64,000 nucleotides of DNA from [Candidatus Thermochlorobacteriaceae] bacterium GBChlB (GTDB lineage Bacteria; Bacteroidota; Chlorobiia; Chlorobiales; Thermochlorobacteraceae): positions 154,532-218,531 of the forward strand of contig JPGV01000020.1 of assembly GCA_000724175.1 (NCBI GenBank), in the 5' to 3' direction. The position numbers were made by a program, and so were the translations under genes. Of this stretch, positions 1 through 64,000 are shown piece after piece. Each line of letters starts with the position of its first letter. Position 1 is the stretch's first letter. The notes beneath the pieces were generated by a model. That model was not told the origin of the DNA and made no database searches. It saw nothing but the letters and a program-made list of their open reading frames with translations.

Positions 1-46
1 GTGCTCCGAAATCCGCCACTACGCCAAGTGCCGCTCCGTTATGCGG
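1..46 (+). repeat. Cassette-end (attC-like) site, copy 1
   Basis: This 46-nt segment at the window edge shares a pattern with positions 964-1010: GTGCT at the left end, AATCC, then GCC-N3-ACGC-N-AAG, then CGTTA(T)GC after the same 16-nt spacing. The closing CGTTATGC resembles the R' core of integron recombination sites. It would mark the end of a cassette lying left of the window. The site may be truncated on its left, so the full folded structure cannot be judged. Confidence 0.4.
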
Positions 47-85
47 TAACTCAAAAGACACCAATAAACGACCAGACGATAGACA

Positions 86-688
86 ATGAAATCAAAAAAT
101 AAACTTGCAGGACTTGGACTTTTGACAGCAATTTCGGCTTCACTCTGCTGTATTACTCCTGTTTTGGCTTTGTTGGCAGGGACAAGTGGACTTGCTTCGA
201 CTTTTTCGTGGCTTGACCCGTTAAGGCCGTATTTAATTGGCTTGACTGTTTTGGTGCTTGGCGTTGCATGGTATGAAAAACTCAAACCGCAAAAACCAAT
301 AGACTGCAACTGCGACATGAAAGAAAAAACACCATTTGTTCAGACAAAAACATTTTTAGGTATCGTAACAATTTTTGCGGCACTTATGCTTGCGTTTCCG
401 ACCTATGCACACATCTTTATCTCAAAGACAGAGAGCCGCACAATCATAACAAAACAAGAAAACATTCAGACAGCGGAATTTACAATTAGCGGGATGACTT
501 GTTCCGGTTGTGAAGAACACGTAAGCCACGAAGTAAATAAATTGACAGGAATAATTAACACGACTGTCTCATACAAAACCAGAAACGTCATTGTGGTGTT
601 TGACCAGACTAAAACCGACATTCAAGCAATAGAAAAAGCCATTGCGAAAACAGGCTATTCACTAACCAACAAGCAAGAAGTAAAATGA
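86..688 (+). CDS. merTP: MerTP fusion, mercuric ion importer with HMA domain
   Basis: The protein is 200 residues. It imports Hg(II) across the inner membrane, and the C-terminal heavy-metal-associated domain captures the ion, as in the MerT/MerP systems. The first helix carries the vicinal cysteine pair in SLCCITP typical of MerT; further hydrophobic segments lie near residues 45-60 and 90-110. The HMA domain occupies about residues 130-195 and has GMTCSGCEEH with its CxxC metal site. It overlaps the next gene by an ATGA. No merA or merR is visible, so the locus may only move metal or may be part of a larger unit to the left. Base composition is more AT-rich than the rest of the window, which fits horizontal transfer. 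Confidence 0.85.
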   Translation: MKSKNKLAGLGLLTAISASLCCITPVLALLAGTSGLASTFSWLDPLRPYLIGLTVLVLGVAWYEKLKPQKPIDCNCDMKEKTPFVQTKTFLGIVTIFAALMLAFPTYAHIFISKTESRTIITKQENIQTAEFTISGMTCSGCEEHVSHEVNKLTGIINTTVSYKTRNVIVVFDQTKTDIQAIEKAIAKTGYSLTNKQEVK

Positions 689-894
689 CTATAATACCAC
701 AATCAACAATAACTTGCCCCAACTGTGGACATAAGAAAGCAGAAATAATGCCGACAGATGCCTGCCAGTATTTTTACGAGTGCGAGAATTGCAAGAAAGT
801 TTTAAAGCCAAAATTAGGCGACTGTTGTGTTTATTGTAGTTACGGGACAGTACAGTGTTTGCCAATTCAAGCAGCGATAAATCGCTGTAAATGA
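685..894 (+). CDS. GDCCVxC-domain small cysteine-rich protein
   Basis: This 69-residue protein has an N-terminal CPNCGHKK and a second CENCKK pair, then GDCCVYCSYG near residues 45-54. It matches the GDCCVxC-domain (seleno)protein family that often accompanies mercury-transport genes. In this copy cysteines are used and no in-frame UGA is seen before the end. Its start overlaps the stop of merTP (ATGA), so the two are probably translationally coupled. A metal- or thiol-handling role is inferred from context only. Confidence 0.75.
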   Translation: MTIIPQSTITCPNCGHKKAEIMPTDACQYFYECENCKKVLKPKLGDCCVYCSYGTVQCLPIQAAINRCK

Positions 895-963
895 GACTGA
901 AAGAAATAAAATTTGTAATTTTATTGGGCATTTGTGCTAAGGCAAACATTATATTGAATTTCG

Positions 964-1010
964 GTGCTAAAAATCCCCGCCCGAACGCAAAGCCTGAAAA
1001 CGTTAGCTAC
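964..1010 (+). repeat. Cassette-end (attC-like) site, copy 2
   Basis: This 47-nt segment follows the merTP/GDCCVxC pair and matches the site at 1-46 in the order GTGCT, AATCC, GCC-N3-ACGC-N-AAG and CGTTAGC, with identical spacing between ACGC and CGTTA. Lying after a gene pair and before an unrelated gene is what a gene-cassette recombination site would do. The remaining intergenic DNA (895-1070) is AT-rich and otherwise featureless. Confidence 0.45.
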
Positions 1011-1070
1011 ACTTTTAAGAATCAAAACCAGCCAAATACATAATTACCAATCATCTTTGAAAAATAAAAA

Positions 1071-1799
1071 ATGAGTCTTTCCATCAAACAGATTAACTGG
1101 ACTGAAATTGCTGTATTTTATACAATTGCTGTATTATCGTCAGCACCGTTTAGATTAGGATTGATTTCATTTGAAGACCTTATTTCCTTACCTTATGGGT
1201 TAAACGTTTTTTTCAGAGCATTCAGAGGGATTGGACCATTCATTGGATATCTTGTAGTATTCTATATCATTAATAGTAAAGTAAAAAAGGAAATTACCTT
1301 TTTAGGAAAAAAAGACATAATTAGTTTTTTATCAATATCTCCGATATTGATAGGGTTAGCAGTCGTTGGTGTAGAAAACAAAGAGAACATCAATACTCGT
1401 TTTTTCGGATTCACAACTGGATTTACCTTGATAATTTACGCATTATTTGAGGAGTATGGATGGAGAGGTTATTTGCAACAAGCGCTTGAACCAATAAAAT
1501 TACCCGTTAGGATTTTTACTATCGGAACTTTATGGTATATCTGGCATCTAAACTTCCTAAATCCAAATATCACTATACAAATACATTTAATCCATTATTT
1601 CTCACTACTGGCAGGGGCATGGGGTTTATTAAAAATATCAGAAGCGACCTCTTCACTATTATTTGTTTCAGCTGTTCACTTGACCTTTAATATTTTAATG
1701 GATGTTAATTGCGCACTTCTTGAAAAAATAGGCATCATTATAACATCTGTAATAACTTGGATTTGTTTAATACTATATTTGACTCGAAAAAAAATCTGA
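1071..1799 (+). CDS. CPBP family intramembrane metalloprotease
   Basis: The protein has 242 residues and several hydrophobic segments. The CPBP/Abi signature is visible: EEYGWRG in the second third, a following WHLNF, and VSAVHLTFNI near the C terminus supplying the conserved His and Asn. Family members cleave prenylated or membrane-embedded substrates, or act in bacteriocin immunity; the substrate here is unknown. The gene is strongly AT-rich, with lysine/isoleucine-rich codons unlike the chromosomal genes to the right, suggesting acquisition with the neighbouring mer genes. Confidence 0.8.
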   Translation: MSLSIKQINWTEIAVFYTIAVLSSAPFRLGLISFEDLISLPYGLNVFFRAFRGIGPFIGYLVVFYIINSKVKKEITFLGKKDIISFLSISPILIGLAVVGVENKENINTRFFGFTTGFTLIIYALFEEYGWRGYLQQALEPIKLPVRIFTIGTLWYIWHLNFLNPNITIQIHLIHYFSLLAGAWGLLKISEATSSLLFVSAVHLTFNILMDVNCALLEKIGIIITSVITWICLILYLTRKKI

Positions 1800-1940
1800 T
1801 TTAAAAATCCTACATAAAAATACGTCTAATAGGGGTTTGGCGTCATGCGAAGCGACACACTTAAATTCAAGTTCAGTTTTTCAAATCAAGTTTGGTGCTG
1901 GGTTGACAGAACAGCAGCGGTGGAACAGATGATAAAAAGC

Positions 1941-1967
1941 AAAAAGCCCCGTTGAAGTGGGACTTTT
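1941..1967 (-). terminator. Intrinsic terminator of tRNA-Pro
   Basis: Reading the minus strand, a nine-pair stem (AAAAGTCCC with GGGGCTTTT, one G-T pair) closes an eight-base loop and ends in a T run. It starts 6 nt past the CCA end of the tRNA, so it should end the tRNA transcript. Confidence 0.8.
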
Positions 1968-1973
1968 CATGGA

Positions 1974-2049
1974 TGGTCGGGGTGGCGAGATTCGAACTCA
2001 CGGCCTCTTCGTCCCGAACGAAGCGCGCTACCAGCTGCGCTACACCCCG
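1974..2049 (-). tRNA. tRNA-Pro (anticodon CGG)
   Basis: The reverse complement folds as a 76-nt tRNA. The seven-pair acceptor stem is CGGGGTG with CACCCCG, followed by discriminator A and an encoded CCA. The anticodon arm is CTTCG-TTCGGGA-CGAAG, giving anticodon CGG, and the T arm contains GTTCGAATC. The 3' end faces the AT-rich mer/CPBP region, the usual orientation for a tRNA used as an integration site. No second copy of the tRNA 3' end was seen inside the window. Confidence 0.95.
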
Positions 2050-2088
2050 AAAATGCTGGCGAACTACCAGCCCTCGAAACAAGGGACG

Positions 2089-2121
2089 CAAAGATAGGGC
2101 AAAACTTGCGCAGAACCAAAA
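2089..2121 (-). promoter_or_regulatory. Putative Bacteroidota-type promoter of tRNA-Pro
   Basis: On the minus strand TTTTG is followed after 20 nt by TATCTTTG, matching the Bacteroidota consensus TTTG-N17-23-TAnnTTTG. The -7 box lies about 40 nt upstream of the mature tRNA 5' end. Confidence 0.5.
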
Positions 2122-2296
2122 TTTACAACGACTTTTTCACCATATCATCACGCAAAAAAATCGTTGCCATCCTTCACTCCTGAAACTTTTTGGGCATAAA
2201 GAGAAACTTGACCGACGTCGGCGCGTAGGATTGCCCTGAAACATCTTGTCCATTTAACCAAGTCTCAAGCTCGGAAAAAAGAAAACAGTTACAGAC

Positions 2297-2440
2297 ATGA
2301 CTTTTGTGATTATTGGGTTGATTGTTGCCTTTGTGATTGGGCTGCTCTCGTTTGTCAGTCAAGAGTGCGTATCGTCTTTGATGAAAGATGAAGAGAAGAA
2401 GCGAAATATGCACTCGCATCACGAGCGGCAAATTGTTTAA
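2297..2440 (+). CDS. Possible small single-span membrane protein (47 aa)
   Basis: A short open frame starts with ATG. It encodes one strongly hydrophobic stretch from about residue 3 to 20, followed by a charged, lysine- and histidine-rich tail. This layout (short lead, one helix, basic tail) is common for real bacterial microproteins and rare by chance. There is no clear Shine-Dalgarno sequence, which is not unusual in this window. Function is unknown and homologues were not checked. Confidence 0.4.
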   Translation: MTFVIIGLIVAFVIGLLSFVSQECVSSLMKDEEKKRNMHSHHERQIV

Positions 2441-2500
2441 CCGCGTTTAGCTACCTGCAAGTCTCTTGTCGTTCAAACTGCATTGTTTAGATGCCGTCGG

Positions 2501-3526
2501 CTAAATGCGCATCATTTCACATATCTGTTCTGCTACCGCCAGCCCTGAGAGTGTTGCGCCTTCAATACACGGTGAGACGAAAGCATCGCCTGCAAATGCT
2601 ATTGGCGCTGGCTCTAACACGGCAAGACTGGGTTCGGAGATAAACGTATCGGGCGAACTGTATCGCCACCGTTTGACTTCAGCGTGGATAATTTCCGCGC
2701 CGAGATACGGCGTCGCCATCGGCAAAACCGTTTCCAACACCTCGTCGTCGCTGCGTTCCCAGAAGGCTTGGCTGAACAACGGCGAAAGATGAATTGTCAA
2801 AGCGGCGGCGTCGGGCGAAATGCCTTTTTGTTGATTATCCGAAATCCACAAAATGGACTCGTCGTTGCACCACACGCCGCCAGGGCTTGGCACGCGGCTT
2901 TTGCCGCTCACCAGCACGAGAACACCCAGACACGGTTGATAGGTTACAGACGAGAGCGCGGCTTTGATGTCGGGCGGCAAATAAATTTCGGAGGCTTGAA
3001 TCAGTTGCAGCGATTGCGGCACGGGCGGCGTTAGGATGAGCGCATCTGCATTGAAGACCAGGCCAGCTTCAGTTCTGATTTGCCAACCAGAGTTCTCGGC
3101 GCGAAGCGAGATAACGCGTTCATTAAGCCGAACATCCAGCGTACGGGCGAGGTATTTGGCAAGCGTGGTCATTCCGCCGACGCCTAAGTAGCGCGGCTCT
3201 CGGTCGTCCGACCAAACACCCTGACATGTCGGAAACGCCCGCGTCCATTCGGCAATCACGCCGGCATTGAGCCACTCTTCTACGAATATCCAAAAGCGCG
3301 GGCTTGTTACCGTAAAGTATTGTGCGCCGTGGTCGAAGACGCCTTTTTGAATGCGGCGCGTCGCCAGCCTGCCGCCCACGCCGCGCCCTTTATCGAGGAG
3401 CGTTACTTTTACGCCCTGTTCTTGCAAGATGTTGGCGGCGATGAGTCCCGTTACGCCTGCGCCGATAATGAGGCATGATGAGGTCGAATCGTTCATAATA
3501 TTGGTTGATGAGTTACATACATTCAA
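2501..3526 (-). CDS. FAD-dependent oxidoreductase, renalase-like
   Basis: The protein has 341 residues. The N terminus has a Rossmann dinucleotide fold, IIGAGVTGL, near residues 20-29, followed by DKGRGVGGRLATRR, the second FAD-contact motif of the renalase/amine-oxidase superfamily, and HGAQYFT. A C-terminal FAGDAFVSPCIEGA stretch matches the flavin-binding end of these proteins. Renalase-like bacterial enzymes oxidise aberrant dihydronicotinamide forms, but the substrate here is inferred from family only. Its start overlaps the stop of anmK by 4 nt, so it is probably the second gene of a two-gene unit. Confidence 0.8.
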   Translation of the reverse strand: MNVCNSSTNIMNDSTSSCLIIGAGVTGLIAANILQEQGVKVTLLDKGRGVGGRLATRRIQKGVFDHGAQYFTVTSPRFWIFVEEWLNAGVIAEWTRAFPTCQGVWSDDREPRYLGVGGMTTLAKYLARTLDVRLNERVISLRAENSGWQIRTEAGLVFNADALILTPPVPQSLQLIQASEIYLPPDIKAALSSVTYQPCLGVLVLVSGKSRVPSPGGVWCNDESILWISDNQQKGISPDAAALTIHLSPLFSQAFWERSDDEVLETVLPMATPYLGAEIIHAEVKRWRYSSPDTFISEPSLAVLEPAPIAFAGDAFVSPCIEGATLSGLAVAEQICEMMRI

Positions 3527-4710
3527 ATCGTTGGCGGAAGCGACAGTTTTCCAAGCACGGCGGGCGTCGTCATTGACGCGCTCTGTCCCGATAAAAATTC
3601 ATTGCCCAACACAGCAAAGAGCACCGCTTCTTTGGCTTTGGCGGGAATCGCGGCCAGTGGCAGGTCGTCTTGCTTCATCACGCGAGCAGATGGAAATTTT
3701 TTTGTCAGTCCCGCCATAAGCATCGGGTTTTCCGCGCCGCCACCCGCGACAATCAGTTCATCAATTAAACACTTCGGCGCAATGAATGTTTCAGCCTGCC
3801 GCGCAATCGTTTCAGCCGTTAGTTCCGTCAATGTTGCCATCACATCGACGCCGCTTAACTGTTCTTGCTTACACAGCTCCACAATGCGTTCAAAGTATGC
3901 GTCGCTGAACAACTCACGTCCAGTCGATTTTGGCGGCGGAACCCGGTAATATTTTTCTCGGAGCAACTGGGATAAAATTTTTTCGGACGCTTTTCCCTGC
4001 GCGGCGAAGCGCCCGTTTTTATCAAACGGTTTTCCGAAGTAAAATTGCGCGGCTTTATCGAGCAGCACGTTGCCCGGACCGCAGTCGAAGAAAATGACGT
4101 CGGATTTTCCGCAGGCTTTTGGGAGCGCGGTGATGTTGCTGATGCCACCGATGTTGAGCAGCGCGCGGTTTAGCTTGGCATGCCGAAACAAGAGGAAATC
4201 CAGATATGGCGCAAGCGGCGCCCCCTCGCCACCGAAGAAAAATTCCGACGCGCGAAAATCTGAAATCACCGGAAGGCAAAAGCGATTCGCCAGCACGGAC
4301 CCCTCGCCGAGTTGAAATGTGGAAGAGACTTTATATGCACCGATTTTTTCGGGTGTTGGATTATGCCAAAACGTTTGTCCGTGCGACGCAATAAAATCCA
4401 CCGTTTGTTTTTTGACGCGATGCGTCGTCATAAATTTTTCAACTGCGTCTGCAAAGAGCGCGCCAATCAGAAAGTGCAGTTGCGAAAGCTCGGGCAGTCG
4501 AGCCGCATCAGGATTGAAGTTTCGGAGAATTTTGGCGCGAATTGCAGACGGAATCGGATAGGTCTCAAACGCACGCAGCGCGACTCGTCCGCGCTCACCC
4601 GACCCGTAGAGTTCAACCATGCCGACGTCAATACCATCGAGCGACGTGCCAGAAAGAACGCCGATGCCGACACGCGACTTTTTTTTTGTGAGCGATACAA
4701 TTGATTTCAT
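3523..4710 (-). CDS. anmK: Anhydro-N-acetylmuramic acid kinase
   Basis: AnmK phosphorylates and opens 1,6-anhydro-MurNAc to MurNAc-6-phosphate in cell-wall recycling. The motif GVLSGTSLDGID near the N terminus is the family signature; SHGQTFWHNP, LNIGGISNITALP and DCGPGNVLLD follow in order. The frame can be read upstream to 4821, but the start at 4710 (MKSIVSLT) puts the signature about 20 residues from the N terminus as in known AnmK proteins, and the extra 37 residues look unlike coding sequence. It is divergent from the chlorophyll synthase gene, sharing a 115-bp intergenic region, and is followed by the overlapping FAD oxidoreductase. Confidence 0.9.
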   Translation of the reverse strand: MKSIVSLTKKKSRVGIGVLSGTSLDGIDVGMVELYGSGERGRVALRAFETYPIPSAIRAKILRNFNPDAARLPELSQLHFLIGALFADAVEKFMTTHRVKKQTVDFIASHGQTFWHNPTPEKIGAYKVSSTFQLGEGSVLANRFCLPVISDFRASEFFFGGEGAPLAPYLDFLLFRHAKLNRALLNIGGISNITALPKACGKSDVIFFDCGPGNVLLDKAAQFYFGKPFDKNGRFAAQGKASEKILSQLLREKYYRVPPPKSTGRELFSDAYFERIVELCKQEQLSGVDVMATLTELTAETIARQAETFIAPKCLIDELIVAGGGAENPMLMAGLTKKFPSARVMKQDDLPLAAIPAKAKEAVLFAVLGNEFLSGQSASMTTPAVLGKLSLPPTI

Positions 4711-4825
4711 TTTTTTACAATCGGCGCAAAAAAATTTGGTAAGAATACTAAACTGCTCGGCATTGAACAACCCTAATGTCAAGATTTTCGAAACGGGCGA
4801 AAAGGCACTAACTTCGACCAAGCAA

Positions 4826-5863
4826 ATGAACTTCGTTATCGAGCTATCGATGAGCAGTATAGAATCAACATTAGGGACGCTCCCAGAGCTTGGCGACGAG
4901 GCGACGAAATCGCTTCAAGCTGAGTTCCAACGCGCTGGGCTTTCCGACGACCGCAAACGCCAAATTCTCAACGCGATTGATAATGTCAATCGACCGGGAT
5001 TCCGGCTTAGCCTTCGTGCAATTCCTCGACTGATGAAACCAGTAACGTGGTTTCCGCCGATGTGGGCGTTTCTTTGCGGCGCGGTGTCGACCGGCAAAAG
5101 TTTGATAGACTATTGGGACGTGCTGATGGCAGGCTTGATACTCGCCGGCCCGTTGATGTGTGCAATGTCGCAAGCGATGAACGATTACTTCGACCGCGAT
5201 GTCGACGCCATCAACGAACCCGACCGCCCGATTCCTGCTGGTCTGATTTCAAAATCGGCAAGTTGGATTGTAACCATTGGGCTTATTTTAATTGCTTTTG
5301 TTGTCTCTTGGCTGATTCACCCGTATGTGCTGGCGATTTCGTTTGCAAGCGTGCTGATGTCGCACTTGTATTCAGGTCCCCCGTTTCGCGCCAAAGGCAA
5401 CGGTTGGTTTGGAAACTTAGTGGTTGGATTAGCTTACGAAGGCGTGGCGTGGCTGACAGGCAGCTTTGCCTTTACGAAAGGCGTGCCATCGACGGAGTCT
5501 ATTTTTATGGCGGTGATTTTTTCGCTCGGCGCGCACGGGATTATGACACTAAACGATTTTAAGTCGGTCATCGGCGATAAAATTCGCGGCGTAAAATCTA
5601 TTCCTGTTCAACTCGGCGAGCGGAACGCGGCTATTCTTGCCGTCAGCGTGATGAACGCAGCTCAGCTCACGGCGATTCTTATTCTTGCGGCAAGAACCTC
5701 GTGGCTTTGGGCGAGCGTCGCGCTGGGTTTGTTGCTGTGTCAATTTCCGATGCAACGTCTGCTTATCAACAACCCGCGAGACCGCGCCATTTGGTATAAC
5801 TCCTTTGGAACGCTGCTCTATGTGTTGTGTATGATGGCGTCCGCACTGGGTGTTCGCCCGTAA
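4826..5863 (+). CDS. bchG: Chlorophyll/bacteriochlorophyll synthase (UbiA family)
   Basis: This enzyme esterifies (bacterio)chlorophyllide with a prenyl alcohol, the last step of pigment synthesis, in the membrane. Diagnostic motifs are LMKPVTWFPPMWAFLCG, then the polyprenyl-diphosphate/Mg site SQAMNDYFDRDVDAINEPDR with IPAG, and the second Asp-rich loop around TLNDFKSVIGDK. Several hydrophobic helices follow. The frame is open from 4619 but overlaps anmK there; the start was set at 4826 (4850 is also possible) because a soluble N-terminal stretch of 30-60 residues is usual. Green bacteria carry up to three paralogues (BchG, ChlG, BchK), and sequence alone does not settle which tail or pigment is used here. 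Confidence 0.88.
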   Translation: MNFVIELSMSSIESTLGTLPELGDEATKSLQAEFQRAGLSDDRKRQILNAIDNVNRPGFRLSLRAIPRLMKPVTWFPPMWAFLCGAVSTGKSLIDYWDVLMAGLILAGPLMCAMSQAMNDYFDRDVDAINEPDRPIPAGLISKSASWIVTIGLILIAFVVSWLIHPYVLAISFASVLMSHLYSGPPFRAKGNGWFGNLVVGLAYEGVAWLTGSFAFTKGVPSTESIFMAVIFSLGAHGIMTLNDFKSVIGDKIRGVKSIPVQLGERNAAILAVSVMNAAQLTAILILAARTSWLWASVALGLLLCQFPMQRLLINNPRDRAIWYNSFGTLLYVLCMMASALGVRP

Positions 5864-5912
5864 AAAACCTAACGGCGCAATTTAGGCGCAAAAAGCAAGT
5901 CTAACACTTACA

Positions 5913-7937
5913 ATGATGAACCATCGATGCCTCCAACTTGCCTGCCTGCTGATCATTTTCATGTCATGCTTTCAGACCGACGCACGCGCGCAACTCTCGG
6001 TCGATAACGGCGTGAGCAACGCGATGGGCAATAGCGGCGCCGCGTTTATGGGCGGCTTTTTAGCATTGGATGTCAATCCCGCGCGACTTGCTGCTAAAGA
6101 ATTTCACCCATTGAAACTCACTATTGGACTTGCACCAGTAGGACTTGCCGTCTACAACAACGCATTCTCGATAAGCGCCTATAACCGTTACTTTGGCAGA
6201 GACAGCCGCAGCGTGCCATCGCAACAATCGACAACGACATGGACGCAAGAAGACAAAAATGGTATTCTCTCGCTCTTCGGCGATGCGCTGCAAGCCAATG
6301 TCAATTTCAGTGCAACTTGGCTCGGCGCAGCGTATCACATTTCCGAAACCGCTGGTTCGGTTGGATTCTTTATACGCGATTACGCCGGCGTGCAAGGGCA
6401 GCTCAACAAAACCTACATTGACCTTGCGCTCAATGGCAACGCCAATTTGCTTGGACAACGTATTCCCTCCAATGGCTCGGAAGGTCGCGCATGGTGGCAT
6501 CGATACTACGGCGCGTCTTACGCCCGCGACATCAAACTGCCGACACCTGCGATAAAAAACTTCCTTGCTGGCATTACGCTCAAATATGTGCAAGGCTTCG
6601 CCGTCGCGCAGTTGGATAACGCCTCGACGATTTTTAATTCCGCATCGGGCGATAGTCTCGCCGCTCGATTGTCGTATCAATTGCAAACCGCAGGACCGCG
6701 AGAGGTAACAACGATTTTCTTTCCGCAAAGCTCTGGCGGCGGATTTGGATTCGACCTTGGTCTCTCGGCAGATGTGCGCGAAGGCATCACGCTTGCACTC
6801 GCCTTGAACGATGTCGGCTCGGTCAGCTACTCGGCGAATTCCTTTATCCGACGCGCCGATACGCTTGTCAGTTTCACGGGGTTTCGAGACCCGATTGACG
6901 GCACGGCCAATCAAAATCAAGTCGATAGCTTGCGGCGCGGCATTGAGGGAACAGGACAAACGGCGGGCACTTTCAATTTGGCGCTGCCAACGCATCTGCG
7001 GTTTGGTGCGGCAGTCGATTTGGAAAAGTTCAATAAAATTCCGCTCGTTGCCACGCTCGATTGGGTGCAAGGGTTCAACAGTAGCTATGGCAATACGACG
7101 TCGCCGCTTGTTGGTCTCGGCGTTGAATATCGCGGTCTTAGAAACCTTCCGGTTCGTGCGGGAGTTCGGCTTGGTGGAAATCAGAACGCCTCAATTTCAT
7201 TTGGCTTTGGATTCGATACGCCTAATGCTACGTTTGACGTCAGCACACGAAACCTCTTGGGATTTCTCTCGCCGAGTTCGGCACAGCATCTCGCCTTTGG
7301 GTTGGGCTTGCGCATACGTGTCATCAAGCCCGACGAGGTTCTTTCGCCCGATGAGCTACGCGCACCGATGCGCCCGATGGAACGACCGCTTCCAACGATT
7401 AATTTTGTCGCTGCCAAAAACGCGCTGGTCGAGGGAGATACGACGCTCTTGGTTTGGACAGTCGTCGATGCTGATGACATCAGCGTTCAGCCCGACATTG
7501 GCAAGGTTGCTGCGCAAGGCTCATTCACGATTAAGCCGCTGAAATCCACGAGCTATATTTTGACGGCGACGAACCCGACTGGATCATTATCGGCGCAGGT
7601 AACAGTGCGCGTTGTGCCGCCGTCGCGCCTTGTGCCGTTGCCGAAAGTTGTGCCAGAGGCGCCGCTTCCCGATGTGTTCAAAAAAGCGATTGATGAAAAG
7701 AAAGGCGGCTTTACGATTGCGCTGCGCCGCACCCGAATTGAAAAAGAAGCCAACGCGGCATTAGGACTTTACCAAACGAAAGGATTTACGGCGTCTCTGA
7801 AACGGCGAGGCACTAAGAAAAAACCACGCTTCACAGTTCGCACAGCACAGTTCAAAACGCGCAAAGAGGCGCAGAAAGCCTTGAAAATGTACCGCGCGAT
7901 TTTGCCCAAAGGCGCCAGCATCGAGAGCGTGAAGTAG
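5913..7937 (+). CDS. Outer-membrane barrel-like protein with Ig-like and SPOR domains
   Basis: The precursor has 674 residues with a signal peptide ending around ARAQ at residue 27. Residues 30 to about 470 are rich in alternating aromatic/glycine strands (for example VGLGVEYRGL and SFGFGFDTPN), resembling the PorV/UPF0164-type barrels of Bacteroidota. An Ig-like module spans about residues 490-570. A C-terminal basic SPOR-like repeat occupies about residues 595-674, with FTIALRRTR and FTVRTAQFKTRKEAQKAL. SPOR domains bind denuded peptidoglycan, so the protein may tie the outer membrane to the wall. Function is inferred from architecture. Confidence 0.65.
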   Translation: MMNHRCLQLACLLIIFMSCFQTDARAQLSVDNGVSNAMGNSGAAFMGGFLALDVNPARLAAKEFHPLKLTIGLAPVGLAVYNNAFSISAYNRYFGRDSRSVPSQQSTTTWTQEDKNGILSLFGDALQANVNFSATWLGAAYHISETAGSVGFFIRDYAGVQGQLNKTYIDLALNGNANLLGQRIPSNGSEGRAWWHRYYGASYARDIKLPTPAIKNFLAGITLKYVQGFAVAQLDNASTIFNSASGDSLAARLSYQLQTAGPREVTTIFFPQSSGGGFGFDLGLSADVREGITLALALNDVGSVSYSANSFIRRADTLVSFTGFRDPIDGTANQNQVDSLRRGIEGTGQTAGTFNLALPTHLRFGAAVDLEKFNKIPLVATLDWVQGFNSSYGNTTSPLVGLGVEYRGLRNLPVRAGVRLGGNQNASISFGFGFDTPNATFDVSTRNLLGFLSPSSAQHLAFGLGLRIRVIKPDEVLSPDELRAPMRPMERPLPTINFVAAKNALVEGDTTLLVWTVVDADDISVQPDIGKVAAQGSFTIKPLKSTSYILTATNPTGSLSAQVTVRVVPPSRLVPLPKVVPEAPLPDVFKKAIDEKKGGFTIALRRTRIEKEANAALGLYQTKGFTASLKRRGTKKKPRFTVRTAQFKTRKEAQKALKMYRAILPKGASIESVK

Positions 7938-7942
7938 CGCCT

Positions 7943-8095
7943 AATACGGATATAATTTGAAGAAGATAGGAGTTGTCATTCTCTATTCCGCAACGCGGGA
8001 TGAAGAATCCAAGCATAAAGATGGATGCCTCGCGTCGCTCGGAGTGACACCCTTGTAAAATCTACTCCTCTTCTAATTACTTTGGTATAAGAGCC
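7943..8095. repeat. MITE-like palindromic intergenic repeat
   Basis: Inner ends GTCATTC (7975-7981) and GAGTGAC (8042-8048) face each other and belong to a repeat family seen again at 31655, 53633 and 60979. Outside them lies a second imperfect inverted pair: the left arm has TAATT.GAAGA..GGAGT and the right arm its complement ACTCC.CTTC.AATTA. The whole 150-bp unit could fold into one long hairpin. It holds no credible gene. Confidence 0.6.
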
Positions 8096-8120
8096 TCGGT
8101 GAGCACCAAATGAGAAGACC

Positions 8121-8720
8121 ATGCAACGATTTTGCCTTTTGTCGACCTTGATAACGACGGTTGTTTTTAGCGGGTGCGGCGGAGCGGGAACCGCGCAACA
8201 ACGCGTCTTGATTCGCGGCAACGTGATGGTTTTGTCGTTCAACACCTTCACGCTTTCCGCAAACGAGCGACTTTGGCTGGAACAATATGTCGGCGAGTTT
8301 TTTCGTCGTCAAGGCATCTTGCTCGCCAAATACGATATGGTCACGAAGCCTGCCAACACCCCTTTTCGCGGCAGAGACGATTTGGGCATTCCACACTTGA
8401 CGGTGTCGGTCAATTTTATGTCGGAAGAATTTGAAGCAGTTGGAATTCCAGCGACGCAGAACTTTCAACTTTCCATGACGATGAGCCGCCTCACTGCTAA
8501 ATCATCTGAGTCGGCGAACGAACCAGCAACCGAGATTTGGCAGGCTTCGAAAATTGTCAAGTTCCGACCGATGGAGCAAGTGAATCGACAGGCATTTCCG
8601 AACGTGTCTTTCGCACGCCTTGCGTGGCTTGCCAACGAAGTAGTGGTTGCGTGTTTGGAGCGCACCACGTTTGAAATTCTTATTCCTATGCCGCAGCGCT
8701 CGCCGATGTTTCAGCAGTGA
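8121..8720 (+). CDS. Putative lipoprotein, unknown function
   Basis: The protein has 199 residues with a type II signal peptide: a hydrophobic segment ends in VVFSGCGG, giving a lipidated cysteine near residue 19. The rest is a mixed alpha/beta domain without a motif I recognise. It follows the palindromic repeat and converges with ndh, whose stop lies 3 bp away. No function is assigned. Confidence 0.6.
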   Translation: MQRFCLLSTLITTVVFSGCGGAGTAQQRVLIRGNVMVLSFNTFTLSANERLWLEQYVGEFFRRQGILLAKYDMVTKPANTPFRGRDDLGIPHLTVSVNFMSEEFEAVGIPATQNFQLSMTMSRLTAKSSESANEPATEIWQASKIVKFRPMEQVNRQAFPNVSFARLAWLANEVVVACLERTTFEILIPMPQRSPMFQQ

Positions 8721-8723
8721 TGG

Positions 8724-9962
8724 TTAAAATCGGCTGATGTCGCGCCCAAAGAGTATTGCCTTCGTCCAATCGAACAACACCAGCGCTTTGTTTTTCAGGC
8801 TAATCAGTTTTGTTAGGTAAGCCGAGCGCCAAAAGAGCCAAGTGCCAATGCCGCTCGATTTTGCCTGAGGTAATTCAGCAAGCGCACGGTTATCTCCGAC
8901 ATAAGCCAACATTCCAAAGTTGATGCGTTTAAATTTTTCGCCGACAGGTTCGGGCGACCCGCGCTTTGCCATGGCGTTGAGCTGGGTTGCCAAATAGGCG
9001 CCCGCTTGCTGCGCGACCTGCGCAGTTGCAGGCTGCGTGTAATTTTCAATGGTGGCGCAATCACCGAGCGCGAAGATGTCCAATTCATTTTTAACGCGCA
9101 AGTATCCATCTGTTACCAACCGTTGTGCTTTATCGCGCTCAAACGGGAGCGACTTTACAAACGCCGTCGCACCGTTGCCCGTCGACCAAACCACCAAGCC
9201 ACACGGCAGTTCTTGGCCGCTCGAGAGCAAGACGGCGGTCGCCGTAACTTTTTTGACAGTCGTGTTCGTCAGCACCGTCACGTTCCGCCGCTTAAAGACC
9301 TTCATGGCGTAATCGGCGAGTCCTTCATCGAACGTGCTAAGAATTTGTTTGCCTGCTTCAACCAAAGTAATGTTGGCTGCTTGAATCTGTGCGGGGAAGG
9401 TCGCAGTCAGTTCATCGCTCATAAAGTCTGCAAGTTCGGCAGCGAACTCGACGCCCGTCGGACCGCCGCCAACGACGACGGTGTGCAGCAATCGCTTCTG
9501 CTCTGGCTCATCGAGGGCTGGTAGCGCAGCGCGTTCAAAATTATCAATGATGCGATTTCGTATCCGCCGTGCGTCAATGAGTTCGCGTAAAAACAACGCA
9601 TGTTCATACACGCCTTCAATGCCGAACGTGTTATTGACCGCACCGACGCAAATGATGAGCTTATCGTATTTGACGCTGAATCGGCGCTTGTCCTCGACTT
9701 GCTCGCAGACCACGGTTTTAGACATTTTATCGAGGTCGACGGCAGTTGCTTGAAAATATGTGATGCCTTTTCGAGCCAAGCGAATCGGCTCGATGATGCT
9801 GCGGAACTCAATGGTGCCGACGGTGGTGCTGGGCAACAGCGGCGAGAACAGAAAATGATTGCGCGGGCTGACCACTGTAACGTCGTAATGCGCCAGGGAG
9901 ATTTTTTTGATGAGACTCACCGCGCCGAAGCCTGTGCCGAGAACAACCAACTGAGGTTTCAT
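8724..9962 (-). CDS. ndh: Type II NADH:quinone oxidoreductase (NDH-2)
   Basis: NDH-2 passes electrons from NADH to quinone without proton pumping. The N-terminal FAD site LVVLGTGFGAVSL and SPRNHFLFSPLLP are typical, as is the NADH-binding motif VVVGGGPTGVEFAAELADF in the middle. TDGYLRV and the second FAD motif FALGDCATIENY follow, and the C terminus is amphipathic and basic. The start at 9962 is preferred over 10004 because AGGA lies 4-7 nt upstream and the earlier start would run into pdxH. It is probably co-transcribed with pdxH, 14 bp upstream. Confidence 0.9.
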   Translation of the reverse strand: MKPQLVVLGTGFGAVSLIKKISLAHYDVTVVSPRNHFLFSPLLPSTTVGTIEFRSIIEPIRLARKGITYFQATAVDLDKMSKTVVCEQVEDKRRFSVKYDKLIICVGAVNNTFGIEGVYEHALFLRELIDARRIRNRIIDNFERAALPALDEPEQKRLLHTVVVGGGPTGVEFAAELADFMSDELTATFPAQIQAANITLVEAGKQILSTFDEGLADYAMKVFKRRNVTVLTNTTVKKVTATAVLLSSGQELPCGLVVWSTGNGATAFVKSLPFERDKAQRLVTDGYLRVKNELDIFALGDCATIENYTQPATAQVAQQAGAYLATQLNAMAKRGSPEPVGEKFKRINFGMLAYVGDNRALAELPQAKSSGIGTWLFWRSAYLTKLISLKNKALVLFDWTKAILFGRDISRF

Positions 9963-9976
9963 TTTTCCTATGCTCT

Positions 9977-10615
9977 TCACGGCGACAGGCGGTCGATTTT
10001 CCAAACGCCGTTTGTTTGTTTCAGGTATCTAAATCGGTCGTGCAGGCGCGACGGCTGCCCTTGCCAAAATTGGAGTTCGTCAGGCACAACGCGAAAGCCT
10101 CCCCAGAACGGCGGAAGCGGCACATTGCCAATTGGGTATTTCAATGCCAGCTCTGCTACTCGCGCGAGCAATGCGGTTTTGCTTTCAAGCGGCTCGCTCT
10201 GACGCGACGCCCATGCGCCATACCGACTTGCAAGCGGACGACTGTTGAAATACGCCTCCGAGTCTTGCGTGCTGATTTTTTCAACGCTGCCCACGATATT
10301 GACTTGCCGCTCCAATTTCTGCCAATGAAAACACAGCGCAGCGTTTGGATTTTCGCTCAACTCCCGCCCTTTTCGGCTTTCGTAGTTGGTAAAAAAAACA
10401 AATCCGCGTTCGTCAAATCCTTTGAGCAAGACAATGCGCGCCGACGGTTTGCCGTCTTTTGTCGCCGTGGCAAGCGTCATTGCATTGGGTTCATCAATGC
10501 CCGCGTCTCTGGCGTCTTGAAACCATGTCTCAAACTGTTTGAACGGGTTGGCATTGAGGTCTTTTTCGTCAAGGCTGCCTTTGAGGTAATCTTTGCGTAA
10601 ATCGGCGATGGACAT
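9977..10615 (-). CDS. pdxH: Pyridoxamine 5'-phosphate oxidase
   Basis: This FMN enzyme oxidises PNP/PMP to pyridoxal 5'-phosphate. The 212-residue length matches the family. Visible motifs are ARIVLLKGFDERGFVFFTNY with the FMN-contact region ESRKGREL, CFHWQKLERQV, and the C-terminal FWGGFRVVPDELQFWQGQ with RLHDRFRY and the terminal DRLSP. It is followed by ndh after 14 bp, so the two are probably one transcript. Confidence 0.95.
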   Translation of the reverse strand: MSIADLRKDYLKGSLDEKDLNANPFKQFETWFQDARDAGIDEPNAMTLATATKDGKPSARIVLLKGFDERGFVFFTNYESRKGRELSENPNAALCFHWQKLERQVNIVGSVEKISTQDSEAYFNSRPLASRYGAWASRQSEPLESKTALLARVAELALKYPIGNVPLPPFWGGFRVVPDELQFWQGQPSRLHDRFRYLKQTNGVWKIDRLSP

Positions 10616-10927
10616 TGTTAAAATGCAATAAAAAATCGTTGGTTGTGATTTTTTTCTTTACAAAAGTAACTTCCTACAAATCTACCAAATACATGTCAGA
10701 AGTTTCTTGGAAAAGAGTTTTTTATGACGACCGTTCTTAGTTCCGAAAAAAAATTAGACGAACAACGCGCGTTTGCTACTCGCGCAAGTCGGTGATGACG
10801 TGCCAAGAGAGCGTGCCGTTCTCGTCAAAAAAAGAAAAGCGATTCTGTCAGAGGTTTCACTGGCGCGCGTGCGAATTTGTCAAGGGGTTAGGTAATCTTT
10901 ACGTCGCGTCGTAAATTTCAGATTTAA
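10616..10927. other. 312-bp intergenic region with possible gene remnant
   Basis: This is the divergent spacer between pdxH and the histidine kinase and should contain both promoters. On the minus strand a short run resembling a protein C terminus can be read (FFDENGTLSWHVITDL then stop, about 10860 to 10785). Its reading frame is closed by a TGA just upstream and would only join the preceding codons through a shift in a T run. It may be a decayed gene. No other structure was seen. Confidence 0.3.
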
Positions 10928-12664
10928 ATGACGCCAATGCAAGAATTTATGGAAATCGCGTCCCACCCAACGGCGCTTACAAGCACTGCACTGCTGCTCT
11001 ACGCAGCGGCAGACGAGATGCACGACCCGATGTGCATTAAAGACACATCGGGCCGTTACCAGTGGCTTAATCGAGCGATGCTGGCGATGCTGGGTTTGAA
11101 GGCGAAAGAAGAGGCAATCGGAAAAACGGATTATGATTTTTTTCCCGTCGACCTTGCCGAAAAGCAAGAGCGCGAGGAGCGCGATGTGATGATGTCGGGC
11201 AAGCCGATACCAGCGCACGAAGAGGTCATTATTGAACCCGCGTCGGGATTGCTTAAATGGCATCAAGTTACAAAGTCGCCGTTTAGAGATGCGGCAGGAA
11301 ACGTGCTGGGCGTTGTTATCATCAGCCGCGATGTCACCGCTCGAAAAGAAGGCGAAGAGACGATGCTTCACATTCAGGCGGATTTGGTTCAAAAAGAAGC
11401 GGCGATTTCCGCACTCATCAATAACACCGACGACTGGATTCTGGCCATTGACCGAGAGTATAACATCACCGTTGTGAATGAAGCCTCGCGCAGCGCTGTG
11501 CAGCAATCCCTCGGAATTTACCTGACGGTGGGCATGTCGATTTTCTCTATTGTTCAGCCGGAGGACGTCGAGAACTGGGGGCGATACTGCGACCGTGCCC
11601 TCACTGGCGAAACGGTTGTCTTCGAGGACGCCCAAATGCTCGGCAAGGGCACTCGTTTTTATGAAATCGCCTTTCACCCCATCAAAGATTTTCAGGGCGA
11701 TTTGTTCGGCGCGTCCATTTTCATTCGCGATATTTCCGAGCGCAAACGTATCGAGGCAGAACTGAAACGGCTCAACAACGAACTCGCCACGCGCCTTATT
11801 GAAATTCAGGAAACCCAAACGCATTTGACACAATCGGAAAAAATGCGCTCGCTTGGGCAAATGGCGGCGGGACTTGCCCACGAACTCAATACACCGATTG
11901 GATATATCTCGAGCAACGCCGATTTGATTCATGAACGCTTCAACGCCGTCGCCAAACTTTATGCTGCGATGCTCGACGGCATTAATCTCTTGACGGAACA
12001 GCGATTTGAAGAAGCATTGGAACGCCTGCAAGCGGTGCGCAACTCGCCCAACGGCTCAATGTCGGAATTAGAGGAAACCGTGCGCCGCACCGAGCGGCTC
12101 TTTTCAGGTATTGCAGCAGGCTTAGAGCAAATGACGAAACTTGTCGCCAGCATGAAAAATTTTTCGCGCTTAGACGAAGCCGATATGAAAAAAGCCGATT
12201 TGCACGAAGGCTTAAAAAACAGTTTGGTCATGATTACCCATGTACTGAAAGAGGAAAAAATCAATGTAACCGTCGACTATGGTCATTTGCCGCAAATCGA
12301 CTGTTATCCTGCGCAGCTCAATCAGGTCTTTTTGAACTTGATTCAAAACGCGATTCACGCCGTTGAAAAAAAAGCCGACAAAAAAATTCACATCTCGACC
12401 GCATTGGAAAACAATATGGCGACGATTCGCATCAGCGACAATGGCTGCGGTATTCCCAAACATGTCCAATCCAAAATTTTCGAGCCGTTTTTCACCACCA
12501 AAGATGTCGGCAAAGGCACAGGGCTGGGACTTTCGATTTGTTACGATATTGTCCAAAAGCACGGCGGCGAACTTCTTTTTGAAACCAAAGAAAACGAAGG
12601 CACAACCTTTATCGTTAAAATTCCCGCCGTAGAGTTTGCTAAACCAAAAGAAGGCGCATTCTAA
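10928..12664 (+). CDS. PAS-domain sensor histidine kinase
   Basis: The protein has 578 residues and no membrane helix, so it is probably cytosolic. PAS domain one spans about residues 28-140 ([15 protein letters not shown]) and PAS two about 155-275. A short coiled coil precedes the H-box [16 protein letters not shown] with phospho-accepting His318. The kinase core shows the N-box [20 protein letters not shown] and [10 protein letters not shown]. It is separated by only 2 nt from a response regulator with two receivers, its likely partner. The signal it senses is unknown. Confidence 0.9.
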
Positions 12665-12666
12665 CC

Positions 12667-13923
12667 ATGACCGACGCAAAACCTGCCATAAAGCTCACCA
12701 TGCTCATTGTCGATGACGAACAAAAAGTCGTCGAGGCGCTGTATCAGCTTTTCGATAACGACTTTCATGTTTTTACGGCAAACGATGGCGAAACCGCTAT
12801 TAAAATCGCCGAGCAAAAGCCTGACCTTGCCATCGTTATCTGCGACCAGCGCATGCCCGGCATGAAGGGCGTCGATGTTTTGAAACACATCAGGGAAATT
12901 CGTCCCGACGCGATGCGCATTTTGCTTACGGGCTATGCCGACCTTGATTCAGTCTTGGAGTCGGTGAATGTCGGCGAGGTGTTTCGCTATGTCAGAAAGC
13001 CGTGGCAGTCGAGCGTGCTGAAATCTATTGTGGCGATGGCAGCAGCATCTTATATGCTCAAACGACAAAAACGCGCTACCACCGACGGCGACACATCAAC
13101 CAGTGCGCCGTCGCCAACTTCGCTCAGCACCGAGCCAGAGAAACAGACGTTCGCTTCGTTTGAAGAAGAATTTTTCGCCACCTTTCAGCAGCAGACCATT
13201 GACGAAATCAAACAATATCAAAGTTTCGAGGAAGAATTTTTCGCCCGCCTTAATGAACAAGCGCTAACGGAGAGCGAGCTTCCTGCGCCGACCGACCAAG
13301 CCGCGCAAGAACCAATTGAACCGCTCCACTCGCATGACAAACATCACGACCTTCGCAAAATCGTCTATGGCAGAGACGGCAAACCGAAAGTTCTCGTCGT
13401 CGACGACGAAAAGCGCGTTTTGATAACGCTGACCGATTTGCTCCGAAATGAGTTCGACGTCATTGCCTGCATTAGCGGACAAGCCGCGCTCGATGTTTTG
13501 GAGAACAACTCGCTCATCGCCGCCGTCCTCTCCGACCAACGTATGCCCAACATCAGCGGCGTGGATTTCTTGATTGCTGCGCACAAAATCGCGCCGATTG
13601 TTCCCAAAATTTTAATGACGGGTTACGCCGACGTCAATGATGTCGTGCGGCTGGTCAATGAAGGGCAAATTTTCCGCTTCGTGCAAAAGCCGTGGGATAT
13701 CCACAAGCTCAAAAAAACGCTCTACGAAGCGACAGACGAATTTGAAAAGCGTATCGAGGACGGCTTAAAAATTCGGCAGTGGACGCTCAAAGCGGCGGAG
13801 GATAACAAAAAAACCGCTGCTATGGTCGAGCATATCCGTGGCACGAGCAACCCGCAAAGCGATTTGGAAATCGATGGGTTGAAAAAACTCGCTGCCCTGC
13901 TCAAAAAATCCGATAAGAAATAG
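12667..13923 (+). CDS. Response regulator with two receiver domains
   Basis: The protein has 418 residues. Receiver one covers about residues 10-125 (LIVDDEQK, acceptor Asp60 in CDQRMPG, LLTGYAD, RKPW). Receiver two covers about 240-360 (LVVDDEKR, Asp290 in SDQRMPN, LMTGYAD, QKPW). Both resemble the RpfG/HupR-type receivers, but no HD-GYP, GGDEF or DNA-binding output follows. The linker of about 115 residues carries a near-perfect duplication of SFEEEFFA at 164-171 and 186-193. The C-terminal 60 residues are helical. With no output domain it may act by protein-protein contact or phosphate relay. Confidence 0.88.
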   Translation: MTDAKPAIKLTMLIVDDEQKVVEALYQLFDNDFHVFTANDGETAIKIAEQKPDLAIVICDQRMPGMKGVDVLKHIREIRPDAMRILLTGYADLDSVLESVNVGEVFRYVRKPWQSSVLKSIVAMAAASYMLKRQKRATTDGDTSTSAPSPTSLSTEPEKQTFASFEEEFFATFQQQTIDEIKQYQSFEEEFFARLNEQALTESELPAPTDQAAQEPIEPLHSHDKHHDLRKIVYGRDGKPKVLVVDDEKRVLITLTDLLRNEFDVIACISGQAALDVLENNSLIAAVLSDQRMPNISGVDFLIAAHKIAPIVPKILMTGYADVNDVVRLVNEGQIFRFVQKPWDIHKLKKTLYEATDEFEKRIEDGLKIRQWTLKAAEDNKKTAAMVEHIRGTSNPQSDLEIDGLKKLAALLKKSDKK

Positions 13924-14018
13924 CACCTACGCATAGAGCTCTGACATTGATTTCAAATGTGCTTTTCCAGCCGTTCCGACGCCACGCCAAAACTTGCTCC
14001 ATTTCTTAATCGCCGCTG

Positions 14019-14585
14019 GTGAGAATCATTGCCGGAAAATTTCGCAGCCGACGCATTCATACCGTTGAAACACGGGATGTGCGTCCGACCACCGACCGCG
14101 TGCGGCAAGCGGTCTTTGACACACTCGCTGCGCGACTCGAGTTTGACGATATTGTCGTTCTCGACCTTTTTGCCGGAAGCGGCTTGTTGGGGTTTGAATC
14201 GCTCAGCCGCGGCGCCGCCCGCATTACCTTTGTCGAGCACAACAGCCAAGTCATTTCTATGCTCAACAACTCGATAAACACTTTGGATGTTGCGGCTCAG
14301 GCTCGCGTGCTTCGGAAAGACGCGCTGCGGTTTCTTCGAACGTGTTCCGATGTGTTCGACTTAATTTTCGCCGACCCGCCGTATCGGTTTTCGGATTACA
14401 ACATGCTGCTCGATGCAATTTTTTCTCGCGGCTTGCTCGCAGAAAACGGCTATTTTGTTTTGGAGCATCATGCGTCGATCGATTTTTCAGCGCATCGGGC
14501 GTTCAGCCTTCGCAAAGAGTTCGGCTCGAGCGCCGTGAGTTTTTTCCAAACGAACCTTGAACAACAAAACGACAACGAGACATGA
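14019..14585 (+). CDS. rsmD: 16S rRNA (guanine966-N2)-methyltransferase
   Basis: RsmD methylates G966 of 16S rRNA with SAM. It begins with [14 protein letters not shown] at the N terminus and [13 protein letters not shown] are hallmarks, followed by the SAM motif [12 protein letters not shown] and the catalytic DPPY at about residue 120. Its length of 188 residues is normal. The stop overlaps the start of coaD by 4 nt (ATGA), the common rsmD-coaD pair. Confidence 0.95.
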
Positions 14586-15073
14586 GACGCGCCATTTATC
14601 CCGGCACCTTCGACCCGTTTACTTACGGACACATCGACGTGCTGGAACGCGCTTTGAACATTTTCGACGAAATCACGCTGGTCGTCGCCGTCAATAGTCA
14701 AAAGAAACCACTTTTTACGATTGAAGAGCGCGTCGAGATGATTCAGCAATCGGTGGCAAGCTACAGCCATGTTCAGGTCGAGCGGTTCGAGGGCGGCTTG
14801 CTGATTGAACACGCAAAGGCAATGGGCGTGAAAGCCATTATTCGCGGGCTTCGGCAGGTGGCAGACTTTGAATATGAATTCCAAATCGCGCTGATGAACC
14901 GGCACTTGTATCCTGAAATTACAACCGTATTTTTGATGCCGAATGAAAAATATACGTATCTGACATCGTCGATTATTCGCGAAGTGGCAAGTTTGGGCGG
15001 CGATGTGTCGGACTTTGTGCCGCCGCCCGTGCTGAAATTTTTAGAACACCGATTTAATCACCAAACAAAATAA
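14582..15073 (+). CDS. coaD: Phosphopantetheine adenylyltransferase
   Basis: CoaD transfers AMP to 4'-phosphopantetheine in coenzyme A synthesis. Sequence marks are [21 protein letters not shown] with the nucleotidyltransferase TxGH motif, [27 protein letters not shown] and the C-terminal [12 protein letters not shown]. The protein has 163 residues, the usual size. It is translationally coupled to rsmD by ATGA. Confidence 0.97.
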
Positions 15074-15111
15074 TTTACGCTCAACGATTCCCTTTTTGGA
15101 GGACGAGACCT

Positions 15112-16326
15112 TTGACAAACGACACACTTAGCATTGAGACAGAACGATTTTTATCGCGCCGCGTGCTGCGCGTTCAAGAATCGCCGACGCTGCAAATCAC
15201 GACGCTCGCCAAAAAAATGAGCGCGGACGGACACGATGTCGTCAGCCTTTCAGCAGGCGAACCCGATTTTCCGACGCCCGATTTCGTTTGCGACGCCGCC
15301 ATTGACGCCATCAAACACGGTTTCACGAGATACACCGCCGTCGCTGGCATTCCTGACCTAAGAAAAGCCGTTTGTGAAAAATTCAAGCGCGACAATGGCT
15401 TGCACTATTCGCCCGATGAAATTCTCGTGGCGGGCGGCGGCAAACAAGCCATTCAAAATGCGATACTTGCGCTCTGCGACGAGGGCGACGAGGTGATTAT
15501 CCCTGCGCCATACTGGGTGAGCTTTCCTGAAATGGTCAAAATTGCTGACGCCACTCCCGTCATTGTTCAAACGACGATTGAGCAAAAATTTAAACTCACG
15601 CCCGAACAACTCGCCGACGCCATTACGCCGCGCACCAAGATGCTCATCTTCAACTCGCCCTCGAACCCGACGGGTGCGATGTATTCCGAGCAAGAAATTC
15701 GCGCGTTGATGAATGTGCTTTCTGGAAAAGATATTTTCGTGATTTCCGACGAGATGTATGACCAACTCGTCTATGGCGAAGTCGCGCATTTTTCGCCCGC
15801 TCAAATTTCGGACTTACGCGAGCGTGTCATCGTCAGCAACGCACTCTCAAAAACGTATTCTATGACAGGCTGGCGCGTCGGTTACATTGCTGCCGCAAAG
15901 TGGATTATCGATGCCGCCGCAAAATTGCAATCGCAAATGAGTTCGCACACCAGTTCCATTTCACAAAAAGCCGCCGCCGCCGCGCTGATGGGTAATCAAG
16001 AGATTGTTTTCAATATGCGCGACGAGTTCAAAAGGCGACGCGATTTTCTTCATCGCGAACTTTCCAAAGTTCAAGGCATCACCTGCACTTTGCCCGAAGG
16101 CGCATTTTATTTGTTCCCGTCGGTCGAGGGACTACTTGGAAAAACATTCGGCGGCACAACGCTTCAGAGCTCGGTCGATGTAGCGGATTTTCTTTTGAAG
16201 AAACACCTTGTCGCCACTGTGCCGGGCGATGCCTTTGGCACACCCGGCTACTTGCGACTCTCTTACGCGGCATCAATGGCGGAATTGGAAAAAGCTGCGT
16301 TGCGGATTCAAAAAGCGTTTGCATGA
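15112..16326 (+). CDS. aspC: Aspartate aminotransferase (class I PLP enzyme)
   Basis: It interconverts aspartate/2-oxoglutarate and oxaloacetate/glutamate with PLP. Seen are [60 protein letters not shown] and the PLP lysine in [17 protein letters not shown], all of the aspartate aminotransferase Ib subgroup. Translation starts at TTG; a good GGAGG nine bases upstream decides this start. Some Ib enzymes also use prephenate, which cannot be excluded here. Confidence 0.9.
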
Positions 16327-16336
16327 TCCTCGCGCC

Positions 16337-16365
16337 TTGCACGATGCGCAGCTTTTCGCTATAAT
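16337..16365 (+). promoter_or_regulatory. Candidate sigma-70 type promoter
   Basis: TTGCAC at 16337-16342 and a perfect TATAAT at 16360-16365 are separated by exactly 17 bp, an ideal housekeeping promoter. It would give the permease a leader of about 75-80 nt. It differs from the TAnnTTTG boxes seen elsewhere in the window. Confidence 0.5.
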
Positions 16366-16386
16366 ACTAAATCGTTAACTCGATGA

Positions 16387-16412
16387 CGCCTGCATCAGAC
16401 GGGCGACGTTTT
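16387..16412 (+). terminator. Possible attenuator/terminator hairpin
   Basis: CGCCTG and CGGGCG form a six-pair stem (one G-T pair) around a seven-base loop, followed by ACG and five T. It lies inside the predicted permease leader, so it could either end the aspC transcript or attenuate the permease transcript. Confidence 0.35.
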
Positions 16413-16449
16413 TATCAACAAAAATTCCGTAAACAAGGGAGTTAGTCCT

Positions 16450-17955
16450 GTGGCAAATCAACTTTTTTCAACGAAATCCATTCCTGACATCATTGCCGCG
16501 TCTGAAAAGGGAGAAGGCGACGCGCAGCATATCACGCTCAAACGCACGCTGAGCGCGTCGGGACTGACGGCACTCGGTATCGGCGCAATTATCGGCGCAG
16601 GACTGTTTTCGATTACGGGCGGCGCCGCAGCTTACAATGCCGGTCCTGCCGTAACGATTTCTTTTGTTGTGGCGGCTATCGGCTGCGCTTTTGCTGGCTT
16701 GTGCTACTCCGAATTTTCATCAATGATTCCGATTGCAGGCAGCGCCTACACCTATTCCTACGCCACAATGGGCGAATTTATCGCGTGGATTATCGGCTGG
16801 GATTTGGTCTTGGAATATGCAGTCGGCGCAGCCACAGTCTCGATTAGCTGGTCGCGTTACTTCGTCAAGTTTATGGAAAATTTCGGCGTACATTTGCCGC
16901 CGCAGTTCGTCATGTCGCCCTTTGATTCCGTAACGACGCCCGAAGGCGCTGTCATCACAGGCATCTTCAACCTTCCTGCTGTGATTGTTGTGATTGCTAT
17001 TTCGCTCCTGCTCATCAGAGGCACGCAGGAATCGTCGTTTGTCAATAACATCATCGTCGCGCTCAAAGTCTCGGTTGTATTGATTTTCATTGCTCTTGGC
17101 TGGGCGTATATCAACCCGTCAAATTACACGCCTTACATTCCCGATAACACTGGCAACTTCGGCGAGTTCGGCTGGAGCGGCATTATTCGTGCAGCTGGGA
17201 TTATCTTTTTCGCCTACATCGGCTTCGATGCGGTCTCGACGGCAGCACAGGAGGCAAAAAATCCACAGCGCGATATGCCAATTGGCATTCTTGCCTCGCT
17301 GGCAATATGCACGGTGCTTTATATTCTCTTCTCGCATGTGATGCTTGGACTTGCCAACTACACCGAGTTTCGCGGACAGGACGGCATCGCGCCTGTTGCA
17401 GTGGCAATTTCACACACGCCTTATGTGTGGCTTCAACAAGGCATCATCATAGCAATTCTTGCGGGTTACTCATCGGTCGTATTAGTTATGCTCTTGGGTC
17501 AGTCGCGGGTGTTTTTTTCAATGTCGAAAGATGGCTTGCTTCCGCCTGTTTTTTCCGAAGTGCATCCAGAATATCAAACCCCTTGGAAATCAAACGCGCT
17601 CTTCTGTGTGTTCGTCGGACTCTTTGCGGCATTTGTTCCTGCGCGCGTTGTCGGTGAACTGACGAGCATCGGCACGCTGCTTGCGTTTGTGTTGGTCTGC
17701 ATCGGTATTATCGTTTTACGTCGCACACAGCCCGACTTGCCACGCCCGTTCAAAACACCACTCGTCCCGATTGTGCCGATTTTGGGCGTCGTTACCTGCT
17801 TTGGCATGATGGCAGCACTGCCCGCCGATACATGGCTTCGGCTTGCGATTTGGATGGCGATTGGCTTCGTGATTTACTTTGTGTATGGCAAGAAGAACAG
17901 CAAGGTCGGTAAGGTCAGGTCAAACGGCGTGGCGGCAACTACGGCTGCGCGTTGA
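16450..17955 (+). CDS. APC-family amino-acid permease
   Basis: The protein has 501 residues and about 12-14 membrane segments. The first helix carries [18 protein letters not shown], the substrate-binding unwound segment of APC transporters, and [25 protein letters not shown] is the classic helix-6/loop signature of the cationic amino-acid transporter (CAT/YfnA) branch. It starts at GTG preceded by AAGGGAG. The substrate is probably a basic or neutral amino acid; this is inferred from family. Its last 17 bp overlap the 3' end of the convergent ruvB gene. Confidence 0.88.
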
Positions 17956-18964
17956 ACAAATCAGGCTGTTTCGGGCGCTCAATGTTGAAGCGTTTATAGG
18001 CAAGGTCGGTGGCGACTCTGCCGCGCGGCGTCCGCATCAAATAGCCTTCTTGAATCAAATACGGTTCGTAGACTTCTTCAATTGTGTCTTGTTCCTCGCC
18101 GACGGCAATCGCCAGCGTGGACACCCCCACCGGACCGCCGTTGTATTTTTCAATAATCGCTAACAGAATCCGTTTGTCCATATCGTCCAGCCCGTATTCG
18201 TCAATCTCCAATGCCGACAAGGTTTTTCGGGCAACATCGAGCGTAATAATGCTCGAGCCGCCAACTTGCGCGAAGTCTCTGGCACGGCGCAGCAATCGAT
18301 TGGCAATTCTCGGTGTGCCGCGTGAGCGTCGGGCAATTTCAAACGCGCCTTGCGCGTCAATTTCGACGCCCAAAATTCTCGATGCTCTGAGGATGATTTT
18401 CTCAAGCAAATCGGCAGTGTAGTAATCGAGCCGCGAGGAGATGCCAAACCGCGCTCGAAGCGGTGCCGTCAGTAACCCTGCCCGCGTTGTTGCACCAACC
18501 AACGTGAACTGCGGAATGGAAATCTGCACACTTCGCGCCGACGGACCAGAATCAATCATAATGTCAAGTTTGAAATCTTCCATCGCTGAATAGAGATATT
18601 CCTCGACGACAGGATTCAATCGGTGGATTTCATCAATGAATAAAATGTCGCCTTTGTCCAAGTTGGTAAGCACCCCAGCAAGGTCGCCGGGCTTATCAAG
18701 GACAGGACCAGATGTGGATTTGATATTGCCACCCATTTCATAGGCAATGATGTAAGCAAGTGTCGTTTTGCCAAGTCCGGGCGGACCAGAGAGCAAGACA
18801 TGGTCGAGTGCTTCCGCGCGCGCGCGTGCCGCGCTGATAAAGACGCGCAGGTTCTCGACGATTTTCTGCTGTCCTGAAAAATCTTCAAATCGGACGGGAC
18901 GCAGACGCTCTTCAAATTGAACATCGAGCGTATTTTTTACAGTGTCTAATTGGTTATTTCGCAT
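17939..18964 (-). CDS. ruvB: Holliday junction branch-migration helicase RuvB
   Basis: RuvB is the hexameric AAA+ motor that moves Holliday junctions with RuvA. Walker A is [11 protein letters not shown], Walker B is [10 protein letters not shown], and sensor [18 protein letters not shown] and the C-terminal winged helix with [12 protein letters not shown] and [17 protein letters not shown] are intact. The start at 18964 (MRNNQLD) is favoured over 18994. The gene stands alone without ruvA or ruvC nearby and converges on the permease gene with a 17-bp 3' overlap. Confidence 0.96.
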
Positions 18965-19099
18965 AGTCAGTTGCGCTTTTATCAAACGCACCATTTTACA
19001 GTCGCATTCGTCAGAGATACGCCAAAATAGGACAACGCGTTAGCGTCAATCACAAGCGGCGCAGCGTATCAGTAACTTTCAAGATATGCCCTGCTCGAC

Positions 19100-19498
19100 C
19101 TATTTTTCTTGTTCCACATAGTATTGAACGCCCGATGCAAATGCCCAATTCTCGCGCGCTGTTTCAATAAACACGACCAAGACGTCGTTGGGCGCCACCC
19201 CGACGCCCTGCTGCATGTTCTCAATCAGCGCGGTTAAAATTGTCTTTTTAAATTCGACTGAGCGACCGACAGAAAGTAAAATTTCAATGGCGATGAACTT
19301 TTCGCTGCGCGGTGTTTGCAGATTGGGGTGCGTTGGGTTATAGAGGAAGTGCGCGGCGGGCAGTTCCAAAATACGCTGAAACTTATCGCTCTCAGGAAAG
19401 CCCGCATGAACAATCGCGCGATGAATGCCGTCCGAAATCGCTTGTTTCTCCGATGCCGAATACTTGCCTTCGGCGAGCGTAATCGTGATAAGCGGCAT
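19100..19498 (-). CDS. Tautomerase-family protein
   Basis: The protein has 132 residues. After Met removal the N terminus would be Pro, followed by LITITLAEGK; the N-terminal proline is the catalytic base of the tautomerase superfamily. The length of about 130 residues fits the longer Tautomerase_2/3 type (two beta-alpha-beta units in one chain) rather than the 60-residue 4-OT. The substrate is unknown. It lies 3 bp after the lipoprotein gene, at the end of a minus-strand run that includes murA. Confidence 0.7.
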   Translation of the reverse strand: MPLITITLAEGKYSASEKQAISDGIHRAIVHAGFPESDKFQRILELPAAHFLYNPTHPNLQTPRSEKFIAIEILLSVGRSVEFKKTILTALIENMQQGVGVAPNDVLVVFIETARENWAFASGVQYYVEQEK

Positions 19499-19501
19499 TG
19501 T

Positions 19502-20143
19502 TTATTTTCCTTCCTTGCCTTCTTCAATCACCATATTCAAGATGGGGTCGATGTCGGTATTTGACAACTCGGTTTTGACCGACGCCGATGCAAGCTCGAC
19601 CGTTTGGCGAATAAAGCCGACTTGTCGTGGCGCGGTGTAGAGCGTCATTAAAATGTATTTGCCCGATTTGAGGTTGTCAAACTTGAACTTGCCTTGATTG
19701 TCCGTTACGCTTTTTGCTATCGAGGCTTTGACCACCTGCTGAACAAGCGCGGTCAGAAATTCTTTTTTGAATTTTACCGATTCAGCGTAGAACTGTCGCA
19801 GGCTGTCGTTGTGAGCCACAATTGCTGTCTCAATTTTTTTATCGCCGCTTTTCTTGAAGGCTTGTTCCAAACTGTCGATGATTTTTTTGCGCGCGGTCTC
19901 TATTGCTGAAATGCGGTCGAGTTCGGCTTTGTAGCCGTTGCGCCATTGTTCTAACCCTTTGGCAGCGGCGCTGTCCGAGAGCAATAACACGGGTCGCTCC
20001 GTCATTTCTTTTTCTCCCGTATTCGTGAAGCTCATTTTCAATGAGCCTTCAATCGAGAGCGGCGGCTTTGAACAACCAAAAACTAACGCGCCGAAAAGTA
20101 TGGTGAAAGCAAGCGTCTGTAAAGAGGCGTTTTTTTGCAGCAT
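19502..20143 (-). CDS. Putative lipoprotein with C-terminal beta-sandwich
   Basis: The protein has 213 residues. A signal peptide ends in LVFGCSKPP, giving a lipidated Cys at about residue 24. Residues 70-125 are lysine/glutamate-rich and helical. The C-terminal third, with NQGKFKFDNLKSGKYIL, resembles the CarboxypepD_reg-like beta-sandwich. Nothing identifies a substrate. It sits 35 bp downstream of murA in the same orientation. Confidence 0.6.
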   Translation of the reverse strand: MLQKNASLQTLAFTILFGALVFGCSKPPLSIEGSLKMSFTNTGEKEMTERPVLLLSDSAAAKGLEQWRNGYKAELDRISAIETARKKIIDSLEQAFKKSGDKKIETAIVAHNDSLRQFYAESVKFKKEFLTALVQQVVKASIAKSVTDNQGKFKFDNLKSGKYILMTLYTAPRQVGFIRQTVELASASVKTELSNTDIDPILNMVIEEGKEGK

Positions 20144-20178
20144 ACTTGTAAGGTTTAAGTTGTTGATAGCATTACGGT

Positions 20179-21477
20179 TTAATCTTCTTCAGGTGGCTTT
20201 GGTGACGCGAACTCGTCGTATTGTTCGCGCCGCACAGACGCGCCCAAGTTACGCAGTTTTTCCTCGATTTTTTCGTAGCCTCTATCGAGGTGATAAATTC
20301 TTAACACTTCGGTTGTGCCTTCCGCCGCTAAGCCGCCGAGAATCAAACTTGCCGACGCCCGCAGGTCGGTCGACATCACTTTCGCGCCTTTGAGTTTTTT
20401 GACTCCGCGCACAAGTGCCGAATTGCCATTGATGTCAATCTCTGCGCCCAAACGGTTGAGTTCAGGGATATGCTTAAACCGCTCGGCGTAAATCGTATCA
20501 GTGATTTTGCTGGCGCCGACGGCTTGTGTCATCAACGCTGTCCATTGCGCTTGCATATCGGTTGGAAATTTCGGATACGGTTTGGCGACAATGCTCACAG
20601 GATTAAGTTTTTTCGGCGCACGAAGCTCGACCGTGTTCGCCGTTGTTTTAATGGTGCAGCCCGCCGCTTCAAGTTTCTGCAAAATGGCTTTGATATGAAT
20701 CGGCTCGATGTCGGTCAGTGTAATTTTTCCGTGCGTAATTGCCGCCGCGGTGAGCAAGGTCCCTGCCTCGATGCGGTCGCACAGATTTTCTTCGCGCACG
20801 GCGTAAAGTTCATTGACGCCTTCAATTTCTAGCGTCGATGTGCCGATGCCGTCAATCTTCGCGCCCATTTTAACGAGCAACTTTGCCAGCGCAGAGATTT
20901 CGGGTTCGACAGCGGCATTGGCAATTTGCGTTGAGCCTTTGGCGAGAACCGCCGCCATCAGCGCGTTGCCCGTTGCACCAACCGAGACCAACTTAAAGTT
21001 CAGCTTTGCTCCGATGAGTGTTTTGCGTTTTGCTTTGGCAACGATGTAGCCTTCGTCAAGTTCAATCGTTGCGCCAAGTTTTCTCATCGCCTCGATGTGC
21101 AAATCGACGGGACGCGGACCAAACGCACAACCGCCGGGCAAAGAGACGCGGGCTTTGGCAAATCGCCCCAAGAGCGGACCTAAGACGTAAATCGACGCCC
21201 GCATTTTTTTGACAAGTTCATAGGGTGCTTCAAGGTGCGAGACATTGGCAGCTGAAACCGTCAGCGTATGATTTTCATAATCGACCCGTGCGCCGAGAAT
21301 ACGCAGTAAATTGGCAAGCGTATGCACATCGCGCAAATCTGGCACGCGCGAAATAACCGTCTTGCCCGACGCTGGCAAGAGCGCAGCAGCCATCAGCGCC
21401 AGCGCAGTGTTCTTTGACCCTGAAACGGCAACTGTTCCCGAAAGCGGCTTGCCGCCCTCAATGACGAGTTTATCCAT
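20179..21477 (-). CDS. murA: UDP-N-acetylglucosamine 1-carboxyvinyltransferase
   Basis: MurA transfers enolpyruvate from PEP to UDP-GlcNAc, the first committed step of peptidoglycan synthesis. The N terminus has [17 protein letters not shown]; the active-site loop is [14 protein letters not shown] with catalytic Cys117, the residue targeted by fosfomycin. The length of 432 residues is slightly longer than usual (about 420). It lies downstream of a small membrane protein, a radical SAM protein and an Lgt-like protein on the same strand, with only a 39-bp gap. Confidence 0.96.
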
Positions 21478-21516
21478 TTGATAAAGACACGTGAAAAGTT
21501 AGCAAAGCCAGCGCGA

Positions 21517-21834
21517 TTAATTGACGAAAATTCCCAACGCGCAAAGTCCTTGCAAAAGGAAGCCAAAGCCCGCGCCAATCAGCAAGCCTAAAATAAATCC
21601 CTTCGGCTTTTGCGTAACAAGGAAATAAATCACAACGCCCACTGCAAGCACAGGCATTGCCGCCAAGAGCGGAAAGGTGAAGGTGTCATTACCGACGCCC
21701 GAAAAGACAAGCACAATGACGAAAAACAATATCACCCAGAAAAATATCGAGCTAAAAAACCCGACAAAGCCGCCAATCACAAACATCACGTTTTCGGCAG
21801 AACTGTCGGGAGGTGGTAGAGGTGTTTCGCTCAT
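21517..21834 (-). CDS. Small membrane protein, unknown
   Basis: The protein has 105 residues. It has a polar N terminus (about 15 residues) and then three hydrophobic segments at about 16-46, 55-73 and 80-103, the last glycine-rich (GFILGLLIGAGFGFLLQG). Its start overlaps the stop of the radical SAM gene by 4 nt, so it is translationally coupled to it. No family is recognised; it may be an accessory of the lipid-related genes upstream. Confidence 0.6.
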   Translation of the reverse strand: MSETPLPPPDSSAENVMFVIGGFVGFFSSIFFWVILFFVIVLVFSGVGNDTFTFPLLAAMPVLAVGVVIYFLVTQKPKGFILGLLIGAGFGFLLQGLCALGIFVN

Positions 21835-23342
21835 AGCGTTATCTCCTTTGCGAACATTGTGGCAGTGTATTCTTTTGGCGCGTAGTCAGCTTGAAGGTCT
21901 TTCAAACGCTGTTCTTTGTCGTCGCGGTAGAACATATTGAAGGTGTCGAAGGGAATCACGCGCCCGTCGGGATGAACGATGTGAACGCACGAGCGTTTGA
22001 CGGAGCGCACATCGAAATTGTAAGCGTCTAAAAATTGCATAATGAGAACGCGAAACACATTTTTGTAGCTCAGGTCTTTTGGCGCGAGAACCATTGGAAT
22101 ACAGCAGAGCAACTCTTTGAGCGACAGTGAACTTGATTGCGGCGAGTGCGACGTTGAAAATAATTTAACGATGTTTTCGCGCACGCCGTCGTGCTGTTCG
22201 TAAATGATTGTGCTGCCCGCCGTGTTGAGCAACACATTCGGGTCAATCAGTCCTGTGAGCGGCACCACATTGCCACCCAACTTCAACGCATAAGCCATTG
22301 CAATACAATCGGGGTGGCACGGCACAGGAATTATGTCTTCGGGCTTGAAGATGCTTGAATGCCGCAGAATTTCCTGTCGAACTTCGCCCAGTGTCAATCT
22401 ATCAACGGCGGGATTGTAGTTCTCGACTCGACCGGCGGCTTGAATCGGCTGGAAGGTAACGCCGCGCACGCACGGCTGCTGCAACGCGAACTCGATGATT
22501 TTTCCAATCTCGTTGTCGTTCAATCCTTTTTTAAGCGTAACGACCAGCGTCGTTGAAATGTCATACTTGTTCAATTGCTCTAAGGCGCGTAACCGTATTC
22601 GCCGTAAATCGGCGCCGCGCAGTTCCATCAACGCCTTTTCTTCAAACGAATCGAATTGTAAATAGATCTCGAAGTCAGGCATATAGTCTTTCAGGCGCTT
22701 GGCGAACAGGGCGTCTTCGGCGATGCGAATGCCGTTGGTGTTTACCATCAGGTGTTTAATTGGGCGCGCTTTCGCAGCATCAAGTATTTTGAAAAAGTCG
22801 GGGTGAATTGTTGGCTCGCCGCCGGAAATTTGGACGACATCAGGTTCGCCTTCGTTGCGCACAGCACAATCGAGCATAAACTCGATTTGTTCCAAACTGC
22901 GGTGCTTCAAGCGCTGGGGTGATGACTCAGAATAACAAACGGGACAGCTTAGGTTGCATCGGTCGGTTACTTCAACCAACGTCAGGCAGCCATGTTGTTC
23001 GTGGTCGGTGCAGATGCCGCAATCGTAGGGGCAGCCGTATTTAACCGGTGTGTTAAACTTTTTAACGAGTTGTCCGGGCTTCAAGAAACTGCGTTGCAGC
23101 TTGTAAAACTCGACATCGGTCGAAATAAGCACTTTCTCGTAGCCGTGTTCCGGGCAATGCTTGACGAGATAGACGCAGTCGTTTTGAAAAATAATTTTTG
23201 CTTCCGTTTTTCGAAGACATATCGAACAAACGCTGTTGGTGAGTTCAAAAAAAACATACGGACGATCTGCCATAGCCATACAAGATGTTAAAGTTTGACG
23301 AGACAACGGGACGACATTGCCTGAAAACCCCTGTAAAATCAC
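21831..23342 (-). CDS. Radical SAM protein of the Tes/MJ0619-like family
   Basis: The protein has 503 residues. The radical SAM cluster motif CNLSCPVC (Cys129, 133, 136) is preceded by CPYDCGIC (104, 108, 111) and an N-terminal CSIC pair (39, 42) with a later Cys63. This cysteine arrangement and the HGYEKVLISTDVEFY segment resemble the archaeal MJ0619/tetraether-synthase (Tes) type, which joins lipid tails by C-C bonds. GGEPTIHPDF is the SAM-binding GGE. It begins at GTG overlapping the lgt-like stop; ATG at 23279 is an alternative start. Assignment of a lipid-coupling function is inference. Confidence 0.7.
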   Translation of the reverse strand: MILQGFSGNVVPLSRQTLTSCMAMADRPYVFFELTNSVCSICLRKTEAKIIFQNDCVYLVKHCPEHGYEKVLISTDVEFYKLQRSFLKPGQLVKKFNTPVKYGCPYDCGICTDHEQHGCLTLVEVTDRCNLSCPVCYSESSPQRLKHRSLEQIEFMLDCAVRNEGEPDVVQISGGEPTIHPDFFKILDAAKARPIKHLMVNTNGIRIAEDALFAKRLKDYMPDFEIYLQFDSFEEKALMELRGADLRRIRLRALEQLNKYDISTTLVVTLKKGLNDNEIGKIIEFALQQPCVRGVTFQPIQAAGRVENYNPAVDRLTLGEVRQEILRHSSIFKPEDIIPVPCHPDCIAMAYALKLGGNVVPLTGLIDPNVLLNTAGSTIIYEQHDGVRENIVKLFSTSHSPQSSSLSLKELLCCIPMVLAPKDLSYKNVFRVLIMQFLDAYNFDVRSVKRSCVHIVHPDGRVIPFDTFNMFYRDDKEQRLKDLQADYAPKEYTATMFAKEITL

Positions 23343-24112
23343 GTCTTTTCAGGCGACACTGCAGAATTTGATTGAGACGCCATTTGAGCCAACAGTGCCG
23401 CAGCGTAAATCGCACCGCCGAGCGACGCCAGCTGAATTGCGCTGATTCCAAGATACGTTTCGGGGCGCGGTTTGAGAAACTCTATGAAAAAGCGAAACGA
23501 AAAATATGCGCACATCATCGTGCGAAAGAGCCAGCCGTTGACAAAAGGTCGCTGCATTCGCCATAAAAAAAATGCAGCGCATAAGAGCGCGAAGGCGATT
23601 TCATAAAGCTGTGTCGGGTGTCGCCGAATGCCATCGCCGAAATCAATGCCAAACGGAAGTGTTGTTTCCACGCCGCATGTGCCGTCGTCAAGTCCGGTCA
23701 GAAAACAGCCGACGCGCCCGATGGAAATGCCCAGCAAGAGCGGAAAGACATACACGTCGCCGGTCGCGAACGACACACCGAGCGATTTTTTAATTACCTC
23801 GACTGCCGCCCAGCCACCGAGAAACCCACCGACAATCGTTTTCCCTGACATTAAAAAACCGACATCGCTACGATGTTCCCAATACTGCACTGGCGCATTG
23901 AGCATGTCCAACCCTTTCGCGCCGACCCATGCGCCGAAAATACAGCCTGCGACAAGTTGCAAATTGTGTTCAAGCGGAAGTTCGGCAGGGAGTTTCCAGC
24001 GCGTGCGAAGTCGCAGATACGTTTGAAAACCGAGCGAATAAGCGAGCGCCTCGAAGACCAAATGCGGGTGCAGCTTGAAACCAAACAGGTCTATCCAAAC
24101 GGGAAAATTCAT
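23339..24112 (-). CDS. Lgt-like diacylglyceryl transferase family protein
   Basis: The protein has 257 residues and about seven membrane segments. Lgt-like marks are GKTIVGGFLGGWAAVE, GISIGRVGCFLTG, HPTQLYE and SFRFFIEFLKP. Compared with E. coli Lgt, the catalytic His of the HGG motif is Val94 and the Asn after GRxG is Cys136, while the arginines at 133 and 207 are kept. It is therefore probably not the housekeeping lipoprotein transferase. Its 3' end overlaps the radical SAM start (GTGA), so it leads the operon. Confidence 0.7.
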   Translation of the reverse strand: MNFPVWIDLFGFKLHPHLVFEALAYSLGFQTYLRLRTRWKLPAELPLEHNLQLVAGCIFGAWVGAKGLDMLNAPVQYWEHRSDVGFLMSGKTIVGGFLGGWAAVEVIKKSLGVSFATGDVYVFPLLLGISIGRVGCFLTGLDDGTCGVETTLPFGIDFGDGIRRHPTQLYEIAFALLCAAFFLWRMQRPFVNGWLFRTMMCAYFSFRFFIEFLKPRPETYLGISAIQLASLGGAIYAAALLAQMASQSNSAVSPEKT

Positions 24113-24287
24113 GTTTCAAAAACGAGATGAGGCAGTTCATTTGGAAACGGCGTCGGCAAGATACGCCCGACGACACGCCCTACAAAATTCTGCATTGAGC
24201 GTGTTACAAAATTGTAAAAAGTCTATTGACACAGATGAAATCGTGTGAAAGCGGCGTATGTTTAAGGGAACGCTAACGACTGATACG

Positions 24288-24986
24288 ATGAAAACGGCCC
24301 TCGTTGCAGCGCTTTGCGCTTGGAGAGTTTTCGCTATCTCTATTGTGTTGTTCGCACAAGAGGCTGATGAATTTAGCTCGCTCGATGACGCGCTCAAAGC
24401 GCCTGATAAGGTTACCCGGCTCAACTTGTCGGATAAAAAACTCTCGTCGTTGTCCGCCGATGTCGGCAAACTGACGAACTTGGTTGAACTCAATGTGAGC
24501 CGCAACCAGCTCTCGTCGATACCGCCAGAAATCGGCAACCTGAAAAAACTGCAATTTTTTTCAGCAACAGGCAATCAACTCGAAAGCCTGCCGAAAGAAT
24601 TTTTCGCGCTCAAAGAGTTGAAGCAACTCGTCTTGAACCGTAATCGAATTTATACGCTGCCACCGGAGATTGGACAGCTCACAGCTTTGCAGTATTTGGA
24701 CTTGCGAGAAAACAAATTGAGACAACTGCCGCCGCAGATTGGAAAACTTAAAGAACTGCAAACGCTCGACTTATTCAAAAACGATTTGGAATCGCTGCCT
24801 GCCGACATTGGAAATTTGACGAACTTGAAAATGCTGATATTAGGTCAGAACGAGTTGAGGTCGCTGCCGCCCGCTGTGGCTGGGCTAAAAAATCTCAAAC
24901 AGTTGGGACTGAGTCGGAACAAATTTTCCGACGCTGACCAAGCTGCCGTCAAGCAGTGGCTGCCGCAGGCGGAGATTAGTTTTTAA
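24288..24986 (+). CDS. Secreted leucine-rich-repeat protein
   Basis: The protein has about 232 residues. A hydrophobic N terminus ends near LFAQEADE and is a plausible signal peptide. From about residue 45, seven to eight repeats of 23 residues follow the pattern LPxxIGxLxxLxxLxLxxNxL, as in the ROCO/small-LRR class, for example LPPEIGQLTALQYLDLREN. The start at 24288 is preferred over 24258 because it gives a cleaner signal peptide. It is followed 99 bp later by a larger paralogue. A binding role at the cell surface or in the periplasm is inferred. Confidence 0.75.
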   Translation: MKTALVAALCAWRVFAISIVLFAQEADEFSSLDDALKAPDKVTRLNLSDKKLSSLSADVGKLTNLVELNVSRNQLSSIPPEIGNLKKLQFFSATGNQLESLPKEFFALKELKQLVLNRNRIYTLPPEIGQLTALQYLDLRENKLRQLPPQIGKLKELQTLDLFKNDLESLPADIGNLTNLKMLILGQNELRSLPPAVAGLKNLKQLGLSRNKFSDADQAAVKQWLPQAEISF

Positions 24987-25085
24987 TTTTTTAACGCCGC
25001 GCTGCGACGGGAATCACAGGAAAATTGATTAAATTATGCTACTTTCCGCGCCAGAAAAAAAATAAACCCGTAACATTCACATCCG

Positions 25086-26297
25086 ATGAGAAAGCTAACA
25101 CTGCTTTTTATTTTTGCCCTGACCTTCTCGGCTTGTTCGGAAGAAAAAAAGACCGACGGCTCCGATGTAAAAACCATCACGGCTGGAAAACTGCTCGACT
25201 CCGCCGACCTTGCTGCACAAAAAGAATACAATGTCATTGCCGACGCACTCAAAGAGCCTGAAAAAGTCTATCGGCTTCGAATCGGCGGAGGCAGCAGTGT
25301 GCTTTCGGCGCTCACAGCAATCTCGCCGCAAATTGCCAAACTCAAAAATGCGCAGATTCTTGACGTCAGTCAAAATAAACTCACCGAACTGCCACCTGAG
25401 CTTGGCGACCTGCCGAACTTGCAGACGCTCATTCTCGACCAAAATCCCATCGTGAAGATTGCGCCTGAAATCGGCAAACTGAAAAACCTTCGGCGCCTTT
25501 CGATGCGCAGCGATTCGCTGGTGAACTTCGCGGCGCTCTTTAGCGCGCTTAGTGCCGTGCCGAACCTCCAAACGCTGATCATTAGCGAGAACAACTTGAA
25601 AGCCTTGCCTTCCGAAATTGGCACGCTCACTTCGCTTCAAGAGCTCGATGTACAAATCAATCAACTTAGCTCGCTAACCCCGCAACTTGGCAAGCTCGTC
25701 GGGTTGAGGACGCTCTATCTCAACAGCAACCAACTGCGCGAACTGCCGCAGGAGCTTGAGCGACTCATCTTGCTTGAAAGGTTATATCTGGGCAGCAATC
25801 CGATTGACGCGTTCAAAGTCAGCACGACGCTCTCTAAGCTGCCGAACTTGAAAGTGCTGCATCTTAACAACTGCAATTTGGAAGAACTGCCCGTTGACAT
25901 CGGTCAAATCAAGAGTTTGGAGGTGATTAATCTGCGTAATAACCCGAAACTCAATATGACCAATGCGCTGAAAGTATTGAGCGCTTTGCCCAACCTTAAA
26001 GAAATTGATATGAGCAACAACCAGCTTGCAACATCGCCCAGCGGATTCGATAAGATTAAAAATTTGAGGGTGTTGAATTTGGGCAACAACAGCCTGAACG
26101 CGTTCCCGAAAGGCTTAGGAAAATTGAAAAAATTGGAGGTCATTGATTTGCACGACAACGACATCTCCAAACTGCCGAAAGAACTGGCGCAACTTAAAAA
26201 ACTCAAAGACCTTAACCTCAGAGGCAATAACGTCTCGGCGGACGACGCTGCAAAATTGGCAAAGGTGCTTCCGAGTGCGACGATTTCATTCAAGTAA
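25086..26297 (+). CDS. Leucine-rich-repeat lipoprotein
   Basis: The protein has 403 residues. The signal peptide ends in LTFSACSEE, giving a lipidated Cys17. Both LRR proteins share the acidic linker with DALKEPEKV / DALKAPDKV and the final PSATISF / PQAEISF cap, so they are paralogues. About 13-14 LRRs fill residues 65-390; three of them are longer than the others (for example SALSAVPNLQTL and STTLSKLPNLKVL). Function is unknown. It lies 23 bp upstream of the AtuA-family gene. Confidence 0.8.
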   Translation: MRKLTLLFIFALTFSACSEEKKTDGSDVKTITAGKLLDSADLAAQKEYNVIADALKEPEKVYRLRIGGGSSVLSALTAISPQIAKLKNAQILDVSQNKLTELPPELGDLPNLQTLILDQNPIVKIAPEIGKLKNLRRLSMRSDSLVNFAALFSALSAVPNLQTLIISENNLKALPSEIGTLTSLQELDVQINQLSSLTPQLGKLVGLRTLYLNSNQLRELPQELERLILLERLYLGSNPIDAFKVSTTLSKLPNLKVLHLNNCNLEELPVDIGQIKSLEVINLRNNPKLNMTNALKVLSALPNLKEIDMSNNQLATSPSGFDKIKNLRVLNLGNNSLNAFPKGLGKLKKLEVIDLHDNDISKLPKELAQLKKLKDLNLRGNNVSADDAAKLAKVLPSATISFK

Positions 26298-26320
26298 ACT
26301 CAGAGTTCTAAACGCTTGTG

Positions 26321-27691
26321 ATGACTCGACAGATTCGCGTTGCGTCCGGCCAAGGGTTTTGGGGCGATTTGCCACGCGCACCGATTGACCAAGTCAAAGG
26401 CTCCAAAGGCGATACGGCAATTGACTACATGATGCTCGATTATCTTGCGGAGGTAACGATGAGCATTATGCAAAAGCAGCGTCAAAAAGACCCGACACTG
26501 GGATATGCGCGCGACTTTCCCGACATCATTGCGCAAATTCTGCCGGACTTGCTCGAAAAAAACATTAAGGTCATCTCTAATGCAGGCGGCGTTAATCCTA
26601 TCGCCTGTCGAGACAAAATTTTTGAAGTCGCTAAAAAACTTGGCGTCAAGCATCTTCGAGTTGGCGTTGTTATGGGCGACGATATTATGACTCGACTCGA
26701 CGACTTGCTCGTGCAAGGTGAGGAACTGCGCAATATGGATACGGGCGAGCCACTTGCCGCTGTGCGCGAAAAAGTCCTCAGTGCCAATGTCTATTTCGGC
26801 GCGCACCCGATTGTCGAGTGCCTGCGACAAGGCGCACATATTATCGTTACCGGTCGATGCACCGACACGGGTCTCGTGCTTGCGCCGATGATTTACGAGT
26901 TTAATTGGAACGCGGACGATTGGGATTTACTTGCGGCAGGGACAGTCGCCGGACATATTCTGGAATGCGGCGGACAGGCAAGCGGCGGCAATTTTCTCGG
27001 CGATTGGCAAAGCGTGCCGAGCCTTGAAACCATCGGCTTCCCGATTGCCGAAATGCACGCCAACGGTGAATTTTTCATTACCAAACATGCAGGCACGGGC
27101 GGGCTGATTACGCCAGCGGTTATCAAAGAACAGCTCTGCTACGAAATCGGCAATCCGAAGGAATACATCACGCCCGACTGCGTCGCGGATTTCACATCAA
27201 TTCAGTTGGAGGACGCTGGAAAAGACCGTGTCAAAGTCTTCGGCGTCAAAGGCGCACCCGCCACACCGTTCTATAAAGTGTCTATGTCCTACTCCGATGG
27301 TTGGACAGCATTTGGCTCGCTTACCTATGCCTTTCCCGACGCGCTCAAAAAAGCAAAACGCGCTGACGATATCCTTCGCGCACGCTTAAAAAATTTAGGC
27401 TTAGAGCTCGAGGAAATTCGCACAGAGTTTATTGGCGCAAATGCGTGTCATCAGCAGTTAGAATCGCTTGAACATGTCAACGAAGTTCAGATGCGCGTCG
27501 GTGTGCGCGACCAGAATAAACACGCGGTTGAGCGTTTCGGCTATGAACTCGCGCCGCTTATTTTAACCGGTCCGCCAAGCGTAACGGGCTTTGCGGGCGG
27601 ACGACCGAAGCCGTCGGAGGTCGTCGCGTATTTTCCAGCGCTCATTCGCAAAGAACGGGTCTCGCCCGTTGTCGTTGTGGAAGAATGTTAA
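26321..27691 (+). CDS. AtuA-family protein (DUF1446)
   Basis: The protein has 456 residues. ASGQGFWGDLP, the N-terminal GDTAIDYMMLDYLAEVTM, SNAGGVNPIACRDKI and VTGRCTDTGLVLAPMIYEF are typical of the acyclic-terpene-utilisation AtuA / DUF1446 family. Some members take part in degradation of acyclic terpenes or leucine-like branched compounds, but most occur in genomes without such a pathway and the catalytic reaction is unsettled. No AtuC/AtuF carboxylase is nearby. The start at ATG 26321 is chosen over the GTG one codon earlier. Confidence 0.8.
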   Translation: MTRQIRVASGQGFWGDLPRAPIDQVKGSKGDTAIDYMMLDYLAEVTMSIMQKQRQKDPTLGYARDFPDIIAQILPDLLEKNIKVISNAGGVNPIACRDKIFEVAKKLGVKHLRVGVVMGDDIMTRLDDLLVQGEELRNMDTGEPLAAVREKVLSANVYFGAHPIVECLRQGAHIIVTGRCTDTGLVLAPMIYEFNWNADDWDLLAAGTVAGHILECGGQASGGNFLGDWQSVPSLETIGFPIAEMHANGEFFITKHAGTGGLITPAVIKEQLCYEIGNPKEYITPDCVADFTSIQLEDAGKDRVKVFGVKGAPATPFYKVSMSYSDGWTAFGSLTYAFPDALKKAKRADDILRARLKNLGLELEEIRTEFIGANACHQQLESLEHVNEVQMRVGVRDQNKHAVERFGYELAPLILTGPPSVTGFAGGRPKPSEVVAYFPALIRKERVSPVVVVEEC

Positions 27692-27795
27692 CATTTTGTT
27701 ACGCCTGAACTTTGAAACGGTGAAAACCAGTTTGTATGTCTTGTCGTGACTTGTTCGGTAAAAATTCGTTTCGCCAATCATTTTGATTCTCAGGT

Positions 27796-28659
27796 ATGTT
27801 GCTTAAATCGTCGCTGACCCACATCGTTGGAGTGTGTTTGTCTATTGCGGTGATTTCCGTTCACGCTACTGCCCAAAGCAAACTCATTGGGCGCGTAACC
27901 GATGGCAGTGGGTCTCCGCTCTCTGCCGTCATGGTCTCCATATCAGGACTGGCAGCGACACAAGCCGCGTTCTCCAATGCTGATGGCTATTATGTCATTT
28001 TGGGCGTTCCCGCTGGCGACTACACCATTAAAACCACCAAAAAAGGCCTACCAAGTTGGAAAAACCAAGTGAATTTGGCGAGTGGCTCAACCAAACGTAT
28101 TGATATTCAAATTGGAGCGGAGGGCGAAGAAAAACCTGTCGTTGCTGTTGCAAAGAAGAGAGAAGAACCTGTGAAGAAAGAAGAAAAGTTGGCAGAAGCG
28201 AAGGCTGAAAAACCGGCGCCCGATAAACCTGCGGACAAGCCTGTTGCTGACGCGTCGAAGCAATCCACGCCCGATGGCAACACTGCCGACGATGTTGCGA
28301 TACAAAAGGCGCAGGAGGAAGCTGCGCGCTTGGCGCAGGAGACCGCTGCGCTGGCAGAGAACGCCGCCGCCAATATCACCGAAGCGGAAGTGGAGGGCGG
28401 CATCAAATCGGTTTACCAAAGACTTCAATATCCTGAAATGGCTCGTCGCCAAAAGATGAGCGGACAAGTGGTTGCAAAAGTCTACCTCGATAAGTCCGGC
28501 AACGTTTCCAAAATCGAGCTCCTCAAAACTGCGCAAGAAGTCTTTAACGATGAAGTCTTCCGAACACTCACCGAAGAAGTTACCTACAAACCTGCTACCA
28601 TGGGCGGCAGGCCTGTTCCAAGTTCGCTCATCATTCCCGTCAAGTTTGAGCTAAAGTAA
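27796..28659 (+). CDS. CarboxypepD_reg / TonB C-terminal domain protein, copy 1
   Basis: The protein has 287 residues. A signal peptide ends near HATAQS. A CarboxypepD_reg-like beta-sandwich spans about 29-112 (LIGRVTDGSGSPLSAVMVSI, DGYYVILGVPAGDYTI). A long Lys/Glu/Ala/Pro linker follows at about 115-200, and the C-terminal TonB_C domain runs from about 205, with YPEMARRQKMSGQVVAKVYLDKSG. Unlike TonB there is no uncleaved N-terminal anchor, so the TonB-like module may sit in the periplasm or on the envelope. A paralogue follows at 28792. Confidence 0.75.
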   Translation: MLLKSSLTHIVGVCLSIAVISVHATAQSKLIGRVTDGSGSPLSAVMVSISGLAATQAAFSNADGYYVILGVPAGDYTIKTTKKGLPSWKNQVNLASGSTKRIDIQIGAEGEEKPVVAVAKKREEPVKKEEKLAEAKAEKPAPDKPADKPVADASKQSTPDGNTADDVAIQKAQEEAARLAQETAALAENAAANITEAEVEGGIKSVYQRLQYPEMARRQKMSGQVVAKVYLDKSGNVSKIELLKTAQEVFNDEVFRTLTEEVTYKPATMGGRPVPSSLIIPVKFELK

Positions 28660-28791
28660 GCGTAGCATTTCGTTAGCTTAACTTTTTCCTTCCTCAACCG
28701 CAAATACTTGCTTTCTTCATTACCAAATTATTATCTTCCGCTTGTCCTAGAACATTCGAACTTTTCTATCAACAAAAAGGGATAAGGCAAC

Positions 28792-29571
28792 ATGAAAATA
28801 ATTTTTTTCTTACTTATCATTTTGACGGCTACCGACAAGGCAACCGCATTTGGTCAGGGAAAAGTGTTAGGGCAAATCACTGACGACAATGGCTCGCCCG
28901 TTGGCGGTGCAACAGTGTCTCTTCTTGGCAACGGCTTAACGCAAGCCGCTGTCTCCAACGCGCAAGGATACTATGTTTTTCTCGCTATTCCAGAAGGGGC
29001 ATACACGATTCGTTCTACAAAACCCGGGCTACCGAGTTGGCAGAGACAAATTGCCGTTGCCGCTGGCACTATGCAGCAGGTCAATATCCAGCTCACATAT
29101 CAAGCGCAGGAGATTGTTGTCTCCGAATCGCGCCAGCGCGCTGAGCGCAAGCCTGAGGCTGATGACAAACCAAGCATTGCCGATGCACAATTGGATTTGT
29201 CTAAATCAAACATCAGCAAAGCGCTTGCCGATGCGCTCGCTGAAGCTGAAGCGCTCAAAGCAATTGATGAAAACTCGGTATTGCCAGACGAAGAGCCTGA
29301 AATCGTCGGCGGGCAGCAAGCCTTGTATAGAAACTTGGTTTATCCTGCCACAGCAGAGCGCGCGAAAATCGAGGGACAGGTCGTCGCAAAAGTCTACCTC
29401 AATGAAGCTGGGAAGCCAGTTCAGGTTACGCTGCTGAAAACGGCGCACCCGCTTTTGAACAACGAAGTCCTGCGCGTCTTGGTCAATGAAGTGAGTTTCA
29501 CACCAGCGCGCTCGGCAGGCAAACCCGTAAAAAGCACCCTCACGTTGCCCGTGAAATTCCAAGTCAAATAA
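28792..29571 (+). CDS. CarboxypepD_reg / TonB C-terminal domain protein, copy 2
   Basis: The protein has 259 residues with the same order as the upstream paralogue: signal peptide ending near ATAFGQ, beta-sandwich with VLGQITDDNGSPVGGATVSL and GYYVFLAIPEGAYTI, a shorter acidic linker, and TonB_C with YPATAERAKIEGQVVAKVYL. The linker is less lysine/proline-rich than in copy 1 while both ends are well kept, showing a tandem duplication with linker drift. An efficient terminator follows. Confidence 0.75.
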   Translation: MKIIFFLLIILTATDKATAFGQGKVLGQITDDNGSPVGGATVSLLGNGLTQAAVSNAQGYYVFLAIPEGAYTIRSTKPGLPSWQRQIAVAAGTMQQVNIQLTYQAQEIVVSESRQRAERKPEADDKPSIADAQLDLSKSNISKALADALAEAEALKAIDENSVLPDEEPEIVGGQQALYRNLVYPATAERAKIEGQVVAKVYLNEAGKPVQVTLLKTAHPLLNNEVLRVLVNEVSFTPARSAGKPVKSTLTLPVKFQVK

Positions 29572-29594
29572 TTCTCGCATACCCATTTGGCAGG

Positions 29595-29618
29595 AAGGTC
29601 GGATTTTCCGACCTTTTT
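29595..29618 (+). terminator. Intrinsic terminator
   Basis: A nine-pair perfect stem (AAGGTCGGA with TCCGACCTT) around three T is followed by a T run. It ends the CarboxypepD_reg/TonB_C unit 24 bp after its stop and insulates dnaG. Confidence 0.85.
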
Positions 29619-29647
29619 GCGTTCACAACTGCAACCGCTGTTCGCCG

Positions 29648-31561
29648 ATGAAATTGCCCGACGACAAAATAGACGAAGTGCGCCGCACGGCCGACATTGT
29701 CGATATCGTCTCCGACTATGTGCGCTTGCAGCCGGCGGGACGAAATTTCAAAGCGCTCTCGCCGTTCACCAACGAAAAAACACCATCGTTCATCGTCTCG
29801 CCCGATAAGCAAATTTACAAGTGTTTCTCGACTGGCAAAGGCGGCAATGTGTTTACCTTCGTGATGGAGATGGAAAAAGTCGGTTTCATTGACGCCGTCA
29901 AGTTCATCGCCAAGCGCGTCGGCATTGATTTATCTGCCTATGACAAAGCGTCGGTGGCGACACAGAAAGACTCGCCCGAACATGACGCGCTGACGTTTGC
30001 CGCAAAGTTTTTTCACGCTGCGCTCACCACGCCCGAAGGCAATGCGTGCTTCGAGTATTTCAAACAGCGCGGGCTTCACAACGACACGATCTCGCAGTTC
30101 GGCTTGGGATACGCCTACGACGATTGGGACAGACTGCACACTGCTGCGCAGAACGCCGGCATTGCTATCGAGACCTTGAAGACACTTGGACTTGTCTCAT
30201 ACAGCGAGAAGGCGGGAAAGTATTTTGATGTCTTTCGAGGCCGCGCGATGTTTCCGATTTTCTCGACTGCTGGCAAGGTCGTCGGCTTTGGCGGCAGACT
30301 CATCACCAGCGATACAGACGCGCCGAAGTATATCAACTCGCCTGAAAGCCCGCTCTACGAAAAATCGAAATTGCTTTACGCTATGAACGTCGCCAAAGAC
30401 GAGATTCGCAGAAAAGGCGAAGCGATTTTGGTCGAGGGCTATATGGACGTCATTTCGCTGCATCAAGCGGGCATTAAACATTCGGTTGCATCGAGCGGCA
30501 CAGCGCTCACACCAGACCAAGCCAAGCTCATCGGACGGCTGACGAAAAATGTGATATTCATTTACGATGGCGACAGCGCGGGCATTAAAGCCATGATGCG
30601 CGGCATTGATGTTTTGCTCGAACAAGGCTTATCACCCAGCGTGGTTTCTTTGCCTGACCAACATGACCCCGACAGTTTCGTGCGCGAAGTCGGCGGCGAG
30701 GCATTTCAAACGTTTGCCAAAGCACATCAACGCTCGTTTCTTGACTTTAAACTTGATGTCCTTCGAGCAAGCGATGCGCTCTCGACGCCCGAAAAGACAA
30801 GGGATTCCATCCGCGACCTTGTCGGCGCACTGCTCAAAATTCCCGATGAACTTGCGCGCGAATTTTATCTGAAAGCGCTCGCCGATAAACTCGATGTAGG
30901 GTTGGGCATCTTACAAAATGAAGTACGTCGTCAGCAATCTCAGCTAAAAGAGCGCGTTAGGAAAGCACCTCCGACTGTTGCGCCGCCGCCCGCAAAAGCA
31001 AGAGAAGAAACCCACGGCGCCGCCGTCGTGCCGTTGCTTCGGGAAACTGTATCGGTTGCCGAGCGCACGTTTTTGAAAGCTTTTTTGGAAAGCACGTATC
31101 ACGGGTCGGCGGTTATTGAATTTGCCCATGCGCATTTGGACTTGCTCGATATTCGGCACGCTTGGGTTCGACAATCAGTTGATTTCGTGGTGCAACGCTA
31201 TGCTGCTGCAGCCGAATCCAACAAAGACTTCGATGTCTCTACCGAAATTACGTTTTTGGAAAATGCGGAGTTAAGAAACTTCATCTCCGAACTTTTAATT
31301 GAGCCGCCGATTAGCGAGCGGTGGCAAACTGAATCGGCGATGAACTATGCGCGGCGTTGTTTGACGGCTTTTCTCGATGCGTGTTCAAAATTGATGCTGC
31401 GCCGATACGATGAATCGCTGGCAGAAAATATCGCGCGCCTACAATCCGAAGTGAGCGAGGAAAAAATCGCCGAACTCATGCTGGAACGAAACACGTTGCT
31501 TAAACAAAAAAGCGAGGCCAAACGCGAATTGGACTTGCTCGGAAAAAATCTTGTCGTTTAA
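29648..31561 (+). CDS. dnaG: DNA primase DnaG with degenerate zinc site
   Basis: DnaG makes RNA primers at the replication fork. The protein has 637 residues. The N-terminal zinc-binding domain is recognisable (ALSPFTNEKTPSFIVSP, YKCFSTGKGGN), but three of the four usual ligands are replaced: Ser38, Thr41 and Thr62, with only Cys59 kept. The TOPRIM core is intact with VEGYMDVISLHQAG, ASSGTALTPDQAKL and FIYDGDSAGIKA. A charged C-terminal helicase-interaction region follows. Loss of the zinc ligands occurs in some Bacteroidota-type primases, so the gene is probably functional. Confidence 0.95.
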   Translation: MKLPDDKIDEVRRTADIVDIVSDYVRLQPAGRNFKALSPFTNEKTPSFIVSPDKQIYKCFSTGKGGNVFTFVMEMEKVGFIDAVKFIAKRVGIDLSAYDKASVATQKDSPEHDALTFAAKFFHAALTTPEGNACFEYFKQRGLHNDTISQFGLGYAYDDWDRLHTAAQNAGIAIETLKTLGLVSYSEKAGKYFDVFRGRAMFPIFSTAGKVVGFGGRLITSDTDAPKYINSPESPLYEKSKLLYAMNVAKDEIRRKGEAILVEGYMDVISLHQAGIKHSVASSGTALTPDQAKLIGRLTKNVIFIYDGDSAGIKAMMRGIDVLLEQGLSPSVVSLPDQHDPDSFVREVGGEAFQTFAKAHQRSFLDFKLDVLRASDALSTPEKTRDSIRDLVGALLKIPDELAREFYLKALADKLDVGLGILQNEVRRQQSQLKERVRKAPPTVAPPPAKAREETHGAAVVPLLRETVSVAERTFLKAFLESTYHGSAVIEFAHAHLDLLDIRHAWVRQSVDFVVQRYAAAAESNKDFDVSTEITFLENAELRNFISELLIEPPISERWQTESAMNYARRCLTAFLDACSKLMLRRYDESLAENIARLQSEVSEEKIAELMLERNTLLKQKSEAKRELDLLGKNLVV

Positions 31562-31877
31562 CACCTCGCTCTGCCATACCCTCTGGGTTTCAGAAGAGAT
31601 GCGCCCCCAAGCAGTTGGTTAAAAATTCTGGTTGTGTATCAAAGCGGTGGTTGTGTCATTCTGAACGCCGTGAAGCATCCACGCGTTCAATGGATTGCTC
31701 AGAATGACAAGCAACAGGCTCGGAACGACGACCACTCGATGTTGTGAAATCAAACACAAGTTGGATACGCGACCAAAATTCTTTATTGCGAATACGGGTT
31801 TTGTCTGGACTTCCGTTATATTCACGGCTTGAAGTTCTTTTGTGCAACATGATATGCAACAAAAAACCGTCTGCTGA
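31562..31877. other. 316-bp intergenic region holding a palindromic repeat
   Basis: No gene is supported here. The only structure seen is the inverted repeat at 31655-31708. The remainder upstream of the transglycosylase should contain its promoter, but no clear box was found. Confidence 0.6.
31655..31708. repeat. Interspersed palindromic repeat
   Basis: GTCATTCTGA at the left end and TCAGAATGAC at the right end are perfect ten-base inverted repeats; between them GCATCC and GGATTGC are a second inner pair. It is the same family as the elements at 7943, 53633 and 60979. Confidence 0.7.
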
Positions 31878-33557
31878 ATGACACCATTTCATCGCATCTT
31901 TTGGGCGAGTTTGTGCTTGCTGTTCTGGGCAGGCTGCGCTTCGCAACAACAAACTGCTGCGGTTTCCGAAACGCCTGTCGCCACAGTCCTGACACCGACC
32001 GTCGATTCACTCGCGCTGCATCAGCAAGATTCATTGCGGCGCATACAGGCAGCGACACTTCTCGCCGAAGCCGACAGTTTACTTGCGGTCGAGATGAGAA
32101 CCGCAAAACTGAAAGCGCCCGAAAAGCTCGCCCGCGTCAGAGCGCTCGCCAAATTAGCCGAACGACAAGCCAAGACTGCGCCCGATGACCTGAAAGCAAC
32201 CCTTACCGAGGCACTCGAACACATCAGCGAACTTTTGGAAAATGAAGACTTGGAACGCGACAGTGTATTTTGCCGAACCGCTTATCGCCTGATTCAGCTT
32301 TACGATGAGCATGTCAAGCCGATTTCAGAAACCGACACCGACAGTCCCGCGCTCGCCGTCTATGAACGCTTCTTCGGAAGCGCTGACCGCACCGACATTG
32401 ACGACGACCTCTTCATCGGGATGTTCCTGCCGAAAACGCAAATTCCGCTTGAGCTCAATAGCGAGGTCAAAAAATTCATCGGGCATTACAGCCGCGGAAA
32501 GCTCAAAGGCATTTTTCAACGCTACTTAGAGCGCGCCGAAATTTATTTTCCGGTGATGAAAAAAATCATTGCCGAAGAAAATATGCCGCCCGAAATCATC
32601 TACCTTACGCTGGTCGAGAGCGGCGTTAATCCGCACGCCCGTAGTCGCGCCAATGCTGTGGGCGCATGGCAGTTCGTTAAAGCCACCGGACGGCTCTACG
32701 GCATGGAAGGCAACAAGTGGTTCGATGAGCGGCGCGATGTATTCAAAGAAACGCGCGCAGCAATGCGGCTCTTGCGCGATTTATACGACCTCTACAAAGA
32801 TTGGTATCTGGCACTTGCCGCCTACAATGCAGGGGGCGGACGTATCAACCGCGCGAAACGACTGACGAAGGGGTCGCACGACTTTTGGACGCTGCGCAAA
32901 TACTTTCGACGCGAAACCAGTCAATATGTCCCGCGCTACATTGCTGCTACGATTATCGCACTTAATCCGGAACGCTTTGGCTTCAAGCCGCTTCATTTTC
33001 AACCGCCGTTTGAATTCGATGAGGTTATCGTTCCCGATTGCACGCCGCTTCAAACGATTGCCGATTACGCCAAAGTCAGTCTCGACACGCTTCTGTTTCT
33101 GAACCCCGAATTAATTAAAGGCATCACGCCGCCTGCGATGCGCAATTACGCGCTCAAAACGCCGAAAGGCATGGGCGAGAAAATTTCCGAAGCCGTTGCG
33201 CAAATTCCCGTTAGTGAACGGCTTTATTTTGTGGCATACAAAGCCCGACGCGACGACAATCTCAAAACCATCGCCAAGCGATACAGCGTCTCTGCCGACG
33301 CGCTCAAATCGTTCAACGAACTGGCAAACTGGAATGTAGCCAAAGGCACCGTGGTTATGATTCCGACGACGGCAAGCGTCTTTCACACTGTCAACTATTC
33401 CCTGCGCGACCTCTCGGACGACAGCTTAGAGAGGCGTTACCGCCGCTACCGCAAACGGCGCTACGCTTTCAAAGGCAAACGGCGTCGAAAATCGCCGACC
33501 GCCGCTGTCAGCATTGCTGCGCCGCATCACGCTAAGTCGTTCACGTTGAAAAAATAA
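31878..33557 (+). CDS. mltD: MltD-like membrane-bound lytic transglycosylase with LysM
   Basis: It cleaves peptidoglycan glycan strands, forming 1,6-anhydro-MurNAc ends, the substrate source for AnmK. The lipobox is LFWAGCAS. The SLT domain spans about residues 225-370, with catalytic Glu in LTLVESGVNPHARS, then AVGAWQFVKATGRLYG and LALAAYNAGGGRI. Two LysM-like wall-binding segments follow (about 375-420 and 450-500, with NLKTIAKRYSVSADAL), and the basic tail is rich in Arg/Lys. The 559-residue length fits MltD. Confidence 0.88.
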   Translation: MTPFHRIFWASLCLLFWAGCASQQQTAAVSETPVATVLTPTVDSLALHQQDSLRRIQAATLLAEADSLLAVEMRTAKLKAPEKLARVRALAKLAERQAKTAPDDLKATLTEALEHISELLENEDLERDSVFCRTAYRLIQLYDEHVKPISETDTDSPALAVYERFFGSADRTDIDDDLFIGMFLPKTQIPLELNSEVKKFIGHYSRGKLKGIFQRYLERAEIYFPVMKKIIAEENMPPEIIYLTLVESGVNPHARSRANAVGAWQFVKATGRLYGMEGNKWFDERRDVFKETRAAMRLLRDLYDLYKDWYLALAAYNAGGGRINRAKRLTKGSHDFWTLRKYFRRETSQYVPRYIAATIIALNPERFGFKPLHFQPPFEFDEVIVPDCTPLQTIADYAKVSLDTLLFLNPELIKGITPPAMRNYALKTPKGMGEKISEAVAQIPVSERLYFVAYKARRDDNLKTIAKRYSVSADALKSFNELANWNVAKGTVVMIPTTASVFHTVNYSLRDLSDDSLERRYRRYRKRRYAFKGKRRRKSPTAAVSIAAPHHAKSFTLKK

Positions 33558-33578
33558 TCAACGGCAAAAACGAGACGG

Positions 33579-34403
33579 CTATGCTTGCTCAGTGATATTG
33601 ACGCCCAACTCAACGCACTGCTGCAAGAGCGCATCAGTCAATCTTGGTTGCGACATGGCATAATCGACAAGCGAGATGTGCTTGATGTTATCGAGCATCA
33701 ATCGAGAGAGCGCGACAGTGCGCAGCAGGTCTTTATCGCTCGGTTTGGAATTGATGTGAAGAAAAAAATGTGTGAAGCATCGGGTTCGGTCTTCGAATTC
33801 GCGCAATTTGGCAAGGTGCATCACTTTTTCCGTATCGCTGAACGACGTTGGCAGCCAAACGCTGGTTTTGATTTTAAATTTGTGCAGTTGCATGATGACG
33901 CTGAAATACTCGTCAATCGCGGCGTCGTCCGAGCCTTTTGCCGACAATTTACCCGACACAATGCCAAGGCCTGCCAACGCTAAACGCCTCACTGTTTCAG
34001 TTACTTTCGACCCTGAACTTGAGGCAAGACGGAGCACTGCATCGGGCGAGAGCGCCACGACGGTTTTATGCGCCGACGCTGCTTGAACAACTTGCTCAAC
34101 GCTCTCCAATGCGTCCTCGTCCGAAACCATCAGTATGACAAGGCTTTTCGGGGAGTTCTTTGCAGCAAGAGCAATGTCGGAGGGCGTTTTATTTGCAGTC
34201 GTGATGTATTCGCCATCGAGCGCAAGGGGCGGCGGATTTTTTTTTGCGGCGCGCCGCGCAGCGTCGAAAAATTTTTCTTCGGCGTCTCGATTCAAGAATT
34301 GTCTCGAGGCAGCCAGAAATCCTAAGGCTTCATCAATGCCGAGCCGCTCGCCTTTATCGAGTTTTTCCAGAATCGCATCGAGGGTGATGTTGAGTTTCGG
34401 CAC
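33579..34403 (-). CDS. MqnE/CofH-like protein lacking the radical SAM cluster motif
   Basis: The protein has 274 residues. ILEKLDKGERLGIDEAL at the N terminus, ALAGLGIVSGKLSAKG, a KIKTSVWLPTSFSDTE stretch and the C-terminal LAKLREFEDRT with LRTVALSRLMLDNIKHI follow the order of the futalosine-pathway radical SAM enzymes MqnE/MqnC and CofH. The CX3CX2C motif that should follow the first beta strand is absent, and only two scattered cysteines remain. It is therefore likely a non-catalytic or repurposed paralogue, about 100 residues shorter than MqnE. It lies 9 bp downstream of an acetyltransferase-like gene. Confidence 0.55.
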   Translation of the reverse strand: MPKLNITLDAILEKLDKGERLGIDEALGFLAASRQFLNRDAEEKFFDAARRAAKKNPPPLALDGEYITTANKTPSDIALAAKNSPKSLVILMVSDEDALESVEQVVQAASAHKTVVALSPDAVLRLASSSGSKVTETVRRLALAGLGIVSGKLSAKGSDDAAIDEYFSVIMQLHKFKIKTSVWLPTSFSDTEKVMHLAKLREFEDRTRCFTHFFLHINSKPSDKDLLRTVALSRLMLDNIKHISLVDYAMSQPRLTDALLQQCVELGVNITEQA

Positions 34404-34412
34404 GGGCGTCTG

Positions 34413-35546
34413 TTAAATGGCAGTTTGATATATGAGATATTCTTTGTAAGGCTCAGCGCCGATGGCTTCGGCAACTTTCGACATCGCTGTGTTGCTTTTG
34501 AGCACCCACGACAGTTCGGCTTCATAATAGCCTTTGCGAATGCCCACCTCGACCGTCTCGGCGTTCATCACCGAGTCAACGCCTTTATTACGATATTCGG
34601 GAATGACGCCCATGACAATTGTTCGAATGCGGTTAATTTTGCGCGAATACCAGAGAAACTTTGGCAGCCCGGTCAGCGTCATTGGATTTCCGTTCACATG
34701 TTTCAACGCGATGTTCACATCGGGCAGCGAGAGCGAGAACGCAACCGGCTCGCCTTTGTCGTTCTCAACGAAATAGATGATGTCCGGGTCGGCAATTTGT
34801 TTCAAGTCTTTGGCAAGGTTGTAAAATTCTTCTTCGGTGAATGGCACGAATCCCCAATTAAGTTCCCACGCCTGATTGTAGAGCTGTCGGATAATTTTCG
34901 CTTCCTCCTGCCAAGCTTTCATATTCAGGTAGCGCAGTTTCAATTTCTCGCGCTTTTTGACAAGGTCGCTGATGCGCTTTAATCTCGGCAAATCTATTGT
35001 GCGTTGATTGACAATCCATGCAACGAGTTCTTGTGCGACCGTCATGCCGTAGTCTCTGCACAGGTCGTGGTAGTATGGCGGATTATAGGTCATCAGAAAG
35101 ACGGGCGGCAAGTTATAGCCTTTTGAGAGCATGCCAAGTTGGTCGTTCGTGGAGGGACTAATTGGGCCTCGCATTTCGGTTTTGCCTTTCGAGACGAGCC
35201 AATTTTTTGCCGCATCGAACAGCGCGCGCGAGACAGCAACGTCGTTGATGCACTCGAAAAATCCCCAGAAGCCTGCACCGTCTTTATGAAATTCATTGTG
35301 CCGCTCGTTGGTAACCGCAGTAATGGTGCCGACCATGTTGCCATTTTTCCAAGCCGTAAAGCAGGCGCGGTCGGCGTGTTTCCAAAGCGGGTAACGCGAT
35401 TTGTCCAGTGTCTTTTCGTAATCGGCAATCGGGTGCGGAACCCAGTATTTATTGAGGTCGGGATTAGTGCGGTAAATTTTCCATGCGAATTTGATATACT
35501 CGTGGATTTCTTTTTTCGAGACGGCTTCCCGTATCTCAATGCTCAT
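34413..35546 (-). CDS. GNAT-like N-acetyltransferase domain protein
   Basis: The protein has about 377 residues, starting at MSIEIREAVSKKE; the longer frame to 35618 looks non-coding at its N terminus. The N-terminal half has a GNAT-like fold with FTAWKNGNMVGTITAV and FWGFFECINDVAVSRALFDA, then MRGPISPSTNDQLG. The C-terminal half has a second GNAT-like segment ending IVMGVIPEYRNKGVDSVMN and SWVLKSNTAMSKVAEAIGAE. This bipartite layout is known from uncharacterised YghO-type proteins. Substrate unknown. Confidence 0.65.
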   Translation of the reverse strand: MSIEIREAVSKKEIHEYIKFAWKIYRTNPDLNKYWVPHPIADYEKTLDKSRYPLWKHADRACFTAWKNGNMVGTITAVTNERHNEFHKDGAGFWGFFECINDVAVSRALFDAAKNWLVSKGKTEMRGPISPSTNDQLGMLSKGYNLPPVFLMTYNPPYYHDLCRDYGMTVAQELVAWIVNQRTIDLPRLKRISDLVKKREKLKLRYLNMKAWQEEAKIIRQLYNQAWELNWGFVPFTEEEFYNLAKDLKQIADPDIIYFVENDKGEPVAFSLSLPDVNIALKHVNGNPMTLTGLPKFLWYSRKINRIRTIVMGVIPEYRNKGVDSVMNAETVEVGIRKGYYEAELSWVLKSNTAMSKVAEAIGAEPYKEYLIYQTAI

Positions 35547-35642
35547 GGCTGGAGTTTTTTGTTTGGTTCGGATATGCGAACTTACTTTTAGAATGGCTTG
35601 GGCTAATATAATCACCAAACGTCTTTTTCTAAGTTTCCGTCG

Positions 35643-36254
35643 ATGCGGCTGATGTATGTAAGTTGGATGGTTTTTACCGCGCTGTGGGCTGCGTCGTGCA
35701 ATCTCTTTACGCCGCGCACGCCCGAAGAGCCGCAGAGTGCTGTTTCTTCAACGCTGGCGTTTCGCCCGCCGACGGTCGCCGATGTGGTTTTAACCAATTT
35801 ATCAAACGCTTTTGTTAGCCTTAGCGCTGTTGACTACGCTCGCACGTTTTCGCCGGCGCCCACGACAGATAACTTGACCACGTCCGATTTTGTCTTTACG
35901 CCTGCGCCCGAAACGGCTGGCGTCGCCGGAACGCTCTTCCAAAATTGGACGATTCTCTCGGAGCGACGTTTCTTTGAAAACTTTCGCTCGCAAACACAGC
36001 GCGGTTCAACGCCGCAATTTCAACTCACAATCGATGAGCGAAACATTAGCTCGCCGACCGAACTCCAACTTTCCGTGTCGTATCGCTTAACAGCGCGCTA
36101 CAATGCTGCCGATATTCCGTCGGTCTGCCGTGGCAGAGCGGTCTTGCGGCTCTTGCAATCCGCGCAGGGATTTTGGTATATCCGCGAGTGGCGCGATTTT
36201 AGAGGCGAAAGCGACTTCACCATCAGCGAACTCAAACGGCGCTTGATTAACTAA
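35643..36254 (+). CDS. Putative lipoprotein, NTF2-like
   Basis: The protein has 203 residues. The signal peptide ends in LWAASCNLF with Cys at about residue 19. The body includes FYxREWRDF-type ending (GFWYIREWRDFRGESDF) also found at the end of the next gene product (WKLSRWRDES), suggesting two related NTF2/SnoaL-like domains. It is followed 8 bp later by the second lipoprotein. Role unknown. Confidence 0.6.
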   Translation: MRLMYVSWMVFTALWAASCNLFTPRTPEEPQSAVSSTLAFRPPTVADVVLTNLSNAFVSLSAVDYARTFSPAPTTDNLTTSDFVFTPAPETAGVAGTLFQNWTILSERRFFENFRSQTQRGSTPQFQLTIDERNISSPTELQLSVSYRLTARYNAADIPSVCRGRAVLRLLQSAQGFWYIREWRDFRGESDFTISELKRRLIN

Positions 36255-36262
36255 CTTGACAC

Positions 36263-36769
36263 ATGGCGCGTTGGCTTCTCATCGGCATGATTACCACTCT
36301 GGCAGTTGGGTGTTCCATCAATCCGTTTGCGCCACGCTTAGACACGTCCGACCGTAACAATGTCGGTCTCGGCGACCAGCGCACCATTGACGGATTTTTT
36401 CGCACATTTGAATTCGCCTATATCACCAAAGACACTGCGCTTTACAGCCAATTACTCGCCGACCGATTTACATTTTTATACCGCGATTTTGACAACGGCG
36501 TCGATGTGGCTTGGCAGCGCGACATTGAACTTGTTACCACGCTTGGGCTGTTCCGAAACACCGAAGTCATTGACCTGCGATGGAACAGCGTGATTTTTCA
36601 AGATGGCGATTCGCTGCAAACGCAAGTCATTCGGAGCTTTCGACTGCGCGTCGGATTTCGGGCGACCGACCTTGTTGAAATCACAGGCAACGCCAATATG
36701 ACACTGGTGCGCGCCGCTGCCAGCGATGTTTGGAAACTCTCGCGCTGGCGCGACGAGTCAAATTTCTAA
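36263..36769 (+). CDS. Putative lipoprotein, SnoaL/NTF2-like
   Basis: The protein has 168 residues. The lipobox is LAVGCSIN. FFRTFEFAYITKDTALYSQLLADRFTF has the spacing of an NTF2-like cone-fold helix, and the C terminus WKLSRWRDE resembles its neighbour. The two genes are a probable duplicated pair in one transcript. No catalytic residues are evident, so a binding or structural role in the envelope is possible. Confidence 0.6.
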   Translation: MARWLLIGMITTLAVGCSINPFAPRLDTSDRNNVGLGDQRTIDGFFRTFEFAYITKDTALYSQLLADRFTFLYRDFDNGVDVAWQRDIELVTTLGLFRNTEVIDLRWNSVIFQDGDSLQTQVIRSFRLRVGFRATDLVEITGNANMTLVRAAASDVWKLSRWRDESNF

Positions 36770-36851
36770 TGCCCGCCTTGCTTGCAGAAACGCTCGATTT
36801 GTTGTTACTTCCCGCATCGATTCAACAACATCAACAAAACACTGTCAAGGT

Positions 36852-38540
36852 ATGAAACATCTGGTTTTCGCGTTGCTTTGTGCCGCGTCGCTCTCGAGTT
36901 TTGCACAAGACCGTTTGACGGGAAAAAGTTTTGCAACGCGCTCCGAAGTTATCGCGCAAAACGGCATGGCCTGCACCAGTCAGCCGCTTGCCACACAAGT
37001 TGCGCTCGACATACTCAAACAGGGCGGCACCGCGATTGACGCAGCGATTGCGGCAAATGCGACGCTCGGACTCGTTGAACCCACCGCCAACGGCATCGGC
37101 GGCGACCTCTTTGCGATTGTTTGGGACGCCAAGACGCAAAAACTTTATGGACTCAACGCCAGCGGACGCTCGCCCTACACACTCACGCTCGATTACTTCA
37201 AGAAGCAAAATCTCAAGCATATTCCTGCGCTGGGTCCATTGCCTGTCAGCGTGCCGGGCTGTGTCGACGGCTGGTTTGAACTTCATAAAAAATTTGGCAA
37301 GCTGCCTATGAAAACGACCCTTGCGCCCGCCATCGCCTATGCTCGCAACGGATTTCCGTTGTCGGAACTTGTCGCGTATTCGTTGGAGCGCAGCGTGGCG
37401 GCGCTTTCAAAATATCCCAACGTCAAAGAGACCTACGCGCCAAACGGCGTGCCGAAAAAAGGCGACGTGTTCAAAAATCCCAACTTGGCAACAACACTTG
37501 AAAAAATCGCCAACGGCGGCAGAGAGGCGTTCTACAAAGGCGACATTGCGCAGACGATTGAAAAATTTATGAAAGCGCAAGGCGGCTTTCTTTCCGCAAA
37601 AGATTTGGCAGACCATACATCTGAATGGGTTGAACCGGTCTCGACGACTTATCGAGGCTATGAGGTTTGGGAACTGCCGCCGAACAGTCAGGGCATTGCC
37701 GCGCTGCAAATGCTGAACCTTTTGGAAGGATATGATTTTTCAAAAATTCCGTTTGGCAGCAAAGAGCATATTCACTACTTCGTTGAAGCTAAAAAACTTG
37801 CGTTTGAAGACCGCGCGAAGTATTACGCCGACCCCGATTTCGTTAAAACGCCGGTCAAAGAACTCATCTCGAAAGAGTATGCCAACGAGCGACGAAAACT
37901 CATTTCGCCAGACCGTGCCGCGCGGCGTGTCGACGCGGGCAATCCCGCGCTCAAAATTGGCGGCACGACCTACCTCACTGTTGCCGATAAAGACGGCAAT
38001 ATGATTTCACTTATCCAAAGCAACTATCGCGGCATGGGGTCGGGCATGGTGCCAGACGGACTTGGCTTTATGCTGCACGACCGTGGCGAACTCTTTTCGC
38101 TCACCGAGGGCGAAGCCAACACCTACGCGCCGCACAAACGTCCGTTCCAAACGATTATTCCTGCGTTTATCACCAAAGACGGCAAGCCGTTTATGAGTTT
38201 TGGCGTCATGGGCGGTGAGTTTCAACCACTTGGACACGTGCAAATTATTATGAACATCATTGACTACGGAATGAACGCACAGGAAGCTGGCGACGCACCG
38301 CGCATTGCACACGAAGGCTCGTCGGAACCGACTGGCGAAAAAATGACCGACGGCGGCACGATTTTTTTGGAGACAGGCTACCCGCACGAAACCATACGCG
38401 AACTCTTGAAGATGGGACATAAAATTGGATACAGCCTCAGCGGCTACGGCGGCTATCAAGGCATTTTGTATGACGCGAAAAATAAAGTCTATTACGGCGC
38501 GTCGGAGTCGCGCAAAGATGGACAAGCCGCCGGCTATTGA
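36852..38540 (+). CDS. ggt: Gamma-glutamyltranspeptidase
   Basis: GGT hydrolyses or transfers the gamma-glutamyl group of glutathione-like peptides in the periplasm after autocleavage into two subunits. The start at 36852 gives a clean signal peptide ending SSFAQ; the frame upstream to 36726 overlaps the lipoprotein. Marks are GGTAIDAAIAANATLGLVEP, NGIGGDLFAIVWD, the PPNSQG loop and the nucleophile Thr in GGTTYLTVADKDGN, plus SGMVPDGLGFMLHDRG. The 3' end overlaps the convergent TPR gene by 7 bp. Confidence 0.92.
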   Translation: MKHLVFALLCAASLSSFAQDRLTGKSFATRSEVIAQNGMACTSQPLATQVALDILKQGGTAIDAAIAANATLGLVEPTANGIGGDLFAIVWDAKTQKLYGLNASGRSPYTLTLDYFKKQNLKHIPALGPLPVSVPGCVDGWFELHKKFGKLPMKTTLAPAIAYARNGFPLSELVAYSLERSVAALSKYPNVKETYAPNGVPKKGDVFKNPNLATTLEKIANGGREAFYKGDIAQTIEKFMKAQGGFLSAKDLADHTSEWVEPVSTTYRGYEVWELPPNSQGIAALQMLNLLEGYDFSKIPFGSKEHIHYFVEAKKLAFEDRAKYYADPDFVKTPVKELISKEYANERRKLISPDRAARRVDAGNPALKIGGTTYLTVADKDGNMISLIQSNYRGMGSGMVPDGLGFMLHDRGELFSLTEGEANTYAPHKRPFQTIIPAFITKDGKPFMSFGVMGGEFQPLGHVQIIMNIIDYGMNAQEAGDAPRIAHEGSSEPTGEKMTDGGTIFLETGYPHETIRELLKMGHKIGYSLSGYGGYQGILYDAKNKVYYGASESRKDGQAAGY

Positions 38541-39349
38541 GTTTTCACAGTGTCTTGTTGGCGTTTCGGCATCTCGACATAAATCAGCTCGATGAGCGTT
38601 CTTGCCCTTGTGCTGTCGAGCGATTTAAGCACCTCGTGCTGCTTGAAAGCATCACTGCGTTTTTTGGCATACACAAACGTAACGCCCAGACCAAACACGG
38701 CTTCGGCGTCGTTTGGAAAGCGCTTAATGAGCGCGGTGTATATGTCGATGGCGTCGTCGTAGCGTTTTTGTTTTCGGTAAAGTTCGGCGAGCGCTTTTTG
38801 TGTCTCGCGGTCGTTGGGTTTCAAACGAAGCATCTGTTTCAGTGCGTCAATCGCGTCGGTTGTTGTGCTGTCAGATTTTGACGCCACCGCGAAAAGATTG
38901 TAGAGAAGCGTTGTGTCGTTGGGCGACTGCGTTGAGCGTTGTTTAAGCAGCGCAACGGCGTCGGTTGTGCGTCCGATTTTGTCATACAAAATTGCCAAAT
39001 TAACCGCGACGTCCTGCTGTTTCGGGTTAAGTTTCAGTGCGGTGTTCAGCGATTCAATCGCGTCGTTATACTGTTCAAGGTCGTTGTATGCCATACCGAG
39101 CGCGATATGCGCCTCGACGAAATCCGCTTTCAGTGTAATTGCCTCTTTGAAGGCGGCAACCGCGTTTTGCAGCTTTCCCGCCTCGACCAACGCCGCACCC
39201 AAATTGAAATGCGCAACCGGATTTTTCGGATACTTCTTGACATTTCTTTCAGCAGTTTTAAGCTCGTCGGTTTGAGCCAATACGGCGCCAGACATCAAGA
39301 GCGATACGAGCGAGAGCAGTGCAACAAATTTCATGGTTCGTTTAGCCAA
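38534..39349 (-). CDS. Secreted tetratricopeptide-repeat protein
   Basis: The protein has 271 residues, with a signal peptide ending VLAQ (start at 39349 or 39334). Five to six TPR units of 34 residues follow from about residue 40, such as PVAHFNLGAALVEAGKLQNA, VEAHIALGMAYNDLEQYNDA and ETQKALAELYRKQKRYDDA. TPR proteins act as scaffolds; the partner is unknown. It lies downstream of the desaturase, from which it is separated by a terminator. Confidence 0.8.
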   Translation of the reverse strand: MAKRTMKFVALLSLVSLLMSGAVLAQTDELKTAERNVKKYPKNPVAHFNLGAALVEAGKLQNAVAAFKEAITLKADFVEAHIALGMAYNDLEQYNDAIESLNTALKLNPKQQDVAVNLAILYDKIGRTTDAVALLKQRSTQSPNDTTLLYNLFAVASKSDSTTTDAIDALKQMLRLKPNDRETQKALAELYRKQKRYDDAIDIYTALIKRFPNDAEAVFGLGVTFVYAKKRSDAFKQHEVLKSLDSTRARTLIELIYVEMPKRQQDTVKTQ

Positions 39350-39404
39350 ATTGACGTTGATAAACTTTTTAGGTTCACGCGTTCAATATTTACGCGGCTC
39401 GACG

Positions 39405-39457
39405 AAAAAAGGCGGCAATCCTCGTCACAAAAGGAATCGCCGCCTTGTTATTTTTTT
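39405..39457 (-). terminator. Intrinsic terminator of the desaturase gene
   Basis: On the minus strand AAGGCGGCGATTCC pairs with GGATTGCCGCCTT (one bulge) around an 11-base loop and is followed by six T. It lies 13 bp after the desaturase stop. T-rich sequence on both sides could make it work in both directions. Confidence 0.85.
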
Positions 39458-39469
39458 GAGACGCGATGT

Positions 39470-40387
39470 TTAGGCAGGAACGCTTTCTTGACGTGTCGGT
39501 GCCAGCGTCGTCGGTTGCATTGCGGCTTTTCGGCTTAGGCGCTCCAAACGCATCGAGGTTGATTTAAATTTCTCACTGAACGCGCCCAAAATGTAAGTTT
39601 GGAACAAGTATCCCCAAAAACTTCTCACGTTCAAATACGGGTCGATTTTGTCAGCGATTTTCGCGTGGGCTTCTGGCGTCAGGCTCCAATGCAGTTGTGC
39701 GTTGTCGTGGTGAACGGTGTGGTAGCCGTTGTTGAACAAAAGCGCGTTGAGTATCGGGCTGACGAAATTGCGCGAGTGATTGACGGGCGAGGTCTCGTCG
39801 GCATGAACGTGTTGCAAATAGTTAAACACGAGAATCGAGAAGAGCGCAACTTGATGCGGGATTAAAATAAAGAGAACGGCTTTTTTCCAATCGATGACGA
39901 GACCGCCGACGATGAACGCCGCCAGCGCAACATATTGCAACATGTAGAACGCAAATTTGCCTTTATCTTTTTCCCATGTCTTTTTGAGGAAATCTCGAAT
40001 TGGCGTTTGCTGGAAGTAGCTGCTGATGGACGGATACGACAGAATTGTCCAGAGATTGTTCTTCTCGCTGAATCGATAGGTCAGGGTGTAGTCGCCTTCG
40101 CGGTTGTTGAACTTATGATGATTTTTGTTGTGCGTCGGAATCCAACCGAAGGCGGGAAAGCCATAGAAGAGCGTGAGCCAATAGTCGGTGAGTTTGTTCA
40201 TGGCATCAGACTTCCAGATTGGCAAATGGTTGTGGTTGTGCGCGATAACAGCGATGCTGACCGCCATAAAAAGCGACCACACATACAAAATCGGGTTCAA
40301 CTCGTTAAGATTCCATTGCACGAAAAATAATGCCGTTGTAACGAGCAGATAGGCAACGGTTCTGATGTCAGCTTTGTATTGTAACAC
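39470..40387 (-). CDS. Fatty acid desaturase (membrane di-iron)
   Basis: The protein has 305 residues. Histidine boxes are HNHNH, HNKNHH, QHVHADE and GYHTVHHD, the ligands of the membrane di-iron desaturase/hydroxylase family, with hydrophobic segments between them. The enzyme would introduce an O2-dependent double bond (or hydroxyl) in a lipid tail, consistent with an organism exposed to oxygen. The exact substrate is not evident, and a carotenoid-type substrate cannot be excluded. Its transcript ends at the strong terminator downstream. Confidence 0.85.
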   Translation of the reverse strand: MLQYKADIRTVAYLLVTTALFFVQWNLNELNPILYVWSLFMAVSIAVIAHNHNHLPIWKSDAMNKLTDYWLTLFYGFPAFGWIPTHNKNHHKFNNREGDYTLTYRFSEKNNLWTILSYPSISSYFQQTPIRDFLKKTWEKDKGKFAFYMLQYVALAAFIVGGLVIDWKKAVLFILIPHQVALFSILVFNYLQHVHADETSPVNHSRNFVSPILNALLFNNGYHTVHHDNAQLHWSLTPEAHAKIADKIDPYLNVRSFWGYLFQTYILGAFSEKFKSTSMRLERLSRKAAMQPTTLAPTRQESVPA

Positions 40388-40544
40388 GATTAGAAACTGA
40401 GTTTAGATTGGCAAAACTTCGTGATGTTTTTGTGATACTTGCCCCAATATACACTTTTTACGCGCGAATCGTTTTTGACATTTCAAAAATGTTGCGTATT
40501 TCCCGACATCCTCTTTTTGACAAAACAGCATCAGATTGACTGCA

Positions 40545-43394
40545 ATGAAAACCGTTACCAACATCATTTTCGCGCTGCTCTTGATGTGCGGCGGCGCGGC
40601 GGCGCAACAGAAAAAGCCGATTTCGCACGACGTCTACGACGATTGGAAGTCGATTGTCAATAGTCAGGTCTCGCCCAACGGCAAGTTTATCGGCTATGTG
40701 CTTGAACCGCAGGAAGGCGACGCCACGCAGGTCTTTCACAACCTTACAACCAAAGAGCAGCGTTTGTTTGAGCGCGGCGTCGACGGGCGATTTTCCAGCG
40801 ACTCTGAGTTTCTTGTCTTTAAAATCAAACCGCGATTGGACAGCCTGAAGTCGATGCGCCGACGCCGAATGAAGCCCGAAGACCTTCCGAAAGATTCGCT
40901 CGGCATTTTTGACGTGCAGAAAAACGCGCTGACGAAAATTCCGCGCGTCAAAGCGTTCAAGATGCCTGAAAAAGCAGGAGGCTGGCTTGCCTATCACTTG
41001 GAGCGTCCTGCGCCGCCCAAAGAACCTGCCCGTCCCGACACGTCGCGCCGAAACGCCAAAGTGCCCAAAAAAGAAGACGACGAGAACGGCACGCGGCTCG
41101 TCTTGCGCAACCTCAACACAGGCAAAGAAATCTCGTTTGAATTTGTTACCGACTTTGAATTTTCAGAGAACGGCAAACGCCTGATGTTTGGCACGACCGG
41201 CAACGACAGCTCAATGCAAGCGGGCACCTACCTTGTCGAGCTTGCAACGCAGACACTGAAACCGATTTGTCGCGCCAAAGGCAAATACAAGTTTCTCATC
41301 TTTGATGAGCAAGGCGACCAAGCCGCGTTTCTGTCGAACACCGACACGTCGAAATCACGGATTCGATTTTATGACCTGCGCTACTGGCAGGCGGGGAGCG
41401 GGGATTCCGCTATTGTTCTGGCAGACACCAACACTGCTGCGCTGCCGAAACAGTGGCTCGTGAGCGAGTATCGCAAACCGATGTTTTCGAAAAACGGCAA
41501 ACGGCTCTTCTTTGGAACCGCGCCGCGCCCGCTCTTGCCCGATACCACACGGCTTCCCGAAGAAATCGTCAGCGTTGATGTGTGGCATTGGAGAGATGGC
41601 GAAATTCAGGCGCAACAAAACGCCACGCTTAAACAGCAACGCGAGCGGTCGTATCTCGCCGCAATTGACCTTACCACGAAAAAAATGCTGCAAGTGGCAA
41701 CAAAAGACATGGACAACATCGCCCTCGGCAGCGACGGCGACGCGAGTGTTGCATTGGGTTTTTCCGACAATGCGTATCAAGTTCAGCGCACGTGGGAAGG
41801 AGGCCCGCCGCGCGTTGATGTGTATCTTATCAATCTCGCCGATGGGTCGCGTAAGTTGGTCAAAAAAAATGAACGCGCTTACGGCACTCGGTTTTCGCCC
41901 GACTCAAAATACGTCGTTTGGTATAGCTCGCCTGAACGGTCGTGGTTTTCTTACAATGTCTCAACGGGCGAGACCGCGAACCTCACCAAGAAAGACCGTA
42001 AGTTTTACGATGAACTGCACGACTCGCCCGACGACCCAGCGCCCTATGGCGCAGTCGGCTTTACCGAAGGAGATAAAAGTCTCTTGCTATACGACCGTTA
42101 CGATATTTGGGAACTCGACCCAACGGGAAAAACTGCGCCCAAACGCTTGACCAAAGGACGCGAGACGAAAACGCGCTATCGCTACATTCAACTCGATGAC
42201 GAGGAACGCCGCATCAACTCCGCCGCGCCGATTTTCCTCGAAGCCTTTAACGAAACGACAAAAGGCGAGAGCTACTGCTCAATGACGCTCTCAAAAGCCG
42301 ACGCACCCAAGACGCTCTACGCCGTAGATGCGGCGCTCTCTGTGCCACGCAAAGCCAAGCACGCCGACCAAGTTATTTTCACACGCTCGACATTTACGGA
42401 GTTTCCGAACATCTGGACGTCTGATTTGACCTTCCAATCGCCGACGAAACTCTCGGACGCCAACCCGCAACAAAAAAACTACCTTTGGGGAACGGTCGAA
42501 CTTGTCGATTGGAAATCGCTCGATGGACAAAACTTGCAAGGGTTGCTTTATAAGCCCGAGAACTTCGATGCGACAAAAAAATACCCGATGATTGTCTACT
42601 ACTACGAGCGCAATAGCGACGGGCTGCATCGGTTTATTTCGCCTGCGCCGTCGGCATCGACCATCAGTCCCAGCATTTACGCAAGCAACGGGTATTTGGT
42701 CTTTATTCCCGACATTCCCTACAAAATTGGGTATCCTGGGCAGAGCGCGTTCAACTCGATTGTCTCCGGCACGAAGGCGCTGATTGCCAAAGGCTTTGTG
42801 AACGAAAAGAAAATCGGTTTGCAAGGACAAAGCTGGGGCGGCTACCAAACGGCGTTTCTCATCACGCGCACCAATATGTATGCGGCGGCAATGGCAGGCG
42901 CGCCTGTGGCGAACATGACGAGCGCTTACGGCGGCATTCGTTGGGGACCTGGCATCTTGCGGCAGTTCCAATATGAACATACGCAAAGCCGCATCGGGGC
43001 GACACCGTGGCAGAAACTGAATTTGTATCTCGAAAATTCGCCGCTCTTTAAGGCAGATAAAATCGAGACGCCGCTTCTGATGATGCACAACGACGCCGAC
43101 GACGCCGTGCCGTGGTATCAAGGCATTGAAATGTATTCTGCGCTGCGCCGCCTGCAAAAACCCGTCTGGATGCTCACCTACAACGGCGAGAAACACAACT
43201 TAACACAGCGCAAAAATCGAAAAGACCTCTCGATTCGAATGATGCAGTTCTTCGACCACTACTTGAAGGACGCACCAATGCCTGTGTGGATGAAAGACGG
43301 CGTTCCCGCCATTGAAAAGTCTATCAATATGGGCTATGAACTCACGGGCGCTGGCGGCGGCACCACAATGGGCGCAACCGAAGGCGAAAAGTAA
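40545..43394 (+). CDS. Prolyl-oligopeptidase-family (S9) peptidase
   Basis: The protein has about 949 residues with a signal peptide ending GGAAAQQ. An N-terminal beta-propeller region covers about residues 30-640, and the C-terminal alpha/beta-hydrolase carries Ser in GLQGQSWGGYQTAFL, Asp in MHNDADDAVPW and His in NGEKHNL, the complete S9 triad. It probably degrades peptides in the periplasm. The start at ATG 40545 is chosen over TTG 40536. Lys/Arg/Pro-rich residues near 160 form an exposed insert. Confidence 0.92.
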   Translation: MKTVTNIIFALLLMCGGAAAQQKKPISHDVYDDWKSIVNSQVSPNGKFIGYVLEPQEGDATQVFHNLTTKEQRLFERGVDGRFSSDSEFLVFKIKPRLDSLKSMRRRRMKPEDLPKDSLGIFDVQKNALTKIPRVKAFKMPEKAGGWLAYHLERPAPPKEPARPDTSRRNAKVPKKEDDENGTRLVLRNLNTGKEISFEFVTDFEFSENGKRLMFGTTGNDSSMQAGTYLVELATQTLKPICRAKGKYKFLIFDEQGDQAAFLSNTDTSKSRIRFYDLRYWQAGSGDSAIVLADTNTAALPKQWLVSEYRKPMFSKNGKRLFFGTAPRPLLPDTTRLPEEIVSVDVWHWRDGEIQAQQNATLKQQRERSYLAAIDLTTKKMLQVATKDMDNIALGSDGDASVALGFSDNAYQVQRTWEGGPPRVDVYLINLADGSRKLVKKNERAYGTRFSPDSKYVVWYSSPERSWFSYNVSTGETANLTKKDRKFYDELHDSPDDPAPYGAVGFTEGDKSLLLYDRYDIWELDPTGKTAPKRLTKGRETKTRYRYIQLDDEERRINSAAPIFLEAFNETTKGESYCSMTLSKADAPKTLYAVDAALSVPRKAKHADQVIFTRSTFTEFPNIWTSDLTFQSPTKLSDANPQQKNYLWGTVELVDWKSLDGQNLQGLLYKPENFDATKKYPMIVYYYERNSDGLHRFISPAPSASTISPSIYASNGYLVFIPDIPYKIGYPGQSAFNSIVSGTKALIAKGFVNEKKIGLQGQSWGGYQTAFLITRTNMYAAAMAGAPVANMTSAYGGIRWGPGILRQFQYEHTQSRIGATPWQKLNLYLENSPLFKADKIETPLLMMHNDADDAVPWYQGIEMYSALRRLQKPVWMLTYNGEKHNLTQRKNRKDLSIRMMQFFDHYLKDAPMPVWMKDGVPAIEKSINMGYELTGAGGGTTMGATEGEK

Positions 43395-43423
43395 CCCAAA
43401 GGAAACAGCATTTGTTGCATCTC

Positions 43424-43459
43424 AAAGGCGGATTTGCGCATGGGCAGATTCGCCTTTTT
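43424..43459 (+). terminator. Intrinsic terminator of the S9 peptidase gene
   Basis: A 14-pair stem (AAAGGCGGATTTGC with GCAGATTCGCCTTT, two G-T pairs) closes a six-base loop and is followed by T residues. It is 29 bp after the stop codon. Confidence 0.85.
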
Positions 43460-43474
43460 GATTCGTCGGTCATT

Positions 43475-43506
43475 TATACGCCAATGGAACTATACGCCAA
43501 TGGAAC
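43475..43506. repeat. Perfect 16-bp tandem repeat
   Basis: TATACGCCAATGGAAC occurs twice head to tail without mismatch. It lies between a terminator and the Fak fusion gene; it could be a replication slip or a paired protein-binding site. Confidence 0.8.
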
Positions 43507-43747
43507 GCGGACAATTTTGAACAGGCTACCGCTTGCAAGTCTTCCAACAAAAGTTAAATTTGCAACTCTCGTTTCTTGTTCTTGAAGAAACATTTGTGTG
43601 ACACGATAGAGACGACGCGCTTGGAGACGACCGATATGTTCACCGCTCGATACGCTGACCGAGGCGCCGTGCTGTTGGTCACGCCAAAATTTTGCCCAGC
43701 CACAGCCGCCTCGCCTGTAAGCGTTTTAACTTTAACCAAACTACACT

Positions 43748-45556
43748 ATGCCGATTGAGTATCTGAACGGTCGCCGACTTAAACACGCCATTATCGCGGG
43801 CGCGGAATCCGTTATCATGCGAAAAGATTACCTCAACAAAATCAATGTGTTTCCTGTCGCCGACGGCGATACGGGAACCAATATGGCGCTCACCTTGAAA
43901 TCCATTATTGACGGACTCTACGACTGCGACGACACAACGGTCAACGCCGTTGTCATTTGTGCAGCAGACTCCGCGCTTGTTGGCTCTCGTGGCAACTCCG
44001 GCTCAATCTTGGCGCAGTTCTATCAAGGGTTCGCAGACGGGTTGGCGGGAAAAGAACGCATCACCACCAAAGAGTTCGGCAGTTCGCTCTTGCTTGCCAA
44101 AGACTACGCCTACGACGCCATGATAGAGCCAAAGGAAGGCACGATTTTAACCGTCATTCGAGATTGGACGCACAGCATCGCCACACTTGCCGCAAAGACA
44201 ACCGACTTCAAGGAAGTCATGGCACACTCGGTTCAAGCCGCAAAACAGTCGCTTGCCAGAACGCCCGATGAACTCAAAGTAAACGGCGTTGCTATTTTGA
44301 AAAAAGCTGGCGTGGTGGACTCTGGCGCGCAAGGCTTTGTCGATATGCTCGACGGCGTCTATAATTTTATCCATCAAGGCAGCATCAAAGAGTTCATCAA
44401 GAAAAAGTTTTTCTCCGTTGCGGGCGCGGACGCTGGTGCAACCGTCGATGCCAACACCGAAGACATTACGTTTCAATACTGCACCGAGTTCGTCTTGGAG
44501 AACGGCGCGACCTACGACAAAAAAGCGCTGCGGAAGGAACTTATTGAATACGGCGACTCGCTCATCATCGGCGGCTCATCGACTAAAACAAAGGTGCATA
44601 TTCATACCAACGAGCCTGAGACCATCTTTAACATTGCCGCGCGCTACGGCATTGTGCAGAAGAAGAAGTTTGAGGACATGAAAGCGCAACACGAAGCGGC
44701 GTTTGGCAGAAAACTCATTGGCATCGTTACCGACTCGACCTGCGACCTCTCGGAAGACTTTTTGGAGAAAAACGATGTGCGCATTGTGCCGCTTCAAGTG
44801 CGGTTCGGCGAAGAGGAATTTCTTGACCGCATTACCATTTCATCGCAAGAGTTTTACCAGCGCCTGAAAACCAGCAAAGACTTTCCGAAAACATCGCAGC
44901 CAGCGACCGCCGCGTTCAAGCAGGTCTATGACGACATGCTTCGCAAGTATGACAGCGTGCTGTCGATTCATATTTCGTCGGGCATTTCGGGCACACTGCA
45001 AAACGCCCGCACCACGGGAAAATTTTTCAAGGACAGGAAAATTGTCGCCGTCGATAGCAAAATCACGTCGCTTGGCTTAGGCTTTTTGGTGCGCGAAGCC
45101 GTCAAGATGCGCGACGAGCATAAGACCATCGAAGAAATTGAAGCGCGCTTGAACGACATGACCAAAAACATTAGAGCCTTTTTGAGCCTCGAGACTATTG
45201 AGAACTTGGTGCGCGGCGGCAGATTAAGCAAGTCCAAAGGGCTACTTGCGCGCGTGTTTCACATCAATCCTGTGCTAACCTTCGATGACAAAGGCAAAGT
45301 CGTTCAGTTGGATAAAGGTGTCGGCGATAAAGGCTCGCTCGATAAAGCCATTGAACACACCTTGAAATTTATTGACGGTAAAAAGCGCATTCAACTCTCC
45401 GTTGTCTATTCCGATAAGCCAGAACGCGCTCAATACGCCAAACAAAAACTGAACGACGCGCGCCCAGAACTTGTGATTGAGACTGCGCAGATTTCGCCTG
45501 TCTTAGGGACATACGGCGGGTCGGGAACCGTCGTGATGATTGTCCATGCCGAATAG
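43748..45556 (+). CDS. FakA-FakB fusion: DhaL kinase domain with DegV fatty-acid-binding domain
   Basis: The protein has 602 residues. Residues 1-210 are a DhaL/DAK2 kinase domain with INVFPVADGDTGTNM and VGSRGNSGSILAQ. A FakA-type middle domain runs to about 315 (KVHIHTNEP, EDMKAQHEA). From about 322 a full DegV/FakB domain follows, with GIVTDSTCDLSEDF, PKTSQPA, the fatty-acid-contact SSGISGT and GGRLSKSKG. FakA normally phosphorylates fatty acids presented by a separate FakB; here both are in one chain, which would fix the kinase:carrier ratio. The product would be acyl-phosphate for phospholipid synthesis. Confidence 0.85.
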   Translation: MPIEYLNGRRLKHAIIAGAESVIMRKDYLNKINVFPVADGDTGTNMALTLKSIIDGLYDCDDTTVNAVVICAADSALVGSRGNSGSILAQFYQGFADGLAGKERITTKEFGSSLLLAKDYAYDAMIEPKEGTILTVIRDWTHSIATLAAKTTDFKEVMAHSVQAAKQSLARTPDELKVNGVAILKKAGVVDSGAQGFVDMLDGVYNFIHQGSIKEFIKKKFFSVAGADAGATVDANTEDITFQYCTEFVLENGATYDKKALRKELIEYGDSLIIGGSSTKTKVHIHTNEPETIFNIAARYGIVQKKKFEDMKAQHEAAFGRKLIGIVTDSTCDLSEDFLEKNDVRIVPLQVRFGEEEFLDRITISSQEFYQRLKTSKDFPKTSQPATAAFKQVYDDMLRKYDSVLSIHISSGISGTLQNARTTGKFFKDRKIVAVDSKITSLGLGFLVREAVKMRDEHKTIEEIEARLNDMTKNIRAFLSLETIENLVRGGRLSKSKGLLARVFHINPVLTFDDKGKVVQLDKGVGDKGSLDKAIEHTLKFIDGKKRIQLSVVYSDKPERAQYAKQKLNDARPELVIETAQISPVLGTYGGSGTVVMIVHAE

Positions 45557-45591
45557 CGGTTGCGCGGATTCTTCACGCCGCGTTGCGCTGC

Positions 45592-47004
45592 TTAGAACGA
45601 CCGTTGCCGATACAGCGCATAGTCGTTGATGAGGCTGTTCCAAAAGAGGGCAGCAATTTTTTCTGCGCCTGCGCGCGTGAAGTGAATGTAGTCGCTGCCC
45701 GCGAGTGGCGGTTTTGCGGCCACCCAACTTGGCATGGAATTTTTTCCGCCCATCGCTTCATACATGTCCCAATAAGGCGCGCCGACCGCAAATGCGCACC
45801 GTTTCAAGGCATCTCGGACGCGCTCGACCTGCGGATGTGTCGTCATTTTATTTTTTTGCTTGATGGACATATCGGCAAGCCCAATCACCAACAGCGTAGC
45901 GTCGGGACAATGCTGTTGCACGGCTTGCAGTTGTTTCAAAAAGGCTTTCTCGAAGCTGTCGAGGTTATTGTTCAAGTTCGGTATTGGAATCGCATTGCCG
46001 CCAAACTGCAAGAGAATGAGTTTTGCATTGACGAGCTTTGCCGTTTCGCCAATCAGCGACATATCCATAGCGGTAAAGACCGTTCCTGCGCTGCCGCGCA
46101 TGGGAATGTTGTCGAGCGCAACGCCTTCCGCGCCATCGAGCATCACGCCGTAGAGGTCGGGGCTTGCGCCTGAGAACCGCAGTGCCGTTTGCTTCGGCGG
46201 TTCGGTCATTGTCCAGTCGACGAGTTGCACGCCGCGCCCGGCTTTGAGCGTTTTTGCGCCGAGCGATTTTCCGTCTGCATAGAGTTCTGCTTTCGCTGTG
46301 CCTGTGCCGTTTCCGTAGAGCAGCGAGACGCGCGTGAATGCGCGGCTATGCTCGAGCGCAACTGAAGAGGCTTTGAGGCGCACCGTTGCATCAGGCGGAG
46401 AGAATCGAGTGAAACTTCCCATCACACCGTATTTGCGATGCGTTGCTCGCGCCGAATCGCCACCATAAATGGAAAATCGCTCAAGCGTTCCCGAGTATGT
46501 TTGAGTGAGCGACATTGATGGCGCAAGCGGAAAGAGCGATGTTAAGCCGACGCCTGCACCGCCGAACTGCCGTTGAAACTGCTCGCGCAAATAGTTTGAG
46601 ATGCGGTCTTCTTCAATCTGTGAATCGCCGTAGTGCAAAATGCGCGCGACGCGCTTGCTGGTCTTTGCGCTATCGAGCGCAGCGAAAAACGGATACAACA
46701 CGCTTGGGTCGTTGTTAGGATAATGCAGTCGCGCCGGGGAGGTTGTGTCGATGGTCGTTTGGTTCGGCGTTGGCGTCTCGGCGGCTTGGGCGGGCGGCGC
46801 CTCGGCGGCTTTGAGCACGTTCGAAATATCGGCTTTGGCGGGTGCAGTGGCTGTTAGGTCGTGCAGCGTTGGGAAATCAAGGCGAAGCGAGTTGCTGAGT
46901 TGAATACCGTCTTTCGGGAACACCGCGGAAATCGACACCAAGACCGCGATGACACTCGCCAAAAAAAGAAACACTTGAATTGGGCGCAGAGACTCTTCTT
47001 TCAC
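45592..47004 (-). CDS. Membrane-anchored SGNH/GDSL-type hydrolase-like protein
   Basis: The protein has 470 residues. One N-terminal transmembrane helix (about 8-28) is followed by an Ala/Pro/Thr-rich linker and a domain opening with ILHYGDSQIEEDR, the GDSx block I with the nucleophilic Ser. LLQFGGNAIP corresponds to the GxN block and SDYIHFTRAGAEKIA to the terminal DxxH block. Such proteins often serve with MBOAT acyltransferases in polysaccharide O-acetylation, and a partial MBOAT gene lies at 63.2 kb, but the link is only inferred. Convergent with the Fak fusion gene. Confidence 0.75.
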   Translation of the reverse strand: MKEESLRPIQVFLFLASVIAVLVSISAVFPKDGIQLSNSLRLDFPTLHDLTATAPAKADISNVLKAAEAPPAQAAETPTPNQTTIDTTSPARLHYPNNDPSVLYPFFAALDSAKTSKRVARILHYGDSQIEEDRISNYLREQFQRQFGGAGVGLTSLFPLAPSMSLTQTYSGTLERFSIYGGDSARATHRKYGVMGSFTRFSPPDATVRLKASSVALEHSRAFTRVSLLYGNGTGTAKAELYADGKSLGAKTLKAGRGVQLVDWTMTEPPKQTALRFSGASPDLYGVMLDGAEGVALDNIPMRGSAGTVFTAMDMSLIGETAKLVNAKLILLQFGGNAIPIPNLNNNLDSFEKAFLKQLQAVQQHCPDATLLVIGLADMSIKQKNKMTTHPQVERVRDALKRCAFAVGAPYWDMYEAMGGKNSMPSWVAAKPPLAGSDYIHFTRAGAEKIAALFWNSLINDYALYRQRSF

Positions 47005-47129
47005 GGGTCGGAAGCACTTAGAATCGACATAACTCGGTGCAAATATACTGCCTTTCGCAACTTGTCGCCGAATTTTCTCGATTCCGATGCAAACGGCTAT
47101 TTTTGCGCCTCACTTTAACACTTGGAAAA

Positions 47130-48461
47130 ATGTCGCTTAAAGAAAAACTTGATAATAAATCTGCCGTCATCGGCGTTGTCGGCTTAGGCTATGTCGGCTT
47201 GCCGCTTGCGGTGGAGTTCGCCCGCAAAGGCTTCAAGACCATCGGGATTGATTTGGATAAACGCAAAGTCGACGCCATCAACGCCGATAAAAACTACATT
47301 CAGGACATCAAGGCGGAAGAGTTCGCCGACGCACGCGCACACGGCTTTACTGCGTATGACCATTACGACCATTCGGGACTGTGCGATGTCATTTACATCT
47401 GCGTGCCGACGCCCTTCACTGCCAATAAAGAACCAGACATTTCGTTCATCACCTCCGCGTCGGAATCCATCGCCAAACACCTGCGTACAGAGCAGCTCAT
47501 CATTTTGAAATCGACCACGTTTCCGAACACAACCGAAGGGTATGTTCAACCGATTTTGGAACAGACGGGTATGAAAGTCGGACGAGACTTCTATCTTGCT
47601 TTTTCGCCGGAGCGCATCGACCCGGGCAATACAAAGTGGAACACGAGCAACACGCCCATTGTGGTTGGCGGCGTAACGCCCACCTGCACCGAACTTGCCG
47701 CGCTGGCAAATCGGCAAATTATTTCGCACGTGCATCGGGTCTCGTCGCCGAAAGTCGCTGAAATGGAGAAACTCTTGGAGAACATTTTTCGAAGCGTCAA
47801 CATTGCGCTCGTCAACGAACTTGCCGTGCTGTGCGACCGAATGGGCGGCATCAACATTTGGGAAGTCGTCGAAGCCGCCTCAACCAAACCGTTTGGGTTT
47901 ATGCCGTTTTACCCCGGACCCGGCATTGGCGGACACTGCATCCTCATCGACCCGTATTACCTTGCGTGGCAAGCCCGCGAATACGATTTCCAAACGAATT
48001 TTATTATGCTCGCCGCCGAAACCAATGAAAACATGCCGTTCTATGTGCGCGATGTGATTATGAAAGAAATCGCACGCATGCCCGTTACAGTCGAGAGCGC
48101 AAACTATTTGTTTTTGGGCGTCGCCTTCAAGAAAAATGTCGATGATATTCGGCACTCGCCAGCCATAAAGGTCATTGAACTTTTGCAAAAAGAGGGCGCG
48201 ACGCACATTCGCTACTGCGACCCACACGTGCCGCACTTCAAAGAACACGGCACGGCAAACGCCGTCATTGAAATGAGCGCGACGCCGTTTTCAAAAGAGA
48301 CGCTCAACGCTGCCGACGTCGTCGTCATTACCACCGACCACAGCGCATTTGATTACGAGATGATTGTCCGCGAGTCCAAACGCATTATTGATACGCGCAA
48401 CGCGACGAAAGCCGTTCAGCATCACCGCGATAAAATCGTCTTGCTCGGCGACGGCAAGTAG
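47130..48461 (+). CDS. wbpA: UDP-N-acetyl-D-glucosamine 6-dehydrogenase
   Basis: It oxidises UDP-GlcNAc twice to UDP-GlcNAcA with NAD, for surface polysaccharide. The N-terminal Rossmann motif is GVVGLGYVGLPLAVEFARKG; FSPERIDPGNTKW is characteristic of the UDP-GlcNAc dehydrogenase (WbpA/WbpO) subgroup rather than Ugd. The catalytic Cys is in GPGIGGHCILIDP and the C-terminal nucleotide-binding domain has VAFKKNVDDIRHSPA. The start at 47130, preceded by GGAA, is used; the longer frame is unsupported. Confidence 0.9.
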   Translation: MSLKEKLDNKSAVIGVVGLGYVGLPLAVEFARKGFKTIGIDLDKRKVDAINADKNYIQDIKAEEFADARAHGFTAYDHYDHSGLCDVIYICVPTPFTANKEPDISFITSASESIAKHLRTEQLIILKSTTFPNTTEGYVQPILEQTGMKVGRDFYLAFSPERIDPGNTKWNTSNTPIVVGGVTPTCTELAALANRQIISHVHRVSSPKVAEMEKLLENIFRSVNIALVNELAVLCDRMGGINIWEVVEAASTKPFGFMPFYPGPGIGGHCILIDPYYLAWQAREYDFQTNFIMLAAETNENMPFYVRDVIMKEIARMPVTVESANYLFLGVAFKKNVDDIRHSPAIKVIELLQKEGATHIRYCDPHVPHFKEHGTANAVIEMSATPFSKETLNAADVVVITTDHSAFDYEMIVRESKRIIDTRNATKAVQHHRDKIVLLGDGK

Positions 48462-48499
48462 CTCGCCAACGACATCATCATACGCCCTTGAAGCACAGA

Positions 48500-48718
48500 C
48501 TACGACGGAATATACTTGGCGACCGTCTCTAAGAGTTGCTCGGCGGTGAACGGTTTTTCTAAAACACCCTGCAAGCCGTCTCGCAAAAGGTTGCTGACGG
48601 AATAGTTCGACGCATAGCCAGTGCATAAAATCACCTTCACCGTCGGGTTTAGTCGCTTTAACTGCTGGAAGGTTTCTAAGCCGTTCATAACAGGCATGTT
48701 CATATCGACGATGACCAA
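48500..48718 (-). pseudogene. Frameshifted C-terminal half of the hybrid kinase receiver domain
   Basis: This 72-codon frame begins within the end of the kinase gene and supplies the missing part of a receiver domain: [14 protein letters not shown] with the phospho-accepting Asp, ILCTGYAS and EKPFTAEQLLE. It has no plausible start of its own (the first codon is an internal TTG). Adding one base near 48720 would join it to the upstream frame as a normal receiver. Confidence 0.8.
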
Positions 48719-51700
48719 TTTGCGTCGTTTCCCAAATGCTGAAACGCTTCCACGCCTTTTGCGCCGTTCTCCGCCATCGTAACCTCAAAGCCTACGTCGC
48801 TCAGCGTCTCCGACACCATTTCTCGAACCGATAGCTCATCGTCAATAACCAACACACGCCCCGTTCCCTTCATTGTCAACACTGGTTTCGCCTCGTCGCG
48901 TGTCACGCTCTCAGCTACGGTGGGTTGAAAATACAGATGAAATGTCGTGCCTTTGCCTAACTGACTATCGACAAAAATGTAGCCGTTGTGTCCTTTAACA
49001 ATGCCATAGACCATCGATAACCCAAGTCCTGTGCCTTTACCGACCTCTTTGGTGGTGAAGAACGGCTCAAAGATTTTTTGTTGTATTTCCTTGGTCATGC
49101 CAACGCCCGTATCGCTGACGGCAAGATGGACAAACGGCGCGTCCGGTTTCAAGTGAAGCGACTTGGCATCATCGCTGGGAATCGTCGACACATCTACGGT
49201 AAAATGGATCTCCCCGTATCCTTTATGCGGCAGTGTTTCCATGATGGCGTCTCGCGCATTGACGGCAAGGTTCAAGATGACTTGTTCCAATTGTCCGCTG
49301 TCGCCCTCAACCATGGGCGGGCGGTGTGTGGCATCATAAATGATTTGAATTTTTCGGTCGAGCGTCGGCGAGAAAATCTCTATCACATTGCGCACGCAGT
49401 CTTGCAGTTGGACGGGCTGCACGTTGGACTTGCCTTTCCGTGCAAAGCCCAACATCTGTCGAATCAGCGTGGCAGCGCGGCGCGAGCTCTCTTCAATGCG
49501 TTGAACGTGCAAGGCGAGTTTGGAGTTCGGCTCGACTTTTCCGCGCATCAGCGAGGCATTTCCCATGATGCCCGCTAAGATGTTGTTGAACTCGTGCGCC
49601 ACGCCGCTCGTCAAAGTTCCAAGCGAATCCAGTTTTTGAGCTTGCAAGAGCTGCGCGTAGAGGTTGTCTTTCTCGCGCTCCGCCGCTTTGAGTTCGCTGA
49701 TGTCCATGATTGAGCCGACGAGTTTAACGACGCGCCCATGGTGCATTACCGGCTTGCCAATGGCACGCACCCACTTTTCCGACCCATGCTCCGTGATGAT
49801 TTTTTCTATTACGTCGTATGCCTCGCCGTTTAACGCGCGTTCTATGACGCCTTTCATGCGATTGGCTTTCTCCGCCAAAGCGTATCGCTGCGACAGTTCC
49901 TCCACACTTGGCTCGCCGAGTTCTTCTGGACGCTCGTAAATCCTGAACGTTTCAGCAGACCATTTAATTTTTCCCGTCTCGATGTTCCATTCCCAACTGC
50001 CAATGTGAGCGATTTTCTCCGTTTCAGCCAGAAGGGCTTCGCTCTGGCGTATGGCTTCTTCCGCCGCCTTGCGTTCCGTAATGTCGTTATCGATTTCAAT
50101 CACGTATTCTTTTTCGCCGAACTTCGCCTTGAAAATCGAGCAGCTATACCAGCGATAGGTGCTTTCCCCATACCGCCGCACGCGCCGGTCGACCGTAACA
50201 ATGCCGCCCTGCTCGATAACGGCGCGATGCTCGTCAAGGTCTTCAAGAAATTGCTTTTCGTCGTCGGGATGAATTAGCTCAAATTCGGGTTTACGCTCTG
50301 CTCGCTTAATCTCGCGCAGATGCTCGATTGGCATTGTTTCCAATCCGCGTGAGCGTAAAAACGCAATGTTGGCAAACTCAATAAGCTTGTTGTGATAGAG
50401 GCAAATGGCTATCGGCAGGGCATCGAGCAAGCTGCGCAGAAACTTTTCGGAGGCTTCCAGTTGTGCCTGCGCTTCTTTTTTAGCCGTGATGTCCTCTGTG
50501 CCGCCGTAAATACGCACGGTCTTCTCGTGTTCGTCCTGAATGGGTCGACTGATGTCGCGCATCCATTTGACATTGCCGCTTTTAGCAACGATGCGATACT
50601 CATTCACGTATTCTCGTCCCGCGAAGAGCGCTTGCACCTGTTCCATGATGCGTGGAATATCGTCGGGATAAATCACATTTTGCCAGCCGCCGATGCGATT
50701 GATTTCTTCCGCTGTGTATCCCGAAATGTCCTGTAATTTTTCGGACGCCCATTCGGTGATAATTTGGTCGCCTTCCACCCGCGCCGAATAGACATAGTCC
50801 GATGTCAGTTCTGAAATCACGCGATAGCGTTCCTCACTGTCGCGCAGTTTTTGCTCGATGCACTTGGCGTCGCTGATGTCGGTCAGCCTGACGAGCAACA
50901 TAGGCTTACCTGCAATCTCCAATTTGCTAATGGCGAGATTTCCCCAGAACCGCTTGCCTTTGGCGGAGACATAGGGCAGGTCGCCGTTCCATGCGCCGTT
51001 GGAGTTGAGGTCCATCCAAATGGCGTCCACTTCTTCGGTTGTAAACTCGCGCTCCTGAAAGCGCCCGCCAAAAGTGCCAATCAACTCGGTTTTATCATTG
51101 ACTTCGAGGAGTTCAACGGCACGACGGTTGCAATCGACGATTAAATTTGTTTCCTGATTTACCAAGAATTTCGCGTCGGTGGATTCGTTGAACACGGTTT
51201 CAAAATAGGCTTGTCCCTGACGAAGCGCTGCTTCCGCTTCCACTTTCGCGGTTACATCGTTTTGAACGCCGATGAAATGTGTCAGTTCACCTTTGGCATC
51301 GAAGATGGGCGAGAGCGAAAGTTCGTTCCAAAAGAGGCTGCCGTCTTTACGGTAGTTTCGCAGGCGCGCCACGCACGATGTTCCAGTGCGGATTGCCGTG
51401 CGGATTTTTTCCAATTCGGGTTGGTCGCAGTCGCCATTTTGCAAGAAGCGGCAATTTTTTCCGAGAAAATCTTTCTCATCGTAGCCGGTCATCATCAGGA
51501 CGGCGTCGTTGACGAACACGACTGGATTATTTTTCTGCCGCGCGTCGGTGATGATGATGCCCTCGGCAGTGGCGTTCAAGGCGCGGCTTTGAAGCAGGAA
51601 CTGATTTTCCAACGCTATTTTTTCCGTCACATCTTGGAAATGCACTGCCAGACCATCGGGCACCGGATAAGCTCGGAAGGAGAACCAGCATTGGAGCGAC

Positions 51701-52059
51701 TCTGAAAAGTCGTTGAATGTCTTTACCTGCTGGTCGGCGACGGCGGCGCGGCATTCAGAAAAAATCGGGCGTTGTTCTTGCGCGAACTGCGGAAATTCTT
51801 CCCAGATAATTTTTCCGATAAGGCGATGCCCGCTCTTGCCAAAGAATGTGGATACGAGCGGGTTCGCGTAGCTAAATCGCCAGTGTGCATCGAGATGAAA
51901 AAATCCGTCGCTGATGCCGTTAAGCACGGCTTCGGCATTGAATGGGATTACCTTCTTTTTTGGCGACCGTTTGGCGGCGGGCGTTGCAGCGTCGGCTGAG
52001 CGCGGCTTTTTCCCAGCAGGCTTTCGCGTATTTTTTTCCGACATGTTTTTCTTTTTCAT
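48700..52059 (-). CDS. LOV/multi-PAS hybrid sensor histidine kinase, receiver domain frameshifted
   Basis: The in-frame product has about 1119 residues. Six PAS-type domains follow a basic N terminus. The second is a LOV domain (about 161-270) with GKNCRFLQ carrying the photoreactive Cys203, NYRKDG, FWNEL and GVQNDVT, the FMN contacts. HisKA has His822 in [13 protein letters not shown], then the ATPase core DTGVGM and [13 protein letters not shown]. The receiver begins with [13 protein letters not shown] but the frame breaks after FQHLGNDA, before the phospho-accepting Asp; the rest is at 48500-48718. The start is placed at 52059 (52044 possible). It is divergent from an MFS gene and probably a blue-light sensor. 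Confidence 0.88.
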
Positions 52060-52298
52060 AATGCTTGTAATTGGTTGTGTTCCCTTCCAGCCACAAGCGT
52101 GAGTATAGATGTTTGGGTGCTGGGTTATTCTCAATGAATTTACGCAAATGTTTGACTTAAAATCAATCATTTTCATGTCCTTAGCGCGGTGCGTTCAAAA
52201 CCTGCGACTTACGATGCGGGCTTGTTTTCAACTTGCGCGACCGGCGGATAAGACTGCCGAACTTTGTGTATCTTCCCAAAAAGGTCTGCAACGTTTTA

Positions 52299-53582
52299 AT
52301 GAATCAAGAGCCGACGACATCGACCGCTTCTGAACCCGACCAAGCCGTCGGCATTGCGGCATTTGTCGCAACCACGTTCTCCGCGCTCACGCACCCGAAC
52401 TACCGCTTGCTGTGGATAGGCGCGATTATTTCCAATATCGGCACATGGATTCAAAAGGTCGCGCAGCCTTGGCTGATATTAAGCCTGACTGGCTCGTCGT
52501 TCTTGCTCGGCTTAGATGGATTTATGCAAGATGCCCCGCTCTTGATTTTTCTTTTGTTCGGCGGCGCGATTTCCGACCGATTCAACCGCAGAGACATTCT
52601 CATTTTCTCGAACACGGTTCAATTTTTGGGTGCGGCGGCGTTGGCAGTTCTGACCTTCACGGGAAAAATCGACGTGTGGATGATTCTTGTTATTTCGTTC
52701 ATCGTCGGCACCGTGCAATCGATTTCCACACCGGCGTATTTGGCTGTGCTGCCGTCGCTCGTCAGCAAAGAGCATTTGACGAATGCGATTGCGCTCAACT
52801 CGTTGCAGTTCAATGTGTCGCGGTTTATTGGTCCGGCTATTGGCGGCATTGTGATTGCGTCGCTTGGCGCGGCGTGGGGTTTCGGCTTAAACGCGCTCTC
52901 GTTTGCAGGACTCTTCGCCGCGTTTTATTTAGTGCAATTTCCAGCGCAATCGACTGGCGAGGCGCGTCAGCATTCCATAACGAAGAGCATCACGGAAGGC
53001 GTTACAACGGTTTGGACGAGACCCGATTTATTCGCCGTCGTGGTCATTGTCTTCTGTGTGAGTTTTTTTGCTGGACCGTTGCTGAATTTTGTGTCTGTCG
53101 TCGCCAAAGAAAACTTAAACGCTGAGGCGGGCGGGTTTAGCACGTTGCTCTCGATGTTTGGGGCGGGCGCGGTGGTCGGTGCGGTGCGCGTGGCGTCGCT
53201 GCAATCGGACGCTAATCGACATCAAATTGTTTTTATCGCCGCTGCCATACTTGCCGTTATGGTCATTGTTGTTGCGGTTTCAACGGTGTTTGCGCTCTCG
53301 CTCGTTTTGGTATTTCTGGCGGGATATGCGTTTGTCAGTTGCGGCTCAGTTGGCAATACAATTATGCAAGCGGGCGTCCCCGATGAGTTGCGCGGGCGAG
53401 TCATTAGCATTTATGCGTTGGCGTTTCGAGGCGGCTTGCCGCTCGGCAGCCTTCTGACGGGGACGCTGGCGGAAACCTTTGGCGTTACAGTTGCGCTCGC
53501 ATTCAACGGCATGTGCTTGCTTGCCATTCTCGCCGTCGCGTATCGAAAATTTTATGCCTCGCTTGTCCCCGCAAAAGAGTAA
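52299..53582 (+). CDS. MFS transporter (DHA3/EntS-like)
   Basis: The protein has about 427 residues and roughly 12 membrane helices. HPNYRLLWIGAIISNIGTWIQ at the N terminus, GGAISDRFNRRDIL (the MFS loop 2-3 motif), PAYLAVLPSLV and the second-half QAGVPDELRGRVISIYALAF are typical of the EntS/macrolide-exporter-like DHA3 branch. It probably exports a small compound. The start at 52299 is preferred to the longer frame from 52233. Confidence 0.85.
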   Translation: MNQEPTTSTASEPDQAVGIAAFVATTFSALTHPNYRLLWIGAIISNIGTWIQKVAQPWLILSLTGSSFLLGLDGFMQDAPLLIFLLFGGAISDRFNRRDILIFSNTVQFLGAAALAVLTFTGKIDVWMILVISFIVGTVQSISTPAYLAVLPSLVSKEHLTNAIALNSLQFNVSRFIGPAIGGIVIASLGAAWGFGLNALSFAGLFAAFYLVQFPAQSTGEARQHSITKSITEGVTTVWTRPDLFAVVVIVFCVSFFAGPLLNFVSVVAKENLNAEAGGFSTLLSMFGAGAVVGAVRVASLQSDANRHQIVFIAAAILAVMVIVVAVSTVFALSLVLVFLAGYAFVSCGSVGNTIMQAGVPDELRGRVISIYALAFRGGLPLGSLLTGTLAETFGVTVALAFNGMCLLAILAVAYRKFYASLVPAKE

Positions 53583-53632
53583 CACGGCAACGAGTGCAGC
53601 GCAATTCGGTTGTCCATCAAGGTTGAGCTCGT

Positions 53633-53709
53633 GTCATTCCGAGCGCCGCGAGGAATCCATCTTTGAAGTGGCTTGTCCCGTATGGATTCTTTACTTCGTT
53701 CAGAATGAC
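53633..53709. repeat. Interspersed palindromic repeat
   Basis: GTCATTCCGAGC at the left faces CAGAATGAC at the right, with GGAATCCAT / ATGGATTCT as inner inverted pair. Same family as 7943, 31655 and 60979. It lies between convergent MFS and cinA genes. Confidence 0.7.
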
Positions 53710-53810
53710 AAGCGCTGTTCCATTCCACACTCGCTCACTCGACCAACGGTCGTCATTGTATGTGATACAAAGAAACGCCAGTTGAATACAGGACGTTGTG
53801 GCGGGTGTGC

Positions 53811-55079
53811 TTAATCAGGGGTAGGCATCAACAGTTGCCTGACCAAATCGAGCGCGGCTTGGCTGAAGAGTTCCTTGTTGCGCAGGCGATCTTTGGTGAA
53901 GGTCAAGGTGCGCGTTTTGCTGGCGTGATGCAGTTTTTCGCCGGTTACAATCGAGACGCAGAGCATACCGACAGGCTTTGCCTCAGAGCCGCCGCCTGGT
54001 CCAGCAATGCCTGTCGAGGCGACTGCAATGTCCGACCCTGCTTTTTCCAGACAGCGTGCTGCCATTTCTTGTGCGACTTCTTCGCTGACGGCGCCGAATT
54101 TTTCCAGCGTCTCGCGCCGCACGCCTAAGGTGTGTTCCTTCGACTCGTTGTTATACAGCACAAAACTTTGTTTGAAATACGCTGACGAGCCCGCCACATT
54201 GGTCAAACGATGCGCAATAAGTCCGCCAGTGCAGGACTCTGCCGTTGCAATCGTTAAGCCGCGCTCGTGTAGCAACTTGCCGATGTATTCTTCAATCGAC
54301 ATCTCGTCGGTCGCGTAGAGAAATCTTTGAATGCGCGCCGAAATTGTCTTGACGATGGACGCATTCTCTTGCTCAACGTCGGCTTGATTGCGTCCGCGCG
54401 TGCTGACGCGCAAGCGCACGCCGGTCGAGTGCGGCAGATACGCCAGCGTTGAGCCCTCGGTGAGAAATTCTTGTTCGTTGCCGATGAACTCTGCAAGGCG
54501 CGACTCGCCGACACCGCTTGTCATCAGCATGGTATGTTTAATGAACTCGTTGGAGAGCGGCGCAAAATAGGGAATGACCGACACGCGCATCATCTCTTGC
54601 ATTTCCGATGGCACGCCGGGCATAATGACAAGGTATTTTCCGTCGTAACCGGTTGGACTTTTCAAGAGCATTCCCGGCGCCGTGCCTTTTGTGTTTTGAA
54701 AGACGGTGCAACCCACAAACACTTCTGCCTGCGAGCGATTTGAATCGGGCATTTTGACGCCGCGCCGCTCGAAAATGTTCAAGCAGTTTTGATAGGCTTG
54801 CTCGTTAAACTCCATGCCCAAATTGAACATTTCGCCGACGGCGGCTTTCGTGATGTCGTCGTGCGTCGGGCCTAAGCCGCCCGTAATGAGTAAGAGGTCA
54901 GAGTCGGAGAGTGCCAGATGAATCGCCTGTTGAATGTCAGCTTTTCTATCGCCAACGGTAATCACACGGCGCGTCGAGATGCCGATGCGCCCTAACTGTT
55001 CAGCAATGACGCTTGCATTGGTATTGACGACTTGACCAATGAGCAATTCATCGCCGATGGAAAGAATCTCTGCTTGCAT
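53811..55079 (-). CDS. cinA: CinA-like competence/damage-inducible protein
   Basis: The protein has 422 residues. The N-terminal molybdopterin-binding-like half shows AEILSIGDELLIGQVVNTNA and LLITGGLGPTHDDITK; the C-terminal CinA nicotinamide-nucleotide amidase half shows TIATAESCTGGLIAHRLTNV and STGIAGPGGGSEAKPVG. It probably recycles NMN to NaMN. The frame can be extended to 55379 but that would run into ppc and is Ser/Phe-rich non-coding; the start at 55079 aligns with the family. Confidence 0.93.
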   Translation of the reverse strand: MQAEILSIGDELLIGQVVNTNASVIAEQLGRIGISTRRVITVGDRKADIQQAIHLALSDSDLLLITGGLGPTHDDITKAAVGEMFNLGMEFNEQAYQNCLNIFERRGVKMPDSNRSQAEVFVGCTVFQNTKGTAPGMLLKSPTGYDGKYLVIMPGVPSEMQEMMRVSVIPYFAPLSNEFIKHTMLMTSGVGESRLAEFIGNEQEFLTEGSTLAYLPHSTGVRLRVSTRGRNQADVEQENASIVKTISARIQRFLYATDEMSIEEYIGKLLHERGLTIATAESCTGGLIAHRLTNVAGSSAYFKQSFVLYNNESKEHTLGVRRETLEKFGAVSEEVAQEMAARCLEKAGSDIAVASTGIAGPGGGSEAKPVGMLCVSIVTGEKLHHASKTRTLTFTKDRLRNKELFSQAALDLVRQLLMPTPD

Positions 55080-55182
55080 GAATACCTGTGAAGCCCTTGA
55101 AAGGATAGTTGAAAACCGTAACTTGAATTTCAAAACTACGCAAAAATTTTGTGTTGGCACATTAAAGAAAGGAGTATGAACG

Positions 55183-58017
55183 ATGCTGAAAGTTTTGGAC
55201 ACCGAAACCGTATCGAGAACGATGTTGCGCGAGGGCGATGAACTCTTGCAGCGCGACATCAAGATGCTCGGCAATTTGCTCGGCAATGTGTTGATTGAAC
55301 AGGAAAGCAGAGCCTTTCTCGAGCTCGAGGAAAAAATCCGATTGCTCTGCAAAGATATTCGGCAAAACAAAAAGAGCAATCTGCACGACGAGTTACTCCA
55401 GACGATAGAATCGCTGTCTATTAACGACGCAAGTAATTTGGTTAGGGCATTTGGCTCGTTTTTTCACCTTGCCAATGTCGCCGACCAGTTCCACCAAATT
55501 CGGAAAGAGAAACTCACGCGGCGCGCGCTTACCGATGCAGGCGTCAGCCATGCGCTTGATGGCACGATTGAAAGCGCGATTCAAACATTTGCCGCACAAG
55601 GCGTTTCCGCCGAGACCATTCAAGCCTTGCTCGACACGCTCACCATTGAACCGACGCTGACCGCCCACCCGACCGAAGCAGTCCGACAAACGGTCTTGCT
55701 CAAACGCCAGCGCATTGCCACCGCACTCGCCGACTTAGACCGCTCGCATCTGACCGAAAAAGAGCGTCAGCATATCATTGAGCGGCTCGGCAGTGAGATT
55801 ACAGCGCTCTGGCAGACCGACGATGTCCGACAAGGCTCGCTTGCTGTTGCCGACGAAGTGCGCTATCAACTTTACTACCTCGAGAATGTGTTTTTCGATG
55901 TCTTGCCCGACATTTACCGCGAACTCGAAGACGCGCTTCAGGCGCATTATCCGCACGCTTCATTCCGCGTGCCATCGTTTTTGAAACTTCATTCATGGAC
56001 AGGCGGCGACCGCGACGGACACCCGCTCGTTACTTACACCGTTACGCGCGACACGCTGCTCTTGCTCAAGGAGCGCATTCTGAGAAAATATCTCGTCGCT
56101 GTCGAGTCGGTGTTGGTAGAGCTTAGCGCGTCGCTCAACCGCGTGCGCGTGTCATCGGCACTGCTTGCCTCTATCAAACGCGACGACGAGACAATTGGGC
56201 GCACCGTCATTGAGGCAGAGTGGGCTGGCAAGAACGATGTTGAGCCTTATCGAATCAAATTGCGGTATGTTTATTTCCGATTGCAGCAAACGCTCGCCGA
56301 AGTGCTACACCCTGAACGTCCTGCGCCACATCGCTACGCGCGTGAAGAAGACTTGCTGCTTGATTTGCGCGTCATTGAGCGAAGTTTGATGGAAAATAAA
56401 GGAGAACGCTTGGCGAAAGCAGGACTGCGACAGTTGATTCGTCAGGTCGATGTGTTCGGATTTTCATTCGTGATGCTCGACATTCGCCAACATAGCTCGC
56501 GGCACACTGCTGCGATTGACGACATCACCGAACGCCTGCGGTTGCTGCCAAAACCATACCGCGATATGTCGGAAGAAGAGCGCATGGCATGGCTATCAAG
56601 CGAACTGCAAAGTCGCCGTCCGATGATTCCGCACGCGCTCGATTTTTCCGATGAAACCAACGAGACGATTCAAACCTTTCGCCAAATCCGACGCTCGCTT
56701 GTATCGATTAGCAAAAGGGCGATTCAAACCTACATCATCAGCATGACAGCGTCGGCAAGCCATGTGTTGGAAGTGATGCTGCTTGCCAAAGAAGGCGGCT
56801 TGATTTATCACACCGACGACGATGAGCTTCGCAGCGACATCGACATCGTGCCGCTCTTCGAGACCATTCAGGACCTGCATCGCGGCACAGGATTGATGGA
56901 GACGCTGTATCGATTGCCCATTTATCAAAAGCAACTTCGCGCGCGGCGAGGCTTACAGGAAATTATGCTCGGCTATTCCGATTCGGGAAAAGACGGCGGG
57001 CTTGCGACATCGAATTGGGAACTATACAACGCGCAGGTGTCGCTCAAAGCCTCTGCGGAGCGGCACGGCGTTAGTTTGAAGCTCTTTCATGGGCGCGGCG
57101 GCACCGTTGGGCGCGGCGGCGGCGCACCGGCGCATCAAGCCATTCTGGCGCAGCCCAAAGGCACCGTCGATGGAAAAATCAAAATCACTGAACAGGGCGA
57201 AATTATTTCTGCAAAGTATTCTGTGCCGCCCATTGCCATGCGCAATCTCGAATTGGCAACCTCAGCGGTGATGCTCGCCTCAATAGCGTCTGCAAGCGAC
57301 GCGCCCTTGAAAGCAGAGTGGGCTGCCTGCATGAAAACCATCTCTGAACACTCGCAACGCTCCTTTCGAGAATTGGTCTATGAAACCGACGGCTTTGCCG
57401 AGTTCTTCCGCGAAGCGACGCCAATTGACATCATTGAGCAAATGAAAATCGGCTCCCGCCCGTCGAAGCGCAGAAACACAGGTCGAATCGAGGAACTGCG
57501 TGCGATTCCGTGGGTCTTTGCATGGACACAAAATCGCGCGTCGCTGCCGAGTTGGTATGGACTTTCTGACGGCATTCACGCCGCGCTGCAAACGGATTTC
57601 ACGGTGGAGACACTGCGCGAGATGTATCAGTCGTGGAGATTCTTTACCACCTTGCTTGACAGCGTTCAAATGTCGCTGTGCAAAAGCGATATGCGCGTGG
57701 CGCGCGAATATGCCAAACTCGTCGCCAATCCATCGACCGGCAGCCAAATTTTTGACATCATCGACACCAAATTCCAACAAACGGTCGAAGTGATATTGAA
57801 CATCACAGGGCAAAAAAATCTGCTTGATAACAACCCATCGCTGCAAAAGTCTTTATCGGCGCGCGAGCCGTATATCGACCCACTGAGCTACATTCAAGTC
57901 ATTGCCCTGAAAAAATTTCGACGCGCAGATATTTCGGAAGAAGAGCGCGCTGCCCTGCTGATGCTGCTGCGAAACAGCGTCAATAGCATCGCCGCTGGCA
58001 TTAGAAACACGGGCTAA
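55183..58017 (+). CDS. ppc: Phosphoenolpyruvate carboxylase
   Basis: PEPC adds bicarbonate to PEP to make oxaloacetate, an anaplerotic and CO2-fixing reaction. The protein has 944 residues. The catalytic His162 lies in TLTAHPTEAVRQT; SWTGGDRDGHPLVT, GYSDSGKDGGLATSNW and LFHGRGGTVGRGGG are the conserved core loops, and the C terminus ends RNTG, the allosteric/catalytic end of bacterial PEPC. A good AAGGAG precedes the start. It diverges from cinA. Confidence 0.97.
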   Translation: MLKVLDTETVSRTMLREGDELLQRDIKMLGNLLGNVLIEQESRAFLELEEKIRLLCKDIRQNKKSNLHDELLQTIESLSINDASNLVRAFGSFFHLANVADQFHQIRKEKLTRRALTDAGVSHALDGTIESAIQTFAAQGVSAETIQALLDTLTIEPTLTAHPTEAVRQTVLLKRQRIATALADLDRSHLTEKERQHIIERLGSEITALWQTDDVRQGSLAVADEVRYQLYYLENVFFDVLPDIYRELEDALQAHYPHASFRVPSFLKLHSWTGGDRDGHPLVTYTVTRDTLLLLKERILRKYLVAVESVLVELSASLNRVRVSSALLASIKRDDETIGRTVIEAEWAGKNDVEPYRIKLRYVYFRLQQTLAEVLHPERPAPHRYAREEDLLLDLRVIERSLMENKGERLAKAGLRQLIRQVDVFGFSFVMLDIRQHSSRHTAAIDDITERLRLLPKPYRDMSEEERMAWLSSELQSRRPMIPHALDFSDETNETIQTFRQIRRSLVSISKRAIQTYIISMTASASHVLEVMLLAKEGGLIYHTDDDELRSDIDIVPLFETIQDLHRGTGLMETLYRLPIYQKQLRARRGLQEIMLGYSDSGKDGGLATSNWELYNAQVSLKASAERHGVSLKLFHGRGGTVGRGGGAPAHQAILAQPKGTVDGKIKITEQGEIISAKYSVPPIAMRNLELATSAVMLASIASASDAPLKAEWAACMKTISEHSQRSFRELVYETDGFAEFFREATPIDIIEQMKIGSRPSKRRNTGRIEELRAIPWVFAWTQNRASLPSWYGLSDGIHAALQTDFTVETLREMYQSWRFFTTLLDSVQMSLCKSDMRVAREYAKLVANPSTGSQIFDIIDTKFQQTVEVILNITGQKNLLDNNPSLQKSLSAREPYIDPLSYIQVIALKKFRRADISEEERAALLMLLRNSVNSIAAGIRNTG

Positions 58018-58033
58018 TCCGAGGCACGCAGCA

Positions 58034-58417
58034 TTAGGCGACATCATCGAGGGAAATAATTTTTCCGTCCTCGAAGCCGAATATAGAATATCCGCTCATC
58101 TCAATGCGTTGGTCGGCTTTCCAGCCATTGGGCAAATCGCTCCCTAAAATGCCCGTGTAGCGTATCTCAATGCGCAGTTTTCCGTCGCGCTCTGTCGCAC
58201 TGAGAATTTTTTGCTCCCGCGTTTTGAAGAGCGCCTTTGCCTGTTCTGCCTGTGCGCGAAACGCCGCCTTGCCTTCGGTTTGGCACGTCAGTTCGTCGTT
58301 AGAACAGTTTCGAAAGACGACGCGCTCATGCAGTTCAGCGAGCATGCTGTCAATATCGAATCGATTGTAGGCGTCAATATACCGCTCTGCCGCCGATTGC
58401 ATTGCCGATGTAGTCAT
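58034..58417 (-). CDS. SnoaL/NTF2-like protein
   Basis: The protein has 127 residues, with no signal peptide. ERYIDAYNRFDIDSMLAEL and IEMSGYSIFGFEDGKIISLDD follow the pattern of SnoaL-like/ketosteroid-isomerase-fold proteins (cone-shaped, hydrophobic pocket). No catalytic Asp dyad can be named with confidence. It starts 3 bp after the ispF stop and is probably co-transcribed with it. Confidence 0.65.
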   Translation of the reverse strand: MTTSAMQSAAERYIDAYNRFDIDSMLAELHERVVFRNCSNDELTCQTEGKAAFRAQAEQAKALFKTREQKILSATERDGKLRIEIRYTGILGSDLPNGWKADQRIEMSGYSIFGFEDGKIISLDDVA

Positions 58418-58420
58418 GGT

Positions 58421-58903
58421 CTATGTTGGGTTAATTTTCTCAATCAAACAAACGGCGTGGGCCACTGCGCCCTCCCCTTTGCCGACAAATCCCAATTGCT
58501 CCGATGTTGTGGCTTTCACCGAAACGGCGTCGAGCTCGAGCTGTAGGCATTTGGCGATGTTTTTTCGCATCTGCAAGATATGAGGCGCAACTTTCGGCTT
58601 TTCAAGCAGCAGCATGGCATCTACATTGACGGGTTTGTAATTCTGGCGCTCTAATAGCTGCCGCACTTTTTTGAGCAAGTATTGGCTGTCGATGTCTTTA
58701 TAGGCGGGATTGGAGTTCGGAAAGTGTTTGCCTATGTCGCCGAGTGCTGCGGCGCCGAGCAAAGCGTCTGAAATCGCGTGGAGCAGCACGTCGGCGTCGG
58801 AGTGTCCGTCCAAGCCTTTGTCGTGTGGAATATCGACGCCGCCGATGATGAGTTTGCGCCCTGCGACGAGCGGGTGAATGTCAATGCCGATTCCGATTCG
58901 CAT
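58421..58903 (-). CDS. ispF: 2-C-methyl-D-erythritol 2,4-cyclodiphosphate synthase
   Basis: IspF makes the cyclic diphosphate of the MEP isoprenoid route, which supplies the tails of chlorophylls and quinones. The start at 58903 gives [15 protein letters not shown] with the zinc ligands Asp8 and His10, [18 protein letters not shown] with His42, and the C-terminal [14 protein letters not shown]. The length of 160 residues is exact for the family; the longer frame upstream to 59035 is not needed. Confidence 0.95.
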
Positions 58904-58979
58904 AGTCGGTATGCAGGATTTATCGTAACTTTTAGAAGAAAATACGGAAATTGTAACTAACGAACTTGGATAGAACGTT

Positions 58980-59948
58980 ATGAAAAAAATCCCGGTCAAT
59001 ATCTTAACAGGCTTTTTAGGCAGCGGCAAAACCACGCTCTTGAAACAGCTCTTGGCAGAAAATCAGGGACGCAAAAAAATCGCCGTGCTGATGAATGAAA
59101 TCGGCGAAATTTCCATTGACGCCAAACTCTTATCCGGCTATTCGGTGCAGATGTTTGAACTTAACGATGGCTGTATTTGCTGCACGGTCAATGAGAACTT
59201 TGTCGAGGTGATGAATGAAATCGCCGAGACCTATTCGCCCGACATCATCGTCATCGAGACCACAGGGGTTGCCAATCCGATGTCCATCATCTACTCGCTC
59301 CTGAATCCGAACCTCGTTTTGGACGCGGTGATTACGGTGATTGATGCCCAGAATTTTCTCAGGCTCATCAATGAAACCGATGTCGCTGAAGAGCAACTTC
59401 ACGCCGCCGATGTGGTGCTAATTACCAAAAGCGATATTGCCGATGCGCTCGACCTTGACGCCGTTCTCGATTACGTGAAAACTTATAATCCCAAAGCCCA
59501 TGTGTTCATCAAGGGGGCTGTGGCGCTCGATTTGATTTTCGGGACGTATTATTATCGACTGCCTGAACCTCATTTTGAAGATTTTCACCATCGCCACCAC
59601 CACCACATTACTGACGACGGCATTGAAACCTTTTGCTTTACGGCGCCGATGCCGTTTGAGCTGACCGCCCTTCAAGCTGCGCTCGAGACCCTGCCTGCAC
59701 ATCTGTGGCGGCTCAAAGGCGTGATTCAACTTTCAGACCAGCCCGGCCATTTTATTCTGAACTATGCGTATGGTCGTTATACGATTGAAGATTACGATGA
59801 CAAGGAACAGAGCTGCGGCAAGTTAATTTTCATCGGCAAATCCATTCTCAAAGATAAGGATGCCCTTCTCTCGATGTTAAGAAGTGCAATGGCGAACATG
59901 GTCGAAAATACGGTCGAACAAAAAAGTCCCGCAGCACGGCGGGACTGA
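58980..59948 (+). CDS. G3E-family GTPase/metallochaperone (CobW/ZNG-like)
   Basis: The protein has 322 residues. P-loop [10 protein letters not shown] at 11-20, the family hallmark NDGCICCTV (CxCC metal site), IETTGVANP and the base-recognition TKSD are present. A His-rich loop HHRHHHH near residue 205 suggests zinc or cobalt/nickel handling. The C-terminal CobW_C domain ends with SPAARRD. G3E proteins deliver metals to target enzymes; which metal is served is unknown. Its last codons contain the terminator of the convergent lipoprotein gene. Confidence 0.85.
59919..59946 (-). terminator. Intrinsic terminator inside the G3E gene end
   Basis: On the minus strand AGTCCCGC and GCGGGACT form an eight-pair stem around a six-base loop, followed by a run of T. 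It serves the DUF4397 lipoprotein gene, whose stop is at 59966, and lies within the last codons of the opposite-strand G3E gene. Confidence 0.8.
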
Positions 59949-59965
59949 GAGTCGCGAAGCGTCAG

Positions 59966-60763
59966 TTAGTTGTTCGCATAGGTAACGGTTTGGAGCGTCC
60001 GAGCAGGTGTGAGCGAACCAACGCGAGCTGGCGGTGTCAAAAATCCTTGAACCGTTGCCGTGTAGATTTTACCAGCCGCGACCCCCGCAGTTGCGCCTTG
60101 ACCCGGCAGCGCAAACTCAGCAATGAGCGACCCAGTCGATCCCGCCAATCGGACGCCGACTCGCGCCCCTGCTGGAATTGTTACAAAGTTGCCGCCGTTA
60201 GGTGCAGATGGATTCGCCGCGCCTCTGCCCGAAACACTTGACACATTGCTGAACCCTGAAATTGGTTGCACACCAGTTGGTAGTGCAGCGGTTCCGCCAG
60301 TGAATGTTACAAAATCAACGGCAGGCGCATCGGGCGACAGGTGGAGAAATCGAATCGCGGCTTGACCCGACGGTGGCGACGACAGGTTATCTGTTGTAAC
60401 TAACAACGACAGACGACCGGGCGCAACGCCAGTGCCAATCGTGTCGACCGCAAAGACAGAATAGTTCTGACCCGCGACTGCATTAAGCGAGCTTTGCAGA
60501 ATTGTCAGACCGCTTACTTGAACGCCTAATTGTCGGGCGCCAGCTTGCACCTCGGCAGAAACACCGTTTGAAAATGTCAGATTGTTGATTGCGACTTGAC
60601 CGTCAACCGTGATGTTCACCGTCGGCGCGTCGGCGCCAGCATGATAGACCGACACCTTCGCCGTAGTCGGGCTTGGTTCCGATGATGAACTACTGTTACA
60701 TCCCGCAGATAAAACAGACACAAGCAGCAGTGAAAGGAGAACGATATTTTTGAGCATAGACAT
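59966..60763 (-). CDS. DUF4397-domain lipoprotein
   Basis: The protein has 265 residues. The lipobox is LSAGCNSSSSS with a serine-rich spacer. Two DUF4397-like repeats follow, opening with VSVYHAGADAPTVNITVDG and IRFLHLSPDAPAVDFVTFTG; the family marks are the H-A/S-x-DAPxV(D/N) strings. Such proteins are surface beta-sandwich modules of unknown role. Its terminator lies in the convergent gene. Confidence 0.85.
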   Translation of the reverse strand: MSMLKNIVLLSLLLVSVLSAGCNSSSSSEPSPTTAKVSVYHAGADAPTVNITVDGQVAINNLTFSNGVSAEVQAGARQLGVQVSGLTILQSSLNAVAGQNYSVFAVDTIGTGVAPGRLSLLVTTDNLSSPPSGQAAIRFLHLSPDAPAVDFVTFTGGTAALPTGVQPISGFSNVSSVSGRGAANPSAPNGGNFVTIPAGARVGVRLAGSTGSLIAEFALPGQGATAGVAAGKIYTATVQGFLTPPARVGSLTPARTLQTVTYANN

Positions 60764-60847
60764 TATTGGTTGGTTAAGTGAAGGCTCATTGAGCGCGATA
60801 AAGGTAAGAAAACCTGACGGGAATAGCTACCCCCATTCTTGGCTTTC

Positions 60848-60896
60848 GCTTTTTTCAAGCCCGCCACATTTTGCTACCTTTGCGCCCGAATTTTTT
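60848..60896 (+). repeat. 49-bp direct repeat, copy A
   Basis: It is identical to 61428-61476 except for one base (G at 60884, A at 61464), 48 of 49. The repeat contains TACCTTTG, a Bacteroidota-type -7 box, and runs of T at each end. It lies 580 bp from copy B. Confidence 0.9.
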
Positions 60897-60978
60897 AGTC
60901 ATTGTTGATTCTCCTTATTTTGAAACGGGTCGCGAATTAAACTTGTGCGTGTTGCTCTTTTTAGCTTGTCTGGGTGGC

Positions 60979-61009
60979 GTCATTGCGAGCGAAGCGACGC
61001 AATCCATTG
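60979..61009 (+). repeat. Partial interspersed repeat
   Basis: GTCATTGCGAGC followed by GAAGCGACGCAATCC is one arm of the same palindromic repeat family seen at 7943, 31655 and 53633; the opposite arm is missing. Confidence 0.5.
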
Positions 61010-61066
61010 TTCAGCCATGATGGCAGTGTTTGACCGCCAAACCCACGTTGATACACGACCTTTGAA

Positions 61067-61330
61067 ATGACATTTGAAATTGAAACCATACCCAGTTGCA
61101 GACGTATGAGCCGACAAGAAATGATAAATGAACTTGCCAAACTTTCCGATGCGGAACTTGCTTTGGCGTTGAGTGCGGTTCGTGAGCATCACCAACCAGA
61201 GACCGCGCCGTTGCAACAGGCTCCTCAAAAAATTCCCTTACGCGAGGCTTACGGATTGCTTAAAGGGTCATTTACAATGTCCAACGATTTCGACGCACCG
61301 CTTGACCACTTCAAAGACTATCTGCCGTGA
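61067..61330 (+). CDS. VapB-like antitoxin (DUF2281 type)
   Basis: The protein has 87 residues (or 74 from the ATG at 61106). The C-terminal segment LREAYGLLKGSFTMSNDFDAP with LDHFKDYLP has the MSxDFDxPLxxFxxY pattern of VapB-type antitoxins that neutralise PIN toxins. The stop overlaps the toxin start by 4 nt (GTGA), the usual coupling. Its toxin is truncated, so this may be an orphan. Confidence 0.65.
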   Translation: MTFEIETIPSCRRMSRQEMINELAKLSDAELALALSAVREHHQPETAPLQQAPQKIPLREAYGLLKGSFTMSNDFDAPLDHFKDYLP

Positions 61331-61479
61331 AACTTCTGCTCGATACCCATGCGCTTATTATTGCAATGGACCACAATCGTCTCCGTTTTTATTTAACACA
61401 CTCAAAGCACAGTTCTCAATCACGACTGCTTTTTTCAAGCCCGCCACATTTTGCTACCTTTGCACCCGAATTTTTTTGA
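61327..61479 (+). pseudogene. Truncated VapC/PIN toxin remnant
   Basis: The frame begins GTG and reads KLLLDTHALIIAMDHNRL, the first strand of a PIN toxin with its first catalytic Asp. After about 20 residues the resemblance ends. The frame then runs through direct repeat copy B to a stop at 61479, giving about 50 residues and none of the later acidic residues. The toxin is dead by truncation. Confidence 0.7.
61428..61476 (+). repeat. 49-bp direct repeat, copy B, with prfB promoter-like box
   Basis: Copy of 60848-60896 with one mismatch. TACCTTTG (61455-61462) is 36 bp before the prfB start and a good candidate for its -7 box. Confidence 0.9.
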
Positions 61480-61497
61480 CACAACTCTTTTACGACC

Positions 61498-62593
61498 ATG
61501 TTCGAACTTGAAAAAATAGAACTCGCCAACGCTTTTGAACGCCTCTCTCAACTGCGGAGGTTTCTTTGACATCGATGAAAAACTGACGCAAATTTCTGCG
61601 CTCGAAGCAAAAACTACCGAGAGCGACTTTTGGAGCGATAATGTCGCTGCGCAAAAAATCCTGAAAGACATTGCCGACATCAAATCTTGGACGGAGGCTT
61701 ATGCTGCGCTGGAAAAACGCGCGCAAAGCGAAAAGGACTCCATTGACGTGGCGGAAGAATTAGGCGAAGACGCCTATCAAGCCGAAGCTGCTAAAAACAT
61801 TGCCGCGCTTCAAGCCGATATTGCCAAGCTGGAGTTTCGAAACATGCTCTCTGGCATTGATGACAAACGCAATGCGATTATCACCATTCACGCTGGCGCG
61901 GGCGGCACCGAAGCGCAAGACTGGGCAGAAATGCTCTACCGAATGTATATGCGCTGGGCGGAACGCAAAGGCTTCAAGGTCTTTACGGACGATTACCAAG
62001 AAGGCGACGGCGCAGGCATTAAAACCGCAACGCTCGAGGTTATCGGTGAATACGCTTACGGATACCTCAAAGCCGAAAACGGCGTGCATCGCTTGGTGCG
62101 CGTCTCGCCCTTTGATTCCAATGCTCGACGGCACACGTCGTTCGCCAGCGTCTTCACTTATCCCGAAGCACCCGAAGACGTGCCAATTGAAATACGAAAA
62201 GACGACCTGCAAATCGATACTTATCGAAGCGGCGGCAAAGGCGGACAAAATGTCAATAAAGTCGAAACCGCCGTGCGCATCACGCACGTGCCGACGGGCA
62301 TCGTCGTGGCGTGCCAAGAAGAGCGCTCGCAGTTTCAAAACCGTGAGCGAGCAATGAAAATGCTTAAATCGCGGCTGTATCAACTCAAACGCGAAGAAGA
62401 AGACGCCAAGCGGCGCGAAATCGAGGGCAAGAAAAAGAAAATCGAGTGGGGCAGCCAAATTCGCAGCTACATCTTCGACGACCGCCGCGTCAAAGACCAC
62501 CGCACAAACTATGAACGCTTCGACGTTGAAATCGTAATGGACGGCGACCTTGATGACTTCATTCAGCGTTATTTGATGGAGTTCGGAGATTGA
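61498..62593 (+). CDS. prfB: Peptide chain release factor 2, programmed +1 frameshift
   Basis: RF2 recognises UGA and UAA and releases the peptide. The zero frame runs from ATG 61498 for 23 codons to CTT TGA C at 61564-61570. A +1 shift continues DIDEKLTQI and yields about 364 residues. The GGAGG-like stimulator lies just upstream. [10 protein letters not shown], THSRAxxG-type region [14 protein letters not shown] (GGQ catalytic loop) and the tripeptide region are in place. Read from 61535 alone the protein would lack its true N terminus. Confidence 0.95.
61555..61570 (+). promoter_or_regulatory. RF2 autoregulatory +1 frameshift signal
   Basis: CGGAGG (61555-61560), a three-base spacer TTT, then the slippery CTT and in-frame TGA followed by C reproduce the E. 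coli prfB layout base for base in position. Low RF2 makes ribosomes pause at TGA and slip +1. Confidence 0.95.
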
Positions 62594-62596
62594 CCA

Positions 62597-63171
62597 ATGC
62601 ACGCAGAGTTGGACGTCTTGCAAGACGTGGCAGAAAAGTTGATTTTATCATCAGAAAGACCGATGAGTATTCGCTGGTTGCTTTCGAGCGGCGGCGGCTT
62701 AAAGCGGACGGCTTTATGATTTGGGCGATTTTAAAAGAAGATTTGATTTTAGCCAAACTCTTGTGGTTCAAAGCGTCGGAATCGCCGCAGCAACGGCGCG
62801 ACGTTCAACATCTCGTCAATCTCCCTTACGATGAAATTTATGTTCAATTCTGGGCGGAAAAACTTGGCGTCGATGCCCTGCTTCAACGATGTGAAACAAT
62901 GATGGACAAACCGCCTGCGATGCAAAAACTCTATCGCGACAAGTTGATGGAATGCTCCAATGAAGAGCGGGTTATGATGGGGCTGCGCTCGTTTGACGTC
63001 GCCCGAACAATGGCGTTGGCGTCGTTCCCGCCCGACTTAGACGAGACGGAACAGCGCGTTGCGTTGTTTTTGCGTTTCTACGGCAACGATTTCACGCCCG
63101 AAAAACGCGCGGCGATTGTCGCGTCGCTGCGCAGCATCAAACGCGCACCTATCAAAACTGAAAATAAATAA
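62597..63171 (+). pseudogene. Nucleotidyltransferase-like gene with internal deletion
   Basis: From ATG 62597 the reading MHAELDVLQDVAEKL is a typical start of a nucleotidyltransferase-fold protein. The same DNA, one frame over, reads KVDFIIRKTDEYSL and DLILAKLLWFKASESPQQRRDV, the C-terminal part. The middle, including the GSxAxxxY nucleotide-binding region, is missing, so about 80 codons were deleted with a frame change near 62640. A second block, ERVMMGLRSFDVARTMALASF and ALFLRFYGNDF, resembles the small protein that usually follows as a separate gene. A TTG at 62590, overlapping the prfB stop, could still give a 193-residue product. Confidence 0.6.
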
Positions 63172-64000
63172 ACGGCTGCACGTCGGAAGAAACTGCTTGG
63201 TAAATCACAAAGACGACGACAACCGCAATCGCTGCCTGCGCCGTCGAAGGCGCATTGATGAACGCAGTTCGGAGCGACGCTTTCCACGCACTCGGCAACC
63301 ACTGTCCCACGAACCCAAACAGCATTACCGCACAGACCGTCTTATACGACCCCGCCACGCTTGCCAGCGCTCCTATGTGGAACTGCGTTGCAATGTTTGA
63401 CATCACTTGAAGCGAGACATCGAGCGTTTCAGAGCGGAAGAAAATGCGTGTGAAGGAAATAAAAGAAAACGTTAGGGCAATCGAGCCAATGTATCCGACG
63501 ACAGTTGGGGTAATGCGAGATGACATGGCTCGACGCCAATATCGATAAACCAGCAGTGCCAGTCCGTTTAAGCCGCCCCAGATGATGAATTGCCAGCTCG
63601 CACCGTGCCACAGACCGCCTAAGAGCATGGTTACCATGAGGTTGATATTTGTGCGAGTCTCGCCGTGTCGATTGCCGCCGAGCGGAATATACAGGTAATC
63701 GCGAAGCCAGCTCGAGAGCGAGATGTGCCAGCGTTGCCAGAACTCCGCCACATTTGCGGCTTTGTGCGGCTGATTGAAGTTCATCGGCAGTCGAAATCCC
63801 ATCAAGAGCGACAGCCCGATGGCGATGTCGGTGTATCCTGAAAAATCGCAATAGACTTGCAGCGAATACCCGTAGCATGCTAGGAGCGATTCCGCACCGC
63901 CGTAGAGCGCTGGATTTTCAAACACGCGGTCGATGAAATTGACCGAGATGTAATCGGAGACGAGCATTTTTTTTATCAGCCCGTTCAAAATCCAAAACGT
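63152..64000 (-). CDS. MBOAT-family O-acyltransferase, partial
   Basis: The C-terminal 280 or so residues are visible; the 5' end lies beyond the window. CDFSGYTDIAIGLSLLMGF, PMNFNQPHKAANVAEFWQRWH, PLGGNR and the active-site His in LLGGLWHGASWQFIIWGGL are the core of AlgI/PatA/DltB-type MBOAT proteins, which acylate surface sugars or polymers in the membrane. Its 3' end overlaps the convergent nucleotidyltransferase pseudogene by 20 bp. The SGNH protein at 45.6 kb could be a functional partner, but the genes are not adjacent. Confidence 0.88.
   Translation of the reverse strand, partial: TFWILNGLIKKMLVSDYISVNFIDRVFENPALYGGAESLLACYGYSLQVYCDFSGYTDIAIGLSLLMGFRLPMNFNQPHKAANVAEFWQRWHISLSSWLRDYLYIPLGGNRHGETRTNINLMVTMLLGGLWHGASWQFIIWGGLNGLALLVYRYWRRAMSSRITPTVVGYIGSIALTFSFISFTRIFFRSETLDVSLQVMSNIATQFHIGALASVAGSYKTVCAVMLFGFVGQWLPSAWKASLRTAFINAPSTAQAAIAVVVVFVIYQAVSSDVQPFIYFQF

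Follow-up and report, generated by a model that had tools for sequence, protein, structure and literature searches.

The window, that is, the whole stretch of 64,000 nucleotides analysed here, contains on its minus strand (positions 21517-24112) three ORFs that an earlier note on this DNA had described as overlapping by 4 nt. The first one (23339..24112, 257 aa) encodes a paralog of Lgt, proposed here as a diacylglyceryl transferase for a cysteine of the third product. The second one (21831..23342, 503 aa when counted from a GTG codon) encodes a radical SAM protein (rSAM) of the Tes family, and the third one (21517..21834, 105 aa) a small protein with three transmembrane (TM) helices, which is the proposed substrate or acceptor. 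Both overlaps are indeed present, and the first of them hinges on the GTG start of the rSAM gene at 23342, which homologues do not back. The conserved protein starts around M22/M24 (position 23279 or 23273), the more likely start as judged from these homologues, which would leave a gap of about 60 nt between the Lgt-like and the rSAM genes. The murA gene is found 39 nt downstream of the trio, whereas a leucine-rich-repeat (LRR) gene diverges from it on the upstream side. Two adjoining ORFs there (24258-24986 and 25086-26297), divergent from the trio, encode secreted or lipoprotein-like LRR proteins. A tandem pair of similar proteins is encoded at 27796-28659 and 28792-29571. The first combines a CarboxypepD-regulatory domain with a TonB C-terminal domain, a layout that the second, judged by eye, repeats.

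The trio is a conserved unit. A scan of the collection with an alignment of four rSAM sequences gave at least 559 relatives, of which 80 were kept (60-72% identical to the rSAM of the window), and 74 of these 80 show an Lgt-like ORF upstream of the rSAM gene on the same strand, with some of the exceptions falling at contig ends. Both genes occur together in 101 of 112 loci, at most 100 nt apart in 83, and their carriers, partly metagenome-assembled genomes, belong to at least eight phyla (Bacillota, Cyanobacteriota, Planctomycetota, Bacteroidota, Acidobacteriota, Verrucomicrobiota, Pseudomonadota and Actinomycetota). In a phylum sample of 392 genomes, where the hits cover about 20 genera, the Lgt-like gene is present in all 31 genomes with the Lgt-associated type of rSAM versus 4 of the 361 others (P = 6e-42), and among relatives in four of four versus none of 97 (P = 2.4e-7), in hypergeometric tests that assume independent genomes, an assumption that holds only in part. 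This survey of neighbourhoods supports the three-gene unit of the earlier note. The pairwise identities of the Lgt-like and rSAM proteins are correlated (r = 0.87), a value to which shared ancestry contributes. The extra Lgt-like hits of three genomes (G165, G224, G294) occur in housekeeping contexts and resemble an ordinary Lgt. A real orphan Lgt paralog of the trio type, without rSAM or small protein, is found in G111 (L193:4653-5498). The Lgt-like gene is absent from two genomes with a true Tes-type protein (G148, G324). In two others (G004, G124) the Lgt-like and rSAM genes lie on different contigs, yet both are retained.

Taken singly, the genes are paralogs of widespread families, and the locus could be read as an ordinary association, where a redundant lgt copy happens to lie beside a generic radical SAM gene without any common pathway. 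This explanation is hardly credible, as it is contradicted by the co-occurrence in the phylum sample, by the persistence of both genes when unlinked and by the family-specific residue changes described below.

Wider clustering of the neighbours in these loci gave no fourth conserved partner gene. ICMT-like and DUF4395 proteins were considered as core members of the unit and rejected, since they are seen only in loci of the same order or of the G215 type. In such a divergent module (L031:8883-9951, L032:8462-9516, L195:4784-5858), the rSAM is separated from the Lgt paralog by a membrane methyltransferase of the ICMT/PEMT kind together with a DUF4395 protein. A divergent module of Mycobacterium plasmids has also retained the Lgt-like protein, two Cys proteins and the rSAM (about 33% identical). 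In the trios of the Mycobacterium avium and M. branderi plasmids (L118:6126-9446 and L120:6304-9497), the C-terminal cysteines of the rSAM are present and the ligands of the N-terminal cluster are lost.

The Lgt-like protein matches the Pfam family LGT (PF01790) with 83.8 bits, over a cut-off of 24.9, and stays under the cut-offs of the NCBIfam Lgt equivalogs (54.7 versus 334 and 34.5 versus 118.9 bits). Its AF2 model (pLDDT 91) has a sole significant structural match, E. coli Lgt (5azb; TM 0.62, E 1.2e-6). When compared with the E. coli enzyme (5azb/5azc), the residues corresponding to R143, G154, Y235 and R239 do not vary in 102 Lgt-like sequences, and E243 corresponds to either D or E, whereas Y26 is changed to His in 98% of them, H103 to Val in 80% (otherwise mainly Met, Leu or Ala) and N146 to Cys in all. 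Three of the six residues required in E. coli Lgt (Y26, H103, R143, N146, G154 and R239; PMC13251419) are altered in the paralog, namely Y26, H103 and N146. In E. coli Lgt, H103 is part of the HGGL motif, a proposed binder of the acceptor peptide, and R143 and R239 serve the phosphatidylglycerol donor (PMC4728403). The conservation of the phosphatidylglycerol-site residues (both arginines and Y235), together with an altered HGGL motif, suggests that the paralog would use the same phosphatidylglycerol donor with a different acceptor. H103 is nevertheless essential in E. coli Lgt, where none of five substitutions complements (PMC4728403), and the replacements reported at this position in Lgt homologues are Tyr, Trp and Phe (PMC13251419); since Val falls outside them, the paralog may not be a transferase. 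Both Y26H and N146C occur in the second mycobacterial Lgt, MSMEG_5408, whose activity is presumed low (PMC13251419) and which may be a relative of the Lgt paralog of the trio. A separate housekeeping Lgt with Tyr at position 103 is encoded in this genome (G000:C47), and N146C is not diagnostic of the paralog because this housekeeping protein has it too.

The rSAM protein matches the Pfam families Radical_SAM (85.5 bits) and HMPTM zinc ribbon (59.6 bits), with no Pfam match for a SPASM domain. The earlier note had pointed out its resemblance to the tetraether lipid synthase Tes, and by fold Tes/GDGT-MAS of M. jannaschii is in fact the closest protein: the best PDB match is 7tol (E=2.7e-68; 28-29% identity) and the AF2 model superposes on 7tom with a TM-score of 0.75 over the whole chain. 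The protein reaches 293 bits with the Tes model NF045702, under its cut-off of 450, versus 493 bits for a bacterial Tes-type protein from the same phylum, and its best NCBIfam score corresponds to TrsS (NF045646, 328 bits), again under the cut-off (490). Most of the metal sites of Tes are kept: the rubredoxin-type site (C39/C42/C63/H66, CX2CX20CX2H), the N-terminal auxiliary cluster (C104/C108/C111/H114, CX3CX2CX2H) and the rSAM cluster (C129/C133/C136, CX3CX2C) are present in the rSAM of the window and in 109-111 of 111 homologues, and Met439 is mostly conserved.

The C-terminal region is different. At the positions of Tes C455, C456, C470 and Tyr459, the rSAM of the window has S, C, D and Ile; more than 90% of the 111 trio-type sequences read [ST]C...PF[DE] here, versus CC...PFC in Tes, bacterial Tes and TrsS-like proteins, and the loss of Tyr459, fully conserved in Tes, follows the same pattern. 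Judging from their conservation, the three Tes cysteines are probably the ligands of the C-terminal [Fe4S4] cluster, which has been proposed to store the alkyl chain as a C-S intermediate, with Met439 as a labile ligand (PMC9433317). Since two of the three are lost in the trio proteins, a C-C coupling of the Tes type by these enzymes is doubtful. The core group of trio rSAM proteins conserves extra cysteines (C119, C342, C413 and C414), which make a re-ligated C-terminal cluster possible. C119, C342 and, partly, C413 are also common to TrsS, a radical SAM (seleno)protein, although the TrsS-like genes on plasmids adjoin a class I methyltransferase instead of an Lgt gene and their products keep the Tes-like CC...C. 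In a tree with rows for the trio, the same-order ICMT/DUF4395 type, the Mycobacterium type, TrsS-like and Tes-like proteins, the Lgt-associated proteins (trio, same-order and Mycobacterium) form a cluster of their own, separate from the TrsS-like and Tes-like ones, a grouping with long branches and an SH-aLRT of 91, just below the star threshold. We have rejected the rSAM as a Tes orthologue (NCBIfam cut-off, C-terminal Cys pattern and tree) and as a TrsS orthologue (NCBIfam cut-off and neighbourhood).

These data bear on the lipid product that had been put forward for the trio, an unusual membrane-spanning or modified lipid. A connection with lipids through Lgt is likely. A free lipid, on the other hand, which would require that the rSAM couples the ends of acyl chains while the Lgt paralog provides diacylglycerol or rearranges it and the small protein acts as an anchor or scaffold, looks unlikely to us. 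The full-length fold match to GDGT-MAS and the preserved metal sites agree with this possibility, as do earlier proposals that bacterial Tes homologues make brGDGTs, which have never been confirmed (PMC8941075, PMC11868695). However, the replaced C-terminal cysteines, the lost Tyr459 and the position of the protein outside the Tes rows speak against a free membrane-spanning lipid, which moreover leaves unexplained why a multi-copy, scaffold-switching small protein should keep one invariant Cys.

This small protein fits no Pfam or NCBIfam family. Across an alignment of 32 sequences, comprising the window together with Bacillota, Cyanobacteriota, Bacteroidota, same-order and Mycobacterium members, a single column is invariant, corresponding to Cys98 (codon at 21541-21543, minus strand). 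The median pairwise identity is about 20%, versus about 43% for the Lgt-like protein and about 62% for the rSAM. Cys98 closes a helix that runs from Lys78 (KGFILGLLIGAGFGFLLQGLC; 21541..21603, minus strand), the proposed segment for recognition and attachment. The protein is single copy in this genome, where a search with profile A7 found no paralogous Cys-helix proteins elsewhere. By a combined count, about 100 of the 112 loci encode at least one Cys protein, and around 10 have no recognisable one. Small TM ORFs contain the Cys in 121 of 143 cases near the module, versus 26 of 73 elsewhere in the same loci (P = 6e-13). Control loci of the TrsS and Tes types have neither an Lgt-like gene nor a convincing Cys protein.

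The gene is most often found downstream of the rSAM gene, but its position and copy number vary. It lies between the two enzymes in Acidobacteriota, some Bacteroidota and Mycobacterium, and upstream of them in Paenibacillus; the small protein has also been found in Dyella loci. Two or three copies occur in eight loci (L034, L100, L105, L106, L109, L120, L147, L149). The Cys helix is usually the last of two to four, the first one in Acidobacteriota, and the only one in Paenibacillus, where it ends a zinc-ribbon protein. In loci of this Paenibacillus group, Saccharibacillus included, the zinc-ribbon protein (helix end ...LLLTICGAxxF) is encoded upstream of the Lgt paralog and replaces the 3-TM protein (L072, where the zinc-ribbon part was seen incompletely, L076, L077, L080, L082, L083, L086, L090, L091, L093 and L095). 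In a set of 122 helices, which includes a few spurious ORFs, a Lys or Arg precedes the Cys by 16-26 residues in 117, the rest being outliers or spurious ORFs, and the N-flank is more positive than the C-flank in 110. The Cys is thus predicted at the outer face of the membrane, where Lgt works. The helix has no standard lipobox, and its hydrophobic stretch sometimes runs on past the Cys.

The three TM helices that the first reading of this DNA had assigned to the small protein stand, and its behaviour resembles that of a substrate. One invariant Cys, hypervariability elsewhere, multiple copies, mobility within the operon and alternative scaffolds would be expected of a substrate and not of an enzyme subunit, so that the small protein is probably the substrate of the system, with Cys98 as its attachment site at moderate confidence. 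Its three TM helices and the close linkage of its gene to that of the rSAM would also suit an accessory subunit complexed with both enzymes, whose buried Cys could be a structural, metal-binding or redox residue, the true substrate being elsewhere; with only one residue invariant, unrelated alternative N-terminal parts, and copy number and gene position that change from locus to locus, we consider this improbable. An rSAM next to a small multi-copy substrate is in turn the usual arrangement of RiPPs, and SkfB and SuiB are among the next-best structural neighbours of the rSAM behind GDGT-MAS, with a match over the rSAM core only. The rSAM could accordingly modify the small protein, for instance through a thioether or C-C crosslink at the TM Cys, with the Lgt paralog acting later or as an insertion aid. 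The best whole-chain match is, however, a lipid enzyme. Moreover, the predicted place of the Cys is on the outer side of the membrane and not on the cytosolic one, the small protein does not show a hypervariable leader/core layout, and the Lgt homologue is left without an explanation, all of which makes a RiPP-like maturation rather improbable.

We favour a reading where the three genes would form one dedicated lipidation system, with the small membrane protein as its substrate. The last helix of this protein, which follows a positively charged loop in the cytosol and places the invariant Cys at the outer face, would mimic a lipoprotein signal peptide without the canonical lipobox. The Lgt paralog would move a diacylglyceryl group from phosphatidylglycerol onto the Cys as a thioether, and the rSAM would radically modify either the acyl chains once they are on the protein or, at an earlier stage, the donor lipid. 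As in E. coli Lgt, with its active site at the outer leaflet, the proposed acceptor Cys ends a hydrophobic helix preceded by positive charge; unlike the E. coli system, the proposed acceptor has no lipobox, its helix is usually C-terminal and the enzyme has a fixed radical SAM partner. Lipidation of the Cys tag by the paralog is suggested by residue changes that covary with this unusual acceptor. Diacylglycerylation of the small protein by the Lgt paralog, followed by tailoring of either the lipid or the lipidated protein by the rSAM, seems to us about evenly poised between true and false. That the rSAM acts on acyl chains or on the donor lipid we propose with little confidence, from its homology to Tes and its co-conservation.

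A further step can be contemplated only tentatively. The Cys helix would be a portable tag, independent of position, diacylglycerylated by its dedicated Lgt paralog, after which the Tes-family rSAM, which unlike Tes itself nearly always accompanies an Lgt paralog and a Cys membrane protein, would couple or modify the protein-bound acyl chains. The result would be membrane proteins with a covalent, radically modified and possibly bilayer-spanning lipid. A portable hydrophobic helix with a Cys as recognition tag recalls the MYXO-CTERM/myxosortase system (PMC11980579) and the 'lipo-invert' tail NF058595, although in the trio the Cys comes after the helix and not before it, and an N-terminal tag is possible as well. 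None of the trio small proteins reaches the NF058595 cut-off. An assignment of the small protein to this family was also rejected, with none of the 392 genomes over the cut-off and with its matches outside the trio genomes.

No description of the module was found in the open-licence PMC papers and curated families searched, and it is apparently undescribed, its parts being recognisable paralogs from lipoprotein modification. If the proposed scheme is true, bacterial protein lipidation would extend beyond N-terminal lipobox lipoproteins, and there would be paralogs of Lgt that have acceptors and radical partners of their own; a radical step on a protein-bound lipid would be categorically new. 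Many bacterial 'Tes homologues' taken as evidence of membrane-spanning lipids may then belong to this module instead. As such homologues serve to infer the producers of brGDGTs (PMC8941075, PMC11868695), the distinction would be directly useful, and a simple rule, C-terminal CC...C versus S-C...D/E plus an adjacent Lgt paralog, would split Tes from the module.

Finally, two loci (L107:7471-8040 and L066:7540-8025) encode ORFs resembling ordinary lipoproteins (MLRKKLLALGCAVAIVGVGAC... and MKARIVAFLGLGALVYGWAC...) between the Lgt paralog and the rSAM, at or near the usual place of the small Cys protein, and these may be alternative acceptors.
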